64,000 bases of DNA from Saccharopolyspora rhizosphaerae (GTDB lineage Bacteria > Actinomycetota > Actinomycetes > Mycobacteriales > Pseudonocardiaceae), in assembly GCF_003931915.1 (NCBI RefSeq), contig NZ_RSAA01000004.1, positions 62,001 to 126,000 of the forward strand, in the 5' to 3' direction. A model generated the notes under the pieces. That model ran no database searches and was not told the DNA's origin. It saw only the letters and a program-made list of their open reading frames with translations. Of the stretch, positions 1 to 64,000 are shown piece after piece; positions within the stretch are counted from its first letter, which is position 1; each line of letters begins with the position of its first letter. The position numbers were made by a program, and so were the translations under genes.

Positions 1-486
1 GTCGACGAGTCCCGGTGTCGCGCGCCGACCGGCCCGCTCGACGCACCGGTCACCCACAGCCGGAGCACCACCTGCGGCCAGTTCCGCCGCCCGCGCCGCG
101 TGCGCGGTGGCGCGCAGGATGTGCCCGACCTGGCTCGCTCGCGCCAGGGGGTGGAGGTACGCGGCAGCGGCGGCATCGCCGGCGGCGTGCGCAGCGTGCT
201 TCGCGGCTTCGGCGACGGCGTCCTTGGCCGCTCGGTGCGCGTCCACCGCCGCGACCCGCTGCAGCGTCGTCCGGTCAGCCCCCACCGCGAAGCTCCGAGC
301 AGCGTCGACGGCGACCCGAGGCCTCGGGTCGCCGGGACGGTCTGCCTCGAAGAGCTGCAACACCTCCCCAGCGCTCCCCGCGGCGAACCGAGCCACCACC
401 CGCAGGTCGTCCATGCTCAACTCGACGTCCCCAGGCCCGATCCCATGCCCGCATGCTCCCAGCAGGACAGTCGAACGCGCGGACAT
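1..486 (-). CDS. Imm5-like putative immunity protein, C-terminus cut by window edge
   Basis: The visible 162 residues begin at an ATG preceded by a GAGGA ribosome-binding site and run off the left edge without a stop. The reading contains an ELSMDDLRVVARFAAGSA segment, then alanine-rich helices with AAVDAHRAAKDAV and YLHPLARASQVGHILRA. These resemble the actinobacterial family annotated as 'putative immunity protein' (Imm5-like), an all-helical cytosolic protein of unproved function. The gene starts 11 bases downstream of the sortase stop, so excalibur protein, sortase and this gene look like one operon. The family name is recalled from pattern, not searched. No toxin gene is visible in the window, so a true immunity role is only a label. 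Confidence 0.75.
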   Translation of the reverse strand, partial: MSARSTVLLGACGHGIGPGDVELSMDDLRVVARFAAGSAGEVLQLFEADRPGDPRPRVAVDAARSFAVGADRTTLQRVAAVDAHRAAKDAVAEAAKHAAHAAGDAAAAAYLHPLARASQVGHILRATAHAARAAELAAGGAPAVGDRCVERAGRRATPGLVD

Positions 487-497
487 CACCGCAGTCC

Positions 498-1121
498 TCA
501 GCCCGTGCGTCGCGCGAACACGACGACGTTGGCGAGGTAGCGACCACCTGCGGCGTCGAACCGGCCGCCACAGGTGATGAGCCGGAGCTCCGGCAGAGCG
601 GTGGCCCCGTAGACGGACCCGGTGGGGAACTCGTCCTTCGGGTGCTCCTCGACCCGGTACGTGGTGAAGACCGCCGACGTCCCATCAGCTCGGTCGATGA
701 CCACCTCGGTTCCCTCGCTGAGCTTCGGGATCCGGTAGAAGACGGCCGGGCCGACCGAGGTGTCCACATGACCGGCGATCACCGCCGGCCCCCTCTCCCC
801 CGGCTCTGGACCGTTCCGCCACCAGCCCGCGACCTCACCCGTGTCGGGAGGGATCAACGCGCCGCGGGAATCGACGTCGAGCGGAACGACAGGAGCATCG
901 ATGCCAGCGTCGGAGATGCGAACCCTGCTCGGCTCAGCGGCAGGACGCCCTTCCAGCTCCGGCCAGTCGCTCTCGACCGCCACGCGTGCAGCACGGTTCG
1001 GGAGGTGAGCACTGCCGTCACTTCCCTGGCACCCGGCCAGCAGGAGCACCAGGAGGGAGCAGGCGCCGGCGACACCAGCGCCCACCCTCCTCGAGCTCTT
1101 CGGACCTTCAAGCGTTCTCAC
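498..1121 (-). CDS. Class F sortase (membrane or lipid anchored)
   Basis: A 207-residue transpeptidase-type protein acting outside the membrane on cell-wall-anchored substrates. Residues about 13-32 form a hydrophobic segment ending in LLAGC, which could be a lipobox or simply the membrane anchor. The sortase fold follows: the catalytic histidine is in VIAGHVDT, the cysteine in LRLITCGG (the TLxTC-type motif), and the arginine near the C-terminus in VVFARR. The GTG start overlaps the stop of the upstream excalibur gene (GTGA), indicating translational coupling. Class F sortases are usual in actinobacteria and often stand alone. Here the coupled upstream protein with a C-terminal membrane segment is the obvious candidate substrate, which is an inference. 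Confidence 0.9.
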   Translation of the reverse strand: MRTLEGPKSSRRVGAGVAGACSLLVLLLAGCQGSDGSAHLPNRAARVAVESDWPELEGRPAAEPSRVRISDAGIDAPVVPLDVDSRGALIPPDTGEVAGWWRNGPEPGERGPAVIAGHVDTSVGPAVFYRIPKLSEGTEVVIDRADGTSAVFTTYRVEEHPKDEFPTGSVYGATALPELRLITCGGRFDAAGGRYLANVVVFARRTG

Positions 1122-1549
1122 TCCGCGGAGCTCGCCCGGCGGTGCCGAACCAGGGCGCCTCCAGCAGTCAGCAGCACGGCGCCGGCGAGACCGACGGGCA
1201 CGACATGAGATCCGCTCTCAGCCGTTCCGCCGTGCCCGGTTTCCACACCGCCGGTCGGTGGCGTCCCCGAATCCTCATCACCGCTGGTCGTCACCCCGGA
1301 CGGCGCGTCGGCCGACCCTTCGGCAGGCGCAGCGGCCTCCGCACCACCTCCGAGAGATTCGCAGGCCATGCCGTCGCTGTCGGCGTCCAGGCGCTCGGGA
1401 TCTCCAGGCTGCGCCTCGAACGCGGCTTGAGCTTCTTGGCGGTTCGCGAAATCAGGGCAATCCCGGTCTTGCGCAAGAGCGGTTCCGGGAAGCGTGAGGA
1501 GGGACGCGGTTCCGAGGGCGGCCACCGCGAGTGAGGCACGACGAATCAT
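1118..1549 (-). CDS. Secreted excalibur calcium-binding domain protein with C-terminal membrane anchor
   Basis: This 143-residue exported protein starts at an ATG with a strong GGAGG site; a longer upstream reading lacks such a site. Residues 1-25 form a signal peptide ending LPGTALAQ. The excalibur domain follows, with DRDCPDFANRQEAQAAF and the DADSDGMACE loop (DxDxDGxxCE, a predicted calcium-binding motif with its two cysteines). A Gly/Ser/Thr-rich linker holding TPPTGG leads to a C-terminal hydrophobic helix and basic RHRR tail, the usual layout of a wall-sorted protein though without a textbook LPxTG. It overlaps the class F sortase start, so it may be that enzyme's substrate. Confidence 0.85.
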   Translation of the reverse strand: MIRRASLAVAALGTASLLTLPGTALAQDRDCPDFANRQEAQAAFEAQPGDPERLDADSDGMACESLGGGAEAAAPAEGSADAPSGVTTSGDEDSGTPPTGGVETGHGGTAESGSHVVPVGLAGAVLLTAGGALVRHRRASSAE

Positions 1550-1771
1550 CTCGACCTCCACAGCATCGGGTTGTACGACCCAGTCGCGGCGAGAACGTAT
1601 TCCCGGCGAAGAGGTGGTCACCACCCGACCGGCACCTACAAGGACGCCATTCCTGAACGGGATTTCACCCGGACGGTGCGAACCGCGTTTGAGCAGCCGA
1701 GAACCGTCCATTCCGCCGCAACGCCCAGCACCCGAAGTGAACGGGTGTCACGTCACGAACGCCTCTGCAGG

Positions 1772-2296
1772 TCAGGCGCGGTCGTGGGAGTGCTGCACGG
1801 TTGTGCGCCAGAAGTCGAGGAAGTGGCGTTCGAGACCGATGCCCATCTCGAGGGCCAGCGCGATACCGCGCGGGCTGTCCTCGGAGAGGCCCGCCCGGGT
1901 TTCCTCGTACTCCCGCAGCTTCTCCTCGTGCAGGGCGATCTGGTCGGCCGCGAGCGCCTCGGGGTCGGCGCCGAAGAACAGCTTGAGCGTGGCGGGGTCG
2001 TGGACCTCGCAGAGGTCGCGCACCGGTTCAGCCCTCCACCGGTCCAGCTCCGCTCGTCCCTCCTCGCTGAGCGTGTACCTGCGGCGGCGACGACCGGTTT
2101 CCTCCCGCTCCTCGTGGAGGAGTCCGGCTTCGGCCAGACGGGAGGTCTCGCTGTAGAGCTGCGTGTGGGGCAGCGACCAGAAGTTCACCACGCTCTGCCC
2201 GGCCACCCGCTTGAGGTCGTAAGCGGTCGCGGGTTGGAACGCCTCGATCAAGCCCAGGACCACGTACGACGCATTCGTGAGGCGAACCGTTGACAT
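1772..2296 (-). CDS. PadR family transcriptional repressor
   Basis: A 174-residue PadR protein. The N-terminal winged helix (residues about 1-85) carries LTNASYVVLGLIEAFQPATAYDLK and the family signature WSLPHTQLYSETSRLAEAGLL, then a basic RRRRRYTLSEEG wing. The C-terminal half is the Vir-like helical dimerisation domain. It is divergent from the carotenoid oxygenase with 73 bases between the two starts, and that gap holds three evenly spaced palindromes that are the likely operator. PadR repressors normally control the adjacent gene and themselves and release DNA on binding a small aromatic or drug-like ligand. The ligand here is unknown; an apocarotenoid or related aromatic is a guess from the neighbour. 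Confidence 0.9.
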   Translation of the reverse strand: MSTVRLTNASYVVLGLIEAFQPATAYDLKRVAGQSVVNFWSLPHTQLYSETSRLAEAGLLHEEREETGRRRRRYTLSEEGRAELDRWRAEPVRDLCEVHDPATLKLFFGADPEALAADQIALHEEKLREYEETRAGLSEDSPRGIALALEMGIGLERHFLDFWRTTVQHSHDRA

Positions 2297-2320
2297 GCCG
2301 GACACCCTACCGTACCTTCC

Positions 2321-2358
2321 GAATCGTTCGTATAGAACCATTCGACTCGAACCATTCG
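2321..2358. promoter_or_regulatory. Three tandem palindromes, probable PadR operator
   Basis: GAATCGTTCG at 2321, GAACCATTCG at 2335 and GAACCATTCG at 2349 form three half-palindromic boxes of the form GAA-N3-TTCG with an exact 14-base period. They fill the divergent intergenic space between the padR start (2296) and the oxygenase start (2370). The last box ends 11 bases before the oxygenase start, so a bound repressor would block transcription or initiation. The assignment to PadR is inferred from position. Confidence 0.6.
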
Positions 2359-2369
2359 AGGTGAACGAC

Positions 2370-3764
2370 ATGGTCACCACCCCCCGTCCCGCCGACCTCG
2401 GACTCACCACCCTCGACGACGAGATCACCGTGGACGCACTGCCGGTCGAGGGCGACATCCCCTCATGGCTGTCCGGGAACCTGCTACGCACCGGCCCGGC
2501 CACGTGGCAGGCGGGCTCCACCGCGCTGCGCCACTGGTTCGACGGGCTGGCGATGCTGCACAGCTTCACCGTCAGCGGCGGCACGGTTTCCTACACGAAC
2601 AAGTACCTCGGCAGCACGACCTACCGCTCGACGGAGGAGGCCGGGAAGCTCACCCACGGCCAGTTCGCCACCGACCCGTGCCGCTCGATCTTCCAGCGCG
2701 TCCAGGCCGCGTTCTCCGGCACGACCACCGACAACGCCAACGTCAACGTGGCCAAGCTCGGCGAGCGGTTCCTCGCGTTGACCGAAGGTTCGCTCCCGGT
2801 CGAGTTCGACCAGCGCACTTTGGAAGCTGCGGGCGTCGCCCCGTACCGGGCTCCGGGACAGCTCACCACCGCGCACCCGCACTACGACTCCGGCGCGATG
2901 CTCAACTACGCGGCCAAGCTGGGCCCGCGCAGCTCCTACCGCTTCTACCGGGTCGACGAACGCGGCACAGAGGTCGTCGCATCGATCCCGGTCCGACACC
3001 CGGCCTACATGCACTCGTTCGGGATGACCGAGCGCTGGTTCGTGCTCGTCGAGTTCCCGCTGGTGGTGGAGCCGGCGGCACTCGCGCTCTCCGGGAAGCC
3101 GTTCATCGAGAACTACCGCTGGGAACCAGAACGCGGCACCCGGGTCACGCTCGTCGACCGGCGGACCGGCGAGGTGGGCGCGCGGCGCACGCTCGAGCCG
3201 TTCTTCGCCTTCCACCACGTCAACGCCTACGAAGACGGCTCGGACGTCGTCGTGGACCTGTGCGCCTACGAGGACACGCAGATCATCCAGGACCTCTACC
3301 TCGACCGGATGCACGAGATCATGCACGACGACGCGCAGGACTTCGCGCGCTCGCACCTGAAGCGGCTGCGGTTGAGCAGCAACGGTGCCGCGTCCGAGCA
3401 GGTCTGCGACACCACGATCGACCTGCCCCGCATCAACGGCCGCCGCGCGAGGCTGCCGCACCGCTACGTCTGGGGAGTCGGCAACCGTCACGGGTGGATC
3501 GACCAGCTCGTCAAGATCGACACCACGGACGGTTCCTCACTCTCCTGGTACGAGCCCGACCAGCACCCGAGCGAGCCGGTCTTCGTCAGCCGACCTGGCG
3601 CCGACCGCGAGGACGACGGCGTGCTGCTGTCGGTCGTGCTCGACGTCCAGCGCGGGCGTTCGGCGCTGCTCGTCCTCGACGCCGGCACCCTGCGCCCACT
3701 CGCCCGCGCTGCCGTGCCGCACCACATCCCGTACCAACTCCACGGCCAGTTCAGCAGGGACTAG
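2370..3764 (+). CDS. Carotenoid oxygenase (RPE65 family)
   Basis: A 464-residue iron(II) dioxygenase of the carotenoid/stilbene cleavage family, predicted cytosolic or membrane-associated and cleaving a conjugated double bond to give aldehydes. The seven-bladed propeller's four iron-binding histidines fall in the expected contexts: TTAHPHYD (about residue 168), MHSFGMTE (about 214), FHHVNAY (about 281) and QLHGQF (about 457). The N-terminal IPSWLSGNLLRTGPATW is also typical. The ATG at 2370 is preferred over earlier codons because the family begins here and GAGGTGAACGAC precedes it. It is divergent from a PadR gene and followed by a strong terminator. The substrate cannot be read from sequence; no carotenoid synthesis genes are in the window. 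Confidence 0.93.
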   Translation: MVTTPRPADLGLTTLDDEITVDALPVEGDIPSWLSGNLLRTGPATWQAGSTALRHWFDGLAMLHSFTVSGGTVSYTNKYLGSTTYRSTEEAGKLTHGQFATDPCRSIFQRVQAAFSGTTTDNANVNVAKLGERFLALTEGSLPVEFDQRTLEAAGVAPYRAPGQLTTAHPHYDSGAMLNYAAKLGPRSSYRFYRVDERGTEVVASIPVRHPAYMHSFGMTERWFVLVEFPLVVEPAALALSGKPFIENYRWEPERGTRVTLVDRRTGEVGARRTLEPFFAFHHVNAYEDGSDVVVDLCAYEDTQIIQDLYLDRMHEIMHDDAQDFARSHLKRLRLSSNGAASEQVCDTTIDLPRINGRRARLPHRYVWGVGNRHGWIDQLVKIDTTDGSSLSWYEPDQHPSEPVFVSRPGADREDDGVLLSVVLDVQRGRSALLVLDAGTLRPLARAAVPHHIPYQLHGQFSRD

Positions 3765-3770
3765 ATCGCA

Positions 3771-3798
3771 GTTGGTGGGCGCGGTCGCGCCCACCAAC
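3771..3798 (+). terminator. Hairpin terminator after carotenoid oxygenase
   Basis: GTTGGTGGGCGCG and its exact reverse complement CGCGCCCACCAAC flank two bases, a 13-bp near-continuous palindrome seven bases after the oxygenase stop. No U tract follows, as is common for actinobacterial terminators. Confidence 0.75.
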
Positions 3799-3868
3799 CC
3801 CTCGCCCGACGTGGTCATGTCAGGGCTGACCGGGATTCACCACCCGAGCCGTGGGTAACCGTCGGTGC

Positions 3869-4654
3869 ATGAAGGCACACGGCAACGTCCGCTCCACTGG
3901 CTCCTGCCGGAGCCTGCCCGCGGCCATCGGCATCGGTGTCGCCAGCGGAGCAGCAGCTGCGCTCAGCCTGCTGGCGAGCCGCAAGGTGGCGGCGACCATG
4001 AAGGTCGGCAGAGGACACCCGCCGTTGCACCGGGCGCTCGACCTCGCCTCCGGCCTCATGCAGCCGAAGTACCCGTTGGCGGCCATGAGCACCTACCTCA
4101 ACGGCCTGCACATGTACGCCGACGAGATGGGGCGTCAGGTCGAGGCCACGCACTTCTGCGTCCACCTGCGCCACGACCTGCACCAGTGCGTGATCTTCGA
4201 CCGCAACGCGCCGGACGCCCGCCTCATCGGGATCGAGTACATCATCAGCGAGGAACGCTTCCGCGCACTCCCCGACGAGGAGAAGCAGCTCTGGCACAGC
4301 CACCACTACGAGGTGAAGTCCGGCGTGCTGGCCGCCCCCGGCGTCCCGGAAATCGCCGAGCACACCTACTTCCAAGACCTGGTGAGCACCTACGGGAAGA
4401 CGTTCCACACCTGGCAGTACGACCGCGACGACTTCCCCTACGGCATCCCGCAACTGATGATGGCCATGACCGGAGACGGCCAGGCCGACGAGGAACTGGT
4501 CCGCGAGCGCGACCAGGCCCTCGGCATCTCCACCTCCCACAAGCGCGAACACCGAGCCGACATCCCCGCGCCGGAAGTCGCCCCAGGCGCCAACTGCTGG
4601 GAAAGCGGCCGCTCCGTGCAAACCCGCCTGGAACAAGTTGACTTCAAGCGGTGA
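3869..4654 (+). CDS. OBAP family protein (DUF1264)
   Basis: About 261 residues from the ATG at 3869; a GTG at 3851 gives six more residues and neither has a strong Shine-Dalgarno, so the start is uncertain. An alanine-rich stretch near residues 15-40 (AIGIGVASGAAAALSLL) may be a signal or anchor. The rest matches DUF1264/oil-body-associated protein homologues, with GLHMYADEMGRQVEATHFCVHL, QCVIFDRN, LIGIEYIISEERF, WHSHHYEVKSG and YGKTFHTWQYDRDD. The family is known from plant seed lipid bodies and is scattered in bacteria; its biochemical activity is unknown. It stands alone between a terminator and a convergent sulfur operon. Confidence 0.85.
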   Translation: MKAHGNVRSTGSCRSLPAAIGIGVASGAAAALSLLASRKVAATMKVGRGHPPLHRALDLASGLMQPKYPLAAMSTYLNGLHMYADEMGRQVEATHFCVHLRHDLHQCVIFDRNAPDARLIGIEYIISEERFRALPDEEKQLWHSHHYEVKSGVLAAPGVPEIAEHTYFQDLVSTYGKTFHTWQYDRDDFPYGIPQLMMAMTGDGQADEELVRERDQALGISTSHKREHRADIPAPEVAPGANCWESGRSVQTRLEQVDFKR

Positions 4655-4757
4655 ACCGCCGCGCCCAGGAGCACGCGTGGTCGTCGATGTCGGTTCGATC
4701 GATCCCCTCGCAGTGCCGACGACACCTGCCGAGGTAGCAACCCGCGGAGGTGCGCTG

Positions 4758-5546
4758 TCAGCCCACAACCGAAGGGTTGATGACGGCGGCCGCGGCCACG
4801 AAAGCTGCGACTGCCAGGACGACGAAGGCGAACCATCGGCGGACCGTGGCGGGGTTCAGCTTCGTGGACCACCGGGCGGCCATGACCGAGATGACCAGCG
4901 CGGTGCCGGCGAACAAGAGCAGCACGGGGAAGTCGATGGTGTCGGCGGTCCCGACATGGGCGATCATCCCCGAAACCGAGTTGATCAGCACCACCACCAG
5001 CGACGTCGCCACGGCCTGCTGCGCCCCCAGGCCGAGCAGCAAGCTCAGGGCCGGGACGATGATGAAACCGCCCCCGACGCCGAGCAACCCGGTGAGCAGG
5101 CCGACGGACGCACCGGCGAGCACGGACTTGGGAAGGCAGGTGCGCCAGTTGATCCCACCTTGGTGGGTGCGGCAGGCTCCGGAGTGGTTGTCGCCGCCAC
5201 GCACCATCCGCACCGCGACGACGACCATGAGCGCGGCGAAGGCCAGCAGCAGCCAGCGTTGCGGGAAGAGCTTGCCGAGCGAGGCACCGGCGAAGGTCGC
5301 GGGGATGCCGGCCGCGCCGAAGACCAGCGCGACGGGCCACCGCACCGCGCTGCGCCGCTGACGGGGCAGCACGGCCCCCAGCGAGGACAGCGCGACGACG
5401 GCGAGCGAGGTGGGAATCGCCGTGTGCAGGGGCTGTCCGACGCCGTAGACCAAGGCCGGCACGGCGAGGATCGATCCCCCGGCTCCGAGCAGGCCCAGGG
5501 CCAGTCCGATCACCGCGCCGAACACCGCTGCCAACAACGAATCCAC
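4758..5546 (-). CDS. TauE/SafE family sulfite/anion exporter
   Basis: A 262-residue integral membrane protein with about eight transmembrane helices in two repeats. Each half has the family's Gly-rich loop, GLLGAGGSILAVPALV near residue 20 and TGLLGVGGGFIIVPALSLL near residue 155. A short hydrophilic insert with two cysteines (SGACRTHQGG...TCLPKS) sits between the halves, exposed to one side of the membrane. Proteins of this family move sulfite, thiosulfate or organosulfonates. It is the last gene of the persulfide operon, so the likely cargo is sulfite or thiosulfate made by the upstream dioxygenase and rhodaneses. Start GTG at 5546, 68 bases after the preceding gene. Confidence 0.9.
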   Translation of the reverse strand: MDSLLAAVFGAVIGLALGLLGAGGSILAVPALVYGVGQPLHTAIPTSLAVVALSSLGAVLPRQRRSAVRWPVALVFGAAGIPATFAGASLGKLFPQRWLLLAFAALMVVVAVRMVRGGDNHSGACRTHQGGINWRTCLPKSVLAGASVGLLTGLLGVGGGFIIVPALSLLLGLGAQQAVATSLVVVLINSVSGMIAHVGTADTIDFPVLLLFAGTALVISVMAARWSTKLNPATVRRWFAFVVLAVAAFVAAAAVINPSVVG

Positions 5547-5614
5547 CTACCCCTGGAGCGGCGTCATCCACCGCTGCCCACGACACCGTGCACGCACTCG
5601 CCTGAGATCCACCC

Positions 5615-6193
5615 TCATCCCCGACCACCTGTCAGGGCCGCGACCACGGCACGACCGTCGGTGCGGGGTGTGCGGTTGTGGGGCAGCAATCCGAGGACGC
5701 GGGCCATGGCGCAGGTGTTGGTCACCGCTGCGAAGGTCAAGCCCCCGCCGACGAACCCGGCGATCCACTTCAGAGGGTCGTAGGCGGTGCTGGCCACCAC
5801 GCCGGTGAGCACGAGCAGTCCGGCGGCCAACCGCACCTGCCGCTCCAAGGCCCAGGTTCCGCGCCCCTGGTCGAGCTCGCCTCCTTGCTGCTGCCAGCCG
5901 GAGATGCCGCCGCTCAGCACGCTGATCCGTCTCAGACCGGCGTTCTCCAGGAGGGTGCGGGCCTGCTCCGCGCGGCCCCCCGATGCGCACACCAGCACCA
6001 CCGGATCACCGTGCTGCGCGGTCAGTTCCTCGCGGTGCTCCCGCAGCAGGTCGAGGGGGACGTTGTCGGAGCCCGGGATGTGCGAGGCCGCGAACTCGCC
6101 GGGCGTGCGCACGTCGATCAACCGGGTCCGGGGCTCGGCCTCGCGCAAGGCGAGGACCTGGGCTGTGTCAACGCTGGGCAGGGCATGGGTCAT
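5615..6193 (-). CDS. Rhodanese with C-terminal DUF2892 membrane domain
   Basis: A 192-residue two-part protein. Residues about 8-105 are a rhodanese domain with RLIDVRTPGEFAASHIPGS and the active loop VLVCASGGRAEQA, whose cysteine would carry the persulfide. Residues about 118-165 contain two hydrophobic helices of the DUF2892 type (LAAGLLVLTGVVAS; KWIAGFVGGGLTFAAV). This arrangement tethers sulfur transfer to the membrane, next to the TauE/SafE exporter gene that follows. The ATG at 6193 follows a GGAGG site; upstream in-frame sequence is arginine-rich and looks non-coding. It lies 38 bases after the dioxygenase-rhodanese stop in the same operon. Confidence 0.9.
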   Translation of the reverse strand: MTHALPSVDTAQVLALREAEPRTRLIDVRTPGEFAASHIPGSDNVPLDLLREHREELTAQHGDPVVLVCASGGRAEQARTLLENAGLRRISVLSGGISGWQQQGGELDQGRGTWALERQVRLAAGLLVLTGVVASTAYDPLKWIAGFVGGGLTFAAVTNTCAMARVLGLLPHNRTPRTDGRAVVAALTGGRG

Positions 6194-6231
6194 CGCCGGG
6201 GAAACCTCCACGATCGGTCCCGATGTCGGTG

Positions 6232-7656
6232 TCAGTGGTCGTCGTTCATCGGCACGCCGACCTCGGCGGCGGCGCCGAACTCGTCGTCGACGAGCACCAC
6301 CGTGCGGCCGTCCGCTTCGAGCAGCGAAGCCGCGGCCGTGGCGCGGTACCCGCTGCCGCAGTGCACCCACACCGCACCCGGGGGCACTTCACCGAGCCGG
6401 TCCTTGAGCTCGTAGAGCGGGATGTGCACCGCACCGGTCACGTGGCGCGCGGTGAACTCGTTGTGGGTCCGCACGTCCAGCACCACCTCGGGCGCCGGAA
6501 GACCGCGTGCTCCACCGCTGAGCGCCGATGCCAGGTCGGCGAACTCGGCCGCCGGTGTGCTGCGCAGCTGCCCGGGATCGGCCGCCAGGTCTTCGGGAGC
6601 TCCCACGGCCGCTGCCGCGAACTTGTCGATACCGATGCGGGCCAACTCGCGCTGGGCCTCGGCGACCTGCTCGCGGGACTCGCCCAGCAACGTGATCGGG
6701 GCACCCCACTCGATCATCCAGCCCAGCCAGGTCGCCATGGGCCCGTCCAGGCCAAGACCGACGGTGCCCGCGAGGTGCGAGACCACGTAGGCCTTGCGGG
6801 AACGCAGATCGACCACCCACTCGCCGTGCTCCAAGCGGCGCCGCAGCTCCTCAGGCTCCGCGCGGGCCGGTTCGCGCAGGTCCAGCGGTTCGGGGCCGGT
6901 CGTGTTCTGCACGCCCATGTGCGCGTAGTAGGCCGGGTAGGCGTCCAGTCCTGCCAGGGTCTGCTCGACGAAATCGCCCTCGGCGAGGGTGAACACCGGG
7001 TTGCGCTGCTTCTGCTCGCCCAACGTCGCCGAATCCCCGGAAGCCTGCGTGGCCGAGCAGAAGCTGCCGAAACCGTGGGTCGGCCAGATCTGCGCACCGT
7101 CGGGCAGGGCCGACGCCAACTTCTGCGCGGACGCGTGCTGGTGCCGAGCGAGGTCCTCGCTGTGCTGTTCACCCAGCAGATCGGTGCGCCCGGTCGTGCC
7201 GAACAGCAGCGAGCCACCGGTGAACACGCCGACCGGGCCGTCGGTGCCTTCCAGCGCGTAGGACAGGTGGTGGTAGGTGTGCCCGGGCGTGGCCACCGCG
7301 CGCACCTGCATCCGCGGCGAGATCTCCACGAGGTCACCGTCGACCAGCGGGCGTCGGTCGAACGGCACCTCGTCGGCAGCCGCCAAGCCGTACTCGGCAC
7401 CGGTCAGGCGGGCCAGTTCCAAGCCACCGGAGACGTAGTCGTTGTGCACGTGGGTTTCCAGCACCAGGGCGATCCGCACACCCAACCGCCCAGCGGCGGC
7501 GATCATCCGGTCCACGTCCCGCTGCGGATCGACCACCACGGCCACCTCACCATCAGTGGCCAGATAGCTGCGGTCCCCCAGCGACGACGTCTCGACCACC
7601 TCAACCGCGAGGCCGACCAAGCGGTCCTCCTGCTTCACCACATCCGCTGCCGTCAC
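6232..7656 (-). CDS. Persulfide dioxygenase-rhodanese fusion (MBL fold)
   Basis: A 474-residue protein. Residues about 15-240 are a metallo-beta-lactamase-fold persulfide dioxygenase with LETHVHNDYVSGG (first iron ligands), ATPGHTYHHLSY and GGSLLFGTTGRTDLL, and later WPTHGFGSFC. It would oxidise glutathione- or low-molecular-weight thiol persulfide to sulfite. Two rhodanese-like domains follow: the first (about 275-360) has no cysteine in its loop and appears catalytically dead, the second (about 380-465) has WVHCGSGYRATAAA. The GTG start overlaps the upstream rhodanese stop (GTGA) and has an AAAGGAG site, so the two are coupled. Control is probably by the CstR-type protein through the operator at 7989-8004. 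Confidence 0.92.
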   Translation of the reverse strand: MTAADVVKQEDRLVGLAVEVVETSSLGDRSYLATDGEVAVVVDPQRDVDRMIAAAGRLGVRIALVLETHVHNDYVSGGLELARLTGAEYGLAAADEVPFDRRPLVDGDLVEISPRMQVRAVATPGHTYHHLSYALEGTDGPVGVFTGGSLLFGTTGRTDLLGEQHSEDLARHQHASAQKLASALPDGAQIWPTHGFGSFCSATQASGDSATLGEQKQRNPVFTLAEGDFVEQTLAGLDAYPAYYAHMGVQNTTGPEPLDLREPARAEPEELRRRLEHGEWVVDLRSRKAYVVSHLAGTVGLGLDGPMATWLGWMIEWGAPITLLGESREQVAEAQRELARIGIDKFAAAAVGAPEDLAADPGQLRSTPAAEFADLASALSGGARGLPAPEVVLDVRTHNEFTARHVTGAVHIPLYELKDRLGEVPPGAVWVHCGSGYRATAAASLLEADGRTVVLVDDEFGAAAEVGVPMNDDH

Positions 7657-7976
7657 TGCCGCGCACTCCTTTCCACCGGATGTCCTGCTTCGATCCACCC
7701 CGCTGTCCCGCCGGACACCGAGACCGCTCTCCCACCTGCGGCGTTGATCGCCCCAGCAGCCTTCGCGCTGCGTCCTCCTGAGTGGCAGATGACGTAGCAC
7801 TCCTGCTCCGCGAAGCTCTGCGGCGCAGCGAGCACCTCGCCCAGCGGCACGTTCACAGCACCCGGCACATGCCCCGAGTCGAACTCCTCAGGTTCACGCA
7901 CGTCCACCAACCGGGTAGCCCGTCGCCAGGTACCCGCGAACACATCAACACTCACTTCCGGCACTTGCTCCACCAC
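7653..7976 (-). CDS. Single-domain rhodanese (sulfurtransferase)
   Basis: A 107-residue cytosolic rhodanese. It has RLVDVREPEEFDSGHVPGAVNVPL near the N-terminus and the active-site loop ECYVICHSGGRSAKAA (cysteine near residue 64), followed by VSGGTAGWIEAG. It would pass sulfane sulfur to thiosulfate or other acceptors. The GTG start has an AGGAG site, and 13 bases upstream lies the AAACCCCCGGGGGTAT operator, so this is the first structural gene of the sulfur operon. Its stop overlaps the GTG of the dioxygenase-rhodanese. Three rhodanese-bearing genes in one operon suggest a relay between soluble, fused and membrane forms. Confidence 0.93.
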   Translation of the reverse strand: MVEQVPEVSVDVFAGTWRRATRLVDVREPEEFDSGHVPGAVNVPLGEVLAAPQSFAEQECYVICHSGGRSAKAAGAINAAGGRAVSVSGGTAGWIEAGHPVERSARQ

Positions 7977-7988
7977 GACGTTCTCCTG

Positions 7989-8004
7989 AAACCCCCGGGG
8001 GTAT
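7989..8004. promoter_or_regulatory. CstR/CsoR-type operator upstream of the sulfur operon
   Basis: AAACCCCCGGGGGTAT, a palindrome with the run of C then G typical of CsoR/CstR operators, lies 13 bases upstream of the rhodanese start. The same 16 bases recur at 8359-8374 upstream of the regulator gene. Assignment to the neighbouring regulator is by family knowledge and position. Confidence 0.8.
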
Positions 8005-8054
8005 GTGACAGACGCACGGCGCCGCTCCGCTCGAGAACGACACCTCAGCCGCGC

Positions 8055-8345
<291 letters not shown>

Positions 8346-8358
8346 TCACCAACGTAGC

Positions 8359-8374
8359 AAACCCCCGGGGGTAT
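8359..8374. promoter_or_regulatory. CstR/CsoR-type operator upstream of the regulator gene
   Basis: A second exact copy of AAACCCCCGGGGGTAT lies about 30 bases upstream of the regulator start, consistent with autorepression. Confidence 0.8.
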
Positions 8375-8586
8375 TCCGGAGTCGTGGAACTCTGCGGCTG
8401 AGGACCGACGGCGTGCGGAGAAGGGACTCACCGCCGCGCCGCCTTCTCGCAGCCGTGCAGCGGCTGGAGGTCACCGCCCGGGACTCGGCCTCATCGCGGA
8501 GCAGACGTCGGACCAGCTGCAGCGCCGGGTTAGCGGCAAGGCGGACGTGCCGCTGACCCAGTTCCGAGCAGAGCAGTTCTGGCCAC

Positions 8587-8886
8587 TCAACCCGTGGTGC
8601 TGCTCTGAGCACTGCGGAAGATCGCGTACAGCGCGGGCTTCTCGTAGAAGTCGACCAAGGAGTGGCGCTCGATCTGCCCCCGACTCGATCGCCTCCCACT
8701 GCCCACCCATGTCCGGGATCGGACGGGACAGATCGTTGGTGTGGTGCGAGCCCGCACGGACCTGGACGACGTAGATCTGATCGCCGGCGTCCCACGCCCT
8801 GCGCGCGTACTCCTGCGCCGCGTCGAACCTGACCTTCGAGAAGAGCCGCCACGCCCCCGAAGCCAGGACGCGCTCGACCCGGCGAT
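8587..8886 (-). pseudogene. Frameshifted gene remnant of unknown family
   Basis: Two protein-like segments in different frames join into one plausible C-terminal region. The first reads WRLFSKVRFDAAQEYARR then DAGDQIYVVQVRAGSHHTND and DMGGQWEAIES. The second, one frame away from about 8685, reads GQIERHSLVDFYEKPALYAI up to a stop at 8587. Neither frame alone gives a sensible complete gene, no start is evident, and the upstream side runs into tRNA-Val within 80 bases. It looks like a decayed gene tail, perhaps left by an exchange near the tRNA. I do not recognise the family. The rest of 8375-8957 holds nothing else I can support. Confidence 0.5.
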
Positions 8887-8957
8887 GATCATTCGAGGGG
8901 GAACCGCACCCGCAACGAGGCTGAGCGCGCGGAGGGAAAAGAAACCCAAGGTAGAGG

Positions 8958-9032
8958 TGGTGGGCGCAGTTGGGTTCGAACCAACGACCCCCTGCTTGTA
9001 AGGCAGGTGCTCTTCCGCTGAGCTATGCGCCC
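8958..9032 (-). tRNA. tRNA-Val (TAC), CCA encoded
   Basis: The cloverleaf reads from GGGCGCATAGCTCAGC at the 5' end, with anticodon stem CTGCC/GGCAG-like pairing around loop CTTACAA (anticodon TAC), the GGTTCGAACC T arm, and acceptor GGGCGCA paired with TGCGCCC, followed by discriminator A and CCA. Confidence 0.95.
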
Positions 9033-9124
9033 TGGTGGTCGATCGGCCGAGCCGGTCGGACACCCCGGTGACATTACCGGGGCGTCTCGGCCGGCTGCGG
9101 GACCGGTCGACCGTCCGCGAAGGA

Positions 9125-9589
9125 TCAGGCGGTGAGTTCCGCCAGAGCCTTCTTCCAGACGTCCTGGTCGCGGGCCTCGCCGGGCTGGTTGACCTCGGCG
9201 AAGCGGACCTTGCCCTCGGTGTCGATGAGGAAGGTCCCGCGGTTGGCCATGCCCGCGGCCTCGTTGAACACGCCGTAGGCCTTCGCGATCTCACCGTGCG
9301 GCCAGAAGTCCGACAGCAGCGGGAAGGTGTAGCCCTGCTGCTCGGCCCACGCCTTGAGCGAGAACGGCGTGTCGACCGAGATGCCGATGACCTGCACCTT
9401 GTCGTTCTGGAAGTCGCTCAGGTCGTCGCGGACCTGGCACAGCTCACCCTGGCAGACGCCGCTGAAGGCGAACGGGTAGAAGACCAGCAGGACGTTCTTC
9501 TTGCCCCGGAAGTCAGCCAGCGAGACCTTTTCCTTGTTGTAGTCGGGCAACGTGAAGTCCGGCGCCTGTGCACCGACCTCAACAGTCAT
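9125..9589 (-). CDS. ahpE: Peroxiredoxin, AhpE type
   Basis: A 154-residue thiol peroxidase of the AhpE/PrxQ group. Residues 1-30 give MTVEVGAQAPDFTLPDYNKE. The peroxidatic cysteine motif is FYPFAFSGVCQGELC (P-x3-T/S-x2-C; peroxidatic cysteine about residue 46) with a second cysteine four residues later, and the conserved arginine lies in NRGTFLID. It reduces hydrogen or organic peroxides in the cytosol using low-molecular-weight thiols or redoxins. The ATG at 9589 has an AGGAGGG site; a longer upstream reading is unlikely. It lies beside a DUF3052 gene and aceE, the same arrangement as M. tuberculosis ahpE near aceE. Confidence 0.92.
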   Translation of the reverse strand: MTVEVGAQAPDFTLPDYNKEKVSLADFRGKKNVLLVFYPFAFSGVCQGELCQVRDDLSDFQNDKVQVIGISVDTPFSLKAWAEQQGYTFPLLSDFWPHGEIAKAYGVFNEAAGMANRGTFLIDTEGKVRFAEVNQPGEARDQDVWKKALAELTA

Positions 9590-9700
9590 GAGCGCACCCT
9601 CCTGTTCGACATGACCTTGTCCGGGCCCGAACCTACACCGCGCAACGACCGTGGGCACCGATGGCGACATCGGTGCCCACGGTTCGAAACGCGATCCGCG

Positions 9701-10135
9701 TCAGCGCCGGGCCTTGGCCCGGCGGTACGCGAGGCGGGTGCCCATCCAGCTGTCGCTGACGCTGGCGTTCGCGGTCTGCGCCAGGTTCGCCGTCGAGGCG
9801 GCCTCGGCGATGTCGGCCGGTTCGACGTAACCGTCGCGGCCGGTCTTGGGGGTCATCACCCAGATGACCCCGTCGTCGGACAGGGGCGTCATCACATCGA
9901 GAAGCGTGTCCGTGAGGTCGCCATCGTCTTCGCGCCACCACAGCAACACGACATCGACCACTTCGTCGGCATCTTCATCGAGGAGATCACTCCCGCAACG
10001 CTCCTCGATCGAGGCCCGGACATCGTCGTCGACGTCCTCGTCCCAGCCGATTTCCTGGACAACCATCTCCGGCTCGATGTCGAGCCTTTCGGCGACGTCG
10101 GCTTCGCCTTTACCGGCGTCTCCCGCGGCGACCAC
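9701..10135 (-). CDS. DUF3052 family protein
   Basis: A 144-residue acidic protein conserved next to aceE across actinobacteria. It contains VVQEIGWDEDVDDDVRASIE, a hydrophobic VDVVLLWWREDDGDLTDTLLD stretch, and DGVIWVMTPKTGRDGYVEPADI with a lysine-rich AYRRAKARR tail. No catalytic motif or membrane segment is visible and no function is established. The GTG at 10135 is the likely start, following a GGAGGAG site. It is divergent from aceE across 299 bases, suggesting shared or linked regulation. The conserved WxW and Asp-rich segments could bind a partner, which is speculation. Confidence 0.88.
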   Translation of the reverse strand: MVAAGDAGKGEADVAERLDIEPEMVVQEIGWDEDVDDDVRASIEERCGSDLLDEDADEVVDVVLLWWREDDGDLTDTLLDVMTPLSDDGVIWVMTPKTGRDGYVEPADIAEAASTANLAQTANASVSDSWMGTRLAYRRAKARR

Positions 10136-10434
10136 GGTTTGCTCACTCCTCCAATGCACCGGTGCGGCGCCGGCTGGCTCCGCACGACTTCCAGACCTGG
10201 CCGATAGCGAACACTGCGGACCGCCACCGGCGCAACTGCTAGGCGTACGACACGCCGTAGCAACACGTTGATGTCCGACTCTAGACGTGCTTCGCCCGCA
10301 CCAACAGCCTGCACTGCGACGTCACCGGTTCCCGGTGCGCCCATCGGTCGCGAACATGGGGGAACATGGAGGTGTCGGACGTCACGTCCGGCACGACACC
10401 CTGCCACGAATCCCGACGTAGTCGAGGAGTTCCC

Positions 10435-13206
10435 TTGTCCGCGCCTAACAACGACGCCACCCACAACGTCCCCGCCCAGCGGGTCCGGGTGATCCGGGAT
10501 GGGCTGGCCTCCCACCTTCCCGACATCGATCCGCAGGAGACCGATGAGTGGCTGCAGTCCTTCGACGGGGTGCTGTCGACCCACGGCCAGCAGCGCGCCC
10601 GCTACCTGATGCTGCGCCTCCTGCAGCGCGCTCGCGAGAGCGGAGTCGGCGTCCCCTCGCTGACCAGCACGGACTACGTCAACACCATCCCCACCGAGCA
10701 GGAACCGTGGTTCCCCGGCGACGAGGAGACCGAACGCCGCTACCGGGCGTGGATGCGGTGGAACGCGGCGGTGATGGTGCACCGCGCGCAGCGGCCGGGG
10801 ATCGGCGTCGGCGGGCACATCTCGTCGTTCGCCTCCTCGGCGAGCCTCTACGAGGTCGGGTTCAACTGGTTCTTCCGCGGCAAGGACCACCCCGGCGGCG
10901 GGGACCACCTCTACATCCAGGGCCACGCCTCCCCCGGCATCTACGCACGTGCCTTCCTGGAGGGCAGGCTCACCGAGGACCAGCTCGACGGGTTCCGCCA
11001 GGAGCACTCGCACGCGGGGGCCGGTGGCGGCCTGCCGTCCTACCCGCACCCGCGGCTGATGCCGGACTTCTGGGAGTTCCCGACCGTGTCGATGGGCCTG
11101 GGCCCGATGAACGCGATCTTCCAGGCCCGGTTCAACCGCTACCTGCACGACCGGGGCATCCGCGACACCTCGCAGCAGCGGGTGTGGGCGTTCCTCGGCG
11201 ACGGCGAGATGAACGAACCCGAGTCGCGGGGCCTGCTGCACGTGGCCGCCAACGAGGGCCTGGACAACCTGACATTCGTGGTCAACTGCAACCTGCAGCA
11301 GCTCGACGGTCCGGTCCGCGGCAACGGCAAGATCATCCAGGAGCTGGAGGCGTTCTTCCGCGGCGCGGGCTGGAACGTCATCAAGGTCGTGTGGGGTCGC
11401 GAGTGGGACAGCCTGCTGCACGCCGACCGTGACGGCGCGCTGGTCAACCTGATGAACACCACGCCGGACGGCGACTACCAGACCTACAAGGCCAACGACG
11501 GCGCCTTCGTGCGCGAGCACTTCTTCGGGCGTGACCCGCGCACCAAGGAGATGGTCAAGCACCTCACCGACGACGAGATCTGGGGCCTGCGGCGCGGCGG
11601 TCACGACTACCGCAAGGTCTACGCGGCCTACAAGGCGGCGACCGAGCACCACGGCCAGCCGACGGTGATCCTGGCCAAGACGATCAAGGGCTACGGCCTC
11701 GGCCCGCACTTCGAGGGCCGCAACGCCACCCACCAGATGAAGAAGCTGACGCTGGACGACCTCAAGCTCTTCCGCGACAGCCTGCGGATCCCGCTCACCG
11801 ACGAGCAGATCGACGCCTACGAGCCGCCCTACTACCACCCCGGTCAAGACTCGCCGGAGGTCCAGTACCTGCAGGAACGCCGCCGCCACCTGGGCGGCTA
11901 CCTGCCCGAGCGCCGCACCGGGTCCAAGCCGCTGGTGCTGCCGGGCGAGAAGGTCTACGAGGTGGTCCGCAAGGGTTCCGGCAAGCAGGAGGTCGCCACC
12001 ACGATGGCGTTCGTCCGGCTGCTCAAGGACCTGGCCAAGGACCGCGAGATCGGGCCCCGGATCGTGCCGATCATCCCGGACGAAGCACGGACCTTCGGCA
12101 TGGACTCGATGTTCCCGTCGCAGAAGATCTACAACCCGCAGGGGCAGCTCTACACACCGGTGGACTACCAGCTGATGCTGGCCTACCGGGAGAGCGAATC
12201 CGGGCAGATCATGCACGAGGGCATCAACGAGGCCGGGTCGACCGCCTCGTTCACCGCCGCGGGCACCAGCTACGCCACGCACGGCGAGCCGATGATCCCG
12301 GTCTACATCTTCTACTCGATGTTCGGTTTCCAGCGGACCGGCGACGGGTTCTGGGCGGCGGCCGACCAGATGGCGCGCGGGTTCGTGCTCGGCGCCACCG
12401 CCGGCCGCACGACGCTGACCGGTGAAGGCCTGCAGCACGCCGACGGGCACTCGCAGCTGCTCGCCGCGACCAACCCGGCGGTCGTCGCCTACGACCCGGC
12501 GTGGGCGTTCGAGGTGGCGCACATCGTCAAGGACGGGCTGCGGCGGATGTTCGGCGAGGACGCCGAGAACGTCTTCTACTACCTGACCGTCTACAACGAG
12601 CCCTACCAGCAGCCGGCCGAACCAGAGGGTCTGGACGTGGACGGCTTGCTGCGCGGGCTCTACCGGTACGAGGCGGCGCCGGAGGGCTCCGGGCCGCGCG
12701 CCCAGCTCATGGGGTCGGGCGTGCTGCTGCCGGAGGTGCTCCGAGCCGCGCGGATGCTGGCCGAGGATTGGGACGTGCGGGCCGACGTGTGGTCAGCGAC
12801 GTCGTGGTCGCAGCTGCGCCGGGAGGCCGAGCAGGTCGACCGGCACAACCTGCTCAACCCGGGGGCCGACCCGCAGGTGCCGTACGTGACGCGCGTGCTG
12901 TCGCAGGCGGAGGGCCCCGTCGTGGCGGTCAGCGACTGGATGCGGGCGGTGCCGGACCTGATCCGGCCGTGGGTGCCGGGCGAGATGGTCAGCCTCGGCG
13001 CGGACGGCTTCGGCTTCTCCGACACCCGCCCGGCGGCGCGGCGGGTGTTCCTGGTCGACGCCGAGTCCACCGTGGTCGCGACGCTCGCGGCCCTGGCACG
13101 CACCGGCCAGGTGGACAAGTCCACGGTCGTCGAAGCCGCTCGCAAGTACCGCATCGATGACGTCCAGTCGGCCGGCCCGCAGACGTCGGACCCCGGGGAC
13201 GCCTGA
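10435..13206 (+). CDS. aceE: Pyruvate dehydrogenase E1 component (homodimeric)
   Basis: A 923-residue thiamine-diphosphate enzyme that decarboxylates pyruvate and passes the acetyl group to the E2 lipoyl domain. The ThDP/magnesium motif [10 protein letters not shown] (about residue 255) through [13 protein letters not shown] is clear, as are the conserved active-site [20 protein letters not shown] and [17 protein letters not shown]. The length matches the family. The start is a TTG at 10435 with GGAG five bases upstream; the earlier ATG at 10366 would add an unconserved extension. A strong hairpin follows the stop. Neighbours AhpE, DUF3052 and, further on, fasR-fab match the M. tuberculosis order, linking acetyl-CoA supply with fatty acid synthesis. 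Confidence 0.97.
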
Positions 13207-13218
13207 CCGCTCCCCGAC

Positions 13219-13255
13219 GGCCCCGGTGGCCCGCTGGACGGCGGCCACCGGGGCC
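13219..13255 (+). terminator. Hairpin terminator after aceE
   Basis: GGCCCCGGTGGCC at 13219-13231 pairs perfectly with GGCCACCGGGGCC at 13243-13255 across an 11-base loop, starting 12 bases after the aceE stop. No U tract follows. Confidence 0.8.
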
Positions 13256-13331
13256 GCTCCGTCTCCGGGTGCGTTGTGAGCGAGGTCGCCGAGCAGGGGC
13301 TGGCCCGAGGCTCGTGTGGTGGAGTGGGAGC

Positions 13332-14375
13332 GTGCGGATCGCGTGCATCGACGGAGATGGCATCGGACCTGAGCTGGTGGACAGCGCCCGGGAGGTGCTG
13401 GCCGCTGCCGCCGAGGCGGACGGGCTGACCGTGGAGTTCGGCTCGGAGTCCGCAGGGGCCGGGACCTACCTGCGGACCGGGGAGCCGCTCGCGGCGGGAG
13501 CCCTGGAGCGGTTCCGCACCGAGTACGACGCGGTGCTGAAGGGCCCGGTCGGCCTGCCGGACGTGCGCAAGCCCGACGGGACCGAGGCCGGCGTGCTCGG
13601 CGGGGTGCTGCGGAACGGGCTCGACACCTACGCCAACGTGAGGCCGGTGCGACTGCTGCCCGGCGTCCGCGAGGCCGCGGGCCCGATCGACTACGTGATC
13701 GTGCGGGAGAACACCGAGGGTCTGTACCTCTCGCGCGGCAGCGGGGTGCGCAACGACCGAGCGGCCAGCGACCAGCTGCTGATGACCCGGGTCGGCGTCG
13801 AGCGGATCGTGCGGTTCGCCTTCGAGACCGCGCGCGCCCGCACCGGCGCGCCCGCGGATGGTGTCCGCCGGGTGACCTGCGTGGACAAGAGCAACGTGCT
13901 GCGCAGCTTCGCGTTCTTCCGGGACATCTTCCACGAGGTCGCGGCCGACTACCCCGACGTCGAAGCCGACCACCGCTACACCGACGCCGCCGCGCACGAC
14001 CTGGTGGCCAACCCGGGGCACTTCGACGTGCTGGTCACCGAGAACTTCGTCGGCGACATGCTCAGCGACCTCGGCGCGGCCACCGTCGGCGGGCTCGGCA
14101 CGTGCCCGGCCGGCAACATCGGCGAGCGCACCGCCTACTTCGAACCCGTGCACGGCAGTGCGCCCTCGATCGCCGGGCAGGACCTGGCCAACCCGACCTC
14201 GCAGCTGCTCACCGCGGCGATGCTGCTCGACCACGTGGGCGCGACCGGGACGGCGCGGCGCATCACCGGCGCTGTCGAAGCCGCCTACGCGGAGGGTGCC
14301 GTCCGGCTCAACCCCCACGGCACCCCCACCTGCGGCACGAAGGGCGTGACCGCCGCGGTCCTCAGCCGCTTGTGA
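13332..14375 (+). CDS. Isocitrate/isopropylmalate dehydrogenase family protein
   Basis: A 347-residue NAD(P)-dependent beta-decarboxylating dehydrogenase. Family marks are IACIDGDGIGPELVDSA, LKGPVGLPDVR, the VRENTEGLYLSRGSG substrate loop, CVDKSNVLRSF (catalytic lysine), VTENFVGDMLSDLGAATVGGLG and FEPVHGSAPSIAGQ plus ANPTSQLL. It oxidises a 2-hydroxy acid such as isocitrate, 3-isopropylmalate, tartrate or homoisocitrate; substrate choice cannot be fixed from sequence. The NENLYF-type ENTEGLY and absence of leu genes nearby leave it open. GTG start at 13332 with a GGAG-type site. Its stop overlaps the convergent ribM stop by 14 bases. Confidence 0.9.
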   Translation: MRIACIDGDGIGPELVDSAREVLAAAAEADGLTVEFGSESAGAGTYLRTGEPLAAGALERFRTEYDAVLKGPVGLPDVRKPDGTEAGVLGGVLRNGLDTYANVRPVRLLPGVREAAGPIDYVIVRENTEGLYLSRGSGVRNDRAASDQLLMTRVGVERIVRFAFETARARTGAPADGVRRVTCVDKSNVLRSFAFFRDIFHEVAADYPDVEADHRYTDAAAHDLVANPGHFDVLVTENFVGDMLSDLGAATVGGLGTCPAGNIGERTAYFEPVHGSAPSIAGQDLANPTSQLLTAAMLLDHVGATGTARRITGAVEAAYAEGAVRLNPHGTPTCGTKGVTAAVLSRL

Positions 14376-15009
14376 CGGTGGTGGCGAACTCGCGCTGGTA
14401 CCGAGCCATGCGGTTCCAGCTCCACCAGCCGTGCACGACCAGGGCGGCGAAGACGAGGTAGATGGCGGCGCTGAAGTACAAGCCGGAAGCGATCTGCAGC
14501 GGAACGCCGACCGCGTCCACCGCGAGCCACACCAGCCAGAACTCGACCAGGCCGCGGCCTTGCGCCCAGAAGGCGACCACGGTGCCGATGAAGATCCACG
14601 CGTCCGGCCACGGTGCCCACGAAGCGTCCAGGGCGCTGAGCAGCAGGGCGAACGCCGAGGTGCCCGCAGCCAGGACCGCGACGAGCACCAGCCGCTCGAC
14701 CCCGGTGGACGTGCGGATCGCCACGCCGTAGACGGGGTCGCTGCGGCGGTTCCAGGCCCACCAGCCGTAGACCGAGATCAGCAGGATGACCACTTGCCGG
14801 ATCGCCAGCCCGCCGAGGTGCGCGGAGGCGTAGACGGCGAACAGCAGCACCGTCGCCGACACCTGCACCGGCCACGTCGCCACCCAGCGCCGTTGCGCGA
14901 GGAAGACCACCGCGAGCGCGCAGAGCTGGCCGACGAGTTCGGCCCAGGAGATCTTCTGGCCCAGCACGGTGATCCCGTTGCCGAGCAGCCATTCCGCCAC
15001 CGCTTGCAC
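14362..15009 (-). CDS. ribM: RibM/PnuX riboflavin transporter (PnuC family)
   Basis: A 215-residue membrane protein with about seven helices. The PnuC-family features VYGWWAWNRRSDPVYG, an aromatic WxW pair repeated at HGWWSWNRM, and IFIGTVVAFWAQGRGLVEFWLVW are present. PnuC proteins usually carry nicotinamide riboside, but the FMN riboswitch about 100 bases upstream shows that this one belongs with RibM (PnuX), a riboflavin facilitator known in Corynebacterium and Streptomyces. The GTG at 15009 has a GGAGGAG site seven bases upstream. It converges on, and overlaps by 14 bases, the dehydrogenase gene. Regulation would be by FMN: high FMN shuts the gene down. Confidence 0.9.
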   Translation of the reverse strand: MQAVAEWLLGNGITVLGQKISWAELVGQLCALAVVFLAQRRWVATWPVQVSATVLLFAVYASAHLGGLAIRQVVILLISVYGWWAWNRRSDPVYGVAIRTSTGVERLVLVAVLAAGTSAFALLLSALDASWAPWPDAWIFIGTVVAFWAQGRGLVEFWLVWLAVDAVGVPLQIASGLYFSAAIYLVFAALVVHGWWSWNRMARYQREFATTVTSG

Positions 15010-15107
15010 GCCCGCTCCTCCCGCCGGGTGCGCCGGGGTGTGCGCGGGCGACCGCTGTCTCGCGAAAGCGGGCGTGGTGCACCCGGTTTCGCGCGTGGCG
15101 GTGGCCC

Positions 15108-15230
15108 GTGCGCGCCTCTCATCCGGACTGTGACCGTCGGTCCCGGAGTTCCACCGGATCGGCCGGCTCGACGACGAGCCGGTTCGCGGACTTTCACCGC
15201 CGGTTCGGAGTTCCACCGACCCCGGAGCGC
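15108..15230 (-). promoter_or_regulatory. FMN riboswitch (RFN element)
   Basis: Read on the minus strand, the conserved RFN blocks occur in order: GGGGTCGGTGGAACTCCGAA, CCGGCGGTGAAAGTCCGCGA, a variable CCGGCTCG..CGAGCCGG arm, GGTGGAACTCCGGGACCGA, CGGTCACAGTCCGGATGAGA and closing GG. These match the RFN aptamer of riboflavin genes almost base for base. The ribM start lies about 100 bases downstream, with CGCGAAA..TTTCGCG and GC-rich repeats in between that could form the expression platform; initiation versus termination control is not resolved. Nothing else is supported between 15231 and 15390. Confidence 0.95.
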
Positions 15231-15390
15231 ACGATTTCGTACTGCACTGCGCAACATCCTGCGCGTGTCGATCTGTTCCGCGCCGGGTACGTGCGTCGGA
15301 TCACAACTCGCCGACACCGATGGCCGATCGAACACCCGTACCACGATCGCCTAGACTTGATCGTCGGAGATGGGCGAGGGGGCATGCCAG

Positions 15391-15618
15391 ATGAACGACA
15401 CTGACCGCGCCATCCTCGACTTCGAGCGGGAGCACTGGAAGTACCAGGGCAACAAGGAGCGCGTGATCCAGGAGCGCTTCGGCTTCTCCCCGAACCGCTA
15501 CTACCAGCGCCTGAACCGGCTGCTGGACGAGCCGGAAGCGTTAGCCCAGCAGCCCGCCCTGGTGAAGCGCCTGCTCAACCGGCGCGACCAACGCGCACAA
15601 CGCCGCCGCGCTGTCTAG
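15391..15618 (+). CDS. DUF3263 family protein
   Basis: A 75-residue protein beginning MNDTDRAILDFEREHWKYQG and continuing RVIQERFGFSPNRYYQRLNRLLD, which is the DUF3263 signature found throughout actinobacteria. The helix-turn-helix-like spacing and basic C-terminus (RLLNRRDQRAQRRR) suggest nucleic-acid binding, though this is unproved. No catalytic residues or membrane segments are seen. The ATG at 15391 is the conserved family start; a GTG/ATG further up would add unconserved residues. It is transcribed away from the riboswitch and ends just before a composite repeat. Confidence 0.88.
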   Translation: MNDTDRAILDFEREHWKYQGNKERVIQERFGFSPNRYYQRLNRLLDEPEALAQQPALVKRLLNRRDQRAQRRRAV

Positions 15619-15680
15619 TTCCAGCAGCTCTGTGGACTCCGTGCGCCGCTCTTGAACATTCCCCGCACCCGGCGTCACGG

Positions 15681-15796
15681 CCTCGCCACGAAGCCGCTCA
15701 GAACCTGCGGCGGCGCCAGCCTGAAGTCCCACCTTCGAACTTCGCGCGAACTTGGAAGGAGAACTTCAGCCCTCCCACCTCGCGCGAAGTTCGACG
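15681..15796 (+). repeat. Composite intergenic repeat, copy A
   Basis: Begins CCTCGCCACGAAGCCGCTCA and GAACCTGC, then carries TCGAACTTCGCGCGA and, about 40 bases on, its exact inverse TCGCGCGAAGTTCGA. It lies in the 338-base gap between the convergent DUF3263 and amidase genes; the rest of that gap shows nothing recognisable. Four related copies occur at 25678, 34435, 47524 and 54910. Confidence 0.8.
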
Positions 15797-15956
15797 CAGC
15801 GCGGAGCGCCTACGGACGTCCCGCCGCGTTCCACACCCGCCTTGAACCTCCGGTCCAGCCGTCCAGTGCTGGGTCCTGGCGGCACCGCTGATGTCCGGGC
15901 GGAGGCCACCGCGCCACTCAGGTCCCGCAACCGTCCCGCTGAGCGGAGCGATCACC

Positions 15957-16820
15957 TCACGCGCCGGGGGCCGGTTGGCGTTGTTGCTGTACGCGAACCA
16001 GCTCGGCCAGCAGTGGGGCGGCCTGGTCCGCGGGCATCGCTTCGAAGGCGGCTTTGATCGCCTCGGCTCCCTGCAGGCCGCCGCCTCCCGCGTTCTGCTG
16101 CTGGGTGGCGGCCATGTTGTTGACCAGGTCGACGAGCATCGCGACGATCGTGCGCGGCCCCACCGCGGTCTTCCACCCCTGGATCTCGCCCTGGGGTCCG
16201 CGCGGACCGAGCAGCTCGTGCTCCAGACGCCGCAAGATCGCGTCCTGTTCCGGGGTCATCTCGTCCTCCTGCTCCTTGGTCACGAGGTCGGCGCGGAAGC
16301 GGTCCATGTCGACGTGGCCCGGGTCGATCTTGCCGGTCACGCTGGTCTCCTTGTGGCCGCGCGCAGCGTCCGGCGGTCGACCGAGGTGGCGGAGCACCGC
16401 GGCGGTCGCGGTGAGCGCCGCGCCGTGCTGCTCGGGACTGGGCCCCTGGTCGACGCCCTGGTAGTCCCACTCGAAACCGACGTAGAGGGTGTTGCCGTCA
16501 CCGCCCGGGTTCGGGCCGGACGGCTTGGCCTCGCCCGCGTGGTTGGCACGGCCCGCGGCGATCAGGTGCACCACGCCGTCGAAGCCGATCACCGCGTGGC
16601 ACAGCGGACCCTTGAGGTCCGGGCGCCCGTCGATGCACAGCTGCACGCTGGGCGCCGGGTTGTCGTAGGACGCGGGCGTGGCGGTGTGGTGTTCGAGCAC
16701 TCCGACCGCGGCAGCGGGCTGCTCGCCCGAGGCGGTGCGTTCCTTCCAGCCGGGTGTTTCCACGACGTTCAGCCCGGCCGCGCGCAGGACGTCGGCGAGC
16801 CACACGAGCGGTAGCGCCAC
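15957..16820 (-). CDS. Endolysin-like N-acetylmuramoyl-L-alanine amidase
   Basis: A 287-residue amidase_2/PGRP-type protein. Residues about 40-170 hold the zinc-amidase pattern: LEHHTATPASYDNPAPSVQL, LCHAVIGFDGVVHLIAAGRA, NHAGEAKPSGPN, YVGFEWDYQG and GHKETSVTGKIDPGHVDMDRF, giving the expected histidines and lysine/threonine. It would cut the stem peptide from muramic acid. The C-terminal third (residues about 190-287) is helical and glutamine/alanine-rich, with GPRGPQGEIQGWKTAVGPR; such tails are typical of actinophage endolysins. No signal peptide and no phage genes are seen, so it is either a domesticated endolysin or a lone prophage relic. GTG start with only a weak GGGGGTG site. Confidence 0.88.
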   Translation of the reverse strand: MALPLVWLADVLRAAGLNVVETPGWKERTASGEQPAAAVGVLEHHTATPASYDNPAPSVQLCIDGRPDLKGPLCHAVIGFDGVVHLIAAGRANHAGEAKPSGPNPGGDGNTLYVGFEWDYQGVDQGPSPEQHGAALTATAAVLRHLGRPPDAARGHKETSVTGKIDPGHVDMDRFRADLVTKEQEDEMTPEQDAILRRLEHELLGPRGPQGEIQGWKTAVGPRTIVAMLVDLVNNMAATQQQNAGGGGLQGAEAIKAAFEAMPADQAAPLLAELVRVQQQRQPAPGA

Positions 16821-16896
16821 CGGTGATCACCCCCAATGAGATCCCGAGAACCATCGTCCCGATTCCCGGCACCCGCCCGGAACGGCCAAGAGGATG

Positions 16897-16930
16897 AAAA
16901 ATCGGGACCCACCCGGCAGGTGGGTCCCGA
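16897..16930 (-). terminator. Intrinsic terminator of the TM-helix protein gene
   Basis: TCGGGACCCACC and GGTGGGTCCCGA (16902-16930) form a perfect 12-bp stem with a five-base loop. On the minus strand it is followed by a run of five U (ATTTTTC), a full rho-independent signal 16 bases after the stop of the gene that ends at 16946. Confidence 0.9.
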
Positions 16931-16945
16931 TCTCCGAGGGTGGAG

Positions 16946-17665
16946 TCACAGCGTGCCGCTGTGCCCCTGCGTGCCCCCTCCGGGCTGCGACTCGCCGCCG
17001 CCCTTGGCGGCGAACTGCGACTCGGCGTTGTTCAGCCAGCGCGTCCAGCGCTGCTGCATCGGCTGGATGAGGCCGCCGCCGACACCGACGACGATCACGC
17101 CCGCAGCCGAGGCCAGCACTGCGATCAGCACCGGCGTGGTGACGGTGACCGCGATGCCGATCTGGTTCAGCGCGGAGATGATGCCCAGCGCCAGGATGAA
17201 GCCGAAGGCGATCTTGCCCAGCGTCGGGCCGGCCGGGCGGTTGCCCAGCGAGCTGGTGATCAGGTCGGAGACCGCGCGGCCGATCGCCGCGGCCACCAGC
17301 ACCAGGACCACGGCCACGACGATGCGCGGCAGGAACAGCACGACCTGGTCGATGAGGTCCTTGACCGCGTTCGGACCGAACGCGCTGAGCGCCAGCTGCA
17401 AGAAGATCAGCAGGATGAAGTAGTAGATCAGCTTGACGAGGATGTCCCCGACATCAATTCCCGATCCCGACGTCATGTCGTGCAGACCGGATTTCGTCAG
17501 CAGCTTGTTGAACCCCAACTTGCTGAAAGCCATCTGAACGGCCTTGGAAACCGCTTTGGCGATCAACCAGCCGATCAGCAGGATGATCAGGAAGACGACG
17601 AGTTTCGGAACGAAGGTGGCCACCGCGGACCACGCGGCGGCCAATCCTTGCTGGAGAGCTCCCAT
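16946..17665 (-). CDS. TM-helix repeat protein (mechanosensitive channel-like)
   Basis: A 239-residue membrane protein with about five helices and the conserved transmembrane-helix repeat of PF05552 type, known from small mechanosensitive-channel relatives. Visible repeats are LVVFLIILLIGWLIAKAVSKAVQ..LGFNKLL and RIVVAVVLVLVAAAIGRAVSDLI..LG, each a helix followed by a charged face. The C-terminal 35 residues are Gly/Gln-rich and cytosolic (QFAAKGGGESQ). The MscS beta domain is absent, so the ion-conducting role is unproved. It starts at an ATG at 17665 and has its own U-tract terminator. It is divergent from fasR across 246 bases in which no further gene is supported. Confidence 0.85.
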   Translation of the reverse strand: MGALQQGLAAAWSAVATFVPKLVVFLIILLIGWLIAKAVSKAVQMAFSKLGFNKLLTKSGLHDMTSGSGIDVGDILVKLIYYFILLIFLQLALSAFGPNAVKDLIDQVVLFLPRIVVAVVLVLVAAAIGRAVSDLITSSLGNRPAGPTLGKIAFGFILALGIISALNQIGIAVTVTTPVLIAVLASAAGVIVVGVGGGLIQPMQQRWTRWLNNAESQFAAKGGGESQPGGGTQGHSGTL

Positions 17666-17911
17666 GTTCGTTGCTCCTCGGTGGAACCGGAAAGATCAGG
17701 GGCGGTTTCGGGTCTGGGGAATGGAACTCGATCACCACGTGGACAGCAACTGCGACAGGCTCCACGTTCGGAGGAAGCGGTTGATTCACTCGAGTGATTA
17801 CATTCACCGCTTCGGTGAGGCGCTGTGCGTGCACGTGGCGGCGGGTGAGACGGCTCGCTCCGCCCCGCTCCCCGCGACCGCGCTGATCTCGGATCGTGCG
17901 ATTCTGTCGGT

Positions 17912-19126
17912 ATGAGTACCGAAGACGCTGGTGAGCGGGACACCGGTACACGAGATCAGGTCTGCGAAGCCACGCTGCGGCGGCTGGAGCGGGCTTCCGG
18001 CGGCCTGGCCGGGGCCAGCATCAACGCCATGGAGCAGCGGCTCCCCTGGTTCCAGCGGCTCCCCGCCGACCAGCGGGCGAGCGTCCAGCTGGTGACCCAG
18101 ACCGGGGTGTCCAACTTCGTCGCGTGGATGCAGGACTCCAGCCAGTCCATCCGGCTGACCGCCGAGGCGTTCCGCAACGCTCCTCGCGACCTCTCCCGCT
18201 GGGTCAGCCTGCGGCAGACCCTGGAGCTGGTCCGCGTCGCCATCGACGTCTTCGAGCAGCAACTGCCGGAGCTGGCCGAGAAGGAGCACGAGCGCTTCGT
18301 GCTGCTGGAGGCGATCCTGCGCTACACCCGCGAGATCGCCTTCGCCGCCGCCACCTCCTACGCCGCCGCGGCCGAGGCGCGCGGCGCGTGGGACGCCCGG
18401 CTGGAGGCGCTGGTCGTGGACGGCATCGTGCGTGGTGACGCCGAGGAGTCGCTGCTGTCCCGCGCCGCCGCGCTGGGCTGGGACCCGGCCTCGCAGGCGA
18501 CCGTCCTGGTCGGCAACGCCCCCTCGGACGACCCGCCGACCGTCGTCTACCAGGTCCGCAGCCGCGCCGCCCGGATCGGCTGCCCGGTGCTGCTGGGCGT
18601 GCAGGGCTCACGGCTGGTGGTCGTCTTCGGCGGCGCCGGCGAAGGCCGCAGCAACGACGAGATCGCCCTCGGGCTCACCGAGGCGTTCGGAGAAGGCCCG
18701 GTCGTCGCCGGTCCGAGCATGCCGAGCCTGGCCGAGGCGCACCGCTCGGCCGCGGACGCGATGTCGGCGCTGCGGTCGGTGGTGGCCTGGCCGACCGCGC
18801 CTCGCCCGGTCCCCTCGGCCGACCTCCTGCCGGAGCGCGCGCTGGCCGGGGACCCGGAGGCCGAGCGGCAGCTGGTCGAGCGCATCGTGCTGCCGCTGGT
18901 CGACGCGGGTGGCGCGCTGATGGAAACGGTCGACACCTACCTGGAGGTCGGCGGCGTGCTGGAGAACTGCGCCCGCCAGCTCTACGTGCACCCCAACACC
19001 GTGCGCTACCGGCTCCGGCGGGTCGCCGAGCTGACCGGACGAACTCCTTCCCACGCTCGGGACGCCCACGTGCTGCGGGTCGGACTCGCCGTCGGCCGGC
19101 TGGCCAAGGCCCGCGGCCTGTGGTGA
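17912..19126 (+). CDS. fasR: FasR-type PucR/CdaR-family regulator of fatty acid synthesis
   Basis: A 404-residue regulator. Residues about 1-130 are a helical region with ERLPWFQRLPADQRASVQ-like sequence, the middle is a GGDEF-like CdaR domain without catalytic motifs, and the C-terminal 60 residues are the PucR helix-turn-helix: ETVDTYLEVGGVLENCARQL then YVHPNTVRYRLRRVAELTGR. Its place directly before fabD matches S. coelicolor FasR (activator of fabDHPF) and M. tuberculosis Rv2242. It therefore probably binds the inverted repeat in the 174-base space before fabD and senses a fatty-acid precursor, perhaps acyl-CoA; this is by homology. ATG start at 17912 without a strong Shine-Dalgarno. Confidence 0.92.
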   Translation: MSTEDAGERDTGTRDQVCEATLRRLERASGGLAGASINAMEQRLPWFQRLPADQRASVQLVTQTGVSNFVAWMQDSSQSIRLTAEAFRNAPRDLSRWVSLRQTLELVRVAIDVFEQQLPELAEKEHERFVLLEAILRYTREIAFAAATSYAAAAEARGAWDARLEALVVDGIVRGDAEESLLSRAAALGWDPASQATVLVGNAPSDDPPTVVYQVRSRAARIGCPVLLGVQGSRLVVVFGGAGEGRSNDEIALGLTEAFGEGPVVAGPSMPSLAEAHRSAADAMSALRSVVAWPTAPRPVPSADLLPERALAGDPEAERQLVERIVLPLVDAGGALMETVDTYLEVGGVLENCARQLYVHPNTVRYRLRRVAELTGRTPSHARDAHVLRVGLAVGRLAKARGLW

Positions 19127-19215
19127 CACAGGCCTCATCCAGCCGGCCGGTCGGTCACCAACGGGTCACATCCGACAACGATTCACCAGTTGGTACCGCC
19201 TGGTCCTGGTGGTGC

Positions 19216-19232
19216 TTGTAGACACTCCACAA
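19216..19232 (+). promoter_or_regulatory. Inverted repeat before fabD, possible FasR site
   Basis: TTGTAGACACTCCACAA is a near-perfect dyad (TTGTaGA / TCcACAA around CAC) 69 bases before the fabD start. Its position in the only upstream region of the fab operon makes it the best candidate for FasR binding. This is inferred, not known for this genome. Confidence 0.45.
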
Positions 19233-19300
19233 CTTTGCGGTCAGGACTTCGTCCTCGTCGGCATCACCTCCATCCCGGCACCAGGTGTTCAGTAGCAAGA

Positions 19301-20221
19301 GTGATCGCGCTTCTCGCCCCCGGACAGGGGTCCCAGACCCCTGGCATGTTCAACCCGTGGCTCGAGCTCGACGGCGTCGAGGACCGCCTCGGACGCTGGT
19401 CGGAGCTGACCGGACTGGACCTGATCAGGCTCGGCACGACCGCGGAGGCCGACGAGATCAAGGACACCTCGGTGACGCAGCCGCTGGTCGTGGCGTTGTC
19501 GCTGATCGCGGCCGAAGAACTGCGCCGCCGCGTCGAGGTCCCCGCCGACACGCCCGTCGCGGGCCACTCGGTGGGCGAGCTCGCCGCAGCCGCGGTGGCC
19601 GGTGCGCTCGAGTCCGACGACGCCGTGGCGCTGGCCGCGGTGCGCGGCCGGGAGATGGCCGCCGCCTGCGCGCTGGAGCCCACGGGCATGGCCGCGGTGC
19701 TCGGCGGTGACGAGCAGGCCGTGCTGGCGGCGCTGGAGGACCTCGGTCTCGACCCGGCCAACCGCAACGGCGCCGGTCAGATCGTCGCCGCGGGCAAGAA
19801 CGGCGCGCTGGAGCAGCTGGCCGCCGAGCCTCCGGAGGGCGCGCGGGTCCGCCCGCTGCCCGTCGCCGGTGCCTTCCACACCCGCTTCATGGCCCCGGCG
19901 CGGGAAACCCTCGCCAAGCACGCCGAGAACGTGAAGGCCACCGACGCGACGCTGCCGCTGCTGTCCAACGCGGACGGCGCGGTGGTCACCTCCGCCGACG
20001 ACATCCTCAGCCGCCTGGTCAACCAGGTCACCAGCCCGGTCCGCTGGGACAGCTGCATGGCCGCGCTGGGCGAGCGCGGGGTGGACGCCGTCGTGGAGTT
20101 CCCGCCCGCCGGCGCGTTGACCGGCATGGTGCGCCGCGCCCTCAAGGGCGTGCAGACTATCGCCCTCAAAACCCCTGCCGACCTGGACAAGGTCGCCGAC
20201 CAGCTCGGGAGCGCCGCGTGA
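19301..20221 (+). CDS. fabD: Malonyl-CoA:ACP transacylase
   Basis: A 306-residue enzyme that moves malonyl from CoA to acyl carrier protein. Signature elements are IALLAPGQGSQTPGM near the start, the active-site serine in VAGHSVGELAAAA (about residue 90), the conserved histidine in VAGAFHTRFM (about 195) and glutamine/arginine contexts of the family. The GTG at 19301 gives the standard N-terminus; the Shine-Dalgarno is weak. It is the first gene of fabD-fabH-acpP-fabF, with overlapping or close spacing throughout, so malonyl-ACP is made and used by one operon. Control is probably by FasR encoded just upstream. Confidence 0.96.
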   Translation: MIALLAPGQGSQTPGMFNPWLELDGVEDRLGRWSELTGLDLIRLGTTAEADEIKDTSVTQPLVVALSLIAAEELRRRVEVPADTPVAGHSVGELAAAAVAGALESDDAVALAAVRGREMAAACALEPTGMAAVLGGDEQAVLAALEDLGLDPANRNGAGQIVAAGKNGALEQLAAEPPEGARVRPLPVAGAFHTRFMAPARETLAKHAENVKATDATLPLLSNADGAVVTSADDILSRLVNQVTSPVRWDSCMAALGERGVDAVVEFPPAGALTGMVRRALKGVQTIALKTPADLDKVADQLGSAA

Positions 20222-21198
20222 GCCTGCCCCGCATCGCATCGAAGCCCGCCGTGGCGGGCACCAAGCTGCTGGGCTTCGGCAGCACCCAGGGCAACCGGGT
20301 CGTGACCAACCACGACCTGGCCAAGATCGTCGACACCAACGACGAGTGGATCCAGCAGCGGGTCGGCATCGTGCACCGCCGCCTCGGCGACGACGACCAG
20401 ACGGTGGTCAGCATGGCCGTCGAGGCCGGCGCCAAGGCCGTGGCCGACGCCGGGCTGAGCCCGTCCGATGTGGACCAGGTGATCGTCGCGACCTGCACGA
20501 TGCCCGGTGGCATCCCCAACGCCGCCGCGCAGGTCGCCGACCAGATCGGGATCAAGGCGAAGAGCGCGTACGACCTCAACGCCGCGTGCGCCGGCTTCGT
20601 CTACGCCACCGCGCAGGCCTCCGACGCCGTGCGCGCCGGTTCCGCCCGCAACGTGCTGGTCATCGGCTCGGAGCGGTTCCAGGAGTGGCTGGACTGGGAA
20701 GACCGCGCCAACTGCATCATCTTCGCCGACGGCGCGGGCGCCGCGGTGGTCGGCGCCGCCGAGGAACCAGAGCTGGGGCCGGGGGTGCTGGGCAGCGCCG
20801 GCGACCTGGTGGACACCATCTACCTGCGCGAGAACAAGTACATCTACCAGGAGGGCCAGTCGGTCTTCCGGTGGGCGACCACCCAGATCGCGCCGGTGGC
20901 CATCGAGGCCGTCGAAGCCGCCGGGCTCCAGCTCTCCGACATCGACGTCCTGGTCCCGCACCAGGCGAACCTGCGGATCGTCGAGGCCATCGGCAGGAAG
21001 TTGCAGACCAAGGGTGCCCGCGATGACCTGGTCGTCGCGCGTGACATCGTCTACTCCGGCAACACCTCGTCGGCGTCGATCCCGCTGTCGATCGACCACA
21101 TGCGGGCGGCCGGGGAGATCCCCAGCGGTGCGGTGATGCTCCTCGTGGGCTTCGGTGCCGGGTTGTCCTACGCGGCCCAGGTCGCCGTGTGCCCTTGA
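20218..21198 (+). CDS. fabH: 3-oxoacyl-ACP synthase III
   Basis: A 326-residue KAS III that condenses a short acyl-CoA with malonyl-ACP to start fatty acid synthesis. The catalytic cysteine is in DLNAACAGFVYA, the histidine in LVPHQANLRI and the asparagine in VYSGNTSSASIPL. The start GTG overlaps the fabD stop by four bases. An N-terminal extension SLPRIASKPAVAGTKLLGFG is slightly longer than in E. coli. In actinomycetes FabH commonly prefers branched starters, which would give iso/anteiso fatty acids; substrate choice is not visible here. A 75-base gap follows before acpP. Confidence 0.96.
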   Translation: MSLPRIASKPAVAGTKLLGFGSTQGNRVVTNHDLAKIVDTNDEWIQQRVGIVHRRLGDDDQTVVSMAVEAGAKAVADAGLSPSDVDQVIVATCTMPGGIPNAAAQVADQIGIKAKSAYDLNAACAGFVYATAQASDAVRAGSARNVLVIGSERFQEWLDWEDRANCIIFADGAGAAVVGAAEEPELGPGVLGSAGDLVDTIYLRENKYIYQEGQSVFRWATTQIAPVAIEAVEAAGLQLSDIDVLVPHQANLRIVEAIGRKLQTKGARDDLVVARDIVYSGNTSSASIPLSIDHMRAAGEIPSGAVMLLVGFGAGLSYAAQVAVCP

Positions 21199-21273
21199 TG
21201 TCATGCCAGTGAAGAGCCACCGCAGGCCGCAGGCCCGGCGGTAGGGACGTAAGAACCAGGAAGGGAAAACCAA

Positions 21274-21513
21274 GTGTCGAACGAAGAAATCACCAAGGGT
21301 CTCGCCGCCATCGTCGAGGAGGTCGCGGGTGTCGACGCGGCCGACGTGACCACCGACAAGTCCTTCGTCGACGACCTGGACATCGACTCGCTGTCCATGG
21401 TGGAGATCGCCGTGCAGGCCGAGGACAAGTTCGGCGTCAAGATCCCGGACGACCAGCTGGCCAACCTCAAGACCGTCGGTGATGCGGTCGACTACATCAC
21501 CAACAACGCATGA
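21274..21513 (+). CDS. acpP: Acyl carrier protein
   Basis: A 79-residue acidic carrier with the phosphopantetheine-attachment serine in DDLDIDSLSMVEIAVQAEDK, the classic DSL motif (serine about residue 39). The four-helix layout and C-terminal GDAVDYITNNA are normal. The GTG start follows an AGGAAGG site, stronger than its neighbours', in line with the need for high ACP levels. The stop overlaps the fabF start (ATGA). Confidence 0.97.
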   Translation: MSNEEITKGLAAIVEEVAGVDAADVTTDKSFVDDLDIDSLSMVEIAVQAEDKFGVKIPDDQLANLKTVGDAVDYITNNA

Positions 21514-22754
21514 CCACCGAAGTCGTCATCACCGGGCTGGGGGCGACGACACCGCTCGGTGGTGACGTCGCGTCCACTTGGGACGGGCTGCTCAACGGCT
21601 CCAGCGGCATCCGCCGCATGGAGGCCGAATGGCTCGACACCTACGAGCTGCCCGCGAAGATCAGCGCTCCGCTGGCGGTCGATCCGAGCGAGGTGCTGCC
21701 TCGCGTGCAGCTGCGCCGGATGGACCGCTGCGAGGCCATCGCGGTCATCGCGGCCCGCGAAGCGTGGGCTGATGCCGGCTTCGACATGCCCACCGACGAG
21801 TCCGAACCCGTCGACCCGGATCGGCTCGGCGTGGCGCTGGGCACCGGCATCGGTGGCCCGCTGACCCTGCTGCAGCAGGACGACCAGCTGGAAGCGGGTG
21901 GCCTGCGCAAGGTGTCGCCGCTCACCGTGCCGATGCTGATGCCCAACGGGCCGGCCGCGATGGTCAGCCTGGAGCTGCGCGCTCGTGCCGGTGTGCACTC
22001 GCCGGCCTCGGCGTGCGCCTCCGGTGCCGAAGGCCTGGCCAAGGCCGCTGAGATGATCCGGTACGGGCACGCCGACGTGGTGGTGGCCGGTGGTGCGGAG
22101 TCCTGCATCCACCCGATCACCATCGCCGGTTTCGCCCAGGCCCGGACCCTGAGCACGCGCAACGACGAGCCGGAGCGCGCCTCCCGCCCGTTCGACGTGG
22201 ACCGCGACGGGTTCGTGATGGGCGAGGGCGCCGGTGTGGTGGTCCTGGAGAGCGCTGAGCACGCCAAGGCGCGCGGTGCTCGGATCTACGGCCGCCTGGC
22301 CGGGGCCGGCATCACCTCGGACGCCTACCACATCACCGGGAGCCACCCGGACGGTCTGGGCCAGGTCGCCGCGATGCGCAAGGCGCTCGCGGACGCCGAC
22401 CTGCAAGCCTCCGACATCGGGCACGTCAACGCGCACGCGACCTCGACCGTGGTCGGTGACGTGGGCGAGGCGAACTCGGTGCGCAAGGCCCTCGGGGACG
22501 GGGCGGTCGTGACCGCGCCCAAGGGTTCGCTCGGGCACCTGGTCGGCGGGGCCGGTGCGGTCGAGAGCATCGTCACGATCCTCTCGCTGCACCACGGCGT
22601 CATCCCGGCGACGCAGAACCTCGAGAACGTCGACCCCAAGGTGGAGCTGGACGTGGTGGCCGACAAGCCGCGCCACGTCGAGCAGACCGCCGCCCTCAAC
22701 AACGCCTTCGGCTTCGGCGGGCACAACGTCGCCCTCGCCTTCGCCCGGGCGTGA
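21510..22754 (+). CDS. fabF: 3-oxoacyl-ACP synthase II
   Basis: A 414-residue KAS II that elongates acyl-ACP with malonyl-ACP. The Cys-His-His triad is present: SPASACASGAEGLA (cysteine about residue 171), VNAHATSTVVGD (about 310) and KGSLGHLVGGAGA (about 347). The N-terminal VVITGLGATTPLGGDV and C-terminal NNAFGFGGHNVALAF are typical. The start overlaps the acpP stop. In mycolate producers this position holds kasA; the sequence here reads as an ordinary FabF. It ends the operon, followed by a perfect hairpin. Confidence 0.96.
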   Translation: MTTEVVITGLGATTPLGGDVASTWDGLLNGSSGIRRMEAEWLDTYELPAKISAPLAVDPSEVLPRVQLRRMDRCEAIAVIAAREAWADAGFDMPTDESEPVDPDRLGVALGTGIGGPLTLLQQDDQLEAGGLRKVSPLTVPMLMPNGPAAMVSLELRARAGVHSPASACASGAEGLAKAAEMIRYGHADVVVAGGAESCIHPITIAGFAQARTLSTRNDEPERASRPFDVDRDGFVMGEGAGVVVLESAEHAKARGARIYGRLAGAGITSDAYHITGSHPDGLGQVAAMRKALADADLQASDIGHVNAHATSTVVGDVGEANSVRKALGDGAVVTAPKGSLGHLVGGAGAVESIVTILSLHHGVIPATQNLENVDPKVELDVVADKPRHVEQTAALNNAFGFGGHNVALAFARA

Positions 22755-22762
22755 TCGCGGCC

Positions 22763-22790
22763 GCGGGGACGGGCACCGGCCCGTCCCCGC
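22763..22790. terminator. Hairpin terminator between fabF and the convergent gene
   Basis: GCGGGGACGGGC and GCCCGTCCCCGC form a perfect 12-bp stem with a four-base loop (ACCG), eight bases after the fabF stop. It can serve both strands, as the next gene ends at 22860 from the other side. No U tract. Confidence 0.8.
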
Positions 22791-22859
22791 GAAGCCCGCT
22801 CTTCTCGCGCGTGCGCGCGCTCTCCTCCTCCACTCCCGACCGAGCAGCGACCCGGTGCC

Positions 22860-23444
22860 TCAGGCGCAGGGGGCCGCGATCGCGCTGTTCGGGAGCTTGC
22901 TGATGTCCAGGACGGCGTTGCCGTTCTCGTCGACGACGACTGGGTAGACGACGTCCCACTGCACGCAGTGCGCCTTGACCTGCGGCGGCGCGTCCTCGAG
23001 GTCCTGCTCGCTCTTGAAGCTGAGCATCACCAGCGCGGAGCGGTCCTGTCCCGGGTCGATGCGGTGGACCTTCATGTCGTGGTCCCGGGTGCTGTCGTAG
23101 TCGTCGAACCACTTGCTCTGCGGGAGTTCGCGCCACTTGCTGGGCGGGACCGTCGACTTCCAGAGCTCGTAGTTCTTGCGGTTGATGCCGTCGAAGTAGT
23201 TGTCCAGCAGGCCCTCGATGATGCGCTGGTCCGGGTAGGCCGCGGCATCGGGCGAGTACTCGACCCCGGAGCGGGAGACGACGGGCTGCTGATCGGCTCG
23301 AACGCCCGGAACGCTCGGACCCCCCTGGACCCGCTGTTCGTCCCCTCCGAAGTGGAGGAACCGGGCGAGCAGGACACCACCGGTACCGGCCGCGAGGAGC
23401 ACGACGACGGCGAGCGGGATCCCCCATGTCAGCCAAGAGCGCAC
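22860..23444 (-). CDS. Membrane-anchored extracytoplasmic protein, unknown function
   Basis: A 194-residue protein with one N-terminal transmembrane helix (residues about 6-29, WGIPLAVVVLLAAGTGGVLLA) and an outside domain. The domain contains AYPDQRIIEGLLDNYFDGIN, NYELWKSTVPPSKWRELPQSK, DYDSTRDHDMKVHRID and a C-terminal CVQWDVVYPVVVDENG..PCA with two cysteines that may pair. The fold suggests a small NTF2-like or DUF4878-like domain, which is a guess. No enzymatic motif is seen. The GTG start lacks a clear ribosome-binding site. It is convergent with fabF and 50 bases downstream of the DUF3145 gene, possibly co-transcribed with it. Confidence 0.75.
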   Translation of the reverse strand: MRSWLTWGIPLAVVVLLAAGTGGVLLARFLHFGGDEQRVQGGPSVPGVRADQQPVVSRSGVEYSPDAAAYPDQRIIEGLLDNYFDGINRKNYELWKSTVPPSKWRELPQSKWFDDYDSTRDHDMKVHRIDPGQDRSALVMLSFKSEQDLEDAPPQVKAHCVQWDVVYPVVVDENGNAVLDISKLPNSAIAAPCA

Positions 23445-23494
23445 GGGGCACAGCTTCGCACAACCCGATCAGGCGAGTGCGGGCTTCCCGGAAA

Positions 23495-24010
23495 TCACCC
23501 GACGCGGTGCAGCACGGTCACCGGAGCGCCATCGCCGGCGCGGCGGAACGGTTCGAGGGCGTCGTCCCACGCCGCCCCGAGCAGCTGCTCGACGCGGTGC
23601 GCGAACGCCTCCGGCCCCTTGGCGTTGGCCGCCAACGTGCGGAGTTGATCTTCGCTCACGACGATGTCACCATTGGCGCTGGTGCAGGCGCGCCACAGAC
23701 CGAGTCCGGGCGCGTGGCAGAACCGCTGCCCGTCGACCCCGGGGCTAGGGTCCTCCGTGATCTCGAAGCGCAACATGGGCCACGCGCGCAGGGCGGTCAC
23801 GAGGCGTGCTCCGGTACCCGGCTCACCCGTCCAGGTGCACTCCGCGCGGAGTTGCCCGGGGGCTGCCGGTTGCGCCGTCCAGCGGAGTTCCGTCCGAGTG
23901 CCGAGTGCGCCGGAAATCGCCCACTCGACGTGCGGGCAGACCGCAGACGGCGACGAGTGGATGTAGACCACACCGCAGGTGAGGCCACTGTCGCTGCCAC
24001 GGGTGCTCAC
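23495..24010 (-). CDS. DUF3145 family protein
   Basis: A 171-residue actinobacterial protein with the DUF3145 hallmarks GVVYIHSSPSAVCPHVEWAI, TELRWTAQPAAPGQLRAEC, ALRAWPMLRFEITEDPS and DGQRFCHAPGLGLWRACTS followed by GDIVVSEDQLRTL. Three or four conserved cysteines and no membrane segment are seen. The function of the family is unknown; it is usually found beside the fab cluster. The GTG at 24010 has a GGAGG site eight bases upstream. Confidence 0.9.
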   Translation of the reverse strand: MSTRGSDSGLTCGVVYIHSSPSAVCPHVEWAISGALGTRTELRWTAQPAAPGQLRAECTWTGEPGTGARLVTALRAWPMLRFEITEDPSPGVDGQRFCHAPGLGLWRACTSANGDIVVSEDQLRTLAANAKGPEAFAHRVEQLLGAAWDDALEPFRRAGDGAPVTVLHRVG

Positions 24011-24386
24011 TGCTGACCTCCGCTGTTCGACGAGGGACGTCTTCCCCTACGACCTCGCGAACTCGACGATCACCAGTTGCCGCGTCATTCTGCATCGCGG
24101 GTGGAGATCTTCGCCACCGCGAGATCAGCATCCGCAGGCGTCCGAAAAAGCCCGGCACCAGCCGAGACCAGCACCCCTCCGGCGACGGAGGTTCACTGAA
24201 ATCGCTGATCCGAGCGCCGCGACGGGTGATCGGCATCCCTCGGACGCAGCAACACCAGCTCGGCAGACGAGTGGCGATTACCACTCGAACGGATTAATGC
24301 GCAAGCCGAAGCACGCGCCCGATCCACCCCCGCTAACGTCAACACCGCGGAAACACCCAGCACACCGCAACTCTCGAGGAGGCCCG
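24011..24386. other. Divergent intergenic region, no gene seen
   Basis: This 376-base stretch separates the divergent DUF3145 gene and the NERD-like membrane protein. Base composition is lower in GC than the flanking genes and no convincing ORF, RNA or repeat is visible. It presumably carries the two promoters. Confidence 0.5.
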
Positions 24387-25631
24387 ATGCACCTGGTGCG
24401 GCTCGGAGTGGAACCGACCGAGGTCGGTGCCGACGTCCGGGCGGCCATCGCCGCGTGGGGATCCGGTCGCTCGGTTCTCGGAGGCGTCACCGTGTTCGGC
24501 TGCCGACCTCCTGGCAGCCCGCGCGAGCTCGACGCGGTGATCGTGCTGCCCCGGGGGCTGATCGTAGTGCTGGGCGTGGACCTGCCCGAACCGGCGTTGA
24601 AGCTCGAAGCCCCGGCGGGCACGCCGTGGACGGTCGACGGCTGGCCGCTGGTGCGCACCGAGGGCGCGGTCAACCCGGCGCAGGAGGGGTTGGAGTCCGC
24701 GGCGGCGCTGGCTCGCAGCCTGCAGTCGCGCGGCCTGGAACCGCTGCCGGTCGCCGCGGTCGTCGCCGTCGGCCCCTACGTCGGGCAGGTCACCCAGCCG
24801 ACCACCGACCTGCACCGCGGCGTGCGGGTGGTCTCGCCGAACACGACCTCCGTCCTGTCGGCGGCTCGTGAGCTCGCGACCTACGAGAGCACGTGCGACG
24901 CGGGTTCCGCGAAGGCGCTGCTGGACGTGCTCGGCGCCGAGGTGACCGGTGAAGTGCTGGTCGGCGAGGGGTTCCCGGAAGCGCCGGAGGTGGACCTCGC
25001 CGGCGCCGACACGATGCTCATCCCGAAGTACTCCGAGAAACGTCCCGCCGGCCGGGCTCGCACGTCCGCGCGGTCCCGGTCGTTCCCGCGCGGCAAGCTG
25101 ATCGGGGCGGTGGCCGCGCTGGTGGTGGTGTTCGGGCTGCTCGGAGCTCTGGCGCTGGGTTCGACGTGGGCAGGTCCACCGGAAGTCGCGACCCAGCGGG
25201 TCGACGGGGTGGGGTTCGCGCACCGCGCGACCGACCACGTCGCCGCGTGCGGCCAGCACTCCTACGGCGACGTGCAGCGGTGGTTCCAGGTGCAGCCGTG
25301 CCGCAGCCTGCGGCGCGGGCTCTTCGAGACGCACCGCGGTGAGTCGGCGGTGGCGCTGTCGGTCGCGGTCGTGGACCTGCCGGGCCAGGAAGCGGCCACG
25401 CAGTTGCGGAAGCTGCTGGAGTCGGCCGGAACCGGTGGCATCAGCGACCTCGTCTCGCAGGGGCGCGGCTGGTCGGGCGGGCCGCGCGACTTCGGCGACG
25501 CCGCGCAGGCGGTGCAGCAGCACGGCAGCCAGGTCCGCGTCGTGCAGGCGGTGTGGGCGCGAGAACCGTCCCACCCCGACGACCTGGAACTGCGCGCCAT
25601 GGCCGAACGCGGCCTACGGCTCCACCCCTAG
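24387..25631 (+). CDS. Membrane protein with NERD-like N-terminal domain, unknown function
   Basis: A 414-residue protein starting at an ATG with a GAGGAGG site. Residues about 40-165 resemble a nuclease-related (NERD) domain: SPRELDAVIVLPRGLIVVLG, then NPAQEGLESAAALARSLQSR and VAAVVAVGPYVGQ, but the catalytic lysine expected after the second strand is replaced, so nuclease activity is doubtful. One transmembrane helix lies at about 237-259 (LIGAVAALVVVFGLLGALAL). The outside part (about 265-414) has two cysteines (AACGQHSYGDVQ, QPCRSLRRG) and a RsgI/sensor-like look. The gene is monocistronic and convergent with the next gene across repeat copy B. The domain call is from pattern only. Confidence 0.75.
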   Translation: MHLVRLGVEPTEVGADVRAAIAAWGSGRSVLGGVTVFGCRPPGSPRELDAVIVLPRGLIVVLGVDLPEPALKLEAPAGTPWTVDGWPLVRTEGAVNPAQEGLESAAALARSLQSRGLEPLPVAAVVAVGPYVGQVTQPTTDLHRGVRVVSPNTTSVLSAARELATYESTCDAGSAKALLDVLGAEVTGEVLVGEGFPEAPEVDLAGADTMLIPKYSEKRPAGRARTSARSRSFPRGKLIGAVAALVVVFGLLGALALGSTWAGPPEVATQRVDGVGFAHRATDHVAACGQHSYGDVQRWFQVQPCRSLRRGLFETHRGESAVALSVAVVDLPGQEAATQLRKLLESAGTGGISDLVSQGRGWSGGPRDFGDAAQAVQQHGSQVRVVQAVWAREPSHPDDLELRAMAERGLRLHP

Positions 25632-25677
25632 CCAGCAGCCCGGCGCAGCCGCCGTTCAACCCCCGCGCCGGGCGGCA

Positions 25678-25797
25678 GCGTTCGAACTTCGCGCGGATGT
25701 CGAGGCTCGAAGTTCCCCGTCGAGGTTCGCGCGAAGTTCGAAGGGCCCCAACGGGGCTGCCGCGAGTCCTCGAGCGGCTGCGTGGCGAGTGCGCCGT
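25678..25797 (-). repeat. Composite intergenic repeat, copy B (best inverted repeat)
   Basis: TTCGAACTTCGCGCG at 25681-25695 and its perfect inverse CGCGCGAAGTTCGAA at 25728-25742 bound a 32-base loop that itself holds TCGAAGTTCC. The head, on the minus strand, reads GCACTCGCCACGCAGCCGCT. It lies in the 247-base gap between convergent genes. Confidence 0.85.
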
Positions 25798-25878
25798 GCG
25801 ACATGCCCTCTGGAGCGGCGCGCGGTGTCCACGGAACCGCTCGAGTCGCGCCACTGGCACCGCTGGGCGGGACGGAGC

Positions 25879-26508
25879 CTAGGAGTGCTCCTGCTCGGTG
25901 ACGCCGGAGTCGTCGCGGCGCTGTTCGGGGACGGGGCGCGGACCTCTGGTGAGGTACGGGGTGCCGAGCCGGGACAGGAACAGCATCGGCGCGTACAGCG
26001 GCACGACCGCGGCCAGCGCAGCGGCGGTGACGCCCGCTCGCAGGACGTCGTGGGGGAACAGGGTCGGTCGTTCCAGGAGCCGCTGGGAGATCTGCGCGCT
26101 GATCCACAGCAGGAGGATGAACCCGACCATGCCGGCCACCGCGACGAGCATCGCCGGGCGGTAGCCGAGCCGTTCGGCGCCCAGCATCACCGCGACCCAG
26201 CCGAGCAGCGCGGGCAGCTGCCCGCGTTCGGTGGTCGCCGCCCACAGCAGTCCGCCGAAGATCGCCAGCCCGCCGCCGCTGCGCTGCCAGGTCTCGGTCA
26301 CCCGCTCCGCCCAGCCGCTCCCGGTCAGACCGACGCGAGCGGCGAGCTCACCCAGCACGCCCAGCGCGCTCGGCCCGTGCTCAGGTGCCAGGAACTGGCC
26401 GACGATCCACGCCAGCGCCCACAGCGAGACGCAGCACGCCACGACCTGCTGCCACCGCGGACGGTCCAACGCCACGAACACCAACCGCCGCAAACCCCGC
26501 ACGACCAC
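25879..26508 (-). CDS. Multi-pass membrane protein, unknown function
   Basis: A 209-residue protein with about five hydrophobic helices: VACCVSLWALAWIVGQFL, SGGGLAIFGGLLWAA, ALLGWVAVMLGAERLG, AMLVAVAGMVGFILLLWISA and VTAAALAAVVPLYAPMLFL. The N-terminus is basic (VVRGLRRLVFV) and the C-terminal tail is charged and likely cytosolic (RPVPEQRRDDSGVTEQEHS). No family is recognised and no motif suggests a substrate. The start codon choice is uncertain, with GTG codons at 26508 and just inside. It lies 128 bases downstream of the sigma-factor partner gene and could be transcribed with it. Confidence 0.65.
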   Translation of the reverse strand: MVVRGLRRLVFVALDRPRWQQVVACCVSLWALAWIVGQFLAPEHGPSALGVLGELAARVGLTGSGWAERVTETWQRSGGGLAIFGGLLWAATTERGQLPALLGWVAVMLGAERLGYRPAMLVAVAGMVGFILLLWISAQISQRLLERPTLFPHDVLRAGVTAAALAAVVPLYAPMLFLSRLGTPYLTRGPRPVPEQRRDDSGVTEQEHS

Positions 26509-26636
26509 CCCAACCCTCGACCGCCTCGAGGATGGGACACCCCCAGCACCCCGACCACCACATCAGCCGCTTCTCCCCCACACGGGTGAGCACCACCGTC
26601 GTTCTCGCAGGAGCCTGCGGACGGCGTTGTGTCTGG

Positions 26637-27641
26637 TCAGAAGGTCGCGGGGAGGGTGGTGCAGGGTTCGGGGGTAGCGCAGGGCAGCGGGATGGGGAGC
26701 ACGTCCGGGCCGTCGACGAGCCACTGCGCGGCGCCGGGGGCGGAGACGAGGGTCCGGCCCTGGGCGTCCACCGACAGACCCACCTCGCCGGGTGGCACGG
26801 GCGGCATCGCGAAAGGCGCTCCCGCCGCGAGCTTCCGCCCGGAGTCGGCCGCGTAGGTGGCGACCCGGGCACGCCCGGGAGCGTCGCAATCGGCGGGCTC
26901 CAAGGCCGCGATGTCCTGGCCGGACCCGGTGACCGCCAGCGGCGCGCACCGACCTGTCCCGACCGCGCGAGCGCCGTCCACCGTGGCCGGATCCGGACCG
27001 GTCAGCAGCAGCTCGGAGCGACCACCGCGCTCGGCGAGCAGGGCCAGCCGGCCGCCGTCCGTCAGCGCCAGGTCGAGCACCCGCATGCCGGGCGTCGGCA
27101 GGACGCGGCGGGTCCCGCCGGACCACACCACCAGACCGTCGTCCTCGGCGTAGGCGACCCGGCCCCCGCGTGCCGCGAGCGCCCGGGGGCCGCGCACTGC
27201 GGCGAGGGGGCGCTGCCCCTCGGCCGCCACCTCGACCACCCGTCCACCCTCCGGAGTGGACACCGCGGCGAAGACCCGGCCGCGGTCGCCGGCCAGCTCG
27301 GTGACCTCGCCTCCGGTGATCCGGGCGACCTCCCCCTGCTCCCGCCCGGTCGCCACGTCGAACGAGGCGATCACCCCGTCCTCCACCGCGGCGACGTAGT
27401 TGCCCGGACGCACGCTCACCGGCTGCGGGTCCGGCGTCTGCACGCCCACCGCCACGCCGGCGAAGACGGCTACGACGACCGCTGCGGCGACGACCAGGAA
27501 CGTCGGCCTCCGGTACGGCGCGCGGCGGCGCCGAGCCGCGGCCAGCAACGTCGGCAAGGCGTCCGGCGCGGGCTCGACGTCGGCGACCGCCCGGTGCAAC
27601 CGGGCCCGCACCAGCTCGACGTTCCGATCGAGTTCGTTCAC
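26637..27641 (-). CDS. Membrane protein coupled to ECF sigma factor, putative anti-sigma/sensor
   Basis: A 334-residue protein with a short cytosolic N-terminus (VNELDRNVELVRARLHRAV..PDALPTLLAAARRRRAPYRR), one transmembrane helix (residues about 52-74, TFLVVAAAVVVAVFAGVAVG) and a large outside domain rich in short beta strands (GNYVAAVEDGVIASFDVATG, VFAAVSTPEGGRVVEVAA, GGRVAYAEDDGLVVWSGG), which looks like a beta-propeller. The GTG start overlaps the sigma-factor stop (GTGA). Overlap, topology and gene order are those of an anti-sigma factor, but no zinc-binding anti-sigma (HxxxCxxC) motif is present. The outer propeller may sense an envelope signal. Confidence 0.8.
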   Translation of the reverse strand: MNELDRNVELVRARLHRAVADVEPAPDALPTLLAAARRRRAPYRRPTFLVVAAAVVVAVFAGVAVGVQTPDPQPVSVRPGNYVAAVEDGVIASFDVATGREQGEVARITGGEVTELAGDRGRVFAAVSTPEGGRVVEVAAEGQRPLAAVRGPRALAARGGRVAYAEDDGLVVWSGGTRRVLPTPGMRVLDLALTDGGRLALLAERGGRSELLLTGPDPATVDGARAVGTGRCAPLAVTGSGQDIAALEPADCDAPGRARVATYAADSGRKLAAGAPFAMPPVPPGEVGLSVDAQGRTLVSAPGAAQWLVDGPDVLPIPLPCATPEPCTTLPATF

Positions 27642-28168
27642 ACCCGCTCCCCCAGCAGTTCTGACAACCTCGCCACCCCGCGCGAGCAGTAGGACTTCAC
27701 CGAGCCCTGGCTGCACCCCATCACCTCGGCGGTGCGGACCTCGCTCAGGTCGGCGTAGTAGCGCAGCACGATCGCCTCCCGTTGCCTGCGCGGCAGCCGG
27801 GCGAGCGCCTGGGCCAACACAGCGCGGTCGAGCCCGCGCCCGGTGTCGTCGGGCAGGCGGTCGGCCACGGCCAGCTTCGGCAGGTGCTTGCGCGCGACCA
27901 GGCGTCTGCGCAGCGTCGACCGCGCCCGGTTGAGCACCGCCTGCCGCAGGAACGCCAGCGCCTTGCCCGGGTCGCGCAGCCTGCTCCGCGAGTCGAAGAC
28001 CCGCAGGTACGCGTCCTGCACGATGTCCTCGGCGGAGGCGCGGTCGTCCACCAGCAGCACCGCGATGCGCAGAAGTTGCGCGTAGTGCTCCCGGTAGAGG
28101 TCGGTCAGCTTGTTCGTCAGCTCGTCCACTGCCGCCGACCCGTCACCCGGCCGGATGGTCACAGGCAT
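27638..28168 (-). CDS. ECF RNA polymerase sigma factor (SigE-type, actinobacterial)
   Basis: A 176-residue sigma-70 family factor. Region 2 is TDLYREHYAQLLRIAVLLVD through SAEDIVQDAYLRVF, and region 4 is LPRRQREAIVLRYYADLSEV through TAEVMGCSQGSVKSYCSRGV, a group typical of the large actinobacterial SigE-like family. The ATG at 28168 is a reasonable start; a GTG at 28180 is possible and neither has a Shine-Dalgarno. It is translationally coupled to the membrane partner downstream. The 230 bases between this gene and the divergent oxidoreductase hold its promoter region; an autoregulated promoter is usual but I cannot point to it with confidence. Confidence 0.9.
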   Translation of the reverse strand: MPVTIRPGDGSAAVDELTNKLTDLYREHYAQLLRIAVLLVDDRASAEDIVQDAYLRVFDSRSRLRDPGKALAFLRQAVLNRARSTLRRRLVARKHLPKLAVADRLPDDTGRGLDRAVLAQALARLPRRQREAIVLRYYADLSEVRTAEVMGCSQGSVKSYCSRGVARLSELLGERV

Positions 28169-28398
28169 TGCGATCGACACCGTCACATCTGTGCACGACG
28201 CCCGGACCCCCTCCTGGGTTGTGGCCGGTGTGCGGTCGTGACCGAACCCGGCTGTGATCAACAGCGGCGACTCTACCGACGGGGCACCCCGTTGATCAGT
28301 TCGTGCGTCGAGTTCACGCCACCGGCCCGGCGGCGAAATCTTGCCGTCACCGGCTCGCACCGGTAGGGCTGAGGGGAGCCGCGCGCGAGGAGGACTTC

Positions 28399-29223
28399 AT
28401 GAAGTTCGGCATCTCCACGTTCGTCACCGACGAAGGCATCACCCCGGTCGACCTCGGCAAGGCACTGGAGGAACGCGGTTTCGACGCGCTGTTCCTCGCC
28501 GAGCACACCCACATCCCCGCCAGCCGGGAGACGCCCTACCCGGGCGGCGGTGAGCTGCCGCGGATCTACTACCGCACGCTCGACCCGTTCGTGGCGCTGT
28601 CGGCGATCGCCTCGGTCACCGAGGAGCTGCTGCTGGCCACCGGCATCGCCCTGGTCGTCGAACGCGACCCGATCACCACCGCCAAGGAGGTCGCCAGCCT
28701 CGACCTGATCTCGGGCGGCCGAGCCGTCTTCGGCGTCGGCGCGGGCTGGAACCGCGAGGAGATGCGCAACCACGGCACCGACCCGCGCACCCGGGGCAGG
28801 TTGATGGACGAGCGGATCCGCGCGATGCGCACGATCTGGACCGAGGAGGCCGCGGAGTTCCACGGCGAGTTCGTCGACTTCGATCCGATCTACGCCTGGC
28901 CCAAGCCGGTGCAGAAGCCGCACCCGCCGATCTACATCGGCGGCGAGAGCGACCGCTCGATCGCCCGCGTCAGCGAGTTCGGTGACGGCTGGCTGCCGCG
29001 CGGCGGCACCGAGAACCTCGGGGACCTCATCTCCCACGTCCGTGACACGGCCGGACGGAGGGTGCCGGTCACGCTCTTCGGCGCCGAGGACGACGCCGCC
29101 AAGCTCACCCGCTACGCCGAGGACGGGGTGGACCGCGCGCTGCTGATGCTGGAGACCATGCCGCGCGACGAGACGCTGCGGAAGTTGGACGAGTTGGCCG
29201 AGCTCACCCGCGGGATCGGGTGA
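28399..29223 (+). CDS. LLM-class F420-dependent oxidoreductase
   Basis: A 274-residue luciferase-like (beta/alpha)8 protein. It starts MKFGISTFVTDEGITPVDLG and has the family's FLAEHTHIPASRETPYPGGG, KEVASLDLISGGRAVFGVGA, GWNREEMRNHGTDPRTRGR and IYIGGESDRSIARVSEFGDG segments. The GGRxxxGVGxGW motif marks F420/FMN binding, and the F420 group is by far the commonest in actinobacteria. The substrate is unknown. The ATG at 28399 follows a GAGGAGG site. It stands alone, 116 bases before cstA on the same strand. Confidence 0.9.
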   Translation: MKFGISTFVTDEGITPVDLGKALEERGFDALFLAEHTHIPASRETPYPGGGELPRIYYRTLDPFVALSAIASVTEELLLATGIALVVERDPITTAKEVASLDLISGGRAVFGVGAGWNREEMRNHGTDPRTRGRLMDERIRAMRTIWTEEAAEFHGEFVDFDPIYAWPKPVQKPHPPIYIGGESDRSIARVSEFGDGWLPRGGTENLGDLISHVRDTAGRRVPVTLFGAEDDAAKLTRYAEDGVDRALLMLETMPRDETLRKLDELAELTRGIG

Positions 29224-29339
29224 GGACTTCACATCCTGATTACGCTGGCGCAACGGGCTGGACATTCCCGACGCGCGCGCCGATGCTCTAGAACTGCTGT
29301 GCACACGCGTCTCGCACAGCAGGATTGGAGTCCGAGACG

Positions 29340-31523
29340 GTGGCTACGACAACGGCCCCGAGCGGTGGATCGGCTCGGAAGCGCAGGATGAGTCTCAAGG
29401 AGATCATCACATGGGTGCTGGTCGCGCTCGTCGGCGCGGTCAGCTGGGGTGTGATCGCGCTGGTGCGCGGTGAGGAGATCTCGGCCGCCTGGCTGGTCTT
29501 CGCGGCGCTGGCTTCCTACGCCATCGCGTACCGCTTCTACGCCCGGTTCATCACCCACCGGGTGCTCAAGACCGACGACGACCGGGCGACTCCGGCGGAA
29601 CGGCTCAACAACGGTGCCGACTTCCACCCGACCGACCGGCGGGTGCTGTTCGGCCACCACTTCGCCGCGATCGCCGGCGCCGGCCCGCTGGTGGGTCCGG
29701 TGCTCGCCGCGCAGATGGGATACCTGCCCGGCACGGTCTGGATCATCATCGGCGTCATCTTCGCCGGTGCCGTGCAGGACATGGTGGTGCTGTTCTTCTC
29801 CACCCGCCGCAACGGCCGCAGCCTCGGCCAGATGGCCCGCGAGGAGATCGGGCCGGTGGGCGGCATCGCGGCGCTTGTCGCCGTGCTCGCCATCATGGTC
29901 ATCTTGCTCGCGGTGCTGGCCCTGGTCGTGGTGGGCGCGCTCAAGGGTTCGCCGTGGGGCGCTTTCTCCATCGGCATGACGATCCCGATCGCCCTGTTCA
30001 TGGGCTTCTACCTGCGGTACCTGCGGCCGGGCAAGATCGTCGAGGTCTCGGCGATCGGCATCGTGCTGCTGCTGGCCAGCATCGCGGGCGGCAGCTGGGT
30101 GGCCGAGTCCGGCATGGCCGAGTTCTTCACCCTCAGCGGCAACGAGGTCACCTTCGCGCTGATCATCTACGGTTTCGTCGCCTCGGTGCTGCCGGTGTGG
30201 ATGCTGCTGGCGCCGCGCGACTACCTGAGCACCTTCATGAAGGTCGGCGTGATCGTGCTGCTGGCAGCCTCGATCCTGATCGCGATGCCGGTGATGAAGA
30301 CCGGCGCGGTCACCGACTTCGCGCTCAACGGCAAGGGCCCGGTGTTCTCCGGTGCGCTGTTCCCCTTCGTGTTCATCACGATCGCCTGCGGTGCCCTGTC
30401 CGGGTTCCACGCGCTGATCTCCTCGGGCACCACGCCGAAGATGATCGAGAAGGAGTCGCAGGTCCGGGTCATCGGCTACGGCGGCATGCTGACCGAGTCG
30501 TTCGTGGCGATCATGGCGCTGGCCGCGGCCTGCATCATCGACCCGGGCATCTACTTCGCGATGAACATGCCCGACAGCGCGCTGGGCGACACCGTGCAGT
30601 CGGCGTCGCAGGCGGTGGCCGGCATCGGCTTCCAGGTCACGCCCGAGCAGCTCTCGGCGGCCGCGGCGGCGGTCGAGGAGGAGACGCTGGTGGGCCGCAG
30701 CGGCGGCGCGCCGACCCTGGCGCTGGGCCTGTCCGAGGTGTTCTCGCAGGTCATGGGCGGGGACGCGATGAGGGCCTTCTGGTACCACTTCGCGGTGATG
30801 TTCGAGGCGCTGTTCATCCTGACCACTGTGGACGCCGGTACCCGGGTGGGCCGGTTCATGCTGCAGGACACGGTCGGCAACGTCTGGAAGCGCTTCGGCG
30901 ACGTCAGCTGGAAGCCGGGCAACTGGCTGGCCAGCGCGGTCATCGTGGGCGCGTGGGGCTACTTCCTGTGGGCCGGCGTGAACGACCCGCTGGGCGGCAT
31001 CAACCAGCTGTTCCCGCTGTTCGGCATCGCCAACCAGCTGCTGGCGGCGGTGGCGCTCGCGGTGGCCACAACCATGCTGATCAAGGCAGGTCGGGCCAAG
31101 TACGCGTGGGTGACGCTGATCCCGTTGGCCTGGGACGCGGCGGTGACGCTGACCGCGAGCTGGCAGAAGATCTTCTCCGACAACCCCAAGATCGGGTTCT
31201 TCGCCCAGCGGGCGTCGTACCAGGCCGCGCTGGACGCCGGTGAGACCAGCAAGGGCACGGCCAGCACCGTGGAGGAGATGCAGAAGGTCGTGGTGAACTC
31301 CACTGTGGACGGCGTGCTCAGCGTGCTGTTCGCGGTGCTGATCATCATCGTGCTGGTGGACGCCATCCGCGTCTGGATCAAGGCGCTGCGCACCACCGAA
31401 CCGCTGCCCAGCACCGAGGCCGAGTACGTGAAGTCGGAGCTGTGGGCGCCTTCGGGCCTCATCCCGACGGCCGAGGAGCGGCAGAAGCAGAAGGAGCTCG
31501 CCACGTCCGGGAGCAGCAGTTGA
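29340..31523 (+). CDS. cstA: Carbon starvation protein A, peptide/pyruvate transporter
   Basis: A 727-residue polytopic membrane protein with about 16-18 helices. Family marks are YRFYARFITHRVLKTDDDR, the LFGHHFAAIAGAGPLVGPVL segment, GTVWIIIGVIFAGAVQDMVV, SGFHALISSGTTPKMIEKES and TVDAGTRVGRFMLQ. CstA imports peptides in E. coli under carbon starvation, while related BtsT/CstA proteins import pyruvate. The GTG at 29340 has a GGAG site nine bases upstream. A YbdD-type small protein is coupled immediately downstream, the partner known to be needed by CstA-type pyruvate transport in some species. No CRP site could be recognised. Confidence 0.95.
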   Translation: MATTTAPSGGSARKRRMSLKEIITWVLVALVGAVSWGVIALVRGEEISAAWLVFAALASYAIAYRFYARFITHRVLKTDDDRATPAERLNNGADFHPTDRRVLFGHHFAAIAGAGPLVGPVLAAQMGYLPGTVWIIIGVIFAGAVQDMVVLFFSTRRNGRSLGQMAREEIGPVGGIAALVAVLAIMVILLAVLALVVVGALKGSPWGAFSIGMTIPIALFMGFYLRYLRPGKIVEVSAIGIVLLLASIAGGSWVAESGMAEFFTLSGNEVTFALIIYGFVASVLPVWMLLAPRDYLSTFMKVGVIVLLAASILIAMPVMKTGAVTDFALNGKGPVFSGALFPFVFITIACGALSGFHALISSGTTPKMIEKESQVRVIGYGGMLTESFVAIMALAAACIIDPGIYFAMNMPDSALGDTVQSASQAVAGIGFQVTPEQLSAAAAAVEEETLVGRSGGAPTLALGLSEVFSQVMGGDAMRAFWYHFAVMFEALFILTTVDAGTRVGRFMLQDTVGNVWKRFGDVSWKPGNWLASAVIVGAWGYFLWAGVNDPLGGINQLFPLFGIANQLLAAVALAVATTMLIKAGRAKYAWVTLIPLAWDAAVTLTASWQKIFSDNPKIGFFAQRASYQAALDAGETSKGTASTVEEMQKVVVNSTVDGVLSVLFAVLIIIVLVDAIRVWIKALRTTEPLPSTEAEYVKSELWAPSGLIPTAEERQKQKELATSGSSS

Positions 31524-31726
31524 CCTCGACGACCCTGTCCAGGCTGCGCGGATCCGTCCGCGCAGCCTGGCAGATCGTGCGCGGGGTGGCGGGCGAGACG
31601 GCGTACGAGACCTACCTCGAACACCACCGCACCCACCACCCCGGCGAGGAACCGATGTCGGAACGGGAGTTCTGGAAGGCCCACATCGACCGCCAGGACA
31701 CCAACCCCGGCTCCCGCTGCTGCTGA
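31520..31726 (+). CDS. YbdD/YjiX family small protein, CstA partner
   Basis: A 68-residue protein starting at a TTG that overlaps the cstA stop (TTGA). It has the conserved WQIVRGVAGETAYETYLEHH and EPMSEREFWKAHIDRQDTNP, then a C-terminal GSRCC. The overlap means its synthesis is coupled to CstA. In enterobacteria YbdD is required for CstA-dependent pyruvate uptake, so the pair is a functional unit by homology. A long hairpin lies 18 bases after the stop. Confidence 0.93.
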   Translation: MTSTTLSRLRGSVRAAWQIVRGVAGETAYETYLEHHRTHHPGEEPMSEREFWKAHIDRQDTNPGSRCC

Positions 31727-31742
31727 GCGGCGAACGCTGCCG

Positions 31743-32372
31743 TCAGAGGTCGGAAGTTCCCGAGGGGACTTCCGACCTCTTCTGCGTTCCGGCGAGCACC
31801 ACGTCGACGAGCTCGTCGACGCGGTCAGGGCTCTGGGCGTCCAGCAGGTGCGCGGGCGTGGTGTGCACGTGGTTGGTGACCGCCCCGGCGACCAGGTCCG
31901 CCACCAGCGCGACGGAGGTGCCCTCGGGGAGCTCGCCCCGGGCGAGGCCACGGCGGATGATCGCGCGGGTCGCGCGGATGTGCTCCGGGTACGGGTCCTC
32001 GGCGAAGGCCTCGGCGAGCTGCGGCGAGAAGGTGGCGTCCACGCCCAACCGGAAGATCAGCGCGCCCTCGTCGGTGCGCAGGTAGTCCCGCCAGCCCCGG
32101 GCGAACTCCACCAGGTCCCCGCGCAGCGATCCGGTGTCGATCTCGGCGATGAACCGCGCGCGCTCGCGCACCGCGGCGACCAGCAGCGCGGCCTTGTCCG
32201 GCCAGCGCAAGTACAGCGACCCCTTGCCGATCCCGGAGCGTCGCGCGACCTCGTCCAGCGAGAACCCGCTCCACCCGCGCTCGGCGTAGACGGCGCGGGC
32301 AGCGCTCAGCGCGCGCTGCTCGACCCCGGGGTCACGGGGCCGCCCGGATCGCTGCGCTTTCGCCACGGGCAC
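31743..32372 (-). CDS. TetR family transcriptional regulator
   Basis: A 209-residue TetR protein. Residues about 18-64 are the DNA-binding domain, RALSAARAVYAERGWSGFSL then VARRSGIGKGSLYLRWPDKA. The C-terminal ligand domain is helical with LVALVADLVAGAVTNHVH-type sequence. The GTG at 32372 is chosen because the family starts about here; a CAGGAT precedes it. It is divergent from pobA across 114 bases, so it is a candidate repressor of the hydroxybenzoate gene, although pobA is classically controlled by IclR or AraC-type proteins. Its last codons are built into a long hairpin. Confidence 0.88.
   Translation of the reverse strand: MPVAKAQRSGRPRDPGVEQRALSAARAVYAERGWSGFSLDEVARRSGIGKGSLYLRWPDKAALLVAAVRERARFIAEIDTGSLRGDLVEFARGWRDYLRTDEGALIFRLGVDATFSPQLAEAFAEDPYPEHIRATRAIIRRGLARGELPEGTSVALVADLVAGAVTNHVHTTPAHLLDAQSPDRVDELVDVVLAGTQKRSEVPSGTSDL
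31745..31780. terminator. Long bidirectional hairpin overlapping the tetR 3' end
   Basis: AGAGGTCGGAAGT (31745-31757) pairs perfectly with ACTTCCGACCTCT (31768-31780), and the TCCC/GGGG inside can extend the stem to 17 pairs with one wobble. It starts inside the tetR stop codon, so it lies within the tetR coding end and 18 bases after the ybdD stop. Confidence 0.8.
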
Positions 32373-32486
32373 ATCCTGACATCCGAGCGTCCGTTTTCCA
32401 CTCAGCGGTAGCCAAGCCATCGTGCCGAGCGGGACCGGATCAGAGAGTGAAGCGAGTCCGTGGTCCCGAAGAAGTGAGGCCGTGCT

Positions 32487-33659
32487 GTGCGTACCCAGGT
32501 CGCGATCGTCGGCGGTGGTCCCGCCGGGCTGCTGCTGTCCCACCTGCTCCACCTGCAGGGGATCGACTCGGTGGTGCTGGAGCGGCGCAGCCAGGAGCAC
32601 GTCCAGCAGCGGGTGCGCGCGGGCGTGCTGGAGCAGGGCACGGTCGACCTGCTGCGCGAGGTCGGTGTCGGCGAGCGGATGCTGCGCGAGGGCGACCGGC
32701 ACGAGGGCGTGCACGTGCAGTTCGACGAAGAGCGGCTGCACATCCCGTTCACCGAGCTCACCGGCCGGGCGATCACCGTCTACGGCCAGCAGGAGGTCGT
32801 CAAGGACCTCAACGAGCGCCGCCGGGCCGACGGCGGGCAAGTGCTGTTCGAGGTCGACGACGTCGCGGTCCACGACGTCACCTCCGACAACCCGAGCGTG
32901 ACCTTCACCCACGACGGCGTGGCGCAGGTGCTGCACGCGGACTTCGTCGCCGGCTGCGACGGGTTCCACGGGGTCTGCCGGGACACCATCCCGCCGGACG
33001 TGCGCCGGGTCTACGAGCGCGTCTACCCGTTCGGCTGGCTCGGGATCCTGGCCGAGGTCGCACCGTCCACCGACGAGCTGATCTACGCCAACAACGAGCG
33101 CGGTTTCGCGCTGCACAGCATGCGTTCAGCCACCATCAGCCGCTTCTACCTGCAGTGCGCGCCCGACGAGCCGCTCGACAACTGGCCCGACCAGCGCATC
33201 TGGGACGAGCTGGGCACGCGGCTGGCGGCTCCGGGGTGGAAGCTGCAGGAGGGGCCGATCATCGAGCGGTCGGTGACGGCGATGCGCAGCTTCGTGGCCG
33301 AGCCGCTGCGCCACGGCCGGCTCTTCCTGGCCGGCGACTCGGCGCACATCGTGCCGCCGACCGGCGCGAAGGGTCTCAACCTCGCGGTGGCCGACGTGGA
33401 CCGGCTGGCGGAAGCGCTCGCCGACCACTACCGGACGGGCAGCGACGCCGGGCTGGACGAGTACTCGGCGAAGTGCCTGGAGCGGGTCTGGCGGGTGCAG
33501 CACTTCTCGTGGTGGATGACGTCGATGACGCACCGCTTCGAGGGCCCCGACCACGACTTCGACCGCCGGCTGCAGCGCTCCCAGTTCGACTACCTGCGCT
33601 CCTCCACGGCCGCGGCGACCACGCTGGCGGAGAACTACGTCGGCATGCCGCTGCGCTGA
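32487..33659 (+). CDS. pobA: 4-hydroxybenzoate 3-monooxygenase
   Basis: A 390-residue flavoprotein hydroxylase converting 4-hydroxybenzoate to protocatechuate with NAD(P)H and oxygen. Visible motifs are the N-terminal dinucleotide-binding VAIVGGGPAGLLLSHLLHLQ, RVRAGVLEQGTVDLLREVGV, the DG motif FVAGCDGFHGVCRDTIPP and the FAD-ribityl GDSAHIVPPTGAKGLNLAVAD. The length matches the family (about 390). GTG start at 32487 with GAGG eight bases upstream. No pca genes are nearby, so protocatechuate would be handled elsewhere. It is divergent from the TetR gene and followed by a methyltransferase gene 47 bases on. Confidence 0.95.
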   Translation: MRTQVAIVGGGPAGLLLSHLLHLQGIDSVVLERRSQEHVQQRVRAGVLEQGTVDLLREVGVGERMLREGDRHEGVHVQFDEERLHIPFTELTGRAITVYGQQEVVKDLNERRRADGGQVLFEVDDVAVHDVTSDNPSVTFTHDGVAQVLHADFVAGCDGFHGVCRDTIPPDVRRVYERVYPFGWLGILAEVAPSTDELIYANNERGFALHSMRSATISRFYLQCAPDEPLDNWPDQRIWDELGTRLAAPGWKLQEGPIIERSVTAMRSFVAEPLRHGRLFLAGDSAHIVPPTGAKGLNLAVADVDRLAEALADHYRTGSDAGLDEYSAKCLERVWRVQHFSWWMTSMTHRFEGPDHDFDRRLQRSQFDYLRSSTAAATTLAENYVGMPLR

Positions 33660-33705
33660 TCCGGCCCGGGAAAAGCAGTTTCGCCCCCGCGCGGCCGCCG
33701 GAAGA

Positions 33706-34410
33706 ATGCGGCGGGTGGACTTCCAGACCTTTGACGCGCGGGGGTACCGGACGGTCGACGTCCGGACCGGGTACGGCGAGTGGGTGGCGCACTACGAGGA
33801 CACCGTCGAGGACGTGATGGACCTGGCGCTGCTGGAGCGCCTGGTCGAACCCTCCTGGCAGTCGGTGCGCCGGGCCGCCGACCTCGGGTGCGGCACCGGC
33901 CGCACCGGCCAGTGGTTGCGCGACCGCGGTGTCACCCGCGTCGACGGGGTGGACGTCACCCAGGAGATGCTGGAGCTCGCCCGTCGGCGGGGTGCTCACG
34001 AGCGGCTGGTGGAGGCCGACGCCGCCGCGACGGGCCTCCCCGGCGGCAGCTACGACCTGGTGATCTGCTCGCTGATCGACGAGCACCTCGACGACCTGCG
34101 GCCGCTGTACGCCGAAGCGCACCGGTTGGCCGCCCCAGGCGCGGCCTTCGTGCTGGTCACCTTCCACCCGCACTTCATCATGACCTCCGGCATGCCCACC
34201 CACTACACCAACGCGGCCGGGGAGCCCGTCGCGATCGCCACCCACGTGCACCTGATCAGCGACCACGTCGCCGCAGGTCTCGGTGCCGGGTGGCGGCTGG
34301 CGGACCTCCAGGAGAACGTCATCGACGACACCTGGCTGGCGGTCAAGCCCAAGTGGGAGCGCTTCCGCAACCACCCCTTCTCCGCCGCTTACACCTGGCG
34401 CAAGGACTGA
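33706..34410 (+). CDS. Class I SAM-dependent methyltransferase
   Basis: A 234-residue cytosolic methyltransferase. Motif I is RAADLGCGTGRTGQWLRDRG (about residues 60-80), with an acidic VDGVDVTQEMLELARRRGAH motif II and LPGGSYDLVICSLIDEHLDD motif IV. The C-terminal half has HPHFIMTSGMPTHY and YTNAAGEPVAIATHVHL, resembling ubiE-like and ribosomal small-molecule methyltransferases. The substrate is unknown. ATG at 33706 is preceded by GGAAGA; a GTG nine bases on is possible. It follows pobA by 47 bases and may be in the same transcript, but a metabolic link is only a guess. Confidence 0.85.
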   Translation: MRRVDFQTFDARGYRTVDVRTGYGEWVAHYEDTVEDVMDLALLERLVEPSWQSVRRAADLGCGTGRTGQWLRDRGVTRVDGVDVTQEMLELARRRGAHERLVEADAAATGLPGGSYDLVICSLIDEHLDDLRPLYAEAHRLAAPGAAFVLVTFHPHFIMTSGMPTHYTNAAGEPVAIATHVHLISDHVAAGLGAGWRLADLQENVIDDTWLAVKPKWERFRNHPFSAAYTWRKD

Positions 34411-34434
34411 GGGCGCGGCCCGGCGGCGTCCCGG

Positions 34435-34552
34435 CGCACTCGCCACGAAGGTTGCTCGAGAACCTGCCAGCTGAGCCCACCCTCGAAGTTCGCGCGAAGT
34501 TCGACGCCCCGGGCTCGGCTCCCGGTCAAACCTCGCGCGAAGTTCGAGGGCA
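34435..34552 (+). repeat. Composite intergenic repeat, copy C
   Basis: Head GCACTCGCCACGAAGGTTGC then GAGAACCTGCC, followed by CCCTCGAAGTTCGCGCGA and the inverse TCGCGCGAAGTTCGAGGG; the arms match over 17 of 19 positions. It is 25 bases after the methyltransferase stop and, unlike the other copies, lies between tandem genes. Confidence 0.8.
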
Positions 34553-35104
34553 CCTGCGCGGCGCGGGGCTTCGAGGCACGGGGACTCCCCCGCCTTCTCG
34601 AACAGCTCCTCCCAAGCCGAAGCGTCCGACGACCTGCCGCGCGTCCACACCGGACAGACGCGGCACCCGGCCGCGCGCGGCGGCGGCGAAGCACGCCCGC
34701 CTTCTCCGCGGGGCGGCGACCAGATCCTCTGCGAACCCCGTGCCCGGACGGTCACGACCACCCCGCGGGAACGGCACTGGTTTTCCCGTTGCCGCCCGAC
34801 ACGCGCGGGCCTCGGAGGAGGCTTCCTCCTGATCGAGGCGCACAACCCCTGGTCACAGTCATGAGACGTACATCACCCCGGTGGGAAGCGGAGCTGGCCG
34901 AGCAGACCGGGACGGGCTGCGTGTAAGGTAGGTGCTGGTCGTTGTTTTTCTGGGTTCGTGTTCTTGCACGCTCGCAGGATTCTGATGCGAGCGAGCTGCT
35001 GTCCCCGTGGTTGTAGCTGGTATAGCCGCCGTTCGAGATCTCCGGCCCGGGCTCCCACGAAGTGTGAGGGCCCGTCACACGCTCCAGCTCCTAAGGAGAC
35101 ACAC
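34553..35104 (+). other. Long gene-free leader before the cold-shock gene
   Basis: About 550 bases separate repeat copy C from the cold-shock start. No ORF is credible. A TAAGGT at 34924 could be a -10 element, which would give a 5' untranslated region of about 175 bases, long as is usual for cold-shock mRNAs. Its T-rich GTTGTTTTTCT and TGCTGTCCCC stretches may fold as a thermosensor, unproved. Confidence 0.4.
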
Positions 35105-35305
35105 ATGGCACAGGGAACCGTGAAGTGGTTCAACTCGGAAAAGGGCTTCGGCTTCATCGCCCCGAACGACGGCGGCGCTGACGTCTTCGTCCACTACTCG
35201 GCCATCGACGCCTCGGGCTTCCGCAGCCTCGACGAGGACCAGCAGGTCACCTACGAGGTCACCCAGGGCCCGAAGGGCCCGCAGGCCAGCTCGGTGCGCA
35301 TCTGA
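35105..35305 (+). CDS. cspA: Cold-shock protein, CspA family
   Basis: A 66-residue OB-fold RNA chaperone. RNP1 is KGFGFIAP and RNP2 is VFVHYSAI, within [20 protein letters not shown]. The C-terminus SSVRI is short and normal for actinobacterial CspA. It melts RNA secondary structure and may act constitutively or on cold shock. The ATG at 35105 follows AAGGAG. It sits behind an unusually long leader and ahead of a strong terminator, so it is transcribed alone. Confidence 0.97.
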
Positions 35306-35322
35306 GCCACCTGAGCTTCACA

Positions 35323-35370
35323 CACCGCCGGCTGCTCACCACAGCGTGAGCAGCCGGCGGTGTTGCTTTT
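35323..35370 (+). terminator. Intrinsic terminator after cspA
   Basis: CACCGCCGGCTGCTCA (35323-35338) and TGAGCAGCCGGCGGTG (35347-35362) form a perfect 16-bp stem with an eight-base loop, followed by TTGCTTTT, a near-complete U tract. Confidence 0.93.
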
Positions 35371-35384
35371 CAAGGAAGGTTTTT

Positions 35385-35564
35385 CTGATCAACACAACAA
35401 CTCACGCGTCCGAGAGCACACCGGCGCCTCGACAGCCCGCTGAGGACGAGGTCACCCCGGTCCAGTTCGTGGAGCCGGCACCCAGGGCCGAAGAAGGCCA
35501 CCACCCCGTCGCAGACCACACCGAAGACGCGATGCGAGAACTCCGCACCCCCTTCGACGTCTGA
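35385..35564 (+). CDS. Possible small acidic protein after cspA
   Basis: An open frame of about 60 codons runs to a stop at 35564 and reads INTTTHASESTPAPRQPAED, then VTPVQFVEPAPRAEEGHHPV and MRELRTPFDV. It is acidic, Pro/Glu-rich and probably disordered. An AAGGAAGG sits five bases before a CTG at 35385, the only sensible initiation point unless a GTG inside the cspA terminator (35346) is used. No family is recognised. The gene could be translated from read-through past the cspA terminator or be non-coding; codon third positions are GC-rich, which favours coding. Confidence 0.35.
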   Translation: MINTTTHASESTPAPRQPAEDEVTPVQFVEPAPRAEEGHHPVADHTEDAMRELRTPFDV

Positions 35565-36656
35565 GTCCCCGCCCGATCGGGCGGACGCAGGCCTGTGATC
35601 ACCAGTCCAGGCCGCCGACCAAATCGAGCGGGCGGTCTTGCACCCGCCCGCCCCGAGGGCACGTTCGAGTCGTCTTGACCTGGGCCCCTGGCAGAACTCC
35701 CCGCCGCACGGCAACCGCACCCCGCGGTAAGCCGGAACATCCCGGCCCGTCGATCTCTCCCGTGCCGCCTTCCCCGATCGGATCGCGTCTACCGCTCCGC
35801 TGGGCCCGCCGTTCCCCGGATGCGAACTCCGCACCTCGACGCAGCCGAGATCCACTCCAGTGAACGCAAGCCCGCTGGTGGAATCGATGCAAGTCGGCTG
35901 CAGGTCGAGCAAGCAATCCTCGCTGGTGGACACCACATTGAGCAGCGAAACCGGTTGTCGCACAGACGGGATCACGTACGCCTGGGGCTCACGAGCTAGC
36001 TAGCGCACTTGCGATAATCCGCGCTCGACCTGCCGGAACCCGTATCCCTCCTCCTGCTGTGGGACGAAGTTTCGTCGGCTCTGTTGCCGAGGGGCCTGTC
36101 ACTACGGCGGACGAGCGGTCAAGCCTTGGCGGGCGTTCTTCCTGCTGCCGCTCGCGGTGGCGGTTGCCTTCATCGCGTTCTGGGTTTCGGGACTTGGCCG
36201 GGTCGAGTGAACATGGAGCGGACCACCAGCTCCTGCGCACTCGTGCGCCCTGAGCAAGGACGGTGAGGCTACGTCCGTGGCGGCTGACCACGCGAGGAGC
36301 TCGTGATCCACAGTGAACGGTTTCCTGAACCAGCGACCGGCTGAAAGGTGGGGCCTGCCTGGGGGCGGGTCATCGTCGATGTCAGTCGACTGGCGGACGG
36401 CTAGCGGTCTCACCACCCATCCGCCCGCCCAGGCAGGTGGATCAGCCTCGGGAAGTGGCGCGCGGTCGCGCAGGGGCCGAAGACCTCGCCAAGGCCCGAC
36501 CTCGGGTTCGAACGGTCTGGTGCATCGCGGACCGAGCGCGTCGCGGTGACCCCAGTCACATCAGGATCCGCGAGCGATGATCCACCCAGGGTCGGCCGGT
36601 CTCACTCAGCAGCAGCGCGTGCTCCAGCAGCACGCACGCCGTCGAAGGAGACCGAC
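35565..36656. other. Gene-poor stretch of about 1.1 kb with possible relic ORF
   Basis: No full gene is supported. Around 36085-36210 the plus strand reads KPWRAFFLLPLAVAVAFIAF then WVSGLGRVE and a stop, a membrane-helix-like segment with no start in frame; one frame away, GTG-initiated MGRSFVGSVAEGPVTTADER leads up to it, so a frameshift could have broken a small membrane-protein gene. An inverted repeat CCTGCCTGGG / CCCAGGCAGG with a 64-base spacer lies at 36354-36437. GC and codon use are lower than in flanking genes. Confidence 0.4.
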
Positions 36657-37010
36657 ATGCCCCAGAGCACCCGTGCCCAGACCGTGCGCGCGTTCGCCGC
36701 CGCCTTCACCACCTGCGACATCGACACCATCATCGACTGCGTCAACGAGGACCTCGTCTGGGAGTTCAACGGCGAGAAGGCCGGTCAAGGCAGGGCCTCG
36801 CTCGAGGAGCGCATGCGCGCAGACCTCGCCCAAGGACGCGCCGAAGTGACCATCGAGCAGCTCATCGAGGAGGGCGACACCCTCGTCGCCCTCAACCGCG
36901 GGCGCTTCGTCCCCCAGCATGGCGTTCCCATGGCCTACGTCTCCGCCGAGGTCTACACCTTCACCGGCGACAAGATCAGCCGCATGCGGACCTACCAGCC
37001 CATGAGCTGA
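36657..37010 (+). CDS. SnoaL-like/ketosteroid-isomerase-fold protein
   Basis: A 117-residue NTF2-like protein: RAFAAAFTTCDIDTIIDCVN, DLVWEFNGEKAGQGRASLEE, LIEEGDTLVALNRGRFVPQH and AEVYTFTGDKISRMRTYQPM are standard SnoaL features. Whether it is an isomerase, a cyclase-type or merely a binding protein cannot be told. The ATG at 36657 has a GAAGGAG site seven bases upstream. It sits alone beside an integrase remnant in the most accessory-looking region of the window, suggesting recent arrival. Confidence 0.8.
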   Translation: MPQSTRAQTVRAFAAAFTTCDIDTIIDCVNEDLVWEFNGEKAGQGRASLEERMRADLAQGRAEVTIEQLIEEGDTLVALNRGRFVPQHGVPMAYVSAEVYTFTGDKISRMRTYQPMS

Positions 37011-37175
37011 GCAACCGGTGACACCGCGACCGGAGCAAGCCGGTCCGGCTCCCCGGCGTCGCGACCGGATCGCACTCCGGCCGCCTGAAGGCCTTCCAGA
37101 CGGGACCACGCTGCTCGTGTCCCTGTCCCGGGCCGTCCTGGGCCCCACCCCCAGCAGAGACGACCCGCGCCCTCG

Positions 37176-37330
37176 ATGGGCGACGCAGGTTGTCCTCACG
37201 ACATCGCCGACCAGCTTGGGCACTCGACGGTCTCGACGACACAGGACGTCTACACGGGCCGGAAGGTGAAGAGCCGCAAGGCTGCGGCCGCGCTCAACGA
37301 GGTCAAGCGGTGCGAAGAACGAGCGTGGGG
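37176..37330 (+). pseudogene. C-terminal remnant of a tyrosine recombinase (integrase)
   Basis: The frame reads HDIADQLGHSTVSTTQDVYT then GRKVKSRKAAAALNEV, the end of a phage-type integrase: the LGHS histidine context and the catalytic tyrosine in DVY are there, but the N-terminal and core parts (Arg I and HxxR box) are missing upstream. The segment ends about 60 bases from the 3' end of the tRNA-Met gene, the expected place for an integrase next to its attachment site. It is best read as the tail of a lost integrative element. The preceding 160 bases hold no gene. Confidence 0.75.
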
Positions 37331-37387
37331 AAACTGTGGAGATGACCTCTCGGCCCTTTCCCCGCACGTGTTTCACCTGCGCGTACG

Positions 37388-37462
37388 TGGGGCAGGTGGG
37401 ACTTGAACCCACGACCTGACGGATTATGAGTCCGCTGCTCTGACCAGCTGAGCTACTGCCCC
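37388..37462 (-). tRNA. tRNA-Met (CAT), CCA not encoded
   Basis: Acceptor GGGGCAG / CTGCCCC, D arm GTAGCTCAGCTGGTCAGAGC, anticodon loop CTCATAA (anticodon CAT) on a GCGGA-type stem and T arm GTGGGTTCAAGTCCCAC. The discriminator A is followed by CGT, not CCA. An elongator methionine tRNA is most likely; a lysidine-modified isoleucine tRNA cannot be excluded from anticodon alone. Confidence 0.9.
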
Positions 37463-37623
37463 GTGGGGTGCTCGGTATCGGGATCGTATCGAGGGTGTGA
37501 CGGAGCGCGGTCGCCGGGTGTTCCGGCCGACCGGCCCATGGTGGTGTTGGGCGGAACGGTGGAAAGCCCAGCACACCGGCGTTGCGTCGGCTGGTCTACT
37601 GATCTTGGCGAGCGGAGTCGGGG

Positions 37624-37911
37624 TCAGCAGTCCGCAGGAGCGATCATGCCCTGTTCGCACAGGTGAGCGCGTTGCTCTTCACCGCTGGTGCGTTGCTGCC
37701 CGCAGGCCGTGCCGCACCGCTCGGACCCGGGGAGGTCGTCGTACTCCTGGAACGAGTGCGGGTATCCCGAATCGCGCTGGAACTGCCGGAATTCCTCGGG
37801 TGCGCTCTCGCTGACCACGCTCGGCTGGACGGGGGCGGGCGGTGCGGTCGGGGCGCCTTCGCACGCCAGCAGCGCTATCGCGAGAGCTGTGGTCGCGATC
37901 GGTCGGCCCAT
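37624..37911 (-). CDS. Small lipoprotein, unknown function
   Basis: A 95-residue exported protein. ATG at 37911 has a strong GGAGG site six bases upstream. The signal peptide MGRPIATTALAIALLACEG ends in a lipobox LLAC, so the mature protein would be lipid-anchored at cysteine 16. The mature part is APTAPPAPVQPSVV then EFRQFQRDSGYPHSFQEYDD and five further cysteines (ERCGTACGQQ, HLCEQG, ADC). No family is recognised. It is not close to a partner gene and lies 160 bases from the tRNA-Met gene. Confidence 0.75.
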   Translation of the reverse strand: MGRPIATTALAIALLACEGAPTAPPAPVQPSVVSESAPEEFRQFQRDSGYPHSFQEYDDLPGSERCGTACGQQRTSGEEQRAHLCEQGMIAPADC

Positions 37912-38040
37912 CACCACACCTCCTCTGGTCACCCGGGACGCACGAGTATCGGGGCAGGTGCGCAGGCCCGCTACTCGGCTGGACACACGCAGGCCCGGCG
38001 CCTGTGGAGAGCGCCGGGCCTGCGGAGGAGTCGTCGATCT

Positions 38041-38250
38041 TCAGCTGAACATGCGGAAGAGGTCGAACGCTCCGGAGAGCTGACCGATGATCGCGATGGT
38101 GGCCATCAGCGCCCCGAGAGCGGCCACCGTCATCACCGACATGATGATCAAGTAGACGACTGCCTTGATCGGTTTCGGCAGGTTGCTCACCGTTTCGACG
38201 AAATCCGGCAGCGTGATGTGAGGTTCTTTGCCGATTCCTGGTGCGGACAT
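38041..38250 (-). CDS. Small single-pass membrane protein, unknown function
   Basis: A 69-residue protein with N-terminal MSAPGIGKEPHITLPDFVET and a hydrophobic core VYLIIMSVMTVAALGALMAT then IAIIGQLSGAFDLFRMF, one or two transmembrane helices. A GGGGGAG site lies four bases before the ATG. No family is recognised. Small membrane proteins of this size often accompany a transporter or kinase, but none is adjacent. It begins 20 bases after the next short ORF. Confidence 0.7.
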   Translation of the reverse strand: MSAPGIGKEPHITLPDFVETVSNLPKPIKAVVYLIIMSVMTVAALGALMATIAIIGQLSGAFDLFRMFS

Positions 38251-38269
38251 CTGACTCCCCCGTTCCTCA

Positions 38270-38476
38270 TCAGCCTTCGAACGACCACCTGCGTTCGAAG
38301 GACGGAGCGCAACGGGAAACCGTTGCGCCGAATCGCATCACGAATTCGTCTCGGTCGAACTCCGAACGATCAGCCAGCGCGGTCGGTGCTTGCGGCTCCG
38401 CGTTCCGCGCGGCTTGACACGAATCATCCGTACCAACGCCGTCGGCCGCGAGCCGAGCCAGGAGGACATCGCGCAT
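38270..38476 (-). CDS. Short hypothetical protein, coding status uncertain
   Basis: An open frame of 68 residues, MRDVLLARLAADGVGTDDSC, then DRSEFDRDEFVMRFGATVSR and CAPSFERRWSFEG. No family is recognised; the third-position GC bias (about 65 percent by eye) is weaker than in true genes here. It lies 19 bases upstream of the small membrane protein, so it could be a leader gene of the same transcript. A hairpin covers its 3' end. Confidence 0.4.
   Translation of the reverse strand: MRDVLLARLAADGVGTDDSCQAARNAEPQAPTALADRSEFDRDEFVMRFGATVSRCAPSFERRWSFEG
38274..38301. repeat. Inverted repeat at the 3' end of the short ORF
   Basis: CCTTCGAACG (38274-38283) and CGTTCGAAGG (38292-38301) form a perfect 10-bp stem with an eight-base loop, inside the end of the short ORF and just before the small membrane-protein gene. 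It may be an attenuator or processing site. Confidence 0.6.
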
Positions 38477-38909
38477 TTCGACCTCGGATCGTTATCCGGC
38501 CGACGGCCCGCAGGACGCGGGCGGGCGATGCTGGTGGATCACGACGCTCCGACGCTGGAACATCGCCGATCGCACCTATGATCTCACACCGCTCACCGTC
38601 GATCTTCGCCTGGGCAGGCCCAGGTCGGCACCGCCGACCGCGGCTCGATCATCCGCTTGGCGCTCGACGACCCGACGCGGGAACCCGGCTCCTGCGGCCC
38701 GTGGCGACCGAGGGTGGTCGACGGCTCGACGGCCGGCCACGACGAGCCTCCCGAACCCTGTCTTCGCACGTCACAGCACCCGGAAGTGAATCATCCCGAT
38801 GGGTGCATGACCGAGCACCCGTTCGGTGGCAGACTACGCCGCGAGTGAGCGTGACGTGATCACTACGATGCGTCGCGAAGGACAGGGGTACCGCGAAGGG
38901 GTAGACACC
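38477..38909. other. Divergent intergenic region, nothing recognised
   Basis: About 430 bases lie between the short minus-strand ORF and the DUF574 methyltransferase gene. Several GTG/ATG frames are open but none looks coding, and no RNA or strong hairpin is seen. It must hold the methyltransferase promoter. Confidence 0.4.
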
Positions 38910-39773
38910 GTGAGTCAGTCGAGGGCGGAGATGTTCGCGCCGGAGGGCGTGGACCTGGAACACCCCAACGTCGCCCGGGTTTATGACTACTACCTCGGCG
39001 GCAAGGCCAATTACGCGGTGGACCGCGTCTTCGGCGAGAAGGCGCTGGAGCGCTACCCGTTCGTCGCGCCGGCCGCCAAGGCCAACCGGCTCTTCCTGCA
39101 CCGCGTGGTGCGCTACCTGTGCAAGCAGGGCGTCCGGCAGTTCATCGACATCGGCTCCGGTGTGCCGACGATGGGCAGCACCCACCAGGTCGCCGACGAG
39201 GTCGTCGACGACGCCAGCTGCGCCTACGTCGACAACGAGCCGGTCGCCGTCGCCCACTCGCGCATCCTGCTGGAGCAGGAGGAGGTCACCGACCAGCACA
39301 CCGTGCTGCACGCCGACCTGCGTGACCCGGACGGGTTGTGGCAGCAGATCGAGGAGAGCGGTGTCATCGACGTCGAGCAGCCGGTGGCGTTGCTCCTGAT
39401 CGCCGTGCTGCACGTGACCCAGCCCGGCCCGAGCGGCGAGGACGTCGGCCCGCAGGCCGTGGCGCGCTTCCGGGAGCTGCTGCCCAAGGGCTCCTACCTG
39501 GTGATCAGCCACGGCACCGCCGACGACGTGCCGGAGAAGCGCAAGCAGGAGATGGCCGAGTTCGGGAAGATGTACGACAAGTCGTCGACGCCGGTGATCT
39601 GGCGCCCGCACGACGAGATCGAAGCCTTCTTCGGCGACTTCGAGATGGTGGAGCCGGGCTGCACCTGGACTCCGCTGTGGCACCCGGAGGAGACCGGCGA
39701 GAACGCGCCCGTCATCGAGTTCGACAGCCCGAACGACTCGGTGGTCTGGGCCGGAGTCGGGCGCAAGGCCTGA
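38910..39773 (+). CDS. DUF574 SAM-dependent methyltransferase (Methyltransf_19)
   Basis: A 287-residue actinobacterial methyltransferase family marked by EHPNVARVYDYYLGGKANYA, ANRLFLHRVVRYLCKQGVRQ, the SAM motif FIDIGSGVPTMGSTHQVA, CAYVDNEPVAVAHSRILLEQ and LPKGSYLVISHGTADDVPE. The family is greatly expanded in streptomycetes and Pseudonocardiaceae, with no known substrate. A GTG at 38910 with GAAGGGG upstream gives the conserved start; an earlier ATG at 38871 is possible. It is monocistronic, and 130 bases separate it from corA. Confidence 0.9.
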   Translation: MSQSRAEMFAPEGVDLEHPNVARVYDYYLGGKANYAVDRVFGEKALERYPFVAPAAKANRLFLHRVVRYLCKQGVRQFIDIGSGVPTMGSTHQVADEVVDDASCAYVDNEPVAVAHSRILLEQEEVTDQHTVLHADLRDPDGLWQQIEESGVIDVEQPVALLLIAVLHVTQPGPSGEDVGPQAVARFRELLPKGSYLVISHGTADDVPEKRKQEMAEFGKMYDKSSTPVIWRPHDEIEAFFGDFEMVEPGCTWTPLWHPEETGENAPVIEFDSPNDSVVWAGVGRKA

Positions 39774-39903
39774 TCGACAGCATGGCAGCCGTCGTGACCA
39801 GCCGGTCGCGGCGGCTGCGTCGTGTGGTCGGAGTCAGCGCGTGAGGGGTTCCGCTGGGTACGCTCGATGCGATCGCTGCCCCTGACGAACCCGGGAGGTC
39901 ACC

Positions 39904-41049
39904 ATGCCTGAATGGCGGCCCCGCCCGCTCCGCAGGCGCAGCAGGCACACCGAGCCGGCGCACCGCCAGGAGGCGGCTCCCGAGCACTCGATGGACCCAC
40001 GCGCCGATGACGAGCGTCCGCTGGCGGACCGACCGCTGATCGACACGGCCATCTACCGGGACGGCGTTCGCATCGCCACCCCCTCCAGCCTCGGCGAGAC
40101 CTACCGGCAGCTGCCCGGCGCGACCGGGACGATGGCCTGGATCGGCCTCTACCGGCCGGCCGAAGAGGAGTTGCTGGCCGCCGCCGAGGAGTTCGACCTG
40201 CACAAGCTCGCGGTCGAAGACGCGATCGTGGCCCACCAACGGCCCAAGATCGAGCGCTACGGCGACACGCTGTTCGTGGTGCTGCGCGCCGCCACTTACC
40301 TCGACGAGGTCGAAGAGGTCAGCTTCGGCGAGCTGCACCTGTTCGTCGGCACCAACTTCGTGCTGACCGTCCGCCACGGCCCCTCCCCGGACCTCTCGGT
40401 GGTGCGGCGACGGATGGAAGCCGACCCGGAGTTGCTGCGGCGTGGGCCGGAGGCGGTGCTCTACGCGGTGCTCGACCACGTCGTCGACGGGTACGCACCG
40501 GTCATCGCGGGGCTGCAGAACGACATCGACGAGATCGAGACCGAGGTCTTCGGTGCCGACCCGCACGTGTCGCGGCGCATCTACGAGCTCTCCCGCGAGG
40601 TGATCGAGTTCCAGCGGGCGACCCGGCCGCTGCTGGCGATCCTGCGCAGCCTGGAAGCGGGGTTCGAGAAGTACCAGATCGACGAGGAGCTGCAGCGCTA
40701 CCTCCGCGACGTCGCCGACCACGCCACCACCGTCGCCGAACGCGTCGACGGCTTCCGGCAGATGCTCGACAACATCCTCACCGTCAACGCCACGCTGGTC
40801 ACCCAGGCGCAGAACGAGGAGATGAAGCGCATGACCGAGGCCAGCTACGCGCAGAACGAGGAGATCAAGCGGATCTCGTCGTGGGCGGCGATCTTGTTCG
40901 CCCCCACCCTGATCGGCACGGTGTACGGGATGAACTTCGACGTCATCCCGGAGCTGCACTGGTCGCTGGGCTACCCGTTCGCGCTGGTGCTGATGATCGT
41001 GGTCTGCGTCAGCCTCTACGCGATCTTCAAGCGCCGGAACTGGTTGTAG
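39904..41049 (+). CDS. corA: CorA family magnesium/cobalt transporter
   Basis: A 381-residue protein. The long N-terminal cytosolic domain is followed by two transmembrane helices, with the signature YGMNFDVIPELHWSLGYPFA at about residue 340 and a basic C-terminus IFKRRNWL. The GMN motif forms the pore mouth. CorA pentamers import magnesium. The first 40 residues (WRPRPLRRRSRH) are basic and variable. The ATG at 39904 has a GGGAGG site. It converges on the DUF4177 gene with 11 bases between stops. Confidence 0.95.
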   Translation: MPEWRPRPLRRRSRHTEPAHRQEAAPEHSMDPRADDERPLADRPLIDTAIYRDGVRIATPSSLGETYRQLPGATGTMAWIGLYRPAEEELLAAAEEFDLHKLAVEDAIVAHQRPKIERYGDTLFVVLRAATYLDEVEEVSFGELHLFVGTNFVLTVRHGPSPDLSVVRRRMEADPELLRRGPEAVLYAVLDHVVDGYAPVIAGLQNDIDEIETEVFGADPHVSRRIYELSREVIEFQRATRPLLAILRSLEAGFEKYQIDEELQRYLRDVADHATTVAERVDGFRQMLDNILTVNATLVTQAQNEEMKRMTEASYAQNEEIKRISSWAAILFAPTLIGTVYGMNFDVIPELHWSLGYPFALVLMIVVCVSLYAIFKRRNWL

Positions 41050-41060
41050 CGCAGCGGGGT

Positions 41061-41261
41061 TCAGGCCGGGCGTTCGAAGGTCACCAGCAGGCCCTCGACT
41101 CCGCCCGGTCCCATGCGTCCCCGGACATCGGCGCCGGTGATCGCCTTGAGCTGCCACCCCTCGGCGGCGTGCTCGTTGAGCACGCGCTCCAGCTTGTCGC
41201 CGGACATCTTGCCACCGAGCCACTTCTCGCGGAGCTCCACGACCTTGTACTGGTACGGCAC
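41061..41261 (-). CDS. DUF4177 family small protein
   Basis: A 66-residue protein, PYQYKVVELREKWLGGKMSG then LERVLNEHAAEGWQLKAITG and GLLVTFERPA, which is the DUF4177 pattern (EGW core). A small alpha/beta fold of unknown function, common in bacteria and phages. The GTG at 41261 has a GGGAGG site seven bases upstream. It sits alone between corA and tdk. Confidence 0.85.
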   Translation of the reverse strand: MPYQYKVVELREKWLGGKMSGDKLERVLNEHAAEGWQLKAITGADVRGRMGPGGVEGLLVTFERPA

Positions 41262-41334
41262 AGGGGCACCTCCCGGTCGACGGCCAACGCCCCACTCGAC
41301 CACGAACCGCCCCCGGCCGCAGCCGGAGCGTCCC

Positions 41335-41904
41335 TCAGCCGAGCGTGCCTACCTCGTGCAAGTAGCAAGTGCCGCACATGGATTCGTACCCGACGTCGCC
41401 GTCGATGGCGACTTGGCTGCCGTGCCGGGTGAACTCACCGTTGGCGGTGCGCGCGTTGAGCGTGGCCTTGCGCCCGCAGCGGCAGATCGTCTTGAGCTCC
41501 TCGATGGAGTGGGCGAGCTCCATCAGCCGCAGGCTCCCCGGGAAACCTCGGGTGCGGAAGTCGTTGCGCAGCCCGTAGGCGATCACCGGGATCCCGTCGA
41601 GCACCGCCAGCCGGAACAGGTCCTCCACCTGCTCGCCGGTGAGGAACTGGGCTTCGTCGACGAGCACGCAGTCCGGCGTCCCCGCGGCCAGCACGACATC
41701 GCGCACCGCGGTGTCGGCCGAAGTGACGAGGTCGACCTCCCGCGTCACGTTGATCCGGGACAGCACCCCGGGGCTCTTGGTGTCGATCTCCGGCTTCAGC
41801 ACGAACACCCGCTGGCCGCGCTCGGCGTAGTTGTGCGCGACCTGGATCAACGCCGTCGACTTGCCGGAGTTCATCGCTCCGTACCGGAAGTACAGCTTCG
41901 CCAC
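41335..41904 (-). CDS. tdk: Thymidine kinase
   Basis: A 189-residue type II thymidine kinase. The P-loop is YGAMNSGKSTALIQ (residues about 8-20), the Walker-B-like motif VLVDEAQFL, the lid GYGLRNDFRTRGFPGS-type loop and the structural zinc site CRCGRKATLNAR with CGTCYLHEVG. It phosphorylates thymidine in the salvage pathway. The GTG at 41904 lacks a Shine-Dalgarno; TAGCGT eight bases upstream may be a -10 of a leaderless mRNA. It is convergent with no near partner and is 296 bases from the deaminase gene upstream. Confidence 0.93.
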   Translation of the reverse strand: MAKLYFRYGAMNSGKSTALIQVAHNYAERGQRVFVLKPEIDTKSPGVLSRINVTREVDLVTSADTAVRDVVLAAGTPDCVLVDEAQFLTGEQVEDLFRLAVLDGIPVIAYGLRNDFRTRGFPGSLRLMELAHSIEELKTICRCGRKATLNARTANGEFTRHGSQVAIDGDVGYESMCGTCYLHEVGTLG

Positions 41905-42199
41905 GACCGAACACGCTAGCGACACCCCTCCCCCGCCCCGAACCCGCCCCGACCCGCGGTCACGGGCGAAGATGACCTGTCCTGCCGATCCACGAACCGG
42001 GCTCGACGAACGCCCCCGTGCTCCAGAACGTGCCGGAGGGGGCCACCGGCCGACCAACACGTCGGTCGTGCGCGACGTCGAGCGCCCCTGGACGTGGTGG
42101 GGCTGGGGCCGATCTCTCGTCCTCGCTCGTCGCCATGGCCGCCGCTGTGTTGGCGTCAGGCCCCACCGGCCGTGGACCTCCGGGGGCGGCGACCGGGAT

Positions 42200-42931
42200 C
42201 TACGCCGGGTGCGCGCCGGCGATGGGGAGGGCGAACTCGACGATGTCCACGGGATCGGTCGGTTGCAGGCCTGGGTAGTGCTGGTCCAGAGCCGCGTGGA
42301 GCTCCGCGAGGTCCTCGAAGCCGTCGCGGCGGGCGTCCTCGAGGGTGAGCTCGTCGCGCGTGGCCGTGCGCACCGAGAGGATCGTGCACGGCATCGTCCG
42401 CACCTCTCCGGACTCCTCCGCGAAGACCAGGACGGCGTCGCCGGGGCGGAACGGGTCGTCGACCCGGATCGTCTGGCGCTTGTGGCCGTCGAGGATGCTC
42501 TGCTCGTAGCCCTCCCCCATGTGCAGGCGCTGCGGGCCTTCCAGCGCGCGGGAGTCGAAGGCGTGCGGGAGGAGCTCGGTGACCGGCACCGCGGTGAGCC
42601 CGTTCGGCTCGCGGACGACGCAGCGGATGGCCGGGTCGACGTCGAACAGCACCTGCCGGCACTTGCCGCACGGTGCGATGACGTCTCCGGTGGGCCCGTA
42701 GGACGCGGCCACCGCGACGACCGGGTCGTTCGGGCGGACGGCGGCCCGGTTGGCGAGAGCGTTGATCTCCGCGCACGGGCCGCCCAGGAAGTGGTGCGCG
42801 TTGACCCCGAACACGAGCGCGCCGCTGCCGAGCCGCATCGCCGCCGCCACGGTGTGATCGCCACCGTCGTTGACGGCCTCCGCCTGCGTCGCAGCGGCCT
42901 CCACGAGCGCCCTGTCATCACGGGAGAGCAC
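42200..42931 (-). CDS. Cytidine deaminase fused to an ASCH domain
   Basis: A 243-residue two-domain protein. Residues about 1-130 form a CDA/blasticidin-deaminase type fold: FLGGPCAEINALANRAAV supplies the C-A-E catalytic motif and IAPCGKCRQVLFDVDP the PCxxC zinc site, so the enzyme looks intact. Residues about 145-243 match an ASCH domain (GEGYEQSILDGHKRQTIRVD, FRPGDAVLVFAEESGEVRTM, ILSVRTATRDELTLEDARRD), thought to bind RNA or a nucleotide. The fusion implies a deaminase acting on an RNA-derived or modified base, or regulated by RNA. GTG start at 42931 without a strong site. No neighbour suggests a pathway; tdk is the nearest salvage gene. Confidence 0.85.
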   Translation of the reverse strand: MLSRDDRALVEAAATQAEAVNDGGDHTVAAAMRLGSGALVFGVNAHHFLGGPCAEINALANRAAVRPNDPVVAVAASYGPTGDVIAPCGKCRQVLFDVDPAIRCVVREPNGLTAVPVTELLPHAFDSRALEGPQRLHMGEGYEQSILDGHKRQTIRVDDPFRPGDAVLVFAEESGEVRTMPCTILSVRTATRDELTLEDARRDGFEDLAELHAALDQHYPGLQPTDPVDIVEFALPIAGAHPA

Positions 42932-42973
42932 GCATCCACGGTAGCTCGCAGCCGGGCATGTGCCCGACGCGAA

Positions 42974-43012
42974 GCAGAAGCCCCCAAGGTCAGTGACCTG
43001 GGGGGCTTCTGC
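42974..43012 (-). terminator. Hairpin terminator after tRNA-Asn
   Basis: GCAGAAGCCCCC..AAGGTCA and its near-complete inverse (19-base arms, one mismatch) form a strong hairpin six bases after the tRNA-Asn 3' end on the minus strand. No U tract. Confidence 0.75.
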
Positions 43013-43017
43013 GGGTG

Positions 43018-43090
<73 letters not shown>

Positions 43091-43201
43091 ATGTTCTCTT
43101 GTCGTCCACGCTCTCGCGCTGACGACAACTACTTTAGCGGATGCTCTCCCCGGGTTTCACGGCACCCCCCGTGTTGTCTTCACCACGAACGTCAGCCCAG
43201 G

Positions 43202-43963
43202 TCAACGGCGGTGCGCGACGACGAAGATCCGGCGGAACGGGAACCAGGTCACACCGTCCGGCCGCTTCGGGTAGGCGACCCGCAGACGATTCGCCAACTC
43301 GTCGCGGAACTCCACCCACTCCTCGTCGTCCAGCGCCGCGCGCACCGGCCGCAGCGCGGTGCCGCTCACCCACGCCAGCACCGGGTCCTCACCGCGCAGC
43401 GCGTGCACGTAGGTCGCCTCCCAGGCGTCGACCTCGAGGTCCGGATCGGCGAGCTCGTCGGCGTACTCCAGCGGGTCGTGCACGACGTCGCTGTGCCGCA
43501 GCACGCCGTCCAGCTTGCCGCGCCAGCGGGGCTCGGCCGCCAACTCGCGGATCGTGACGTGCGAAGGGGAGTCGAAGTTCCCGGGCACTTGGAAGGTGAA
43601 CCAGGCCCCGCTGGGCAGTTCGGGCAGCCAGCGGTGCAGCAGTTCGAGGTGGCCCGGAACCCATTGCAGGACCGCGTTGCACAGCACCACGTCGGTGTCC
43701 GGCTGCGGTTTCCAGTCTCGGACGTCCTCGACAAGCGCGGGCACGCCGCGCGCCCGCGCTTCGGCGACCATCTCCTCCGAGGAGTCCAGCGCCTCGACCC
43801 GGGCGTGCGGCCAGCGGCCGGTGAGCAGGCCCGTGAGGTTCCCCGCTCCGCAGCCCAGGTCGACGACCCGTCGCGGGCTCTCGGCGCGGACCCGGGCGAT
43901 CAGCTCGAAGGCCGGCCGGTCCCGCAGGTCGCTGAAGGTCAAGTACGTGCCGGGATCCCACAT
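43202..43963 (-). CDS. tam: Trans-aconitate 2-methyltransferase
   Basis: A 253-residue SAM methyltransferase starting MWDPGTYLTFSDLRDRPAFE, the hallmark N-terminus of Tam. Motif I is RRVVDLGCGAGNLTGLLTGR, with VEALDSSEEMVAEARARGV, DVVLCNAVLQWVPGHLELLH and FQVPGNFDSPSHVTIRELA, all specific to Tam. It methylates trans-aconitate, an inhibitor of aconitase, and acts in the cytosol. ATG at 43963 directly follows CACCTCCG-type bases on the plus strand (GGAGGTGGGCGC), a good site. Confidence 0.92.
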   Translation of the reverse strand: MWDPGTYLTFSDLRDRPAFELIARVRAESPRRVVDLGCGAGNLTGLLTGRWPHARVEALDSSEEMVAEARARGVPALVEDVRDWKPQPDTDVVLCNAVLQWVPGHLELLHRWLPELPSGAWFTFQVPGNFDSPSHVTIRELAAEPRWRGKLDGVLRHSDVVHDPLEYADELADPDLEVDAWEATYVHALRGEDPVLAWVSGTALRPVRAALDDEEWVEFRDELANRLRVAYPKRPDGVTWFPFRRIFVVAHRR

Positions 43964-44044
43964 GCGCCCACCTCCGATAGCAGTACACCCGTACTGTATA
44001 CGTGACGTGGTGTCGCGTCGAGGAATCCCGGGAGTCGGGCGGGA

Positions 44045-44572
44045 TCAGGCGGGCAGGTCGCGCGAGGCGCGCAGCCGCTCCACCAGCGCACCCGTCAAGC
44101 GGTCGAGGGCGGCCTCGTCGGTGCCCGGGTCCGGGCGGACCTGCAGCTCGATGCCGTTGCGACCGGGCACCTTGCGCTGGACGAACCACGCCCCACCACC
44201 CGGCAGTTCCCGGTGGTGACGGGTGCGGATCGAGCGGTTGACGCGCTCGTGGACCACGTCCGGCAGCCGGGTCTCCCCGGTGAGCACCAGGTGGCGGGGT
44301 TGCAGGTCGTGCAGGACGACCGCGCCGTCGAGCCGGCGGGCCTCCTCGGCTTCGGTCAGGGTGAGGACCTCGTTGCCCCAGCCGGCCTTGCTGATCAGGT
44401 GCCAGCCGACCCGACGTCCCTCCGGGAGCCACAGGCCGAGTTGGGTGGCCACGACCGACCCGTCCTCGCACGAGGCGACCGACAGGACGTGCTCGTCCGC
44501 GCCGAGGCGGCCCGGGAAGTCCGCCGGGACTTCGGCGGTTCCGCTCAGCTTCGCCAACAACCTCTTGATCAC
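44045..44572 (-). CDS. Conserved hypothetical protein coupled to dnaG
   Basis: A 175-residue soluble protein: RLLAKLSGTAEVPADFPGRL, LSVASCEDGSVVATQLGLWL, WHLISKAGWGNEVLTLTEAE and NRSIRTRHHRELPGGGAWFV, ending with LTGALVERLRASRDLPA. It resembles an actinobacterial family found downstream of dnaG and has no known function; the repeated strand-like blocks suggest a PH-like or beta-sandwich fold. The GTG at 44572 overlaps the dnaG stop (GTGA), so translation is coupled and a role with primase or replication is possible. Confidence 0.8.
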   Translation of the reverse strand: MIKRLLAKLSGTAEVPADFPGRLGADEHVLSVASCEDGSVVATQLGLWLPEGRRVGWHLISKAGWGNEVLTLTEAEEARRLDGAVVLHDLQPRHLVLTGETRLPDVVHERVNRSIRTRHHRELPGGGAWFVQRKVPGRNGIELQVRPDPGTDEAALDRLTGALVERLRASRDLPA

Positions 44573-46461
44573 AGACTCGTTCCCATCGCCTGTTCCAGCA
44601 GTGCCTTGCGGTAGCCCTCCAGGGCCACCATGTCGCCGAACAGGGCGTTGTACTCCTCGGCGTCCTCCAGCGGGGACATCCGCTGGACCTTGGACTTGAT
44701 GTCCGCGATCTGCCTGCTGACCAGCCGCTCCTGCAGCCGGGCGATGATCGCGCCCACGTAGCGCGGGTCGTCTTCGGTGGTCCACTCCAGCGCCTCGACG
44801 GCCAGCTGGGTGCACAGCCTCGCCCCGACCTGGCTCTCGCACTGCTGCGAGACCGCGTCGACCAGCGCCGCACCGCTCAGTCCGCTCGCGGTACCGCCCG
44901 CGGCCAGCAGGGCCTTCTGCAGCTCGGCGTAGATCGCTTCGGTGAAGGCCTCGGCGGGCAGCGAGTCGTAGAGCGGGCCGGCCAGGGCCGGGACCTGCAA
45001 GGCCGCCTTGAGCGCCTCGCGCTGCAGCCAGCGCGGGTCGTGCCGCGGCGGCTTCGGAGGCAGTTCGACCTCCATGCCCAGCGACTGCTGGTTCTCGTCG
45101 CGGCGCGGGCGGCGCGGCTTGCGAACCGGCGCGCCGGAGCTCTCCCGGACGCGCTTGACCACCTGGTTCTCGTCGTTCCAGCCCGCCCACCAGGCGAGCT
45201 TGGCCGCGTAACCGTCCCGGCTGGCCGGGTCCTTGATCTGTGCGACCAGCGGAACGGTGCGCTTGAGCGCGGCGACGCGACCGTCCACGGAGTCCAGGTC
45301 GTAGTCGTTGAGCAGGCTGCGGATGGCGAACTCGAACAGCGGTCGCCGCCGGGCCACCAGATCGCGGACGGCGGCGTCACCGTGAGCTTCCCGCAGCTCG
45401 CACGGGTCCATGTTCTCCGGGGTGATCGCCACGTAGGTCTGCCCGGCGAACTGCTGCTCACCGTCGAAGGCCTTCATCGCGGCCTTCTGCCCGGCCTCGT
45501 CGCCGTCGAAGGTGAAGATGACCTCACCGCGGAAGGCGTCGTCGTCCATCATCAGCCGCCGCAGCACCGAGATGTGCTCGTCACCGAACGCCGTGCCGCA
45601 GGAGGCGACCGCGGTGGGCACACCTGCGAGGTGCATGGCCATCACGTCCGTGTAGCCCTCGACGACCACCGCCTGGCGGCGCTTGGCGATCTCCCGCTTG
45701 GCCAGGTCGATGCCGAACAAGACCTGCGACTTGTTGAAGATCGGGGTCGCGGAGGTGTTGACGTACTTGGCCTCGATCGGGTCGTCGTCGAAGATCCGGC
45801 GGGCGCCGAACCCGACGACGTCACCGCCGAGGTCCTTCAGCGGCCACAGCAGCCGCCGGTGGAAGCGGTCCATCGGACCGCGCCTGCCCTCGCGCGACAA
45901 GCCGCACTTGATCAGCTCGTCGACCTCGAAACCCTTGCCCAGCAACAGCTTGGTGAGCTTGTCCCAGCCGCTGGGCGCGAAGCCGCAACCGAAGCGCTGG
46001 GCGGCCGCCTCGTCGAAACCGCGCGTGGTCAGGTACTCGCGGGCGGGCCGGGCCTCGGGCGAACGCAGCTGCTCGGCGTAGAACTCGGCAGCGATGCGGT
46101 GGGCCTCGACCATGCGCGCCCGGCTGCCCCGGTCGCGCTTGGGGCCCGGCGTGCCGCCCTCGTACTGCAGCTGGAGGCCGACCCGGTCGGCCAGCCGCTC
46201 CACCGATTCGACGAAGCCGAGGTGCTCGATCTTCATCACGAAGGCGATCACGTCGCCGCCCTCACCGCAGCCGAAGCAGTGGAAGGTGCCGTGGCTGGGG
46301 CGGACGTTGAACGACGGGGTCTTCTCGTCGTGGAACGGGCACAGGCCCTTCTGAGCGCCGCCCCCGGCGTTGCGCAGCGCGACGTACTCGCCGACGACGT
46401 CGTCGATCCGGTTGCGGTCGCGCACCTCGGCGATGTCGCTCTCCCGGATCCTGCCTGCCAC
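44569..46461 (-). CDS. dnaG: DNA primase
   Basis: A 630-residue primase that makes RNA primers for the replication fork. The N-terminal zinc finger CPFHDEKTPSFNVRPSHGTF then HCFGCGEGGD is the CHC2 type. The RNA polymerase/TOPRIM core has RRQAVVVEGYTDVMAMHLAG, the EGYTD motif and FTFDGDEAGQKAAMKAF with the DxD-type acidic residues. The C-terminal third is the helicase-binding region with a Pro/Arg linker (VRKPRRPRRDENQQ). GTG start at 46461; a longer frame extends far upstream but is not primase. The TAGACT hexamer seven bases before the GTG suggests a leaderless mRNA. Confidence 0.96.
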   Translation of the reverse strand: MAGRIRESDIAEVRDRNRIDDVVGEYVALRNAGGGAQKGLCPFHDEKTPSFNVRPSHGTFHCFGCGEGGDVIAFVMKIEHLGFVESVERLADRVGLQLQYEGGTPGPKRDRGSRARMVEAHRIAAEFYAEQLRSPEARPAREYLTTRGFDEAAAQRFGCGFAPSGWDKLTKLLLGKGFEVDELIKCGLSREGRRGPMDRFHRRLLWPLKDLGGDVVGFGARRIFDDDPIEAKYVNTSATPIFNKSQVLFGIDLAKREIAKRRQAVVVEGYTDVMAMHLAGVPTAVASCGTAFGDEHISVLRRLMMDDDAFRGEVIFTFDGDEAGQKAAMKAFDGEQQFAGQTYVAITPENMDPCELREAHGDAAVRDLVARRRPLFEFAIRSLLNDYDLDSVDGRVAALKRTVPLVAQIKDPASRDGYAAKLAWWAGWNDENQVVKRVRESSGAPVRKPRRPRRDENQQSLGMEVELPPKPPRHDPRWLQREALKAALQVPALAGPLYDSLPAEAFTEAIYAELQKALLAAGGTASGLSGAALVDAVSQQCESQVGARLCTQLAVEALEWTTEDDPRYVGAIIARLQERLVSRQIADIKSKVQRMSPLEDAEEYNALFGDMVALEGYRKALLEQAMGTSL

Positions 46462-46468
46462 GTCGCCC

Positions 46469-46474
46469 AGTCTA
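46469..46474 (-). promoter_or_regulatory. Probable -10 element giving leaderless dnaG mRNA
   Basis: On the minus strand TAGACT lies exactly seven bases before the dnaG GTG, and there is no Shine-Dalgarno, so transcription probably begins at the start codon. Confidence 0.45.
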
Positions 46475-46530
46475 GGGCCAAGGTGATCGATCACGACCAG
46501 GTGTCCGCCCGGTGCGGCAGAATCAGTCGC

Positions 46531-47424
46531 GTGAAGCCGGACACCAGCACCCTCGCCGCCGACTTCGACCGGCACCGCAGCCGCCTCATCGGGCTGGGCT
46601 ACCGGTTGACCGGCCGGCTCGCCGACGCCGAGGACGCGGTGCAGGACGCCTGGCTGCGGCTCACCGACGCCGATCCCGCCGAGATCCGCGACCTGGGGAG
46701 CTGGCTGACCACGGTGGTGAGCCGGCTGTGCCTGGACAAGATGCGCTCGGCGGCCGTGCGCCGGGAGAGCTACGTCGGGCCGTGGCTGCCCGAACCCCTG
46801 GTGAGCTCGGTGGATTCCGACCCGGGTGACATCGTCGCCGGGCAGGACGACCTGCGGATGGCGGCGATGCGGGTGCTGCACGAGCTGCCGCCGGACCAGC
46901 GGCTCGCGCTGGTGCTGCACGACGGCTTCGACGTGCCTTTCGCCGAGATCGCCGAGGTGCTGGGCTGCAGCGTCCCGTCCGCCCGCCAGCACGCCTCCCG
47001 GGCGCGCAAGGTGATGAACGAGGCCGCCCCTCCGGAGCGGGCGCCGCTGCCCGAGCAGCAGCGAGCGCTGGAGGACTTCCTGACCGCGGTGGCGGCCAAG
47101 GACCTCGCCGCCCTCACCCGCCTGCTCAACCCGACCGCTGCCGTCTACGGCGACAGCGGCGGCAAGGCCCGCACCGCGCGCCGTCCGGTGGTCGGTGCCG
47201 AGAAGGTCGCGCGGTTCGCCGTCGGGCTCATCGAGAGGTACGGCACCGAGCTCGTCGGGTCGGTGCGTCCGGTGCTGGTCAACGGTGACCTGGGCCTGCT
47301 GTTCCCGGGCACCCCGGAAACCGCCCCGCGGGTGTTCTCGCTGGCCGTCCGCGACGGACGGCCGGCAGAGCTGTTCGACATCGTCAACCCCGACAAGCTC
47401 ACCCACGTCGAGTTCAAGTGGTGA
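46531..47424 (+). CDS. sigJ: ECF41 sigma factor with C-terminal SnoaL-like domain (SigJ type)
   Basis: A 297-residue sigma factor. Sigma-2 is HRSRLIGLGYRLTGRLADAE then DAVQDAWLRL, sigma-4 is LPPDQRLALVLHDGFDVPFA then AEVLGCSVPSARQHASRARK. The ECF41 hallmarks are all present: the linker WLPEPL at about residue 92, a DSGGKARTARRP version of the DGGGK motif, and NPDKL near the C-terminus in a SnoaL-like domain. In ECF41 this extension replaces a separate anti-sigma factor. GTG start at 46531 with CAGAAT seven bases upstream. A CMD-family gene lies beyond repeat D, the classic ECF41 partner. Confidence 0.92.
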   Translation: MKPDTSTLAADFDRHRSRLIGLGYRLTGRLADAEDAVQDAWLRLTDADPAEIRDLGSWLTTVVSRLCLDKMRSAAVRRESYVGPWLPEPLVSSVDSDPGDIVAGQDDLRMAAMRVLHELPPDQRLALVLHDGFDVPFAEIAEVLGCSVPSARQHASRARKVMNEAAPPERAPLPEQQRALEDFLTAVAAKDLAALTRLLNPTAAVYGDSGGKARTARRPVVGAEKVARFAVGLIERYGTELVGSVRPVLVNGDLGLLFPGTPETAPRVFSLAVRDGRPAELFDIVNPDKLTHVEFKW

Positions 47425-47429
47425 TGTCC

Positions 47430-47498
47430 GGGGAGGTGCGGCTGTCCCCGGGGAGGTGTGGCTGTTCAGGTGCCGCTGTCCTCGCGCGGTGTGGCTGT
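47430..47498 (+). repeat. Four GGTGNNGCTGT units just after sigJ
   Basis: GGGGAGGTGCGGCTGT at 47430 and GGGGAGGTGTGGCTGT at 47450 are a 16-base direct repeat; shorter relatives GGTGCCGCTGT at 47469 and GGTGTGGCTGT at 47488 continue it with spacings of 20, 15 and 19 bases. It begins five bases after the sigJ stop. Confidence 0.65.
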
Positions 47499-47523
47499 CC
47501 GAGGTACCTGCACCACGCAGGAG

Positions 47524-47653
47524 CCATTGGAACTTCGCGCGAGATTCGAGGGCCCGAAGTTCCCTCGCCGAACTTCTCGAGGATTGTGAACGGTGGGGCC
47601 TCAGCCCAGCCCGCACCGCGGCAGGTTCTGTGCGGCCTCGTGGCGAGCACGCC
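47524..47653 (-). repeat. Composite intergenic repeat, copy D
   Basis: On the minus strand it starts GTGCTCGCCACGAGGCCGCA then CAGAACCTGCCGCGGTGC, followed by GGCCCTCGAATCTCGCGCGA and AGTTCC. The arms of the inverted repeat are less regular than in copy B. It lies in the convergent gap between sigJ and the CMD gene. Confidence 0.8.
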
Positions 47654-47655
47654 GT

Positions 47656-47747
47656 GACGCCGCGTGGCAGGCAGAGCTGACGCCGCGTGGCGGGCGGTCT
47701 TGAAGCCGCGTGGCGGGCGGTCTTGAAGCCGCGTGGCGGTCGGTCCG
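47656..47747 (+). repeat. Four tandem 23-bp repeats
   Basis: Units of GACGCCGCGTGGCNGGCNGN followed by three variable bases start at 47656, 47679, 47702 and 47725. The middle two are identical except for one base, and all four share GCCGCGTGGC. They abut repeat copy D and leave about 90 bases of unremarkable sequence before the CMD gene. Confidence 0.85.
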
Positions 47748-47840
47748 AAGAGCAGCGCACGAGCCGCGGAGCCGCTGCGCTCTCCCCTTCAGGGGTTCCT
47801 GCTCCCCCCACCGCCACGCGGGCGACCACCGCACCAGGCT

Positions 47841-48407
47841 TCAGCGCTGCGGGACCTTGCAGGCTTCGCCGCTGGTGAAGCCCTGTGCTGTCAGCCCGAG
47901 GGCGTGGTTGAAGCGGGTGCGCTGGTTCTCCACGGCGATCATGTGGGTCAGCTCGACCAGGCCCTCGTGGCCCAGGCGCCGGTCGAGCTCGACGACCTGC
48001 TCGTCGGTGACCTGCACCGGCTGTTCGGTCATGGCATCGGCGTAGGCGATGACCAGCCGCTCCACCTCGGTGTAGGCGTCCGAGGTGCGGTAGTCGTCGA
48101 TGTGCTGGAGCCGGTCGATGTCCAGGCCCTCGTTGCGCTGCAGCATCGTGCCGAAGTCGACGCACCAGGAGCAGCCGATCTTGGTGGCCACCCGGTAGAC
48201 GGCCAGCTCGCGCAGGTTCGCCGGCAGCCTGGTCGCCGTCTTCTCCACCGCCAGCTCCGACACGGCCGCGGCCATCATCAGCCGTCGGTGGTGGGCGATC
48301 ACGGTCAACGGGTCCAGCACGGCGCCGTACCGGCGCTGCGAGAACCTGTAGATGAGCTTGGTCAGCAGGTTCGCTCCGCTGGTGGGCACGCCCGGAATGC
48401 GCGGCAT
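47841..48407 (-). CDS. Carboxymuconolactone decarboxylase (CMD/AhpD-like) family protein
   Basis: A 188-residue all-helical protein with the AhpD-like pair of cysteines in ATKIGCSWCVDFGTMLQRN (CxxC, about residues 78-81) and a downstream histidine in LTHMIAVENQRTRFNHALGL. Such proteins reduce peroxides or handle reactive lactones using the CxxC pair. CMD-family genes are the commonest targets and neighbours of ECF41 sigma factors, and this one lies convergent with the sigJ gene, so it is the likely SigJ target by genetic association. The ATG at 48407 has a GGAGGG site upstream. A SigJ-type promoter was not identified. Confidence 0.9.
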   Translation of the reverse strand: MPRIPGVPTSGANLLTKLIYRFSQRRYGAVLDPLTVIAHHRRLMMAAAVSELAVEKTATRLPANLRELAVYRVATKIGCSWCVDFGTMLQRNEGLDIDRLQHIDDYRTSDAYTEVERLVIAYADAMTEQPVQVTDEQVVELDRRLGHEGLVELTHMIAVENQRTRFNHALGLTAQGFTSGEACKVPQR

Positions 48408-48486
48408 GTGCTCGCTCCCTCCTCGCCACCCCGGTTTTCGGGGTTCGTCACCGGAGAGACGAGGCAGGGCGCCGAAGCGTGACAGC

Positions 48487-49578
48487 TCAGCTCGGATCGG
48501 TGACGCGGGCCAGGAAGTAGACCACTCCGCTCTCCCGGTGGCGGACCAGGAACAGGAACGGGCGGTCGACCTCGACGCGGACCGGCTCGGGCTCCCGGAC
48601 GACCGCGGTCAGCCGCATCATCACCGCCGTCGCGGCCGCACCCTCGAGACCCGCTTCGTCGACGTCGAGCACCGCTTCGTGCAGTACCTCCGACACCCGC
48701 AGGGATCTGTCGGTGAGCGGGGTGAAGTCCGCGGCCGGGGTGAACAGGTCGTGCACGCCCAGCGCGCCGAGCGGGTCGGTGAGCTCGGCGCCGCCGGAGA
48801 CCTCGAACCGCGGGAGGAAGAGCTCGACCCTGCGCTGCTCCACCGCTCCGAGGAGCCCGGACAGCCGCGCGGAGTCGAGGGCGGTTTCGGCGGCGGACAG
48901 CTCGTCGTCGGGCAGGAGGACGAGCGCCTCCACTCCCCCGGCGGCCGGGAGACCGACCACCTGCCAGCCGTCGGTGGCGGCGTAGCCGAGGGTCCGCGCG
49001 GCCGTCATGGTCGGGACGTCCCGATCCCCGTCGGGTGCGTGGAAGGGCCGCTGGGCCGTCTTCGACTCCTCGAAGGCCTCCTTCCAGGGGACCTTCAGGT
49101 ACAGCGCGTTGACCAGGGCGGCAACGGTCTGCGGGTGGACCGCACCGGTGGGCAGCAGCTCCGGGATGAGGTCGCGGGTGGTCTCGGCGACGTCGGCGTT
49201 GATCAGCTGACGGGCCGCCTCCGGGTCGTCCTGGAAGGGAGCGTTGCGCACCGCGCTGCCGGGCCAGTCCTTGAGCGCGAGCCGGTAGGACTCCTCGATC
49301 GGCAGGTCGGCGTGGGCCCAGAGGGTGTTGGCGACCGCCAGAACCGGCTGCTCACCGGAGGCCGCGGTGAGCTCCGAGGCCGAGCTGAGCAGTTCCAGCA
49401 GGTTCGCCGGTTCCTCGCGCAGGGCGTTGACCAGCTCTTCCCGGGTCTTGCCTCCGGTAGCGGTCGCGGCCAGGCCGAGCGCGCTGCTGACCGAGTACGG
49501 CGACCAGCAGAAGGTCTTCGCCGGCGGCGGAGCCAGCCTCTCGTGCAGGGCCAGGGTGAAGTCGAGGTGATCGTTCAC
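48487..49578 (-). CDS. Bacterial serpin (serine protease inhibitor family)
   Basis: A 363-residue serpin. The family core is complete: FTLALHERLAPPPAKTFCWS..SALGLAATATGGKTREELVNAL near the N-terminus, NALYLKVPWKEAFE, ISEVLHEAVLDVDEAGLEGA and AATAVMMRLTAVVR forming the hinge and reactive-centre loop at about residues 300-330, then the VDRPFLFLVRHRESGVVYFLARVTDP ending. The hinge (EAGLEGAAATAV) is the small-residue-rich stretch needed for loop insertion, so this could be inhibitory; the P1 residue cannot be assigned with certainty. No signal peptide is seen. GTG start at 49578 with GGAG upstream. Serpins are uncommon in bacteria. Confidence 0.92.
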   Translation of the reverse strand: MNDHLDFTLALHERLAPPPAKTFCWSPYSVSSALGLAATATGGKTREELVNALREEPANLLELLSSASELTAASGEQPVLAVANTLWAHADLPIEESYRLALKDWPGSAVRNAPFQDDPEAARQLINADVAETTRDLIPELLPTGAVHPQTVAALVNALYLKVPWKEAFEESKTAQRPFHAPDGDRDVPTMTAARTLGYAATDGWQVVGLPAAGGVEALVLLPDDELSAAETALDSARLSGLLGAVEQRRVELFLPRFEVSGGAELTDPLGALGVHDLFTPAADFTPLTDRSLRVSEVLHEAVLDVDEAGLEGAAATAVMMRLTAVVREPEPVRVEVDRPFLFLVRHRESGVVYFLARVTDPS

Positions 49579-49712
49579 GTCGGCGGGCTCCGTTCCGCGT
49601 CGTGGAGGCTCGGACTTGATCCCGAGTCTGCCAGAACGCGGCTCCCGACCAGGGCCGCGAACGCGTGCTCAGTGATGCCGGTGGAGGAGCCCGGGCGGAA
49701 GTTGGAACCTGT

Positions 49713-49747
49713 CCCGGGTGCGCCGCGTGTGGAGCGGCGCACCCGGG
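49713..49747. terminator. Perfect 14-bp hairpin between serpin and small gene
   Basis: CCCGGGTGCGCCGC (49713-49726) and GCGGCGCACCCGGG (49734-49747) pair perfectly across a seven-base loop. It lies 52 bases after the stop of the small gene that ends at 49800, transcribed from the right. Confidence 0.8.
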
Positions 49748-49799
49748 TCAGGGGACTGGGCGGGTGCGGTCACCCGCGCTGACTGCCCGGGGGAGGCGG

Positions 49800-49985
49800 T
49801 CAGCGGAGGGATTCCTCGATGTCGGACAGGCCCATGAGCCTGAGTTCCTGGGCGATGTACTCGGCGGCTCGCTGGCTGGCGGGGTCTTGCCAGCGGAGGT
49901 CTTTGATCCAGTCGGCCAGGTTGTCGGCGTTGACGTACGGCTCGCCTCCGACGACGAGCTTCTGGATGTAGTGCCGGTTGCGCAT
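49800..49985 (-). CDS. Small conserved hypothetical protein
   Basis: A 61-residue soluble protein, MRNRHYIQKLVVGGEPYVNA then LADWIKDLRWQDPASQRAAE and YIAQELRLMGLSDIEESLR. It starts at an ATG with a GAGGAG site eight bases upstream. The two-helix layout with conserved Trp and Arg suggests a small adaptor or DNA-associated protein, but no family is recognised. It stands alone between serpin and dgt. Confidence 0.7.
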   Translation of the reverse strand: MRNRHYIQKLVVGGEPYVNADNLADWIKDLRWQDPASQRAAEYIAQELRLMGLSDIEESLR

Positions 49986-50159
49986 TCGGGGTCTCCTCGC
50001 GGCCCGACGTCGGGGAACGTCGAACCGCCGCCGCTCGGCTCGGGGTGCCTCGCGGTACGGGGATCAGGGCACATGCCGCCAGCGGAACCGCCGGTCGACA
50101 CTCTGAGTAAGAATTGTTCCCGACGGATCGAGATCCATTCACCCCCATTCGGATTAACG

Positions 50160-51437
50160 TCACAGTGGTTTGGACACCCTGTGTACATGCCGCTCATGCC
50201 AGGTCACCGCCTGCGCATCCGTCAGCGAGGCGACCTGGTCGAGGATCACGCGAAAACGGGACGAATCGTCCGAAGCTCGCATCCAGGACTCGCGCATCGC
50301 TGCATCAAGTGAAGCCGGAGCGTTCTCGGTCAACGCCTCGACGAGTTCGGACAACAGCTCCCTCTGCTGCCTGAGCTTCTGCTTCCGCTCCTCGTCGTCG
50401 AACACGTAGTGCACCGCCATCGCCTTGAGGACCGTCACCTCGGCGACCGCCTCCTCCGGCAGCACCAGGTCCGCGCGGTAGCGGTGCAACCCGGAGCCGA
50501 AGCGGGCGACCGTGCCGCTGACCGCCGCGGCCACGAACCGGCCGACCAGCTCGCTGGTCAACCGCTTGAGGGCGACCTGCGCCGACATCGTCCCGTCGTA
50601 GTCGAGCACCGCCGCCACCACCGGCCAGCGCACCAGCTCGGCGGCGGCCTCCTCCAGCTGCGCGGTGTCCCAGGCGCGCGGGAAACGTCTTCCAGCGAGC
50701 TTGGCGATCTGAGCCCGCTCCTGCGGATCGGTCAGCGTGCGCAGCGAGATCCGGCCGGAGATCACCGCGTCCTCGACGTCGTGCACCGAGTAGGCCACGT
50801 CGTCGGCCCAGTCCATGATCTGCGCTTCCAGGCAGCGGTGACCCTCCGGAGCTCCCGCCCGGACCCACTCGAAGACCTCCAGGTCGTCGTCGTAGACGCC
50901 GAACTTGGGCTCTCCGGAGCGCCTCGGCCACGGGTACTTCATCGCCGCGTCCAAGCAGGCGCGGGTCAGGTTCAGGCCGCGCCCGACCTCACCGACGTCG
51001 GTGACCTTCGGTTCGAGCCGGGTGAGGATGCGCAGCGTCTGGGCGTTGCCCTCGAAACCGCCGTGGTCGGCGGCCAGCTCGTCGAGCGCGTCCTCGCCGT
51101 TGTGCCCGAACGGCGGATGTCCGATGTCGTGCGCCAGACCGGCGGTGTCGACGAGGTCGGGGTCGGCGCCCAGCGCGGTGGCGATGCCCCGGCCGATCTG
51201 GGCGACCTCCAGCGAGTGCGTCAACCGCGTGCGCGGCACGTCGCCGCCCTCGTTCGGCCCCAGGACCTGCGTCTTGCCCGCCAGCCGGCGCAGCGCGGCC
51301 GAGTGCAGGACCCGCGCGCGGTCCCGCGCGAATGGCGTGCGGTCGTCCGGGTGCGCGGAGGCGGCCTCCTTCGGCGCCTCGGGGTGCAGGCGCTGGAGGT
51401 CGTGCTCGCCGTACTCGGCCGGTTCCACGGGGCTCAT
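50160..51437 (-). CDS. dgt: dGTP triphosphohydrolase-like protein
   Basis: A 425-residue HD-domain nucleotidase. HD motif residues fall in RTRLTHSLEVAQIGRGIAT, AGLAHDIGHPPFGHNGEDAL (the HD pair, about residues 112-121), AQIMDWADDVAYSVHDVEDA and a C-terminal helical domain. It cleaves dGTP to deoxyguanosine and triphosphate, trimming the dNTP pool. ATG at 51437 lacks a Shine-Dalgarno; TAGCCT sits seven bases upstream, so the mRNA is probably leaderless. In mycobacteria the corresponding gene lies next to dnaG, which in this genome is 3.7 kb away with the serpin and sigJ genes in between. Confidence 0.92.
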   Translation of the reverse strand: MSPVEPAEYGEHDLQRLHPEAPKEAASAHPDDRTPFARDRARVLHSAALRRLAGKTQVLGPNEGGDVPRTRLTHSLEVAQIGRGIATALGADPDLVDTAGLAHDIGHPPFGHNGEDALDELAADHGGFEGNAQTLRILTRLEPKVTDVGEVGRGLNLTRACLDAAMKYPWPRRSGEPKFGVYDDDLEVFEWVRAGAPEGHRCLEAQIMDWADDVAYSVHDVEDAVISGRISLRTLTDPQERAQIAKLAGRRFPRAWDTAQLEEAAAELVRWPVVAAVLDYDGTMSAQVALKRLTSELVGRFVAAAVSGTVARFGSGLHRYRADLVLPEEAVAEVTVLKAMAVHYVFDDEERKQKLRQQRELLSELVEALTENAPASLDAAMRESWMRASDDSSRFRVILDQVASLTDAQAVTWHERHVHRVSKPL

Positions 51438-51444
51438 CGAAGTG

Positions 51445-51450
51445 AGGCTA
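51445..51450 (-). promoter_or_regulatory. Probable -10 element giving leaderless dgt mRNA
   Basis: Minus-strand TAGCCT lies seven bases before the dgt ATG, and no ribosome-binding site is present. This is a fit to the actinobacterial leaderless pattern, not proof. Confidence 0.4.
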
Positions 51451-51634
51451 AGGCCCCGAGATGACATTTCCACGCCACGCCCCCGATGACGAGGTCAACG
51501 ATGCCCACCGCTCCGCTGAAGGGGGGAAGTCCCCTGAGAACTTCTCACCGCGGAGGTGCGACCGCAGTTCCAAGCGGCGCCTCCCGCCCCCGAGTGTGAC
51601 CGGAGACCCCGGCTTTCGACGGCGAGAACGGGGT

Positions 51635-52288
51635 TCAGCCGAGGCCGTCGCCGTTGAGCTCCGCGGGGGCGTGGGTGAGCCGGTAGTAGAGCAGAGCACC
51701 GGTCTCGCGGACGATGTACTTCATCTGGATCTCGCGGGTCTGCACCACCGGGCCCGAGCGGGCCGGCGACGCCCACGCCTCCAGGCCCATGTCGTTGGCC
51801 ATGGTTCGGGCCCGCAACGAGTGCCACGGGTCGCTGACGATCAGCGCGCTGTCCCAGCGCCGCTGCTCGGCGAGGTCCGACACCGCCTGCATGCTGCCGA
51901 GGGTGTCGGTGCCGACGTCGACCTCGACGATCTTGTCGCGCGGCACGCCGTTGTCGACCAGCCACTTCTTGCCGGCCTGCGCCTCGGTGTAGGCATCACC
52001 GGCCTTGCGGCCGCCGACGGTGACGATGTGGTCGGCCAGCCCGTCTTCGTAGAGGCCGAGCGCCTGCTCCAGCCTCGCTTCGAGGATGTCCGACGGTTTG
52101 CCGTGGTACTGCGCAGCTCCGAGCACCACCGCGATGTCCACGGGCTGCCGGTCGTCCGCGCGGGCGACCTGCCACACGCGGATCGCAGTACCGCCGACCA
52201 CCAGGATCGTCACCAGCAACGCGCCCGCCAGGGCGCGCGCGAAGATGCGACCGGTACGCGACCGGTGGGCGGGATGATGTGCGCTCAC
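51635..52288 (-). CDS. YdcF/SanA family (DUF218) membrane protein
   Basis: A 217-residue protein with one N-terminal transmembrane helix (residues about 19-37, ALAGALLVTILVVGGTAIRV) and an outside DUF218 domain: VDIAVVLGAAQYHGKPSDIL, RLEQALGLYEDGLADHIVTV, VGTDTLGSMQAVSDLAEQRR and IVSDPWHSLRARTMANDMGL. The family includes SanA, linked to vancomycin sensitivity and envelope integrity, with unproved activity (perhaps phosphoester or lipid-II related). The GTG at 52288 gives a normal N-terminus. It lies between dgt and glyS and is probably transcribed alone. Confidence 0.9.
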   Translation of the reverse strand: MSAHHPAHRSRTGRIFARALAGALLVTILVVGGTAIRVWQVARADDRQPVDIAVVLGAAQYHGKPSDILEARLEQALGLYEDGLADHIVTVGGRKAGDAYTEAQAGKKWLVDNGVPRDKIVEVDVGTDTLGSMQAVSDLAEQRRWDSALIVSDPWHSLRARTMANDMGLEAWASPARSGPVVQTREIQMKYIVRETGALLYYRLTHAPAELNGDGLG

Positions 52289-52376
52289 CCAGGCATCCTC
52301 GCAGATCCGAATCCAGCCCTGCCCGGGCCGGGCCCGTCCGAGAACCGGCCCGGTGCCCCGGGTTTCCGCATCGCGA

Positions 52377-53762
<1,386 letters not shown>

Positions 53763-53940
53763 GTTCACTCCGGGATGGTCACTGGATACACGTCGAACCA
53801 GCTGGTCGCGCTGGAATGACCCAGCGTACCGATGCGGCGGGGCCGACCTGCCGCCCGGGCCGTGAACGCTGCGAGAGCACCCCCTCGCTGCGGGTGATCG
53901 ATCCCGCGTCGACCGATCGGGTCGAGGAGCCACATGCCCG

Positions 53941-53946
53941 TAGGAT
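53941..53946 (+). promoter_or_regulatory. Probable -10 element giving leaderless smtB mRNA
   Basis: TAGGAT lies seven bases before the GTG at 53954, and no Shine-Dalgarno is present. A clear -35 could not be picked out. Confidence 0.45.
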
Positions 53947-53953
53947 GGTGCGC

Positions 53954-54400
53954 GTGGAACGTCATGGCGTGGCCCCCGACCAGAGCGCGGCTCCGCGGCC
54001 GGACCGGCCGGAGGACCACGTCCACTCGCCGGATCGCGACGTGCGGCCGGTGCCGGTGCGCGACCAGCGGGTCCTGCACGACGCAGGAGAGCTGCTGCGC
54101 GCGCTGGCCGCACCCGTGCGCATCGCGATCGTGCTGCAGCTGCGCACCGCGGAGCGCTGCGTGCACGAGCTGGTCGACGCGCTGGGCGTGGCGCAGCCGC
54201 TGATCAGCCAGCACCTGCGGGTGCTGAAGTCGGCGGGCGTCGTCTACGGCGAGCGCCACGGCCGGGAGGTCATGTACCGGCTGGTCGACGAGCACCTGGC
54301 GCATATCGTGGTCGATGCGGCGACGCACGCCGAGGAGATCGCCCGCGAGCGCGCGGGCGGCGACGCAAGCGACGGCGGACAGGAGACGGAGACAGCGTGA
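53954..54400 (+). CDS. smtB: ArsR/SmtB family zinc-sensing repressor
   Basis: A 148-residue winged-helix repressor. The recognition helix is in [20 protein letters not shown] and the metal site is on the alpha-5 helix: [17 protein letters not shown] gives D, H, H and E in the exact D-x-H-x10-H-x2-E spacing of SmtB, so it should sense zinc. The N-terminal 30 residues are His/Asp-rich and variable. The gene is translationally coupled to zur (GTGA overlap), as in M. tuberculosis Rv2358-Rv2359. A GTG at 53954 is chosen because TAGGAT sits seven bases before it; an ATG at 53945 is possible. Confidence 0.92.
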
Positions 54401-54822
54401 CCACCGGCCAGGAGCCCACTGTCGGCGTCCCGGGACTGCGGGCCACCAAGCAGCGCGCTGCGGTGGCGCAGCTGCTCGACCGGGTCGACGACTTCCGCTC
54501 AGCGCAGGAGCTGCACGAGGAGCTGCGGCGGCAGGGCGAGGGGATCGGTTTGACGACCGTCTACCGGACGCTGCAGACCCTCGCCGACGCCGGCGAGGTC
54601 GACGTGCTGCGCACGCCCTCCGGCGAAGCGGTCTACCGGCGCTGCTCGAGCCACCACCACCACCACCTGCTGTGCCGGCACTGCGGTCGCACCGTCGAGG
54701 TCGCCGACCCGCCGGTGGAGAACTGGGCTGAGCGCATCGGTCAGGAGCACGGCTTCTCCGACGTCAGCCACACGGTCGAGATCATCGGCACCTGCCCGGA
54801 CTGCTCAGCCAAGGGCCACTGA
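54397..54822 (+). CDS. zur: Zur, zinc uptake regulator (Fur family)
   Basis: A 141-residue Fur-family protein with the winged helix LRATKQRAAVAQLLDRVDDF, GIGLTTVYRTLQTLADAGEV, the regulatory SSHHHHHLLCRHCGRTVEV and structural cysteines CxxC at RHCG-type and CPDC (TCPDCSAKGH) positions. It represses zinc uptake when zinc is plentiful. The gene overlaps smtB, so both zinc sensors are made from one transcript. No Zur box was recognised in the window. The stop precedes repeat copy E by about 90 bases. Confidence 0.93.
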   Translation: MTTGQEPTVGVPGLRATKQRAAVAQLLDRVDDFRSAQELHEELRRQGEGIGLTTVYRTLQTLADAGEVDVLRTPSGEAVYRRCSSHHHHHLLCRHCGRTVEVADPPVENWAERIGQEHGFSDVSHTVEIIGTCPDCSAKGH

Positions 54823-54909
54823 ACTCCTCAGGTGCTCGCCCTGCATGGCGGCGCCTGAGCGACTCCGGGCGGCGCCGCTCCTCGAGCACGGTATGCACGG
54901 CGTCGCGAC

Positions 54910-55100
54910 GTGCTCGCCACGCATCCGCTCAGAACCCGCCGCGGTGCCGGCTCAGTCCCACACCAGGAGCAGCGGCTCCCGCCACCCCAGGCCCCGTCGA
55001 ACTCGCGCGAAGTTCGACGGGGTTCTTCAGGCTTCACCACTCTCGAGGAGTTCGAGGCGGGAAGTTCCGGGTCGAAGTTCTCGCGAGGTTCGGACGGGGT
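54910..55100 (+). repeat. Composite intergenic repeat, copy E, longest
   Basis: Head GTGCTCGCCACGCATCCGCT and CAGAACCCGCCGCGGTGC, then CCCCGTCGAACT and its exact inverse AGTTCGACGGGG around CGCGCGA (54992-55022), a 12-bp hairpin followed by TTCTTC, and a second half with TCGAAGTTCTCGCGAGGTTC. It lies in the 355-base gap between the convergent zur and TIGR03943 genes; nothing else is seen there. Confidence 0.85.
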
Positions 55101-55177
55101 TCACGGCGCGGGGGCCGGAGGCGGTGACTCCGGCGCCGTGCTGAGTGCGCTTCAGCGCACGCCGTGCTGAGGGCGCC

Positions 55178-55879
55178 TCAGTGCTCGTAGGTGTCGGGTG
55201 GGGGTGGGATGGGTGTGATCGTGAGCGGGTCGACGGTGGGGGTGTAGTCGTTGGCCTGGGTGGCCGTGCCTGGGCGGAGGCGGGCGGTGACCTCGATCCA
55301 GGTGTCGACCGGAAGCGCAGCGGCGCCGGGTCCGGTGAGGTCGACCTTGACCGCGGTGGCGTCGGCCGCGCAGCAGCTGATCCGCATCCTGGCCAGCTGG
55401 GTCGTCCGCGGTGCCGGGTGGACGACGAACCCCTGCAGGCGGACCGCGCGGTCGTTCAGCGCACCCGAGTCGTCCCAGACCACGCGCGTGGCGAACTCCG
55501 ACATGCTCAGCAGCGGGGCCTCTCCCGGTGGCAGCGGCGGGAACTTCGCTCCCTCGGGCGCGGCGGGGGCGGCTGCGGCCCGGTCCCGGGTCACCGAGTC
55601 CGACCCCAGCGCGGGCGGCGCGACCAGGAAGATCGCGAAGACCGGGAGCAGCAGCAACCAGGGGCTGCGAGTGCCGTGCTCGTGCTGGTGCACCGCATGC
55701 CCGGCGCGGACGTCGCGGACGATCGCGACGCCGGCGAGCAGGACCACCGCCGCCCCGGACACGACCAGCCAGGGCTGCAGCGAGGGTGTCACGTAGCGCA
55801 GGTAGGCGCCGCTCAGCGCGAGCTTCAGGACCGCGCCACCGAGCAGCACCAGCAGGATGTTCTGGGCCTCCCGCCGCAT
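55178..55879 (-). CDS. TIGR03943 family membrane protein
   Basis: A 233-residue protein: two or three N-terminal helices (NILLVLLGGAVLKLALSGAY; PWLVVSGAAVVLLAGVAI; PWLLLLPVFAIFLVAPPAL), a His-bearing cytosolic loop (HAVHQHEHG), and an outside OB-like domain with RAVRLQGFVVHPAPRTTQLA and MRISCCAADATAVKVDLTGP. This is the TIGR03943/YcgQ family, which always accompanies a YraQ-type permease. The ATG at 55879 overlaps the permease stop, so the pair is co-translated. Families of this type are often Zur-regulated and may help deliver zinc or another metal, here suggested by the smtB/zur neighbours. Confidence 0.88.
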   Translation of the reverse strand: MRREAQNILLVLLGGAVLKLALSGAYLRYVTPSLQPWLVVSGAAVVLLAGVAIVRDVRAGHAVHQHEHGTRSPWLLLLPVFAIFLVAPPALGSDSVTRDRAAAAPAAPEGAKFPPLPPGEAPLLSMSEFATRVVWDDSGALNDRAVRLQGFVVHPAPRTTQLARMRISCCAADATAVKVDLTGPGAAALPVDTWIEVTARLRPGTATQANDYTPTVDPLTITPIPPPPDTYEH

Positions 55880-56895
55880 CACGCACCCCCGAGCAGCAGC
55901 GCGCCCACGGCGCTCGCGCAGCCGATCGCGACCAGGAAGGTCACCGGTGCGAACCTCGCGGCGAAGCGGCGACCGAAGGTCCCCGCCTGCAGTGCGATGA
56001 GCTTGAGGTCCACCGCCGGCCCGACCACCAGGAACACCAGCTTCGGCAGCAGCGGTAGGCCGGGCATGGAGGCGACGACGAAGGCGTCGGCCTCGCTGCA
56101 CAGCGCCAGCACCACCGCCAGCACCGCCATGACCAGCACGCCCAGCAGGACCTGCCCACCCAGGGTCTTCAGCCACTCGGCGGGCACCAGCACGTTGAAC
56201 ACCGCCGAGGTCAGCCCGCCCAGGACCAGGAAGCCGCCGGCTTCGACGAGGTCGTGCCGGGCGGACTCGGCGAACACCGCCCACCGGCCGGCATCGCCGT
56301 GGTGCGCCTGCACGCGGCGCAGCGCGCGTTCGGCGAGCCACTCGACGCGGCCGAGCTTCGCCCACAGCCAGCCCACCACGCAGGCGGTCGACAGCGAGCC
56401 GAGGAACCGGGCGGGCACCATCCACGGGTCGGCGGGGAAGGCCACCGCGGTGGAGACCAGGACGACTGGGTTCACCGCCGGGGCGGCCAGCAGGAACGCG
56501 AGCGCGGCGGCCGGGGCGACGCCCTGCTGCACGAGCCGTCGCGCCACCGGCACCGAGGCGCACTCGCACCCCGGCAGCGCGACCCCGGCCAGTCCGGCGA
56601 CCGGCACCGCCGCACCCGTCCGGGCGGGCAGGGCGCGCTGCAGCACCCGCGGTGGCACGAACGCCGCGATCAGACCGCTGACCAGCACGCCCACAACGAG
56701 GAAGGGCACGGCCTGCACGCACACCGCGACGAACACCGTCGACCCGGTGCGCAGCGCGGGCACGTCCAGCAGCGCGGTCAGCTGCGGCTGGAAGACCACG
56801 GCCAGCACGAGCAGCCCGCACATCACCTCCAGCGAGGTGATCGCGGGTCGGCGGCGCGTCCGCTGTGGCGCGGCGATCTCGGTCACGAGCGCCAT
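55879..56895 (-). CDS. YraQ family permease (DUF318)
   Basis: A 338-residue membrane protein with about eight helices. The family marks are VFVAVCVQAVPFLVVGVLVS, VALPGCECASVPVARRLVQQ, GVAPAAALAFLLAAPAVNPV and EADAFVVASMPGLPLLPKLV, the GCExxxVPVAR and CSEADAF motifs being diagnostic. The cysteines near the membrane (PGCECAS) could bind metal. It is the first gene of a two-gene operon with the TIGR03943 partner. Substrate unknown; a metal is the usual guess. The GTG/ATG start at 56895 lies near a GAGCGCC-rich, low-conservation N-terminus. Confidence 0.88.
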   Translation of the reverse strand: MALVTEIAAPQRTRRRPAITSLEVMCGLLVLAVVFQPQLTALLDVPALRTGSTVFVAVCVQAVPFLVVGVLVSGLIAAFVPPRVLQRALPARTGAAVPVAGLAGVALPGCECASVPVARRLVQQGVAPAAALAFLLAAPAVNPVVLVSTAVAFPADPWMVPARFLGSLSTACVVGWLWAKLGRVEWLAERALRRVQAHHGDAGRWAVFAESARHDLVEAGGFLVLGGLTSAVFNVLVPAEWLKTLGGQVLLGVLVMAVLAVVLALCSEADAFVVASMPGLPLLPKLVFLVVGPAVDLKLIALQAGTFGRRFAARFAPVTFLVAIGCASAVGALLLGGA

Positions 56896-57012
56896 CGTGC
56901 CAGCGCCGCGTCGGCGCCGTTCCGGCTTCGCCCGCCGGGAGGGTGAAAGCGCAGCTCACCCGGGGTACCGACACACCGGAAGATCACCCGGGCGGGTGCG
57001 CTGCGGCGTGGA

Positions 57013-57438
57013 TCAGACGCTGCCCTCGGACTCGGTGAGCAGCTCCGAGCGCAGTTGCGACGCCGTGGCGACGACCAGCATCAGCAGGGTGCCCAGCGGC
57101 GAGGGGTCCATGCCCTCGGCCGGGAACGCGTAGCGCAACGTCACGTCCACGCCGCGCTCGGTGCGCACCACGCCCAACGTGCCGAACAGCCCTTGACCGG
57201 CGCGTTCGGCGACGGACTGCGACAGCTCGTCGCTCGGCGGCAGGTCCCAGGCCACGACGCAGGTCAGGCTCAGCACCGTCAGGCCCTCCGCCAGCTGCAT
57301 CGCCTGGACCGCGCACGGCACCTCCGAGTGCCGGAAGGTCAGCGCGCCGTCGTCGTCCACGTGCACGTCGTGGTAGTTCTCCAGCGCTTCTTTGGCCGCG
57401 GTCATCAACCGCGCGGTGGTAGCGGCCTCTTGGGTCAT
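57013..57438 (-). CDS. YbjN-domain protein (type III secretion chaperone-like fold)
   Basis: A 141-residue soluble protein with the YbjN fold: NYHDVHVDDDGALTFRHSEV, VPCAVQAMQLAEGLTVLSLT, GLFGTLGVVRTERGVDVTLR and LLMLVVATASQLRSELL. YbjN-like proteins regulate or assist envelope stress responses in several phyla; their molecular role is not established. The ATG at 57438 begins only three bases after the uppS stop and uses a GAGGG inside uppS, so it is co-expressed with polyprenyl synthesis. An annotation as bacterial sensory-transduction protein would be over-reading. Confidence 0.82.
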   Translation of the reverse strand: MTQEAATTARLMTAAKEALENYHDVHVDDDGALTFRHSEVPCAVQAMQLAEGLTVLSLTCVVAWDLPPSDELSQSVAERAGQGLFGTLGVVRTERGVDVTLRYAFPAEGMDPSPLGTLLMLVVATASQLRSELLTESEGSV

Positions 57439-57441
57439 CAA

Positions 57442-58272
57442 CTAGCCCTCCTGGGCCGACGTGGCTGTCGCCGACCGATCGATTGCGCCGCCGAAGCGGC
57501 GGTCCCGGCGCGCGTACTGCTCGCACGCCTGCCAGAAGTGCGTGCGATCGACGTCGGGGAACAGCGTGTCCTGGAAGACCATCTCGGCGTAGGCGGACTG
57601 CCAGAGCAGGAAGTTCGACGTCCGCTGCTCTCCCGAAGGCCGGATGAACAGGTCCACGTCCGGCATCTCCGGCTGGTAGGTGTACTTGGCGATCGTCCGC
57701 TCGTCCACCCGGTCCGGGTTGATCTTCCCGGCGGCCGCCAGTCGCGCGATCTCCCGCGCGGCGTCACCGACCTCCGCGCGACCACCGTAGTTGACGCACA
57801 TCGTCAGGTTGAGCACTTCGTTGCCAGCGGTGCGGACCTCGGCGTCCTGCAGGGTGTTGACGACGCTGCGCCACAGCTTCGGCTTGCGCCCGGCCCAGCG
57901 GATCCGCACACCCATCTCGTCGAGCTCGTCGACGCGGCGCGCGATCACGTCCCGGTTGAACCCCATCAGGAAGCGCACCTCCTCGGGGCTGCGCTTCCAG
58001 TTCTCGGTGGAGAAGGCGTACAGCGACAACCACTTCACACCGAGCTCGATGGCTCCCCTGGCCAGCTCGAGCACGACAGCCTCGCCGCGCTTGTGGCCCT
58101 CGACGCGCGGCAGCCCGCGCTCGTTGGCCCAGCGGCCGTTGCCGTCCATGACCACCGCGACGTGGTTGGGCACGAACTCCGACGGCAACGCCGGCGGCCG
58201 GGCCCCCGAGGAGTGCGGCTCAGGTGCCCGAACGGTCGGGTCTTCCTTGCCTCGCCCGCGGCGTCGCAACAT
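57442..58272 (-). CDS. uppS: Isoprenyl transferase (undecaprenyl/decaprenyl diphosphate synthase type)
   Basis: A 276-residue cis-prenyltransferase. The catalytic aspartate and P-loop are in [20 protein letters not shown] (about residue 45), with [16 protein letters not shown]-type sequence, [19 protein letters not shown] and the signature [20 protein letters not shown]. It makes the lipid carrier for cell-wall synthesis. The mycobacterial counterpart (Rv2361c) makes decaprenyl diphosphate; chain length cannot be read here. The ATG at 58272 has an AAGGAG site nine bases upstream. It is preceded by recO in the same direction with 62 bases between. Confidence 0.95.
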
Positions 58273-58334
58273 ATCCAGGATCTCCTTCGGCGGTGCTCGA
58301 CGTGCGTGGCCATTGTGACCGTCGAGCCCGATCA

Positions 58335-59147
58335 TCAGTTCAGCGGCCGTCCGCTGTCGCCCTCCCCGGCTCCGACCAGCGCGGCCTCGGACGCGCGTTC
58401 GCGGATCAGGTCGGGCACCGTCCGCTCCACCAACGGCAGCGACCGCAGCTGCCGCTCCATGTACCACTGCAGGTGCGCGGCGACCAGCCCGCTGGCCTCC
58501 CGGCGGACCGGCCCGGTGGCGGCCTCGGCGGTGTCCCAATCACCGTGCAGCAACGCCTCCATCAGCGGCAACGTCGACGCCGAGGGCCGGACCGAACCGG
58601 CGGGCCGGCAGGTCGCGCACACCGCTCCACCGGCTTGGACGTTGAACGCGGCGTGCGGACCGGCCCGGCCGCAGCGCGCGCACTCCGTCAACGCGGGCGA
58701 CCACCCGGCGAAGGACATCGCACGCAGCAGGAACGCGTCGAGCACCTGGGAGGAATCGCGGTCCCGGCCCGCCAGGGCGCGCAGCGCTCCCACGGCCAGC
58801 AGGTACAGGCGCAGCACCGGCTCGCCCTCCTCGGCGGCCAGGCGGTCGATGGTCTCCAGCACGGCGCAGGCGGCGGTGTAGCGCTGGTAGTCCTCGACGA
58901 TCTGCACGCCGAAGGCGTCGACGGTCTGCACCTGGGTGATGACGTCGAGCGTGCGGCCGGTGTAGAGCTGCACGTCGACGTGGCAGAACGGCTCGACCCG
59001 CGCGCCGAAGCGGGAGGTCGTGCGGCGGACGCCCTTGGCGACCGCGCGCACCTTGCCGTAGCGCCGGGTCAGCATCGTGATGATGCGGTCCGCCTCACCC
59101 AGCTTCTGCACCCGCAGCACGACCGCGGTATCCCGGTAGAGGCTCAC
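58335..59147 (-). CDS. recO: DNA repair protein RecO
   Basis: A 270-residue RecO. The N-terminal OB fold is in [20 protein letters not shown] then [20 protein letters not shown], and the zinc finger is [20 protein letters not shown] then VCATCRPAG (four cysteines, about residues 160-190). RecO loads RecA on gapped DNA with RecR. The GTG at 59147 has GAGG ten bases upstream; a TTG immediately before is possible. It lies between uppS and a DUF2752 gene, in the same order as M. tuberculosis. Confidence 0.95.
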
Positions 59148-59183
59148 CAACCCATCCTCGCACCTCGGCGTGACGACGAGGCG

Positions 59184-59630
59184 CTACGTCGGCAGGCGCA
59201 ACTCCGGAACGGCGTTGCGCAGCACGGTCCAGAGCACCACCAGCACCAGCAAGACCTGCGGTGACCAGCGCCGGCTCGTCCAACTCGGCAACGCGCGGCC
59301 GAAGCGGCCGGCGACCCACGAGGTCCAGGCCCAGGCCAGCGGCGGCAGGAGCAGCAGGGCGAGCGCGTTGTGGTGCAGCGCCGCGGCCAGGTCCGCGCGC
59401 AGCAGGTGGAACAGCATCCGGGTGAGGCCGCAGCCGGGGCAGTCCAGGCCGGTGAGGAGCTTGATCGGGCACGGCGGTAGCGGGAACCCGGCGTCCGAGG
59501 TGGGGTCGGCCGCGAGCACCAGCGCGGCACCCGCGCACCCGGCGAGCACGGTCGCGGCGGGCCACCGCGCCCGGTGCAGGAACGTCGATGCCGGTGCGGG
59601 ACGTCCCGCACCGGCATCGACCTCAACCAC
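59184..59630 (-). CDS. DUF2752 membrane protein
   Basis: A 148-residue membrane protein with about four helices. The family signature is the cysteine-bearing CPIKLLTGLDCPGCGLTRML (about residues 56-75), with hydrophobic helices WPAATVLAGCAGAALVLAA, LAAALHHNALALLLLPPLAW and VLLVLVVLWTVLRNAV. The cysteine cluster may be redox-active or metal-binding, but no function is established. GTG start at 59630, four bases from the RDD gene stop, so both are probably in one transcript. Confidence 0.87.
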   Translation of the reverse strand: MVEVDAGAGRPAPASTFLHRARWPAATVLAGCAGAALVLAADPTSDAGFPLPPCPIKLLTGLDCPGCGLTRMLFHLLRADLAAALHHNALALLLLPPLAWAWTSWVAGRFGRALPSWTSRRWSPQVLLVLVVLWTVLRNAVPELRLPT

Positions 59631-59633
59631 GGC

Positions 59634-60377
59634 TCACCACTGCTGCGGCGGCTGACCCCAACCCTGCTGCGGGGGCTGGCCGTAGCCCGGCTGCTGGCCG
59701 TAGCCCTGCTGCGGCGGCTGGTACACGCCCGGTGCCTGCGGCACGTCCGGAGCGGCGACCACGACGGTCTTCATGATCTTGTCCGCCCAGGTCTGCTTCT
59801 TCTCCTCCCACAGCGGCGCGAGCCACCCGATGGGCAGACCGCAGATCGCCGAGTCCACGATGTGGCAGAGCTGACGCAGGAACGCGTTGCCGAAGCCGAT
59901 CGGCTGACCGGTCTGCTCGCTCACCGTCTTGATCTTGGCGACCTTCTGACCGAGCGTCTGGCCCGTGGTGCCCCGCCGGTAGCAGGTGTTCCAGATGGTG
60001 AAGCCCAGCAGGCCGAGGTAGATGAGGCCGAGCACGATGCCGACGACGATCATCGTGGTCATCGCCGCGTCCTCGGACCCGCCAGCTGCGACGGCCGCGA
60101 AGACGAACCCGGAGACGATGTAGAGCACGAAGAACACGGCCGCGGGAATGGCGCCGTCGATCAGGTAGCCCAGCACCCGCGTCCCCCACTCGGCCAGCTG
60201 ACCGGCCGGGTGCGCGCCCGGCGCGCCGTAGGGCTGCGGCGGGTATTGCTGCGGGTAGGGCTGCTGCGGCTGCGGACCCGACGGGGGCCCGAAGGAGTGC
60301 TGCGGCTGCGGGCCCGAGGGCGGGCCGCCGTAGGGCTGCTGCGGACCGGACGGCGGGCCGCCGTAGGGGTAGTTCAC
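59634..60377 (-). CDS. RDD family membrane protein with Pro/Gly/Gln-rich tails
   Basis: A 247-residue protein. Residues about 1-55 are a low-complexity tail built from PYGGPPSGPQ repeats (GPQQPYGGPPSGPQPQHSFG), the C-terminus is another (QQGYGQQPGYGQPPQQGWG). Between them lie about four helices of an RDD domain, with WGTRVLGYLIDGAIPAAVFF, GLLGFTIWNTCYRRGTTGQT and LGQKVAKIKTVSEQTGQPIG. RDD proteins may act as ion exchangers or scaffolds. The repeats suggest recruitment to the membrane or phase behaviour. GTG start at 60377 with GAGGAC upstream. A 122-base gap separates it from era, whose stop is at 60500. Confidence 0.88.
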   Translation of the reverse strand: MNYPYGGPPSGPQQPYGGPPSGPQPQHSFGPPSGPQPQQPYPQQYPPQPYGAPGAHPAGQLAEWGTRVLGYLIDGAIPAAVFFVLYIVSGFVFAAVAAGGSEDAAMTTMIVVGIVLGLIYLGLLGFTIWNTCYRRGTTGQTLGQKVAKIKTVSEQTGQPIGFGNAFLRQLCHIVDSAICGLPIGWLAPLWEEKKQTWADKIMKTVVVAAPDVPQAPGVYQPPQQGYGQQPGYGQPPQQGWGQPPQQW

Positions 60378-60499
60378 GACAGGAGTCCTCTTCCCAGGTC
60401 TTGCGGAAACGTCAAGGGGCGCTGCGAGGCCGTTCGGCAACGTAGCTCAGACGCACCGCCGTCGTGGGCGGTTCCGGTGAACCAGGGCGGAAAAAGTGA

Positions 60500-61405
60500 T
60501 CAGAACCCCAGCTTGCGGAGCTGCCTGGGGTCGCGCTGCCAGTCCTTGGCGATCTTGACGTGCAGGTCGAGGTAGATCTTGCTGCCCAGCAGCGCCTGGA
60601 TGTGCCTGCGCGCCTCAGAACCCACCGCGCGCAAGCGTTCTCCGCGGCGCCCGATGACGATGGCCTTCTGGCTGGAGCGCTCGACGTAGATCAGCGCGTG
60701 CACGTCGATCAGGTCGTCGCGGCCCTCGCGCGGGGTCATCTCCTCGACGGTGACGGCGAGCGAGTGCGGCAGCTCGTCGCGCACGCCCTCCAGCGCGGCC
60801 TCGCGGATCAGCTCGGCGATCAGCGTCGACTCCGGCTCGTCGGTCAGCTCGCCGTCCGGGTAGAGCTGCGGACCCTCCGGCAGCTGGGAGACCAGCACGT
60901 CGGAGAGCTCGTCGACCTGGAACGAGTCCTTCGCCGACACCGGGATGAGCTCGGCGAAGTCCACCACCTCCTGCAGCGCCAGCAGCTGCTCGGCGACCTG
61001 CTGCTTGGGCACCAGGTCGGTCTTGGTGACGACGCCGACCACCGGGGTCCGCTGGGCGACCTTCTTGAGCTGCTCGGCGATGTAGCGGTCACCGGGACCG
61101 ATCTTCTCGTCGGCAGGCACGCAGAAACCCACGACGTCCACTTCGGACCAGGTCTCGTAGACCAGGTCGTTGAGCCGACGTCCGAGCAGCGTGCGCGGCC
61201 GGTGCAGGCCCGGGGTGTCGACGATGATCAACTGGGCGTCGGGGCGGTGCACGATGCCGCGGATCGCGTGCCGCGTCGTCTGGGGCTTGCTGGAGGTGAT
61301 CGCCACCTTCGTTCCGACCAGGCGGTTCGTCAGCGTCGACTTGCCGGCGTTGGGCCGGCCGACGAAGCAGGCGAATCCGGAACGGTGGGCATCTTCGGAG
61401 GTCAC
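60500..61405 (-). CDS. era: GTPase Era
   Basis: A 301-residue GTPase needed for 30S ribosome assembly. G1 is GFACFVGRPNAGKSTLTNRL, G3 DTPG (IIVDTPGLHRPRT), G4 TKTD, then the C-terminal KH domain with KAIVIGRRGERLRAVGSEAR. Era binds the 3' end of 16S rRNA. The GTG at 61405 is chosen by conservation; no good Shine-Dalgarno is seen (GGGGCG). It follows the cytidine-deaminase-like and CorC-type genes of the same strand by 375 bases that carry a hairpin and no gene. Confidence 0.96.
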   Translation of the reverse strand: MTSEDAHRSGFACFVGRPNAGKSTLTNRLVGTKVAITSSKPQTTRHAIRGIVHRPDAQLIIVDTPGLHRPRTLLGRRLNDLVYETWSEVDVVGFCVPADEKIGPGDRYIAEQLKKVAQRTPVVGVVTKTDLVPKQQVAEQLLALQEVVDFAELIPVSAKDSFQVDELSDVLVSQLPEGPQLYPDGELTDEPESTLIAELIREAALEGVRDELPHSLAVTVEEMTPREGRDDLIDVHALIYVERSSQKAIVIGRRGERLRAVGSEARRHIQALLGSKIYLDLHVKIAKDWQRDPRQLRKLGF

Positions 61406-61680
61406 CGCCCCATTGTGACGGCTCCCGGTCCTCACCTGCGCACCACCCACCACCCGGCCCCGCCGCACCGCCGCGCGCACGACGTCCGACCAGGCACCCG
61501 GTCATCCGCTGCTCGAAGGCCCCCGGCGATCAGCACCCGGGGCCCGTCGCCGCGAGCCGTCTCCGGTGTCCGCGGTGATCGCCGGTCGGACGCCGGGGTG
61601 GCTGCCGACGGGTGCGCCACGTCGATCCGCTGTCCGAAGCTGGTCCGGGTGTCGGCGAGTGCCGTTGTCAGCGCGCGAGA

Positions 61681-61714
61681 ACCCGCGGTGATGGGTTGGG
61701 TGATCACCGCGGGT
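61681..61714 (-). terminator. Hairpin between cda-like gene and era
   Basis: ACCCGCGGTGAT (61681-61692) and ATCACCGCGGGT (61703-61714) form a perfect 12-bp stem with a ten-base loop, 67 bases after the stop of the cda-like gene. The rest of the gap 61406-61780 shows no gene. Confidence 0.7.
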
Positions 61715-61780
61715 CCGTCGAGTCCCGCTGGTGGTGGAGGGGCGGCGGCGTGGGAGGACCGGCGCCTGCGACTGCTCTCG

Positions 61781-62146
61781 TCAGTCGGCGATGACGCCCT
61801 GGACCTCGCCCTTGGCGTTGGCGCGGAGGACCTGGACGTGCTGGGTGAGGTCGTGGGCGGCGGCGACCGAGGCGTGGTCGAGCGCGTCCGCGTCGGTGAC
61901 GACGGCTGCAGCCTCGAGGCCTTCGGCGCCGCTGGAGACGGCTGCGGCGACGGCCGCCTGCAGGGCCGTGAGCTTCAACGACGACAGGTCCACCGTGGTG
62001 GCGGCGTAGGTGCGGCCGTCGGTGTCACGGACCGCCGCGCCCTCGGCGGCGCCGTTGCGGGCGCGAGAGGAACGCGCGAGGGTGACGATCTTGGCGTCCT
62101 CCGGGTCGAGCTCCTGCGGTGCCGCCTTCTCGACGTGGTCAGCCAC
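61781..62146 (-). CDS. Degenerate cytidine deaminase-like protein
   Basis: A 121-residue protein in the position where mycobacteria and streptomycetes keep a cytidine-deaminase-like gene between era and the CorC-type gene. It keeps the fold pattern [40 protein letters not shown] and [17 protein letters not shown], but the HAE and PCxxC zinc motifs are missing ([15 protein letters not shown] stands at the expected HAE position). It is therefore unlikely to deaminate anything and may be structural or regulatory. GTG start at 62146 with GGAGGG upstream; it overlaps the upstream gene by eight bases. Confidence 0.8.
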
Positions 62147-63467
62147 GGCTGTTGCTTCCCTCCTGCTCGGCACCGCGCAGCGGTGCTTGTTCGTTGTTCA
62201 CCCGGCGGACCAGCAGCGCGTTGATGCGGATCCGCCCGCGGTGGTCCTTGCCGCCCTCGGCGCGCAGCCGGAGCCCGGCGATCTCGGTCTCGGCGCCCGG
62301 CAGCGGGACGCGGCCCAGCTGCTGGGCCAGCAGCCCGCCCACGGTCTCCACGTCGGAGTCGTCGAGCTCGACGTCGAACAGCTCGGCGAGGTCCTCCACC
62401 GGCAGCCGCGAGCTGACCCGCACGGTGCCGTCCTCGTAGTGCTCGACCGGCCGGTGCTCCTCCCGGTCGGACTCGTCGGTGATCTCACCGACGATCTCCT
62501 CGACGATGTCCTCGATGGTCAGCAACCCCGCCGTGCCGCCGTACTCGTCGACCGCGATGGCGAGGTGGCTGCGCGAGATCTGCATCTCGCGCAGCAGCTC
62601 GTCGAGCCGCTTGGTGTCCGGCACGAAGGCCGCCGGGCGCATCAGGTCCGTGACGGCGGGTCCGGCCGACTCGGTGCTCTCCAGCACGATGCGCGTGAGG
62701 TCCTTGAGCGTGACCAGCCCGACGATGTCGTCGACGCTGTCGCCGATCACCGGGATCCGGGAGAAGCCGGAGCGCAGGCACAGCGCGAGCGCCTGCCGGG
62801 CGGACTTGGTGTGCTCGATCCAGATGATCTCGGTGCGCGGAACCATGACCTCGCGGGCGAGGGTGTCGCCGAGCTCGAAGACGGAGTGGATCATGTCCCG
62901 CTCGCCGGCGGCGACCACACCTCGCTCCCCGGCCAGGTCGACGAGCTCGCGCAGCTCGACCTCGGTGGAGAACGGCCCCTCGCGGAAGCCCTTGCCCGGC
63001 GTGAGCATGTTGCCGATCAGGATCAGCAGCCTGGTCAGCGGGTTGAGCAGCCGGGCCAGCACGCGCACCGGCGCGGCGATCTTCACGCCGATGCCGTACG
63101 GGTGCTGACGCCCGAGGGTGCGCGGGCCCACGCCGACCAGCACGTACGAAGCGACCAGCATGATCAGCACAGCGATGACCAACGCCCCGGTCTCGGACTC
63201 GGCGATCCGCAGCGCCACCACCGTGACCAGCACGGTCGCGCCCATCTCGCAGGCCAGCCGGAGCAGGAGCAGCAGGTTCACGTGCCTCGGCCGGTCGCCC
63301 AACAGCGCCACGAGCTGCTTCGCCCCGGCACGGCCTTGGCGGGCCAGGTCCTCCGCACGTGCCTGAGAGGCCACCGTGATGGCCGCCTCGGAGGCGGCGA
63401 ACACGCCGGCCGCCAGCACCAGCAGCACCGCGAGCACCAAGAACGCGGTGGAACCGGCCAACGCCAC
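62139..63467 (-). CDS. CNNM/CorC family hemolysin-type transport protein
   Basis: A 442-residue protein of the CNNM type. Residues about 1-150 are the DUF21 membrane domain with [20 protein letters not shown] and several helices, residues about 195-320 two CBS motifs ([40 protein letters not shown]), and the C-terminus a CorC_HlyC domain with [24 protein letters not shown] proteins transport or sense magnesium or other divalent ions. The GTG at 63467 overlaps the SD (GGGGA) directly, so the TTG at 63461 with a five-base spacer is a possible alternative. It follows ybeY and precedes the cda-like gene with an eight-base overlap. Confidence 0.93.
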
Positions 63468-63471
63468 TCCC

Positions 63472-64000
63472 CTAGTCCGCTGGAACCGGGCCGCTGCCCG
63501 GCTCGTCGTCCAGGCCGACCGCTCCCAAGACCTTGTCGTCCATGCTGCGCTGGGCCTGCGCCCGCTCAGCCTCGTCGCGCGCCTCGCGGTACTCCGCCAG
63601 GATGCGGTTCTGCAGGCCGAACATCTCGCGCTCCTCCTCCGGCTCGGCGTGGTCGTAGCCGAGCAGGTGCAGGACGCCGTGCACGGTCAGCAGGTGCAGC
63701 TCGTCGAGCGTGCTGTGGCCGGCCTTCTTCGCCTGGTCGCGGGCGAACGCCGGGCACAGCACGATGTCGCCGAGCAGCGCCGGACCGGAACCGGCCGAGT
63801 CGGGACGGCGGGCCGAGTCGTACTCGTCCATCGGGAACGACATCACGTCGGTGGGACCGGGCAGGTCCATCCACCGCTCGTGCAGGTCGGCCATCACGTC
63901 GAGGTCCACCAGCACGATGGACAGCTCGGCGAGCTGGCTGACGCTCATCTTGTCGAGCGCGAAGCGGGCCACGGAGACGATCGTCTCCTCCGGCACCGCG
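63472..64000 (-). CDS. ybeY: Endoribonuclease YbeY, 5' end beyond the window
   Basis: The visible 176 codons read [55 protein letters not shown] and the zinc motif [18 protein letters not shown] (HxxxHxxGxDH), diagnostic of YbeY. It acts on 16S rRNA maturation and ribosome quality control. The normal N-terminus lies beyond the right edge, since the reading is open to the last base and codon 1 of the family is not seen. The C-terminal tail is Glu/Asp-rich. The downstream CNNM/CorC-type gene follows the stop directly, so the ybeY - CorC-family - cda-like group is coupled. Confidence 0.95.

Follow-up and report, generated by a model that had tools for sequence, protein, structure and literature searches.

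A REP-like palindrome doublet joined to a folded dispersed repeat in Saccharopolyspora rhizosphaerae

Composite repeats in the analysed region

The window, a 64,000 nt stretch of the Saccharopolyspora rhizosphaerae genome (the host genome), contains five copies of a small intergenic element, labelled A to E, whose positions and orientations on re-examination were as originally predicted. Four (A, B, D and E) lie between convergent genes and C between tandem genes, again as previously described. The crude gene caller gave this arrangement for A, B, C and E and wrongly called D tandem; the gap holding D is taken as convergent because a protein with sigma-70 domains is encoded in a plus-strand frame ending at 47424, which also supports the sigma factor earlier named there. 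The other gene names were checked in part: the gene to the left of A matched the nucleoid-associated protein NapA below the cut-off, the genes scanned at B had no match in the family scan, and those around E were scanned in part.

The copies had been read as one composite inverted repeat. They are composite, but not a single unit: head and palindromes are separate and belong to two independent repeat families, a chimera that the original prediction missed. In the first family, P, the unit is a pair of palindromes rather than a single inverted repeat, with doublets spaced at 38 bp in A and B and at 43 bp in C, one clear and one decayed palindrome in D, and three decayed arms in E. The second, H, is a larger folded repeat of which the head (CTCGCCACG..GCCGCTC..GAACCTGC) forms part; the sequence CTCGCCACGnnGCCGCTC, described as shared by all five copies, is present in A, B, D and E with zero or one mismatch and is degenerate in C. 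The features, with scores from a profile HMM, a covariance model (CM) or a P model whose entries count both strands, are as follows.

15605..15735, plus strand: copy A, H shortened at both ends (CM 15605-15720, 33.8 bits, E 5e-6)
15623-15735, plus strand: copy A, H by profile HMM (59.8 bits; copy A is itself in the profile)
15733..15796, no strand: copy A, P doublet (palindromes 15735-15756 and 15773-15794, spacing 38; 57.7 bits, copy in model)
15795..15835, plus strand: copy A, tail after P (by eye, unscored; among the less clear tails)
25749..25865, minus strand: copy B, H shortened at its 3′ end (CM 41.7 bits, E 9e-8)
25680..25743, no strand: copy B, P doublet (palindromes 25682-25703 and 25720-25741, spacing 38; 65.9 bits, copy in model)
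34424..34477, plus strand: copy C, remains of the 3′ half of H (profile 17.8 and 17.0 bits; missed by CM)
34481..34549, no strand: copy C, P doublet with spacing 43 (46.9 bits)
47605..47693, minus strand: copy D, remains of the 3′ half of H (profile 42.0 bits at 47666-47605; copy D is in the profile)
47633-47693, minus strand: copy D, CM match to H (weak, E 0.18)
47526..47591, no strand: copy D, P doublet with one arm decayed (27.9 bits)
54818..54991, plus strand: copy E, nearly full-length H (CM 73.7 bits, E 1e-14; copy E is in the model)
54995..55095, no strand: copy E, P array of three decayed arms (42.9 bits)
25640-25681 (minus), 34548-34575 (plus), 47500-47527 (minus) and 55094-55125 (plus): other tails (by eye, unscored)

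The tails of several copies resemble, by eye and unscored, a second, diverged 3′ module of H (CTGCGCGGCGCGGGG..AGCGGCTTCGCCGC). Minisatellites flank copy D on both sides (47655-47745 and 47428-47498; a 23 bp unit repeated 4.0 times, and 20 and 34 bp units repeated 1.9 times), and a distant search of a plasmid collection with this copy returned no match. Elsewhere in the window an FMN riboswitch (15107-15233, minus strand, 92.4 bits) lies just upstream of a PnuC-like gene (14362-15009, minus strand; match below the family cut-off), a combination that would fit a riboflavin transporter.

The sequence GAACTTCGCGCGA, allowing up to two mismatches, matches the window 19 times against a shuffled mean of 3.76, a number reached in none of 100 shuffles, and has 169 exact copies (83+86) in the whole 5.82 Mb genome, where the reversed pattern has none. 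Five copies was too low a count, there being 74 P clusters in the examined part of the genome alone, and both the window shuffles and the genome counts with reversed controls place the repeats far above chance frequency. Outside the palindromes conservation is strong, namely that of H.

The palindrome doublet

P is a pair of 22 bp palindromes (TCGAACTTCGCGCGAAGTTCGA), usually 38 bp apart from start to start and separated by a variable 16 nt spacer. Searches with the 22-mer, allowing two free positions and up to two mismatches, found 235 palindrome sites in the host genome, 173 in S. endophytica, 28 in S. dendranthemae, three in genome G063, one in G025 and none in the remaining 17 of the 22 genus genomes; the reversed control found none in any of the 22. 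An exact 18-mer of the P core was absent from all 149 other family genomes sampled, its reversed control occurring once, in G105, while a 14-mer core was present in eight of 150 family genomes and five of 46 genera, three of these eight genomes, including the host, having a single site. The commonest spacing between neighbouring sites was 38 bp, with 34 such pairs in the host genome and 71 in S. endophytica, as plain counts. Host clusters comprised 34 single, 34 double and six larger ones, such that 40 of 74 had two or more arms, as did 70 of 83 in S. endophytica, up to a maximum of four arms per cluster. An interpretation as CRISPR arrays was rejected, given this maximum and the consensus that the spacers share. 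At one host locus, L009, a simple tandem array of GCGGCTTC/GCAGCTTC adjoins a P copy below position 1456.

Both S. endophytica and S. dendranthemae loci were taken by exact palindrome match from among the matches listed. Across 54 doublets of S. endophytica the arms are near-invariant (1.6-2.0 bits; partly ascertained through exact matching), the 16 nt spacer varies around a weak palindromic consensus (0.37-1.22 bits per position), and the flank consensus consists only of AT before and AT after. Singlets were slightly better conserved than doublets in the host genome, at loci ascertained by exact half-site (mean mismatches 1.50 and 2.04, p 0.04); the corresponding means in S. endophytica were 0.54 and 0.38 (p 0.22). 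Stable hairpins are predicted for the doublets: the S. endophytica type has a z score of -9.7, and three of the window copies score between -5.0 and -6.0.

Loci in G155, G153, G151, G163 and G145 carry doublets built on the same inner core, mostly ATTTCGCGCGAAAT, with outer arms that differ and stay symmetric: GTCA..TGAC at 38 bp in G155 and G153, and GGCG..CGCC, GCCG..CGGC or GTCG..CGAC at 41-42 bp in G151, G163 and G145 and also in G153. A model favouring paired arms found 26 sites in other species, of which 92% have arm position 10 paired and 100% position 8, the shuffled figures being 36% and 69%, respectively. Across 143 host sites, a set at up to five mismatches that may include some chance strings, the arms pair no better than shuffled ones and the changes are mostly one-sided; the host arms thus look like the products of decay from a palindromic master.

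Some of these properties might be expected if P were an array of sites resembling operators and bound by a symmetric protein, either a chromosome organiser or a regulator, with the 38 bp spacing reflecting protein-protein contact. A resemblance of the palindromes to known operators such as LexA boxes is conceivable. S. endophytica combines exact spacing and near-invariant arms with variable spacers, both arms change symmetrically between species, and old P loci are shared between species. However, the doublets of G151, G163 and G145 are 41-42 rather than 38 bp apart and their arms vary from copy to copy with symmetry kept, the two closest relatives of the host have zero and one P sites, and P is mostly found at the 3′ ends of genes rather than at promoters. 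Such a function is regarded as improbable.

The folded repeat

H is a folded element of about 180 nt, the 3′ half of which is the previously described head. It was first noticed in the orthologous gaps of relatives, in the absence of P, and then found widely by searches with a profile built from window copies A, B, D and E and three early host loci. The predicted fold has a long stem at its centre, an AAC/AAC internal loop and two hairpins, a small one of TGTATGCCAATACA and one at the 3′ end, the latter having compensatory variants. As predicted on 23 copies, it has double changes at 16 of 38 pairs; in an alignment of 25 matches fitted to the model these rise to 18 of 38, against a shuffled mean of 8.4, and 66 cells are changed on both sides, against 16.5 in shuffles, of which none of 500 reached 66. 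Sliding the partner strand by one to three columns reduced the covariation score from 0.251 to 0.057 or below.

Counted as lower bounds, since 150, 26 or nine candidates per genome were scored, H has at least 127 copies in the host genome, at least 69 in G025 and at least 150 in S. endophytica, and was found in at least 26 of 100 Pseudonocardiaceae genomes, spanning 12 of 46 genera. Among 295 further genomes of the class, including at least one from the same family, none matched when nine candidates were scored in each. At two host loci, L202 and L205, H is followed by an apparent second copy of its own 3′ module (GCACCTGCGGCGGTGCGGGCTGAGTCCC).

The covarying helices, and the compensatory variants of the 3′ hairpin, make it conceivable that H is a family of transcribed structured RNAs, with P forming the 3′ part in the host genome, either a small RNA or the RNA component of a mobile system, although hairpins formed in DNA would give the same signal. 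At the Rfam gathering score no family matched at the window copies, the only matches in the window being the FMN riboswitch and three tRNAs, and none was found at eight loci with an intact H. The copy number is also very high, and truncated copies are present in the window. Nor is there a clear orientation bias relative to host genes: of 41 selected near-full-length copies, 17 lie between convergent genes and one between divergent genes, and those in tandem gaps are divided into 15 on the same strand and eight on the opposite one. An RNA family is regarded as distinctly improbable.

Association of the two repeats

A match to H of at least 14 bits lies within 300 nt of 21 of 71 host P clusters, compared with one of 156 random windows; these clusters, like those used for location, were counted after dropping duplicates and clusters near stretch edges. 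The 21 include four copies of the original prediction, and two of the H copies each serve two clusters; copy E, whose arms have four or more mismatches, is outside the 71. The 3′ end of H points towards P in 20 of the 21 cases, in 12 of which it is within 22 nt. Among loci taken after the H profile was built, H adjoins 14 of 46 P clusters, against none of 112 controls. Many copies have, by eye, a similar junction, H..GGTGCCGGCTGAGTCCC..CCGT-P-ACGG.., and several have a tail like a second H 3′ module. P is nonetheless not tied to H, because 50 of the 71 clusters have no H at 14 bits; in S. endophytica H is found beside none of 69 P clusters, and in nine of 375 random windows. P and H are independent repeat families.

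Location relative to genes

P is concentrated between convergent genes, occupying such gaps in 50 of 74 host clusters against 7 of 100 other gaps (Fisher 8e-18) and in 48 of 79 S. endophytica clusters, with four 'edge' cases left out, against 19 of 228 (Fisher 5e-20). Divergent gaps account for just three of 74 and three of 79 clusters, respectively. H, too, lies at gene 3′ ends, judged from the 41 selected near-full-length copies. The comparison gaps were of 60-600 nt in the same stretches, a size limit not applied to the P gaps, and genes were called by a crude GC-frame method that misses some, the median P gap in the host genome being 607 nt.

This distribution, after stop codons and nearly absent from divergent gaps, fits the suggestion made originally of a dedicated terminator, here extended to P, alone or in the chimera, serving under selection as a bidirectional terminator or mRNA 3′-end stabiliser for convergent genes. 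The stability of the P hairpins is in keeping with such a role, as is the way in which outer arm bases in other species differ from copy to copy yet pair, at sites found by the pairing-rewarding model. By contrast, there is no T run after the hairpins of the 54 S. endophytica doublets, a terminator needs no single sequence in more than 100 places, the 143 host sites have no excess of pairing-preserving change, and avoidance of promoters is also expected from the purging of mobile DNA. Taken with the evidence from orthologous gaps below, selection for such a role seems rather unlikely.

Inheritance and orthologous gaps

By two proteins, the closest genus members to the host are G156 and G025 (96-97% identity), although the first protein separates them only narrowly from S. 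dendranthemae and S. endophytica. With no P site in G156 and one in G025, P must either have expanded in the host genome or been lost from these relatives. Eight of 11 S. dendranthemae P loci, all picked by exact match, share a gap with a P locus of S. endophytica, indicating that many P loci are old and vertically inherited; in five of these eight, S. dendranthemae has a single palindrome and S. endophytica two. Four of 21 host P loci are common to S. endophytica or S. dendranthemae. The shared loci are nearly pristine in S. endophytica and more changed in S. dendranthemae, as if still maintained only in the former, a difference that exact-match sampling may in part explain.

Both flanking genes were traceable for the gaps of copies A, B, D and E, all four of which hold H and P in the host; copy C, for which the left flank only was used, was outside this comparison. 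No P of the host type was found in 31 orthologous gaps from up to ten relatives, two of which have one P-like palindrome of another type, at two and five mismatches. An apparent P in the S. endophytica gap orthologous to copy B was rejected as a coding match with four mismatches. H, at 14 bits or more, is present in six of the 31, twice as a fragment, and the shortest of the others is 8 nt. Species differ in whether H occupies gaps D and E, and in gap E two species have H in opposite orientations. In the G154 gap orthologous to copy A (L145) there is an unrelated near-palindrome doublet, GCAGTTTCAACTGAAACTGC / GCAGTTTCAATTGAAACTGC, about 41 bp apart, its layout as in P and its sequence different.

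Comparison of S. endophytica with S. dendranthemae covered the 19 of 86 S. endophytica clusters with both flanks in the S. dendranthemae stretches, many of which were selected for P. Read by eye, the gaps without P in S. dendranthemae measure 6-7 nt (two cases) or 59 nt, or contain something else: another long palindrome in two cases and an H-like string in one. One different long palindrome, with CCCAGTTTTAGTCCAAACTGAGCC and its complement, fills one gap (orthologous to L107; S. dendranthemae loci L211, L140 and L064), and parts of it adjoin H copies in two other gaps. The presence of another long palindrome instead of P in two gaps counts in favour of a dedicated terminator; conversely, several orthologous gaps in relatives measure only 8-22 nt, too short for any hairpin, which counts against a dedicated terminator.

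Divergence of the flanks, in shared and empty gaps alike, prevented P boundaries from being read, and no clean pair of empty and filled sites with a target duplication was found in the gaps compared. Of the 41 selected near-full-length H copies, CTAG, the stop-codon string that convergent genes share, occurs within 60 nt of both ends in five, of the left end in 11 and of the right end in eight, the expectation being about 0.016 per side. The differing occupancy by H and the presence of CTAG near its ends suggest, but do not prove, insertion.

Relationship to known repeat families

MITEs are short, non-coding, dispersed and hairpin-forming, as is H, which sometimes also has CTAG near both ends; for H, however, neither consistent terminal inverted repeats nor a target duplication was established, nor a parent insertion sequence. 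The partner module of a BIME is a short linker, whereas that of P is an element of about 180 nt with a covarying fold. The chimera otherwise resembles BIMEs, which are mosaics of regularly spaced REPs (PMC2817692, which also covers RAYT-linked REPs), in its regularly spaced palindromes, composite structure and high copy number.

REPINs are short palindromes over-represented as extragenic doublets, with a spacer less conserved than the arms, species-specific amplification and a spacing of 71 bp, the doublet folding as a hairpin (PMC3116915). P is similar in its excess of doublets, the lower conservation of its spacer, its hairpin folding and its species-specific amplification, but differs in having perfect-palindrome arms, a spacing of 38-42 rather than 71 bp, a second folded repeat joined to it, and doublets no more conserved than singlets. 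CGTC REPs have 8-9 bp stems, 4-5 nt loops and no dedicated transposase, and can form dimers whose spacer keeps its length while varying in sequence (PMC3733652). P likewise forms dimers with spacers of variable sequence, yet has no conserved unpaired tag: neither GTAG nor CGTC is present unpaired in the flank consensus of the 54 S. endophytica doublets, and where palindromes of other species begin with CGTC it is paired. The main text of PMC3733652 has none of the words Actinobacteria, Saccharopolyspora, Amycolatopsis or Streptomyces; the paper notes that some REP-like families, in M. tuberculosis and others, lack conserved terminal motifs. As regards intrinsic terminators, P has the hairpin but not the U run, judged from the flanks of the same 54 doublets.

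A link to RAYT (Y1) transposases was unsupported: Y1 genes are present in nine of 22 genus members without tracking P, and S. dendranthemae (G150) and G145 have P-type sites and no Y1 match. The one Y1 transposase gene of the host lies in a 3.3 kb locus without P. Neither of the two Y1 loci inspected, in the host and S. endophytica, contains P at up to five mismatches, that of S. endophytica having one string at six.

Top-ranked results of topical literature searches included no description of P or H, and literal strings matched unrelated work only. REPINs and tagged REPs are the nearest systems. P is rated as a variant within the REP/REPIN kind, whereas H is classed as a dispersed repeat with structure, of uncertain type and with no description in the literature searched. 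Of the identities originally listed, the best supported are a REP-like one for P and a structured, possibly MITE-like one for H.

Origin and significance of the chimera

The chimeric structure, copy number, folding potential, 3′-end location and lineage-specific abundance of these repeats are best explained, with a probability of about 0.6, by a REP-like hairpin doublet and a structured mobile repeat that spread as a chimera and are tolerated at the 3′ ends of genes. Each copy is a chimera of two non-coding dispersed repeats, in which P, a REP-like doublet of two perfect or near-perfect palindromes at fixed spacing, could fold into hairpins in RNA or single-stranded DNA. In the host lineage P came to lie at the 3′ part of H and the joint element was copied to many loci, as is evident from its constant order and orientation and similar junction. 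Both are likely to be small mobile elements depending on an enzyme encoded elsewhere; no such enzyme was identified, the Y1 genes of the 22 genus members not following P. Most copies would persist downstream of stop codons, in convergent gaps, being passively tolerated there as largely harmless; as a side effect, their hairpins may mark 3′ ends or terminate transcription both ways. Decaying mobile DNA would be expected to have less clean arms than those of S. endophytica, which counts against this explanation.

A bolder alternative is that H is an undescribed, still active structured mobile class of the Pseudonocardiaceae, recognised by its folded shape and not by its sequence, which picks up interchangeable 3′ hairpin modules, P among them. 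The symmetric arm changes from species to species would then track an enzyme reading shape or dyad, and insertion would target the joint stop codons of convergent genes, supplying them with two-way terminators. This is considered unlikely.

These findings add to an actinomycete group a tagless REP-like doublet system, with no transposase found beside P at the two loci inspected, as well as a folded repeat of more than 100 copies in at least two genomes that is unlisted in Rfam. The joined repeats naturally record the combination and spread of small hairpin elements, and their arms, being species-specific yet symmetric, make it testable whether shape or sequence is what is recognised.
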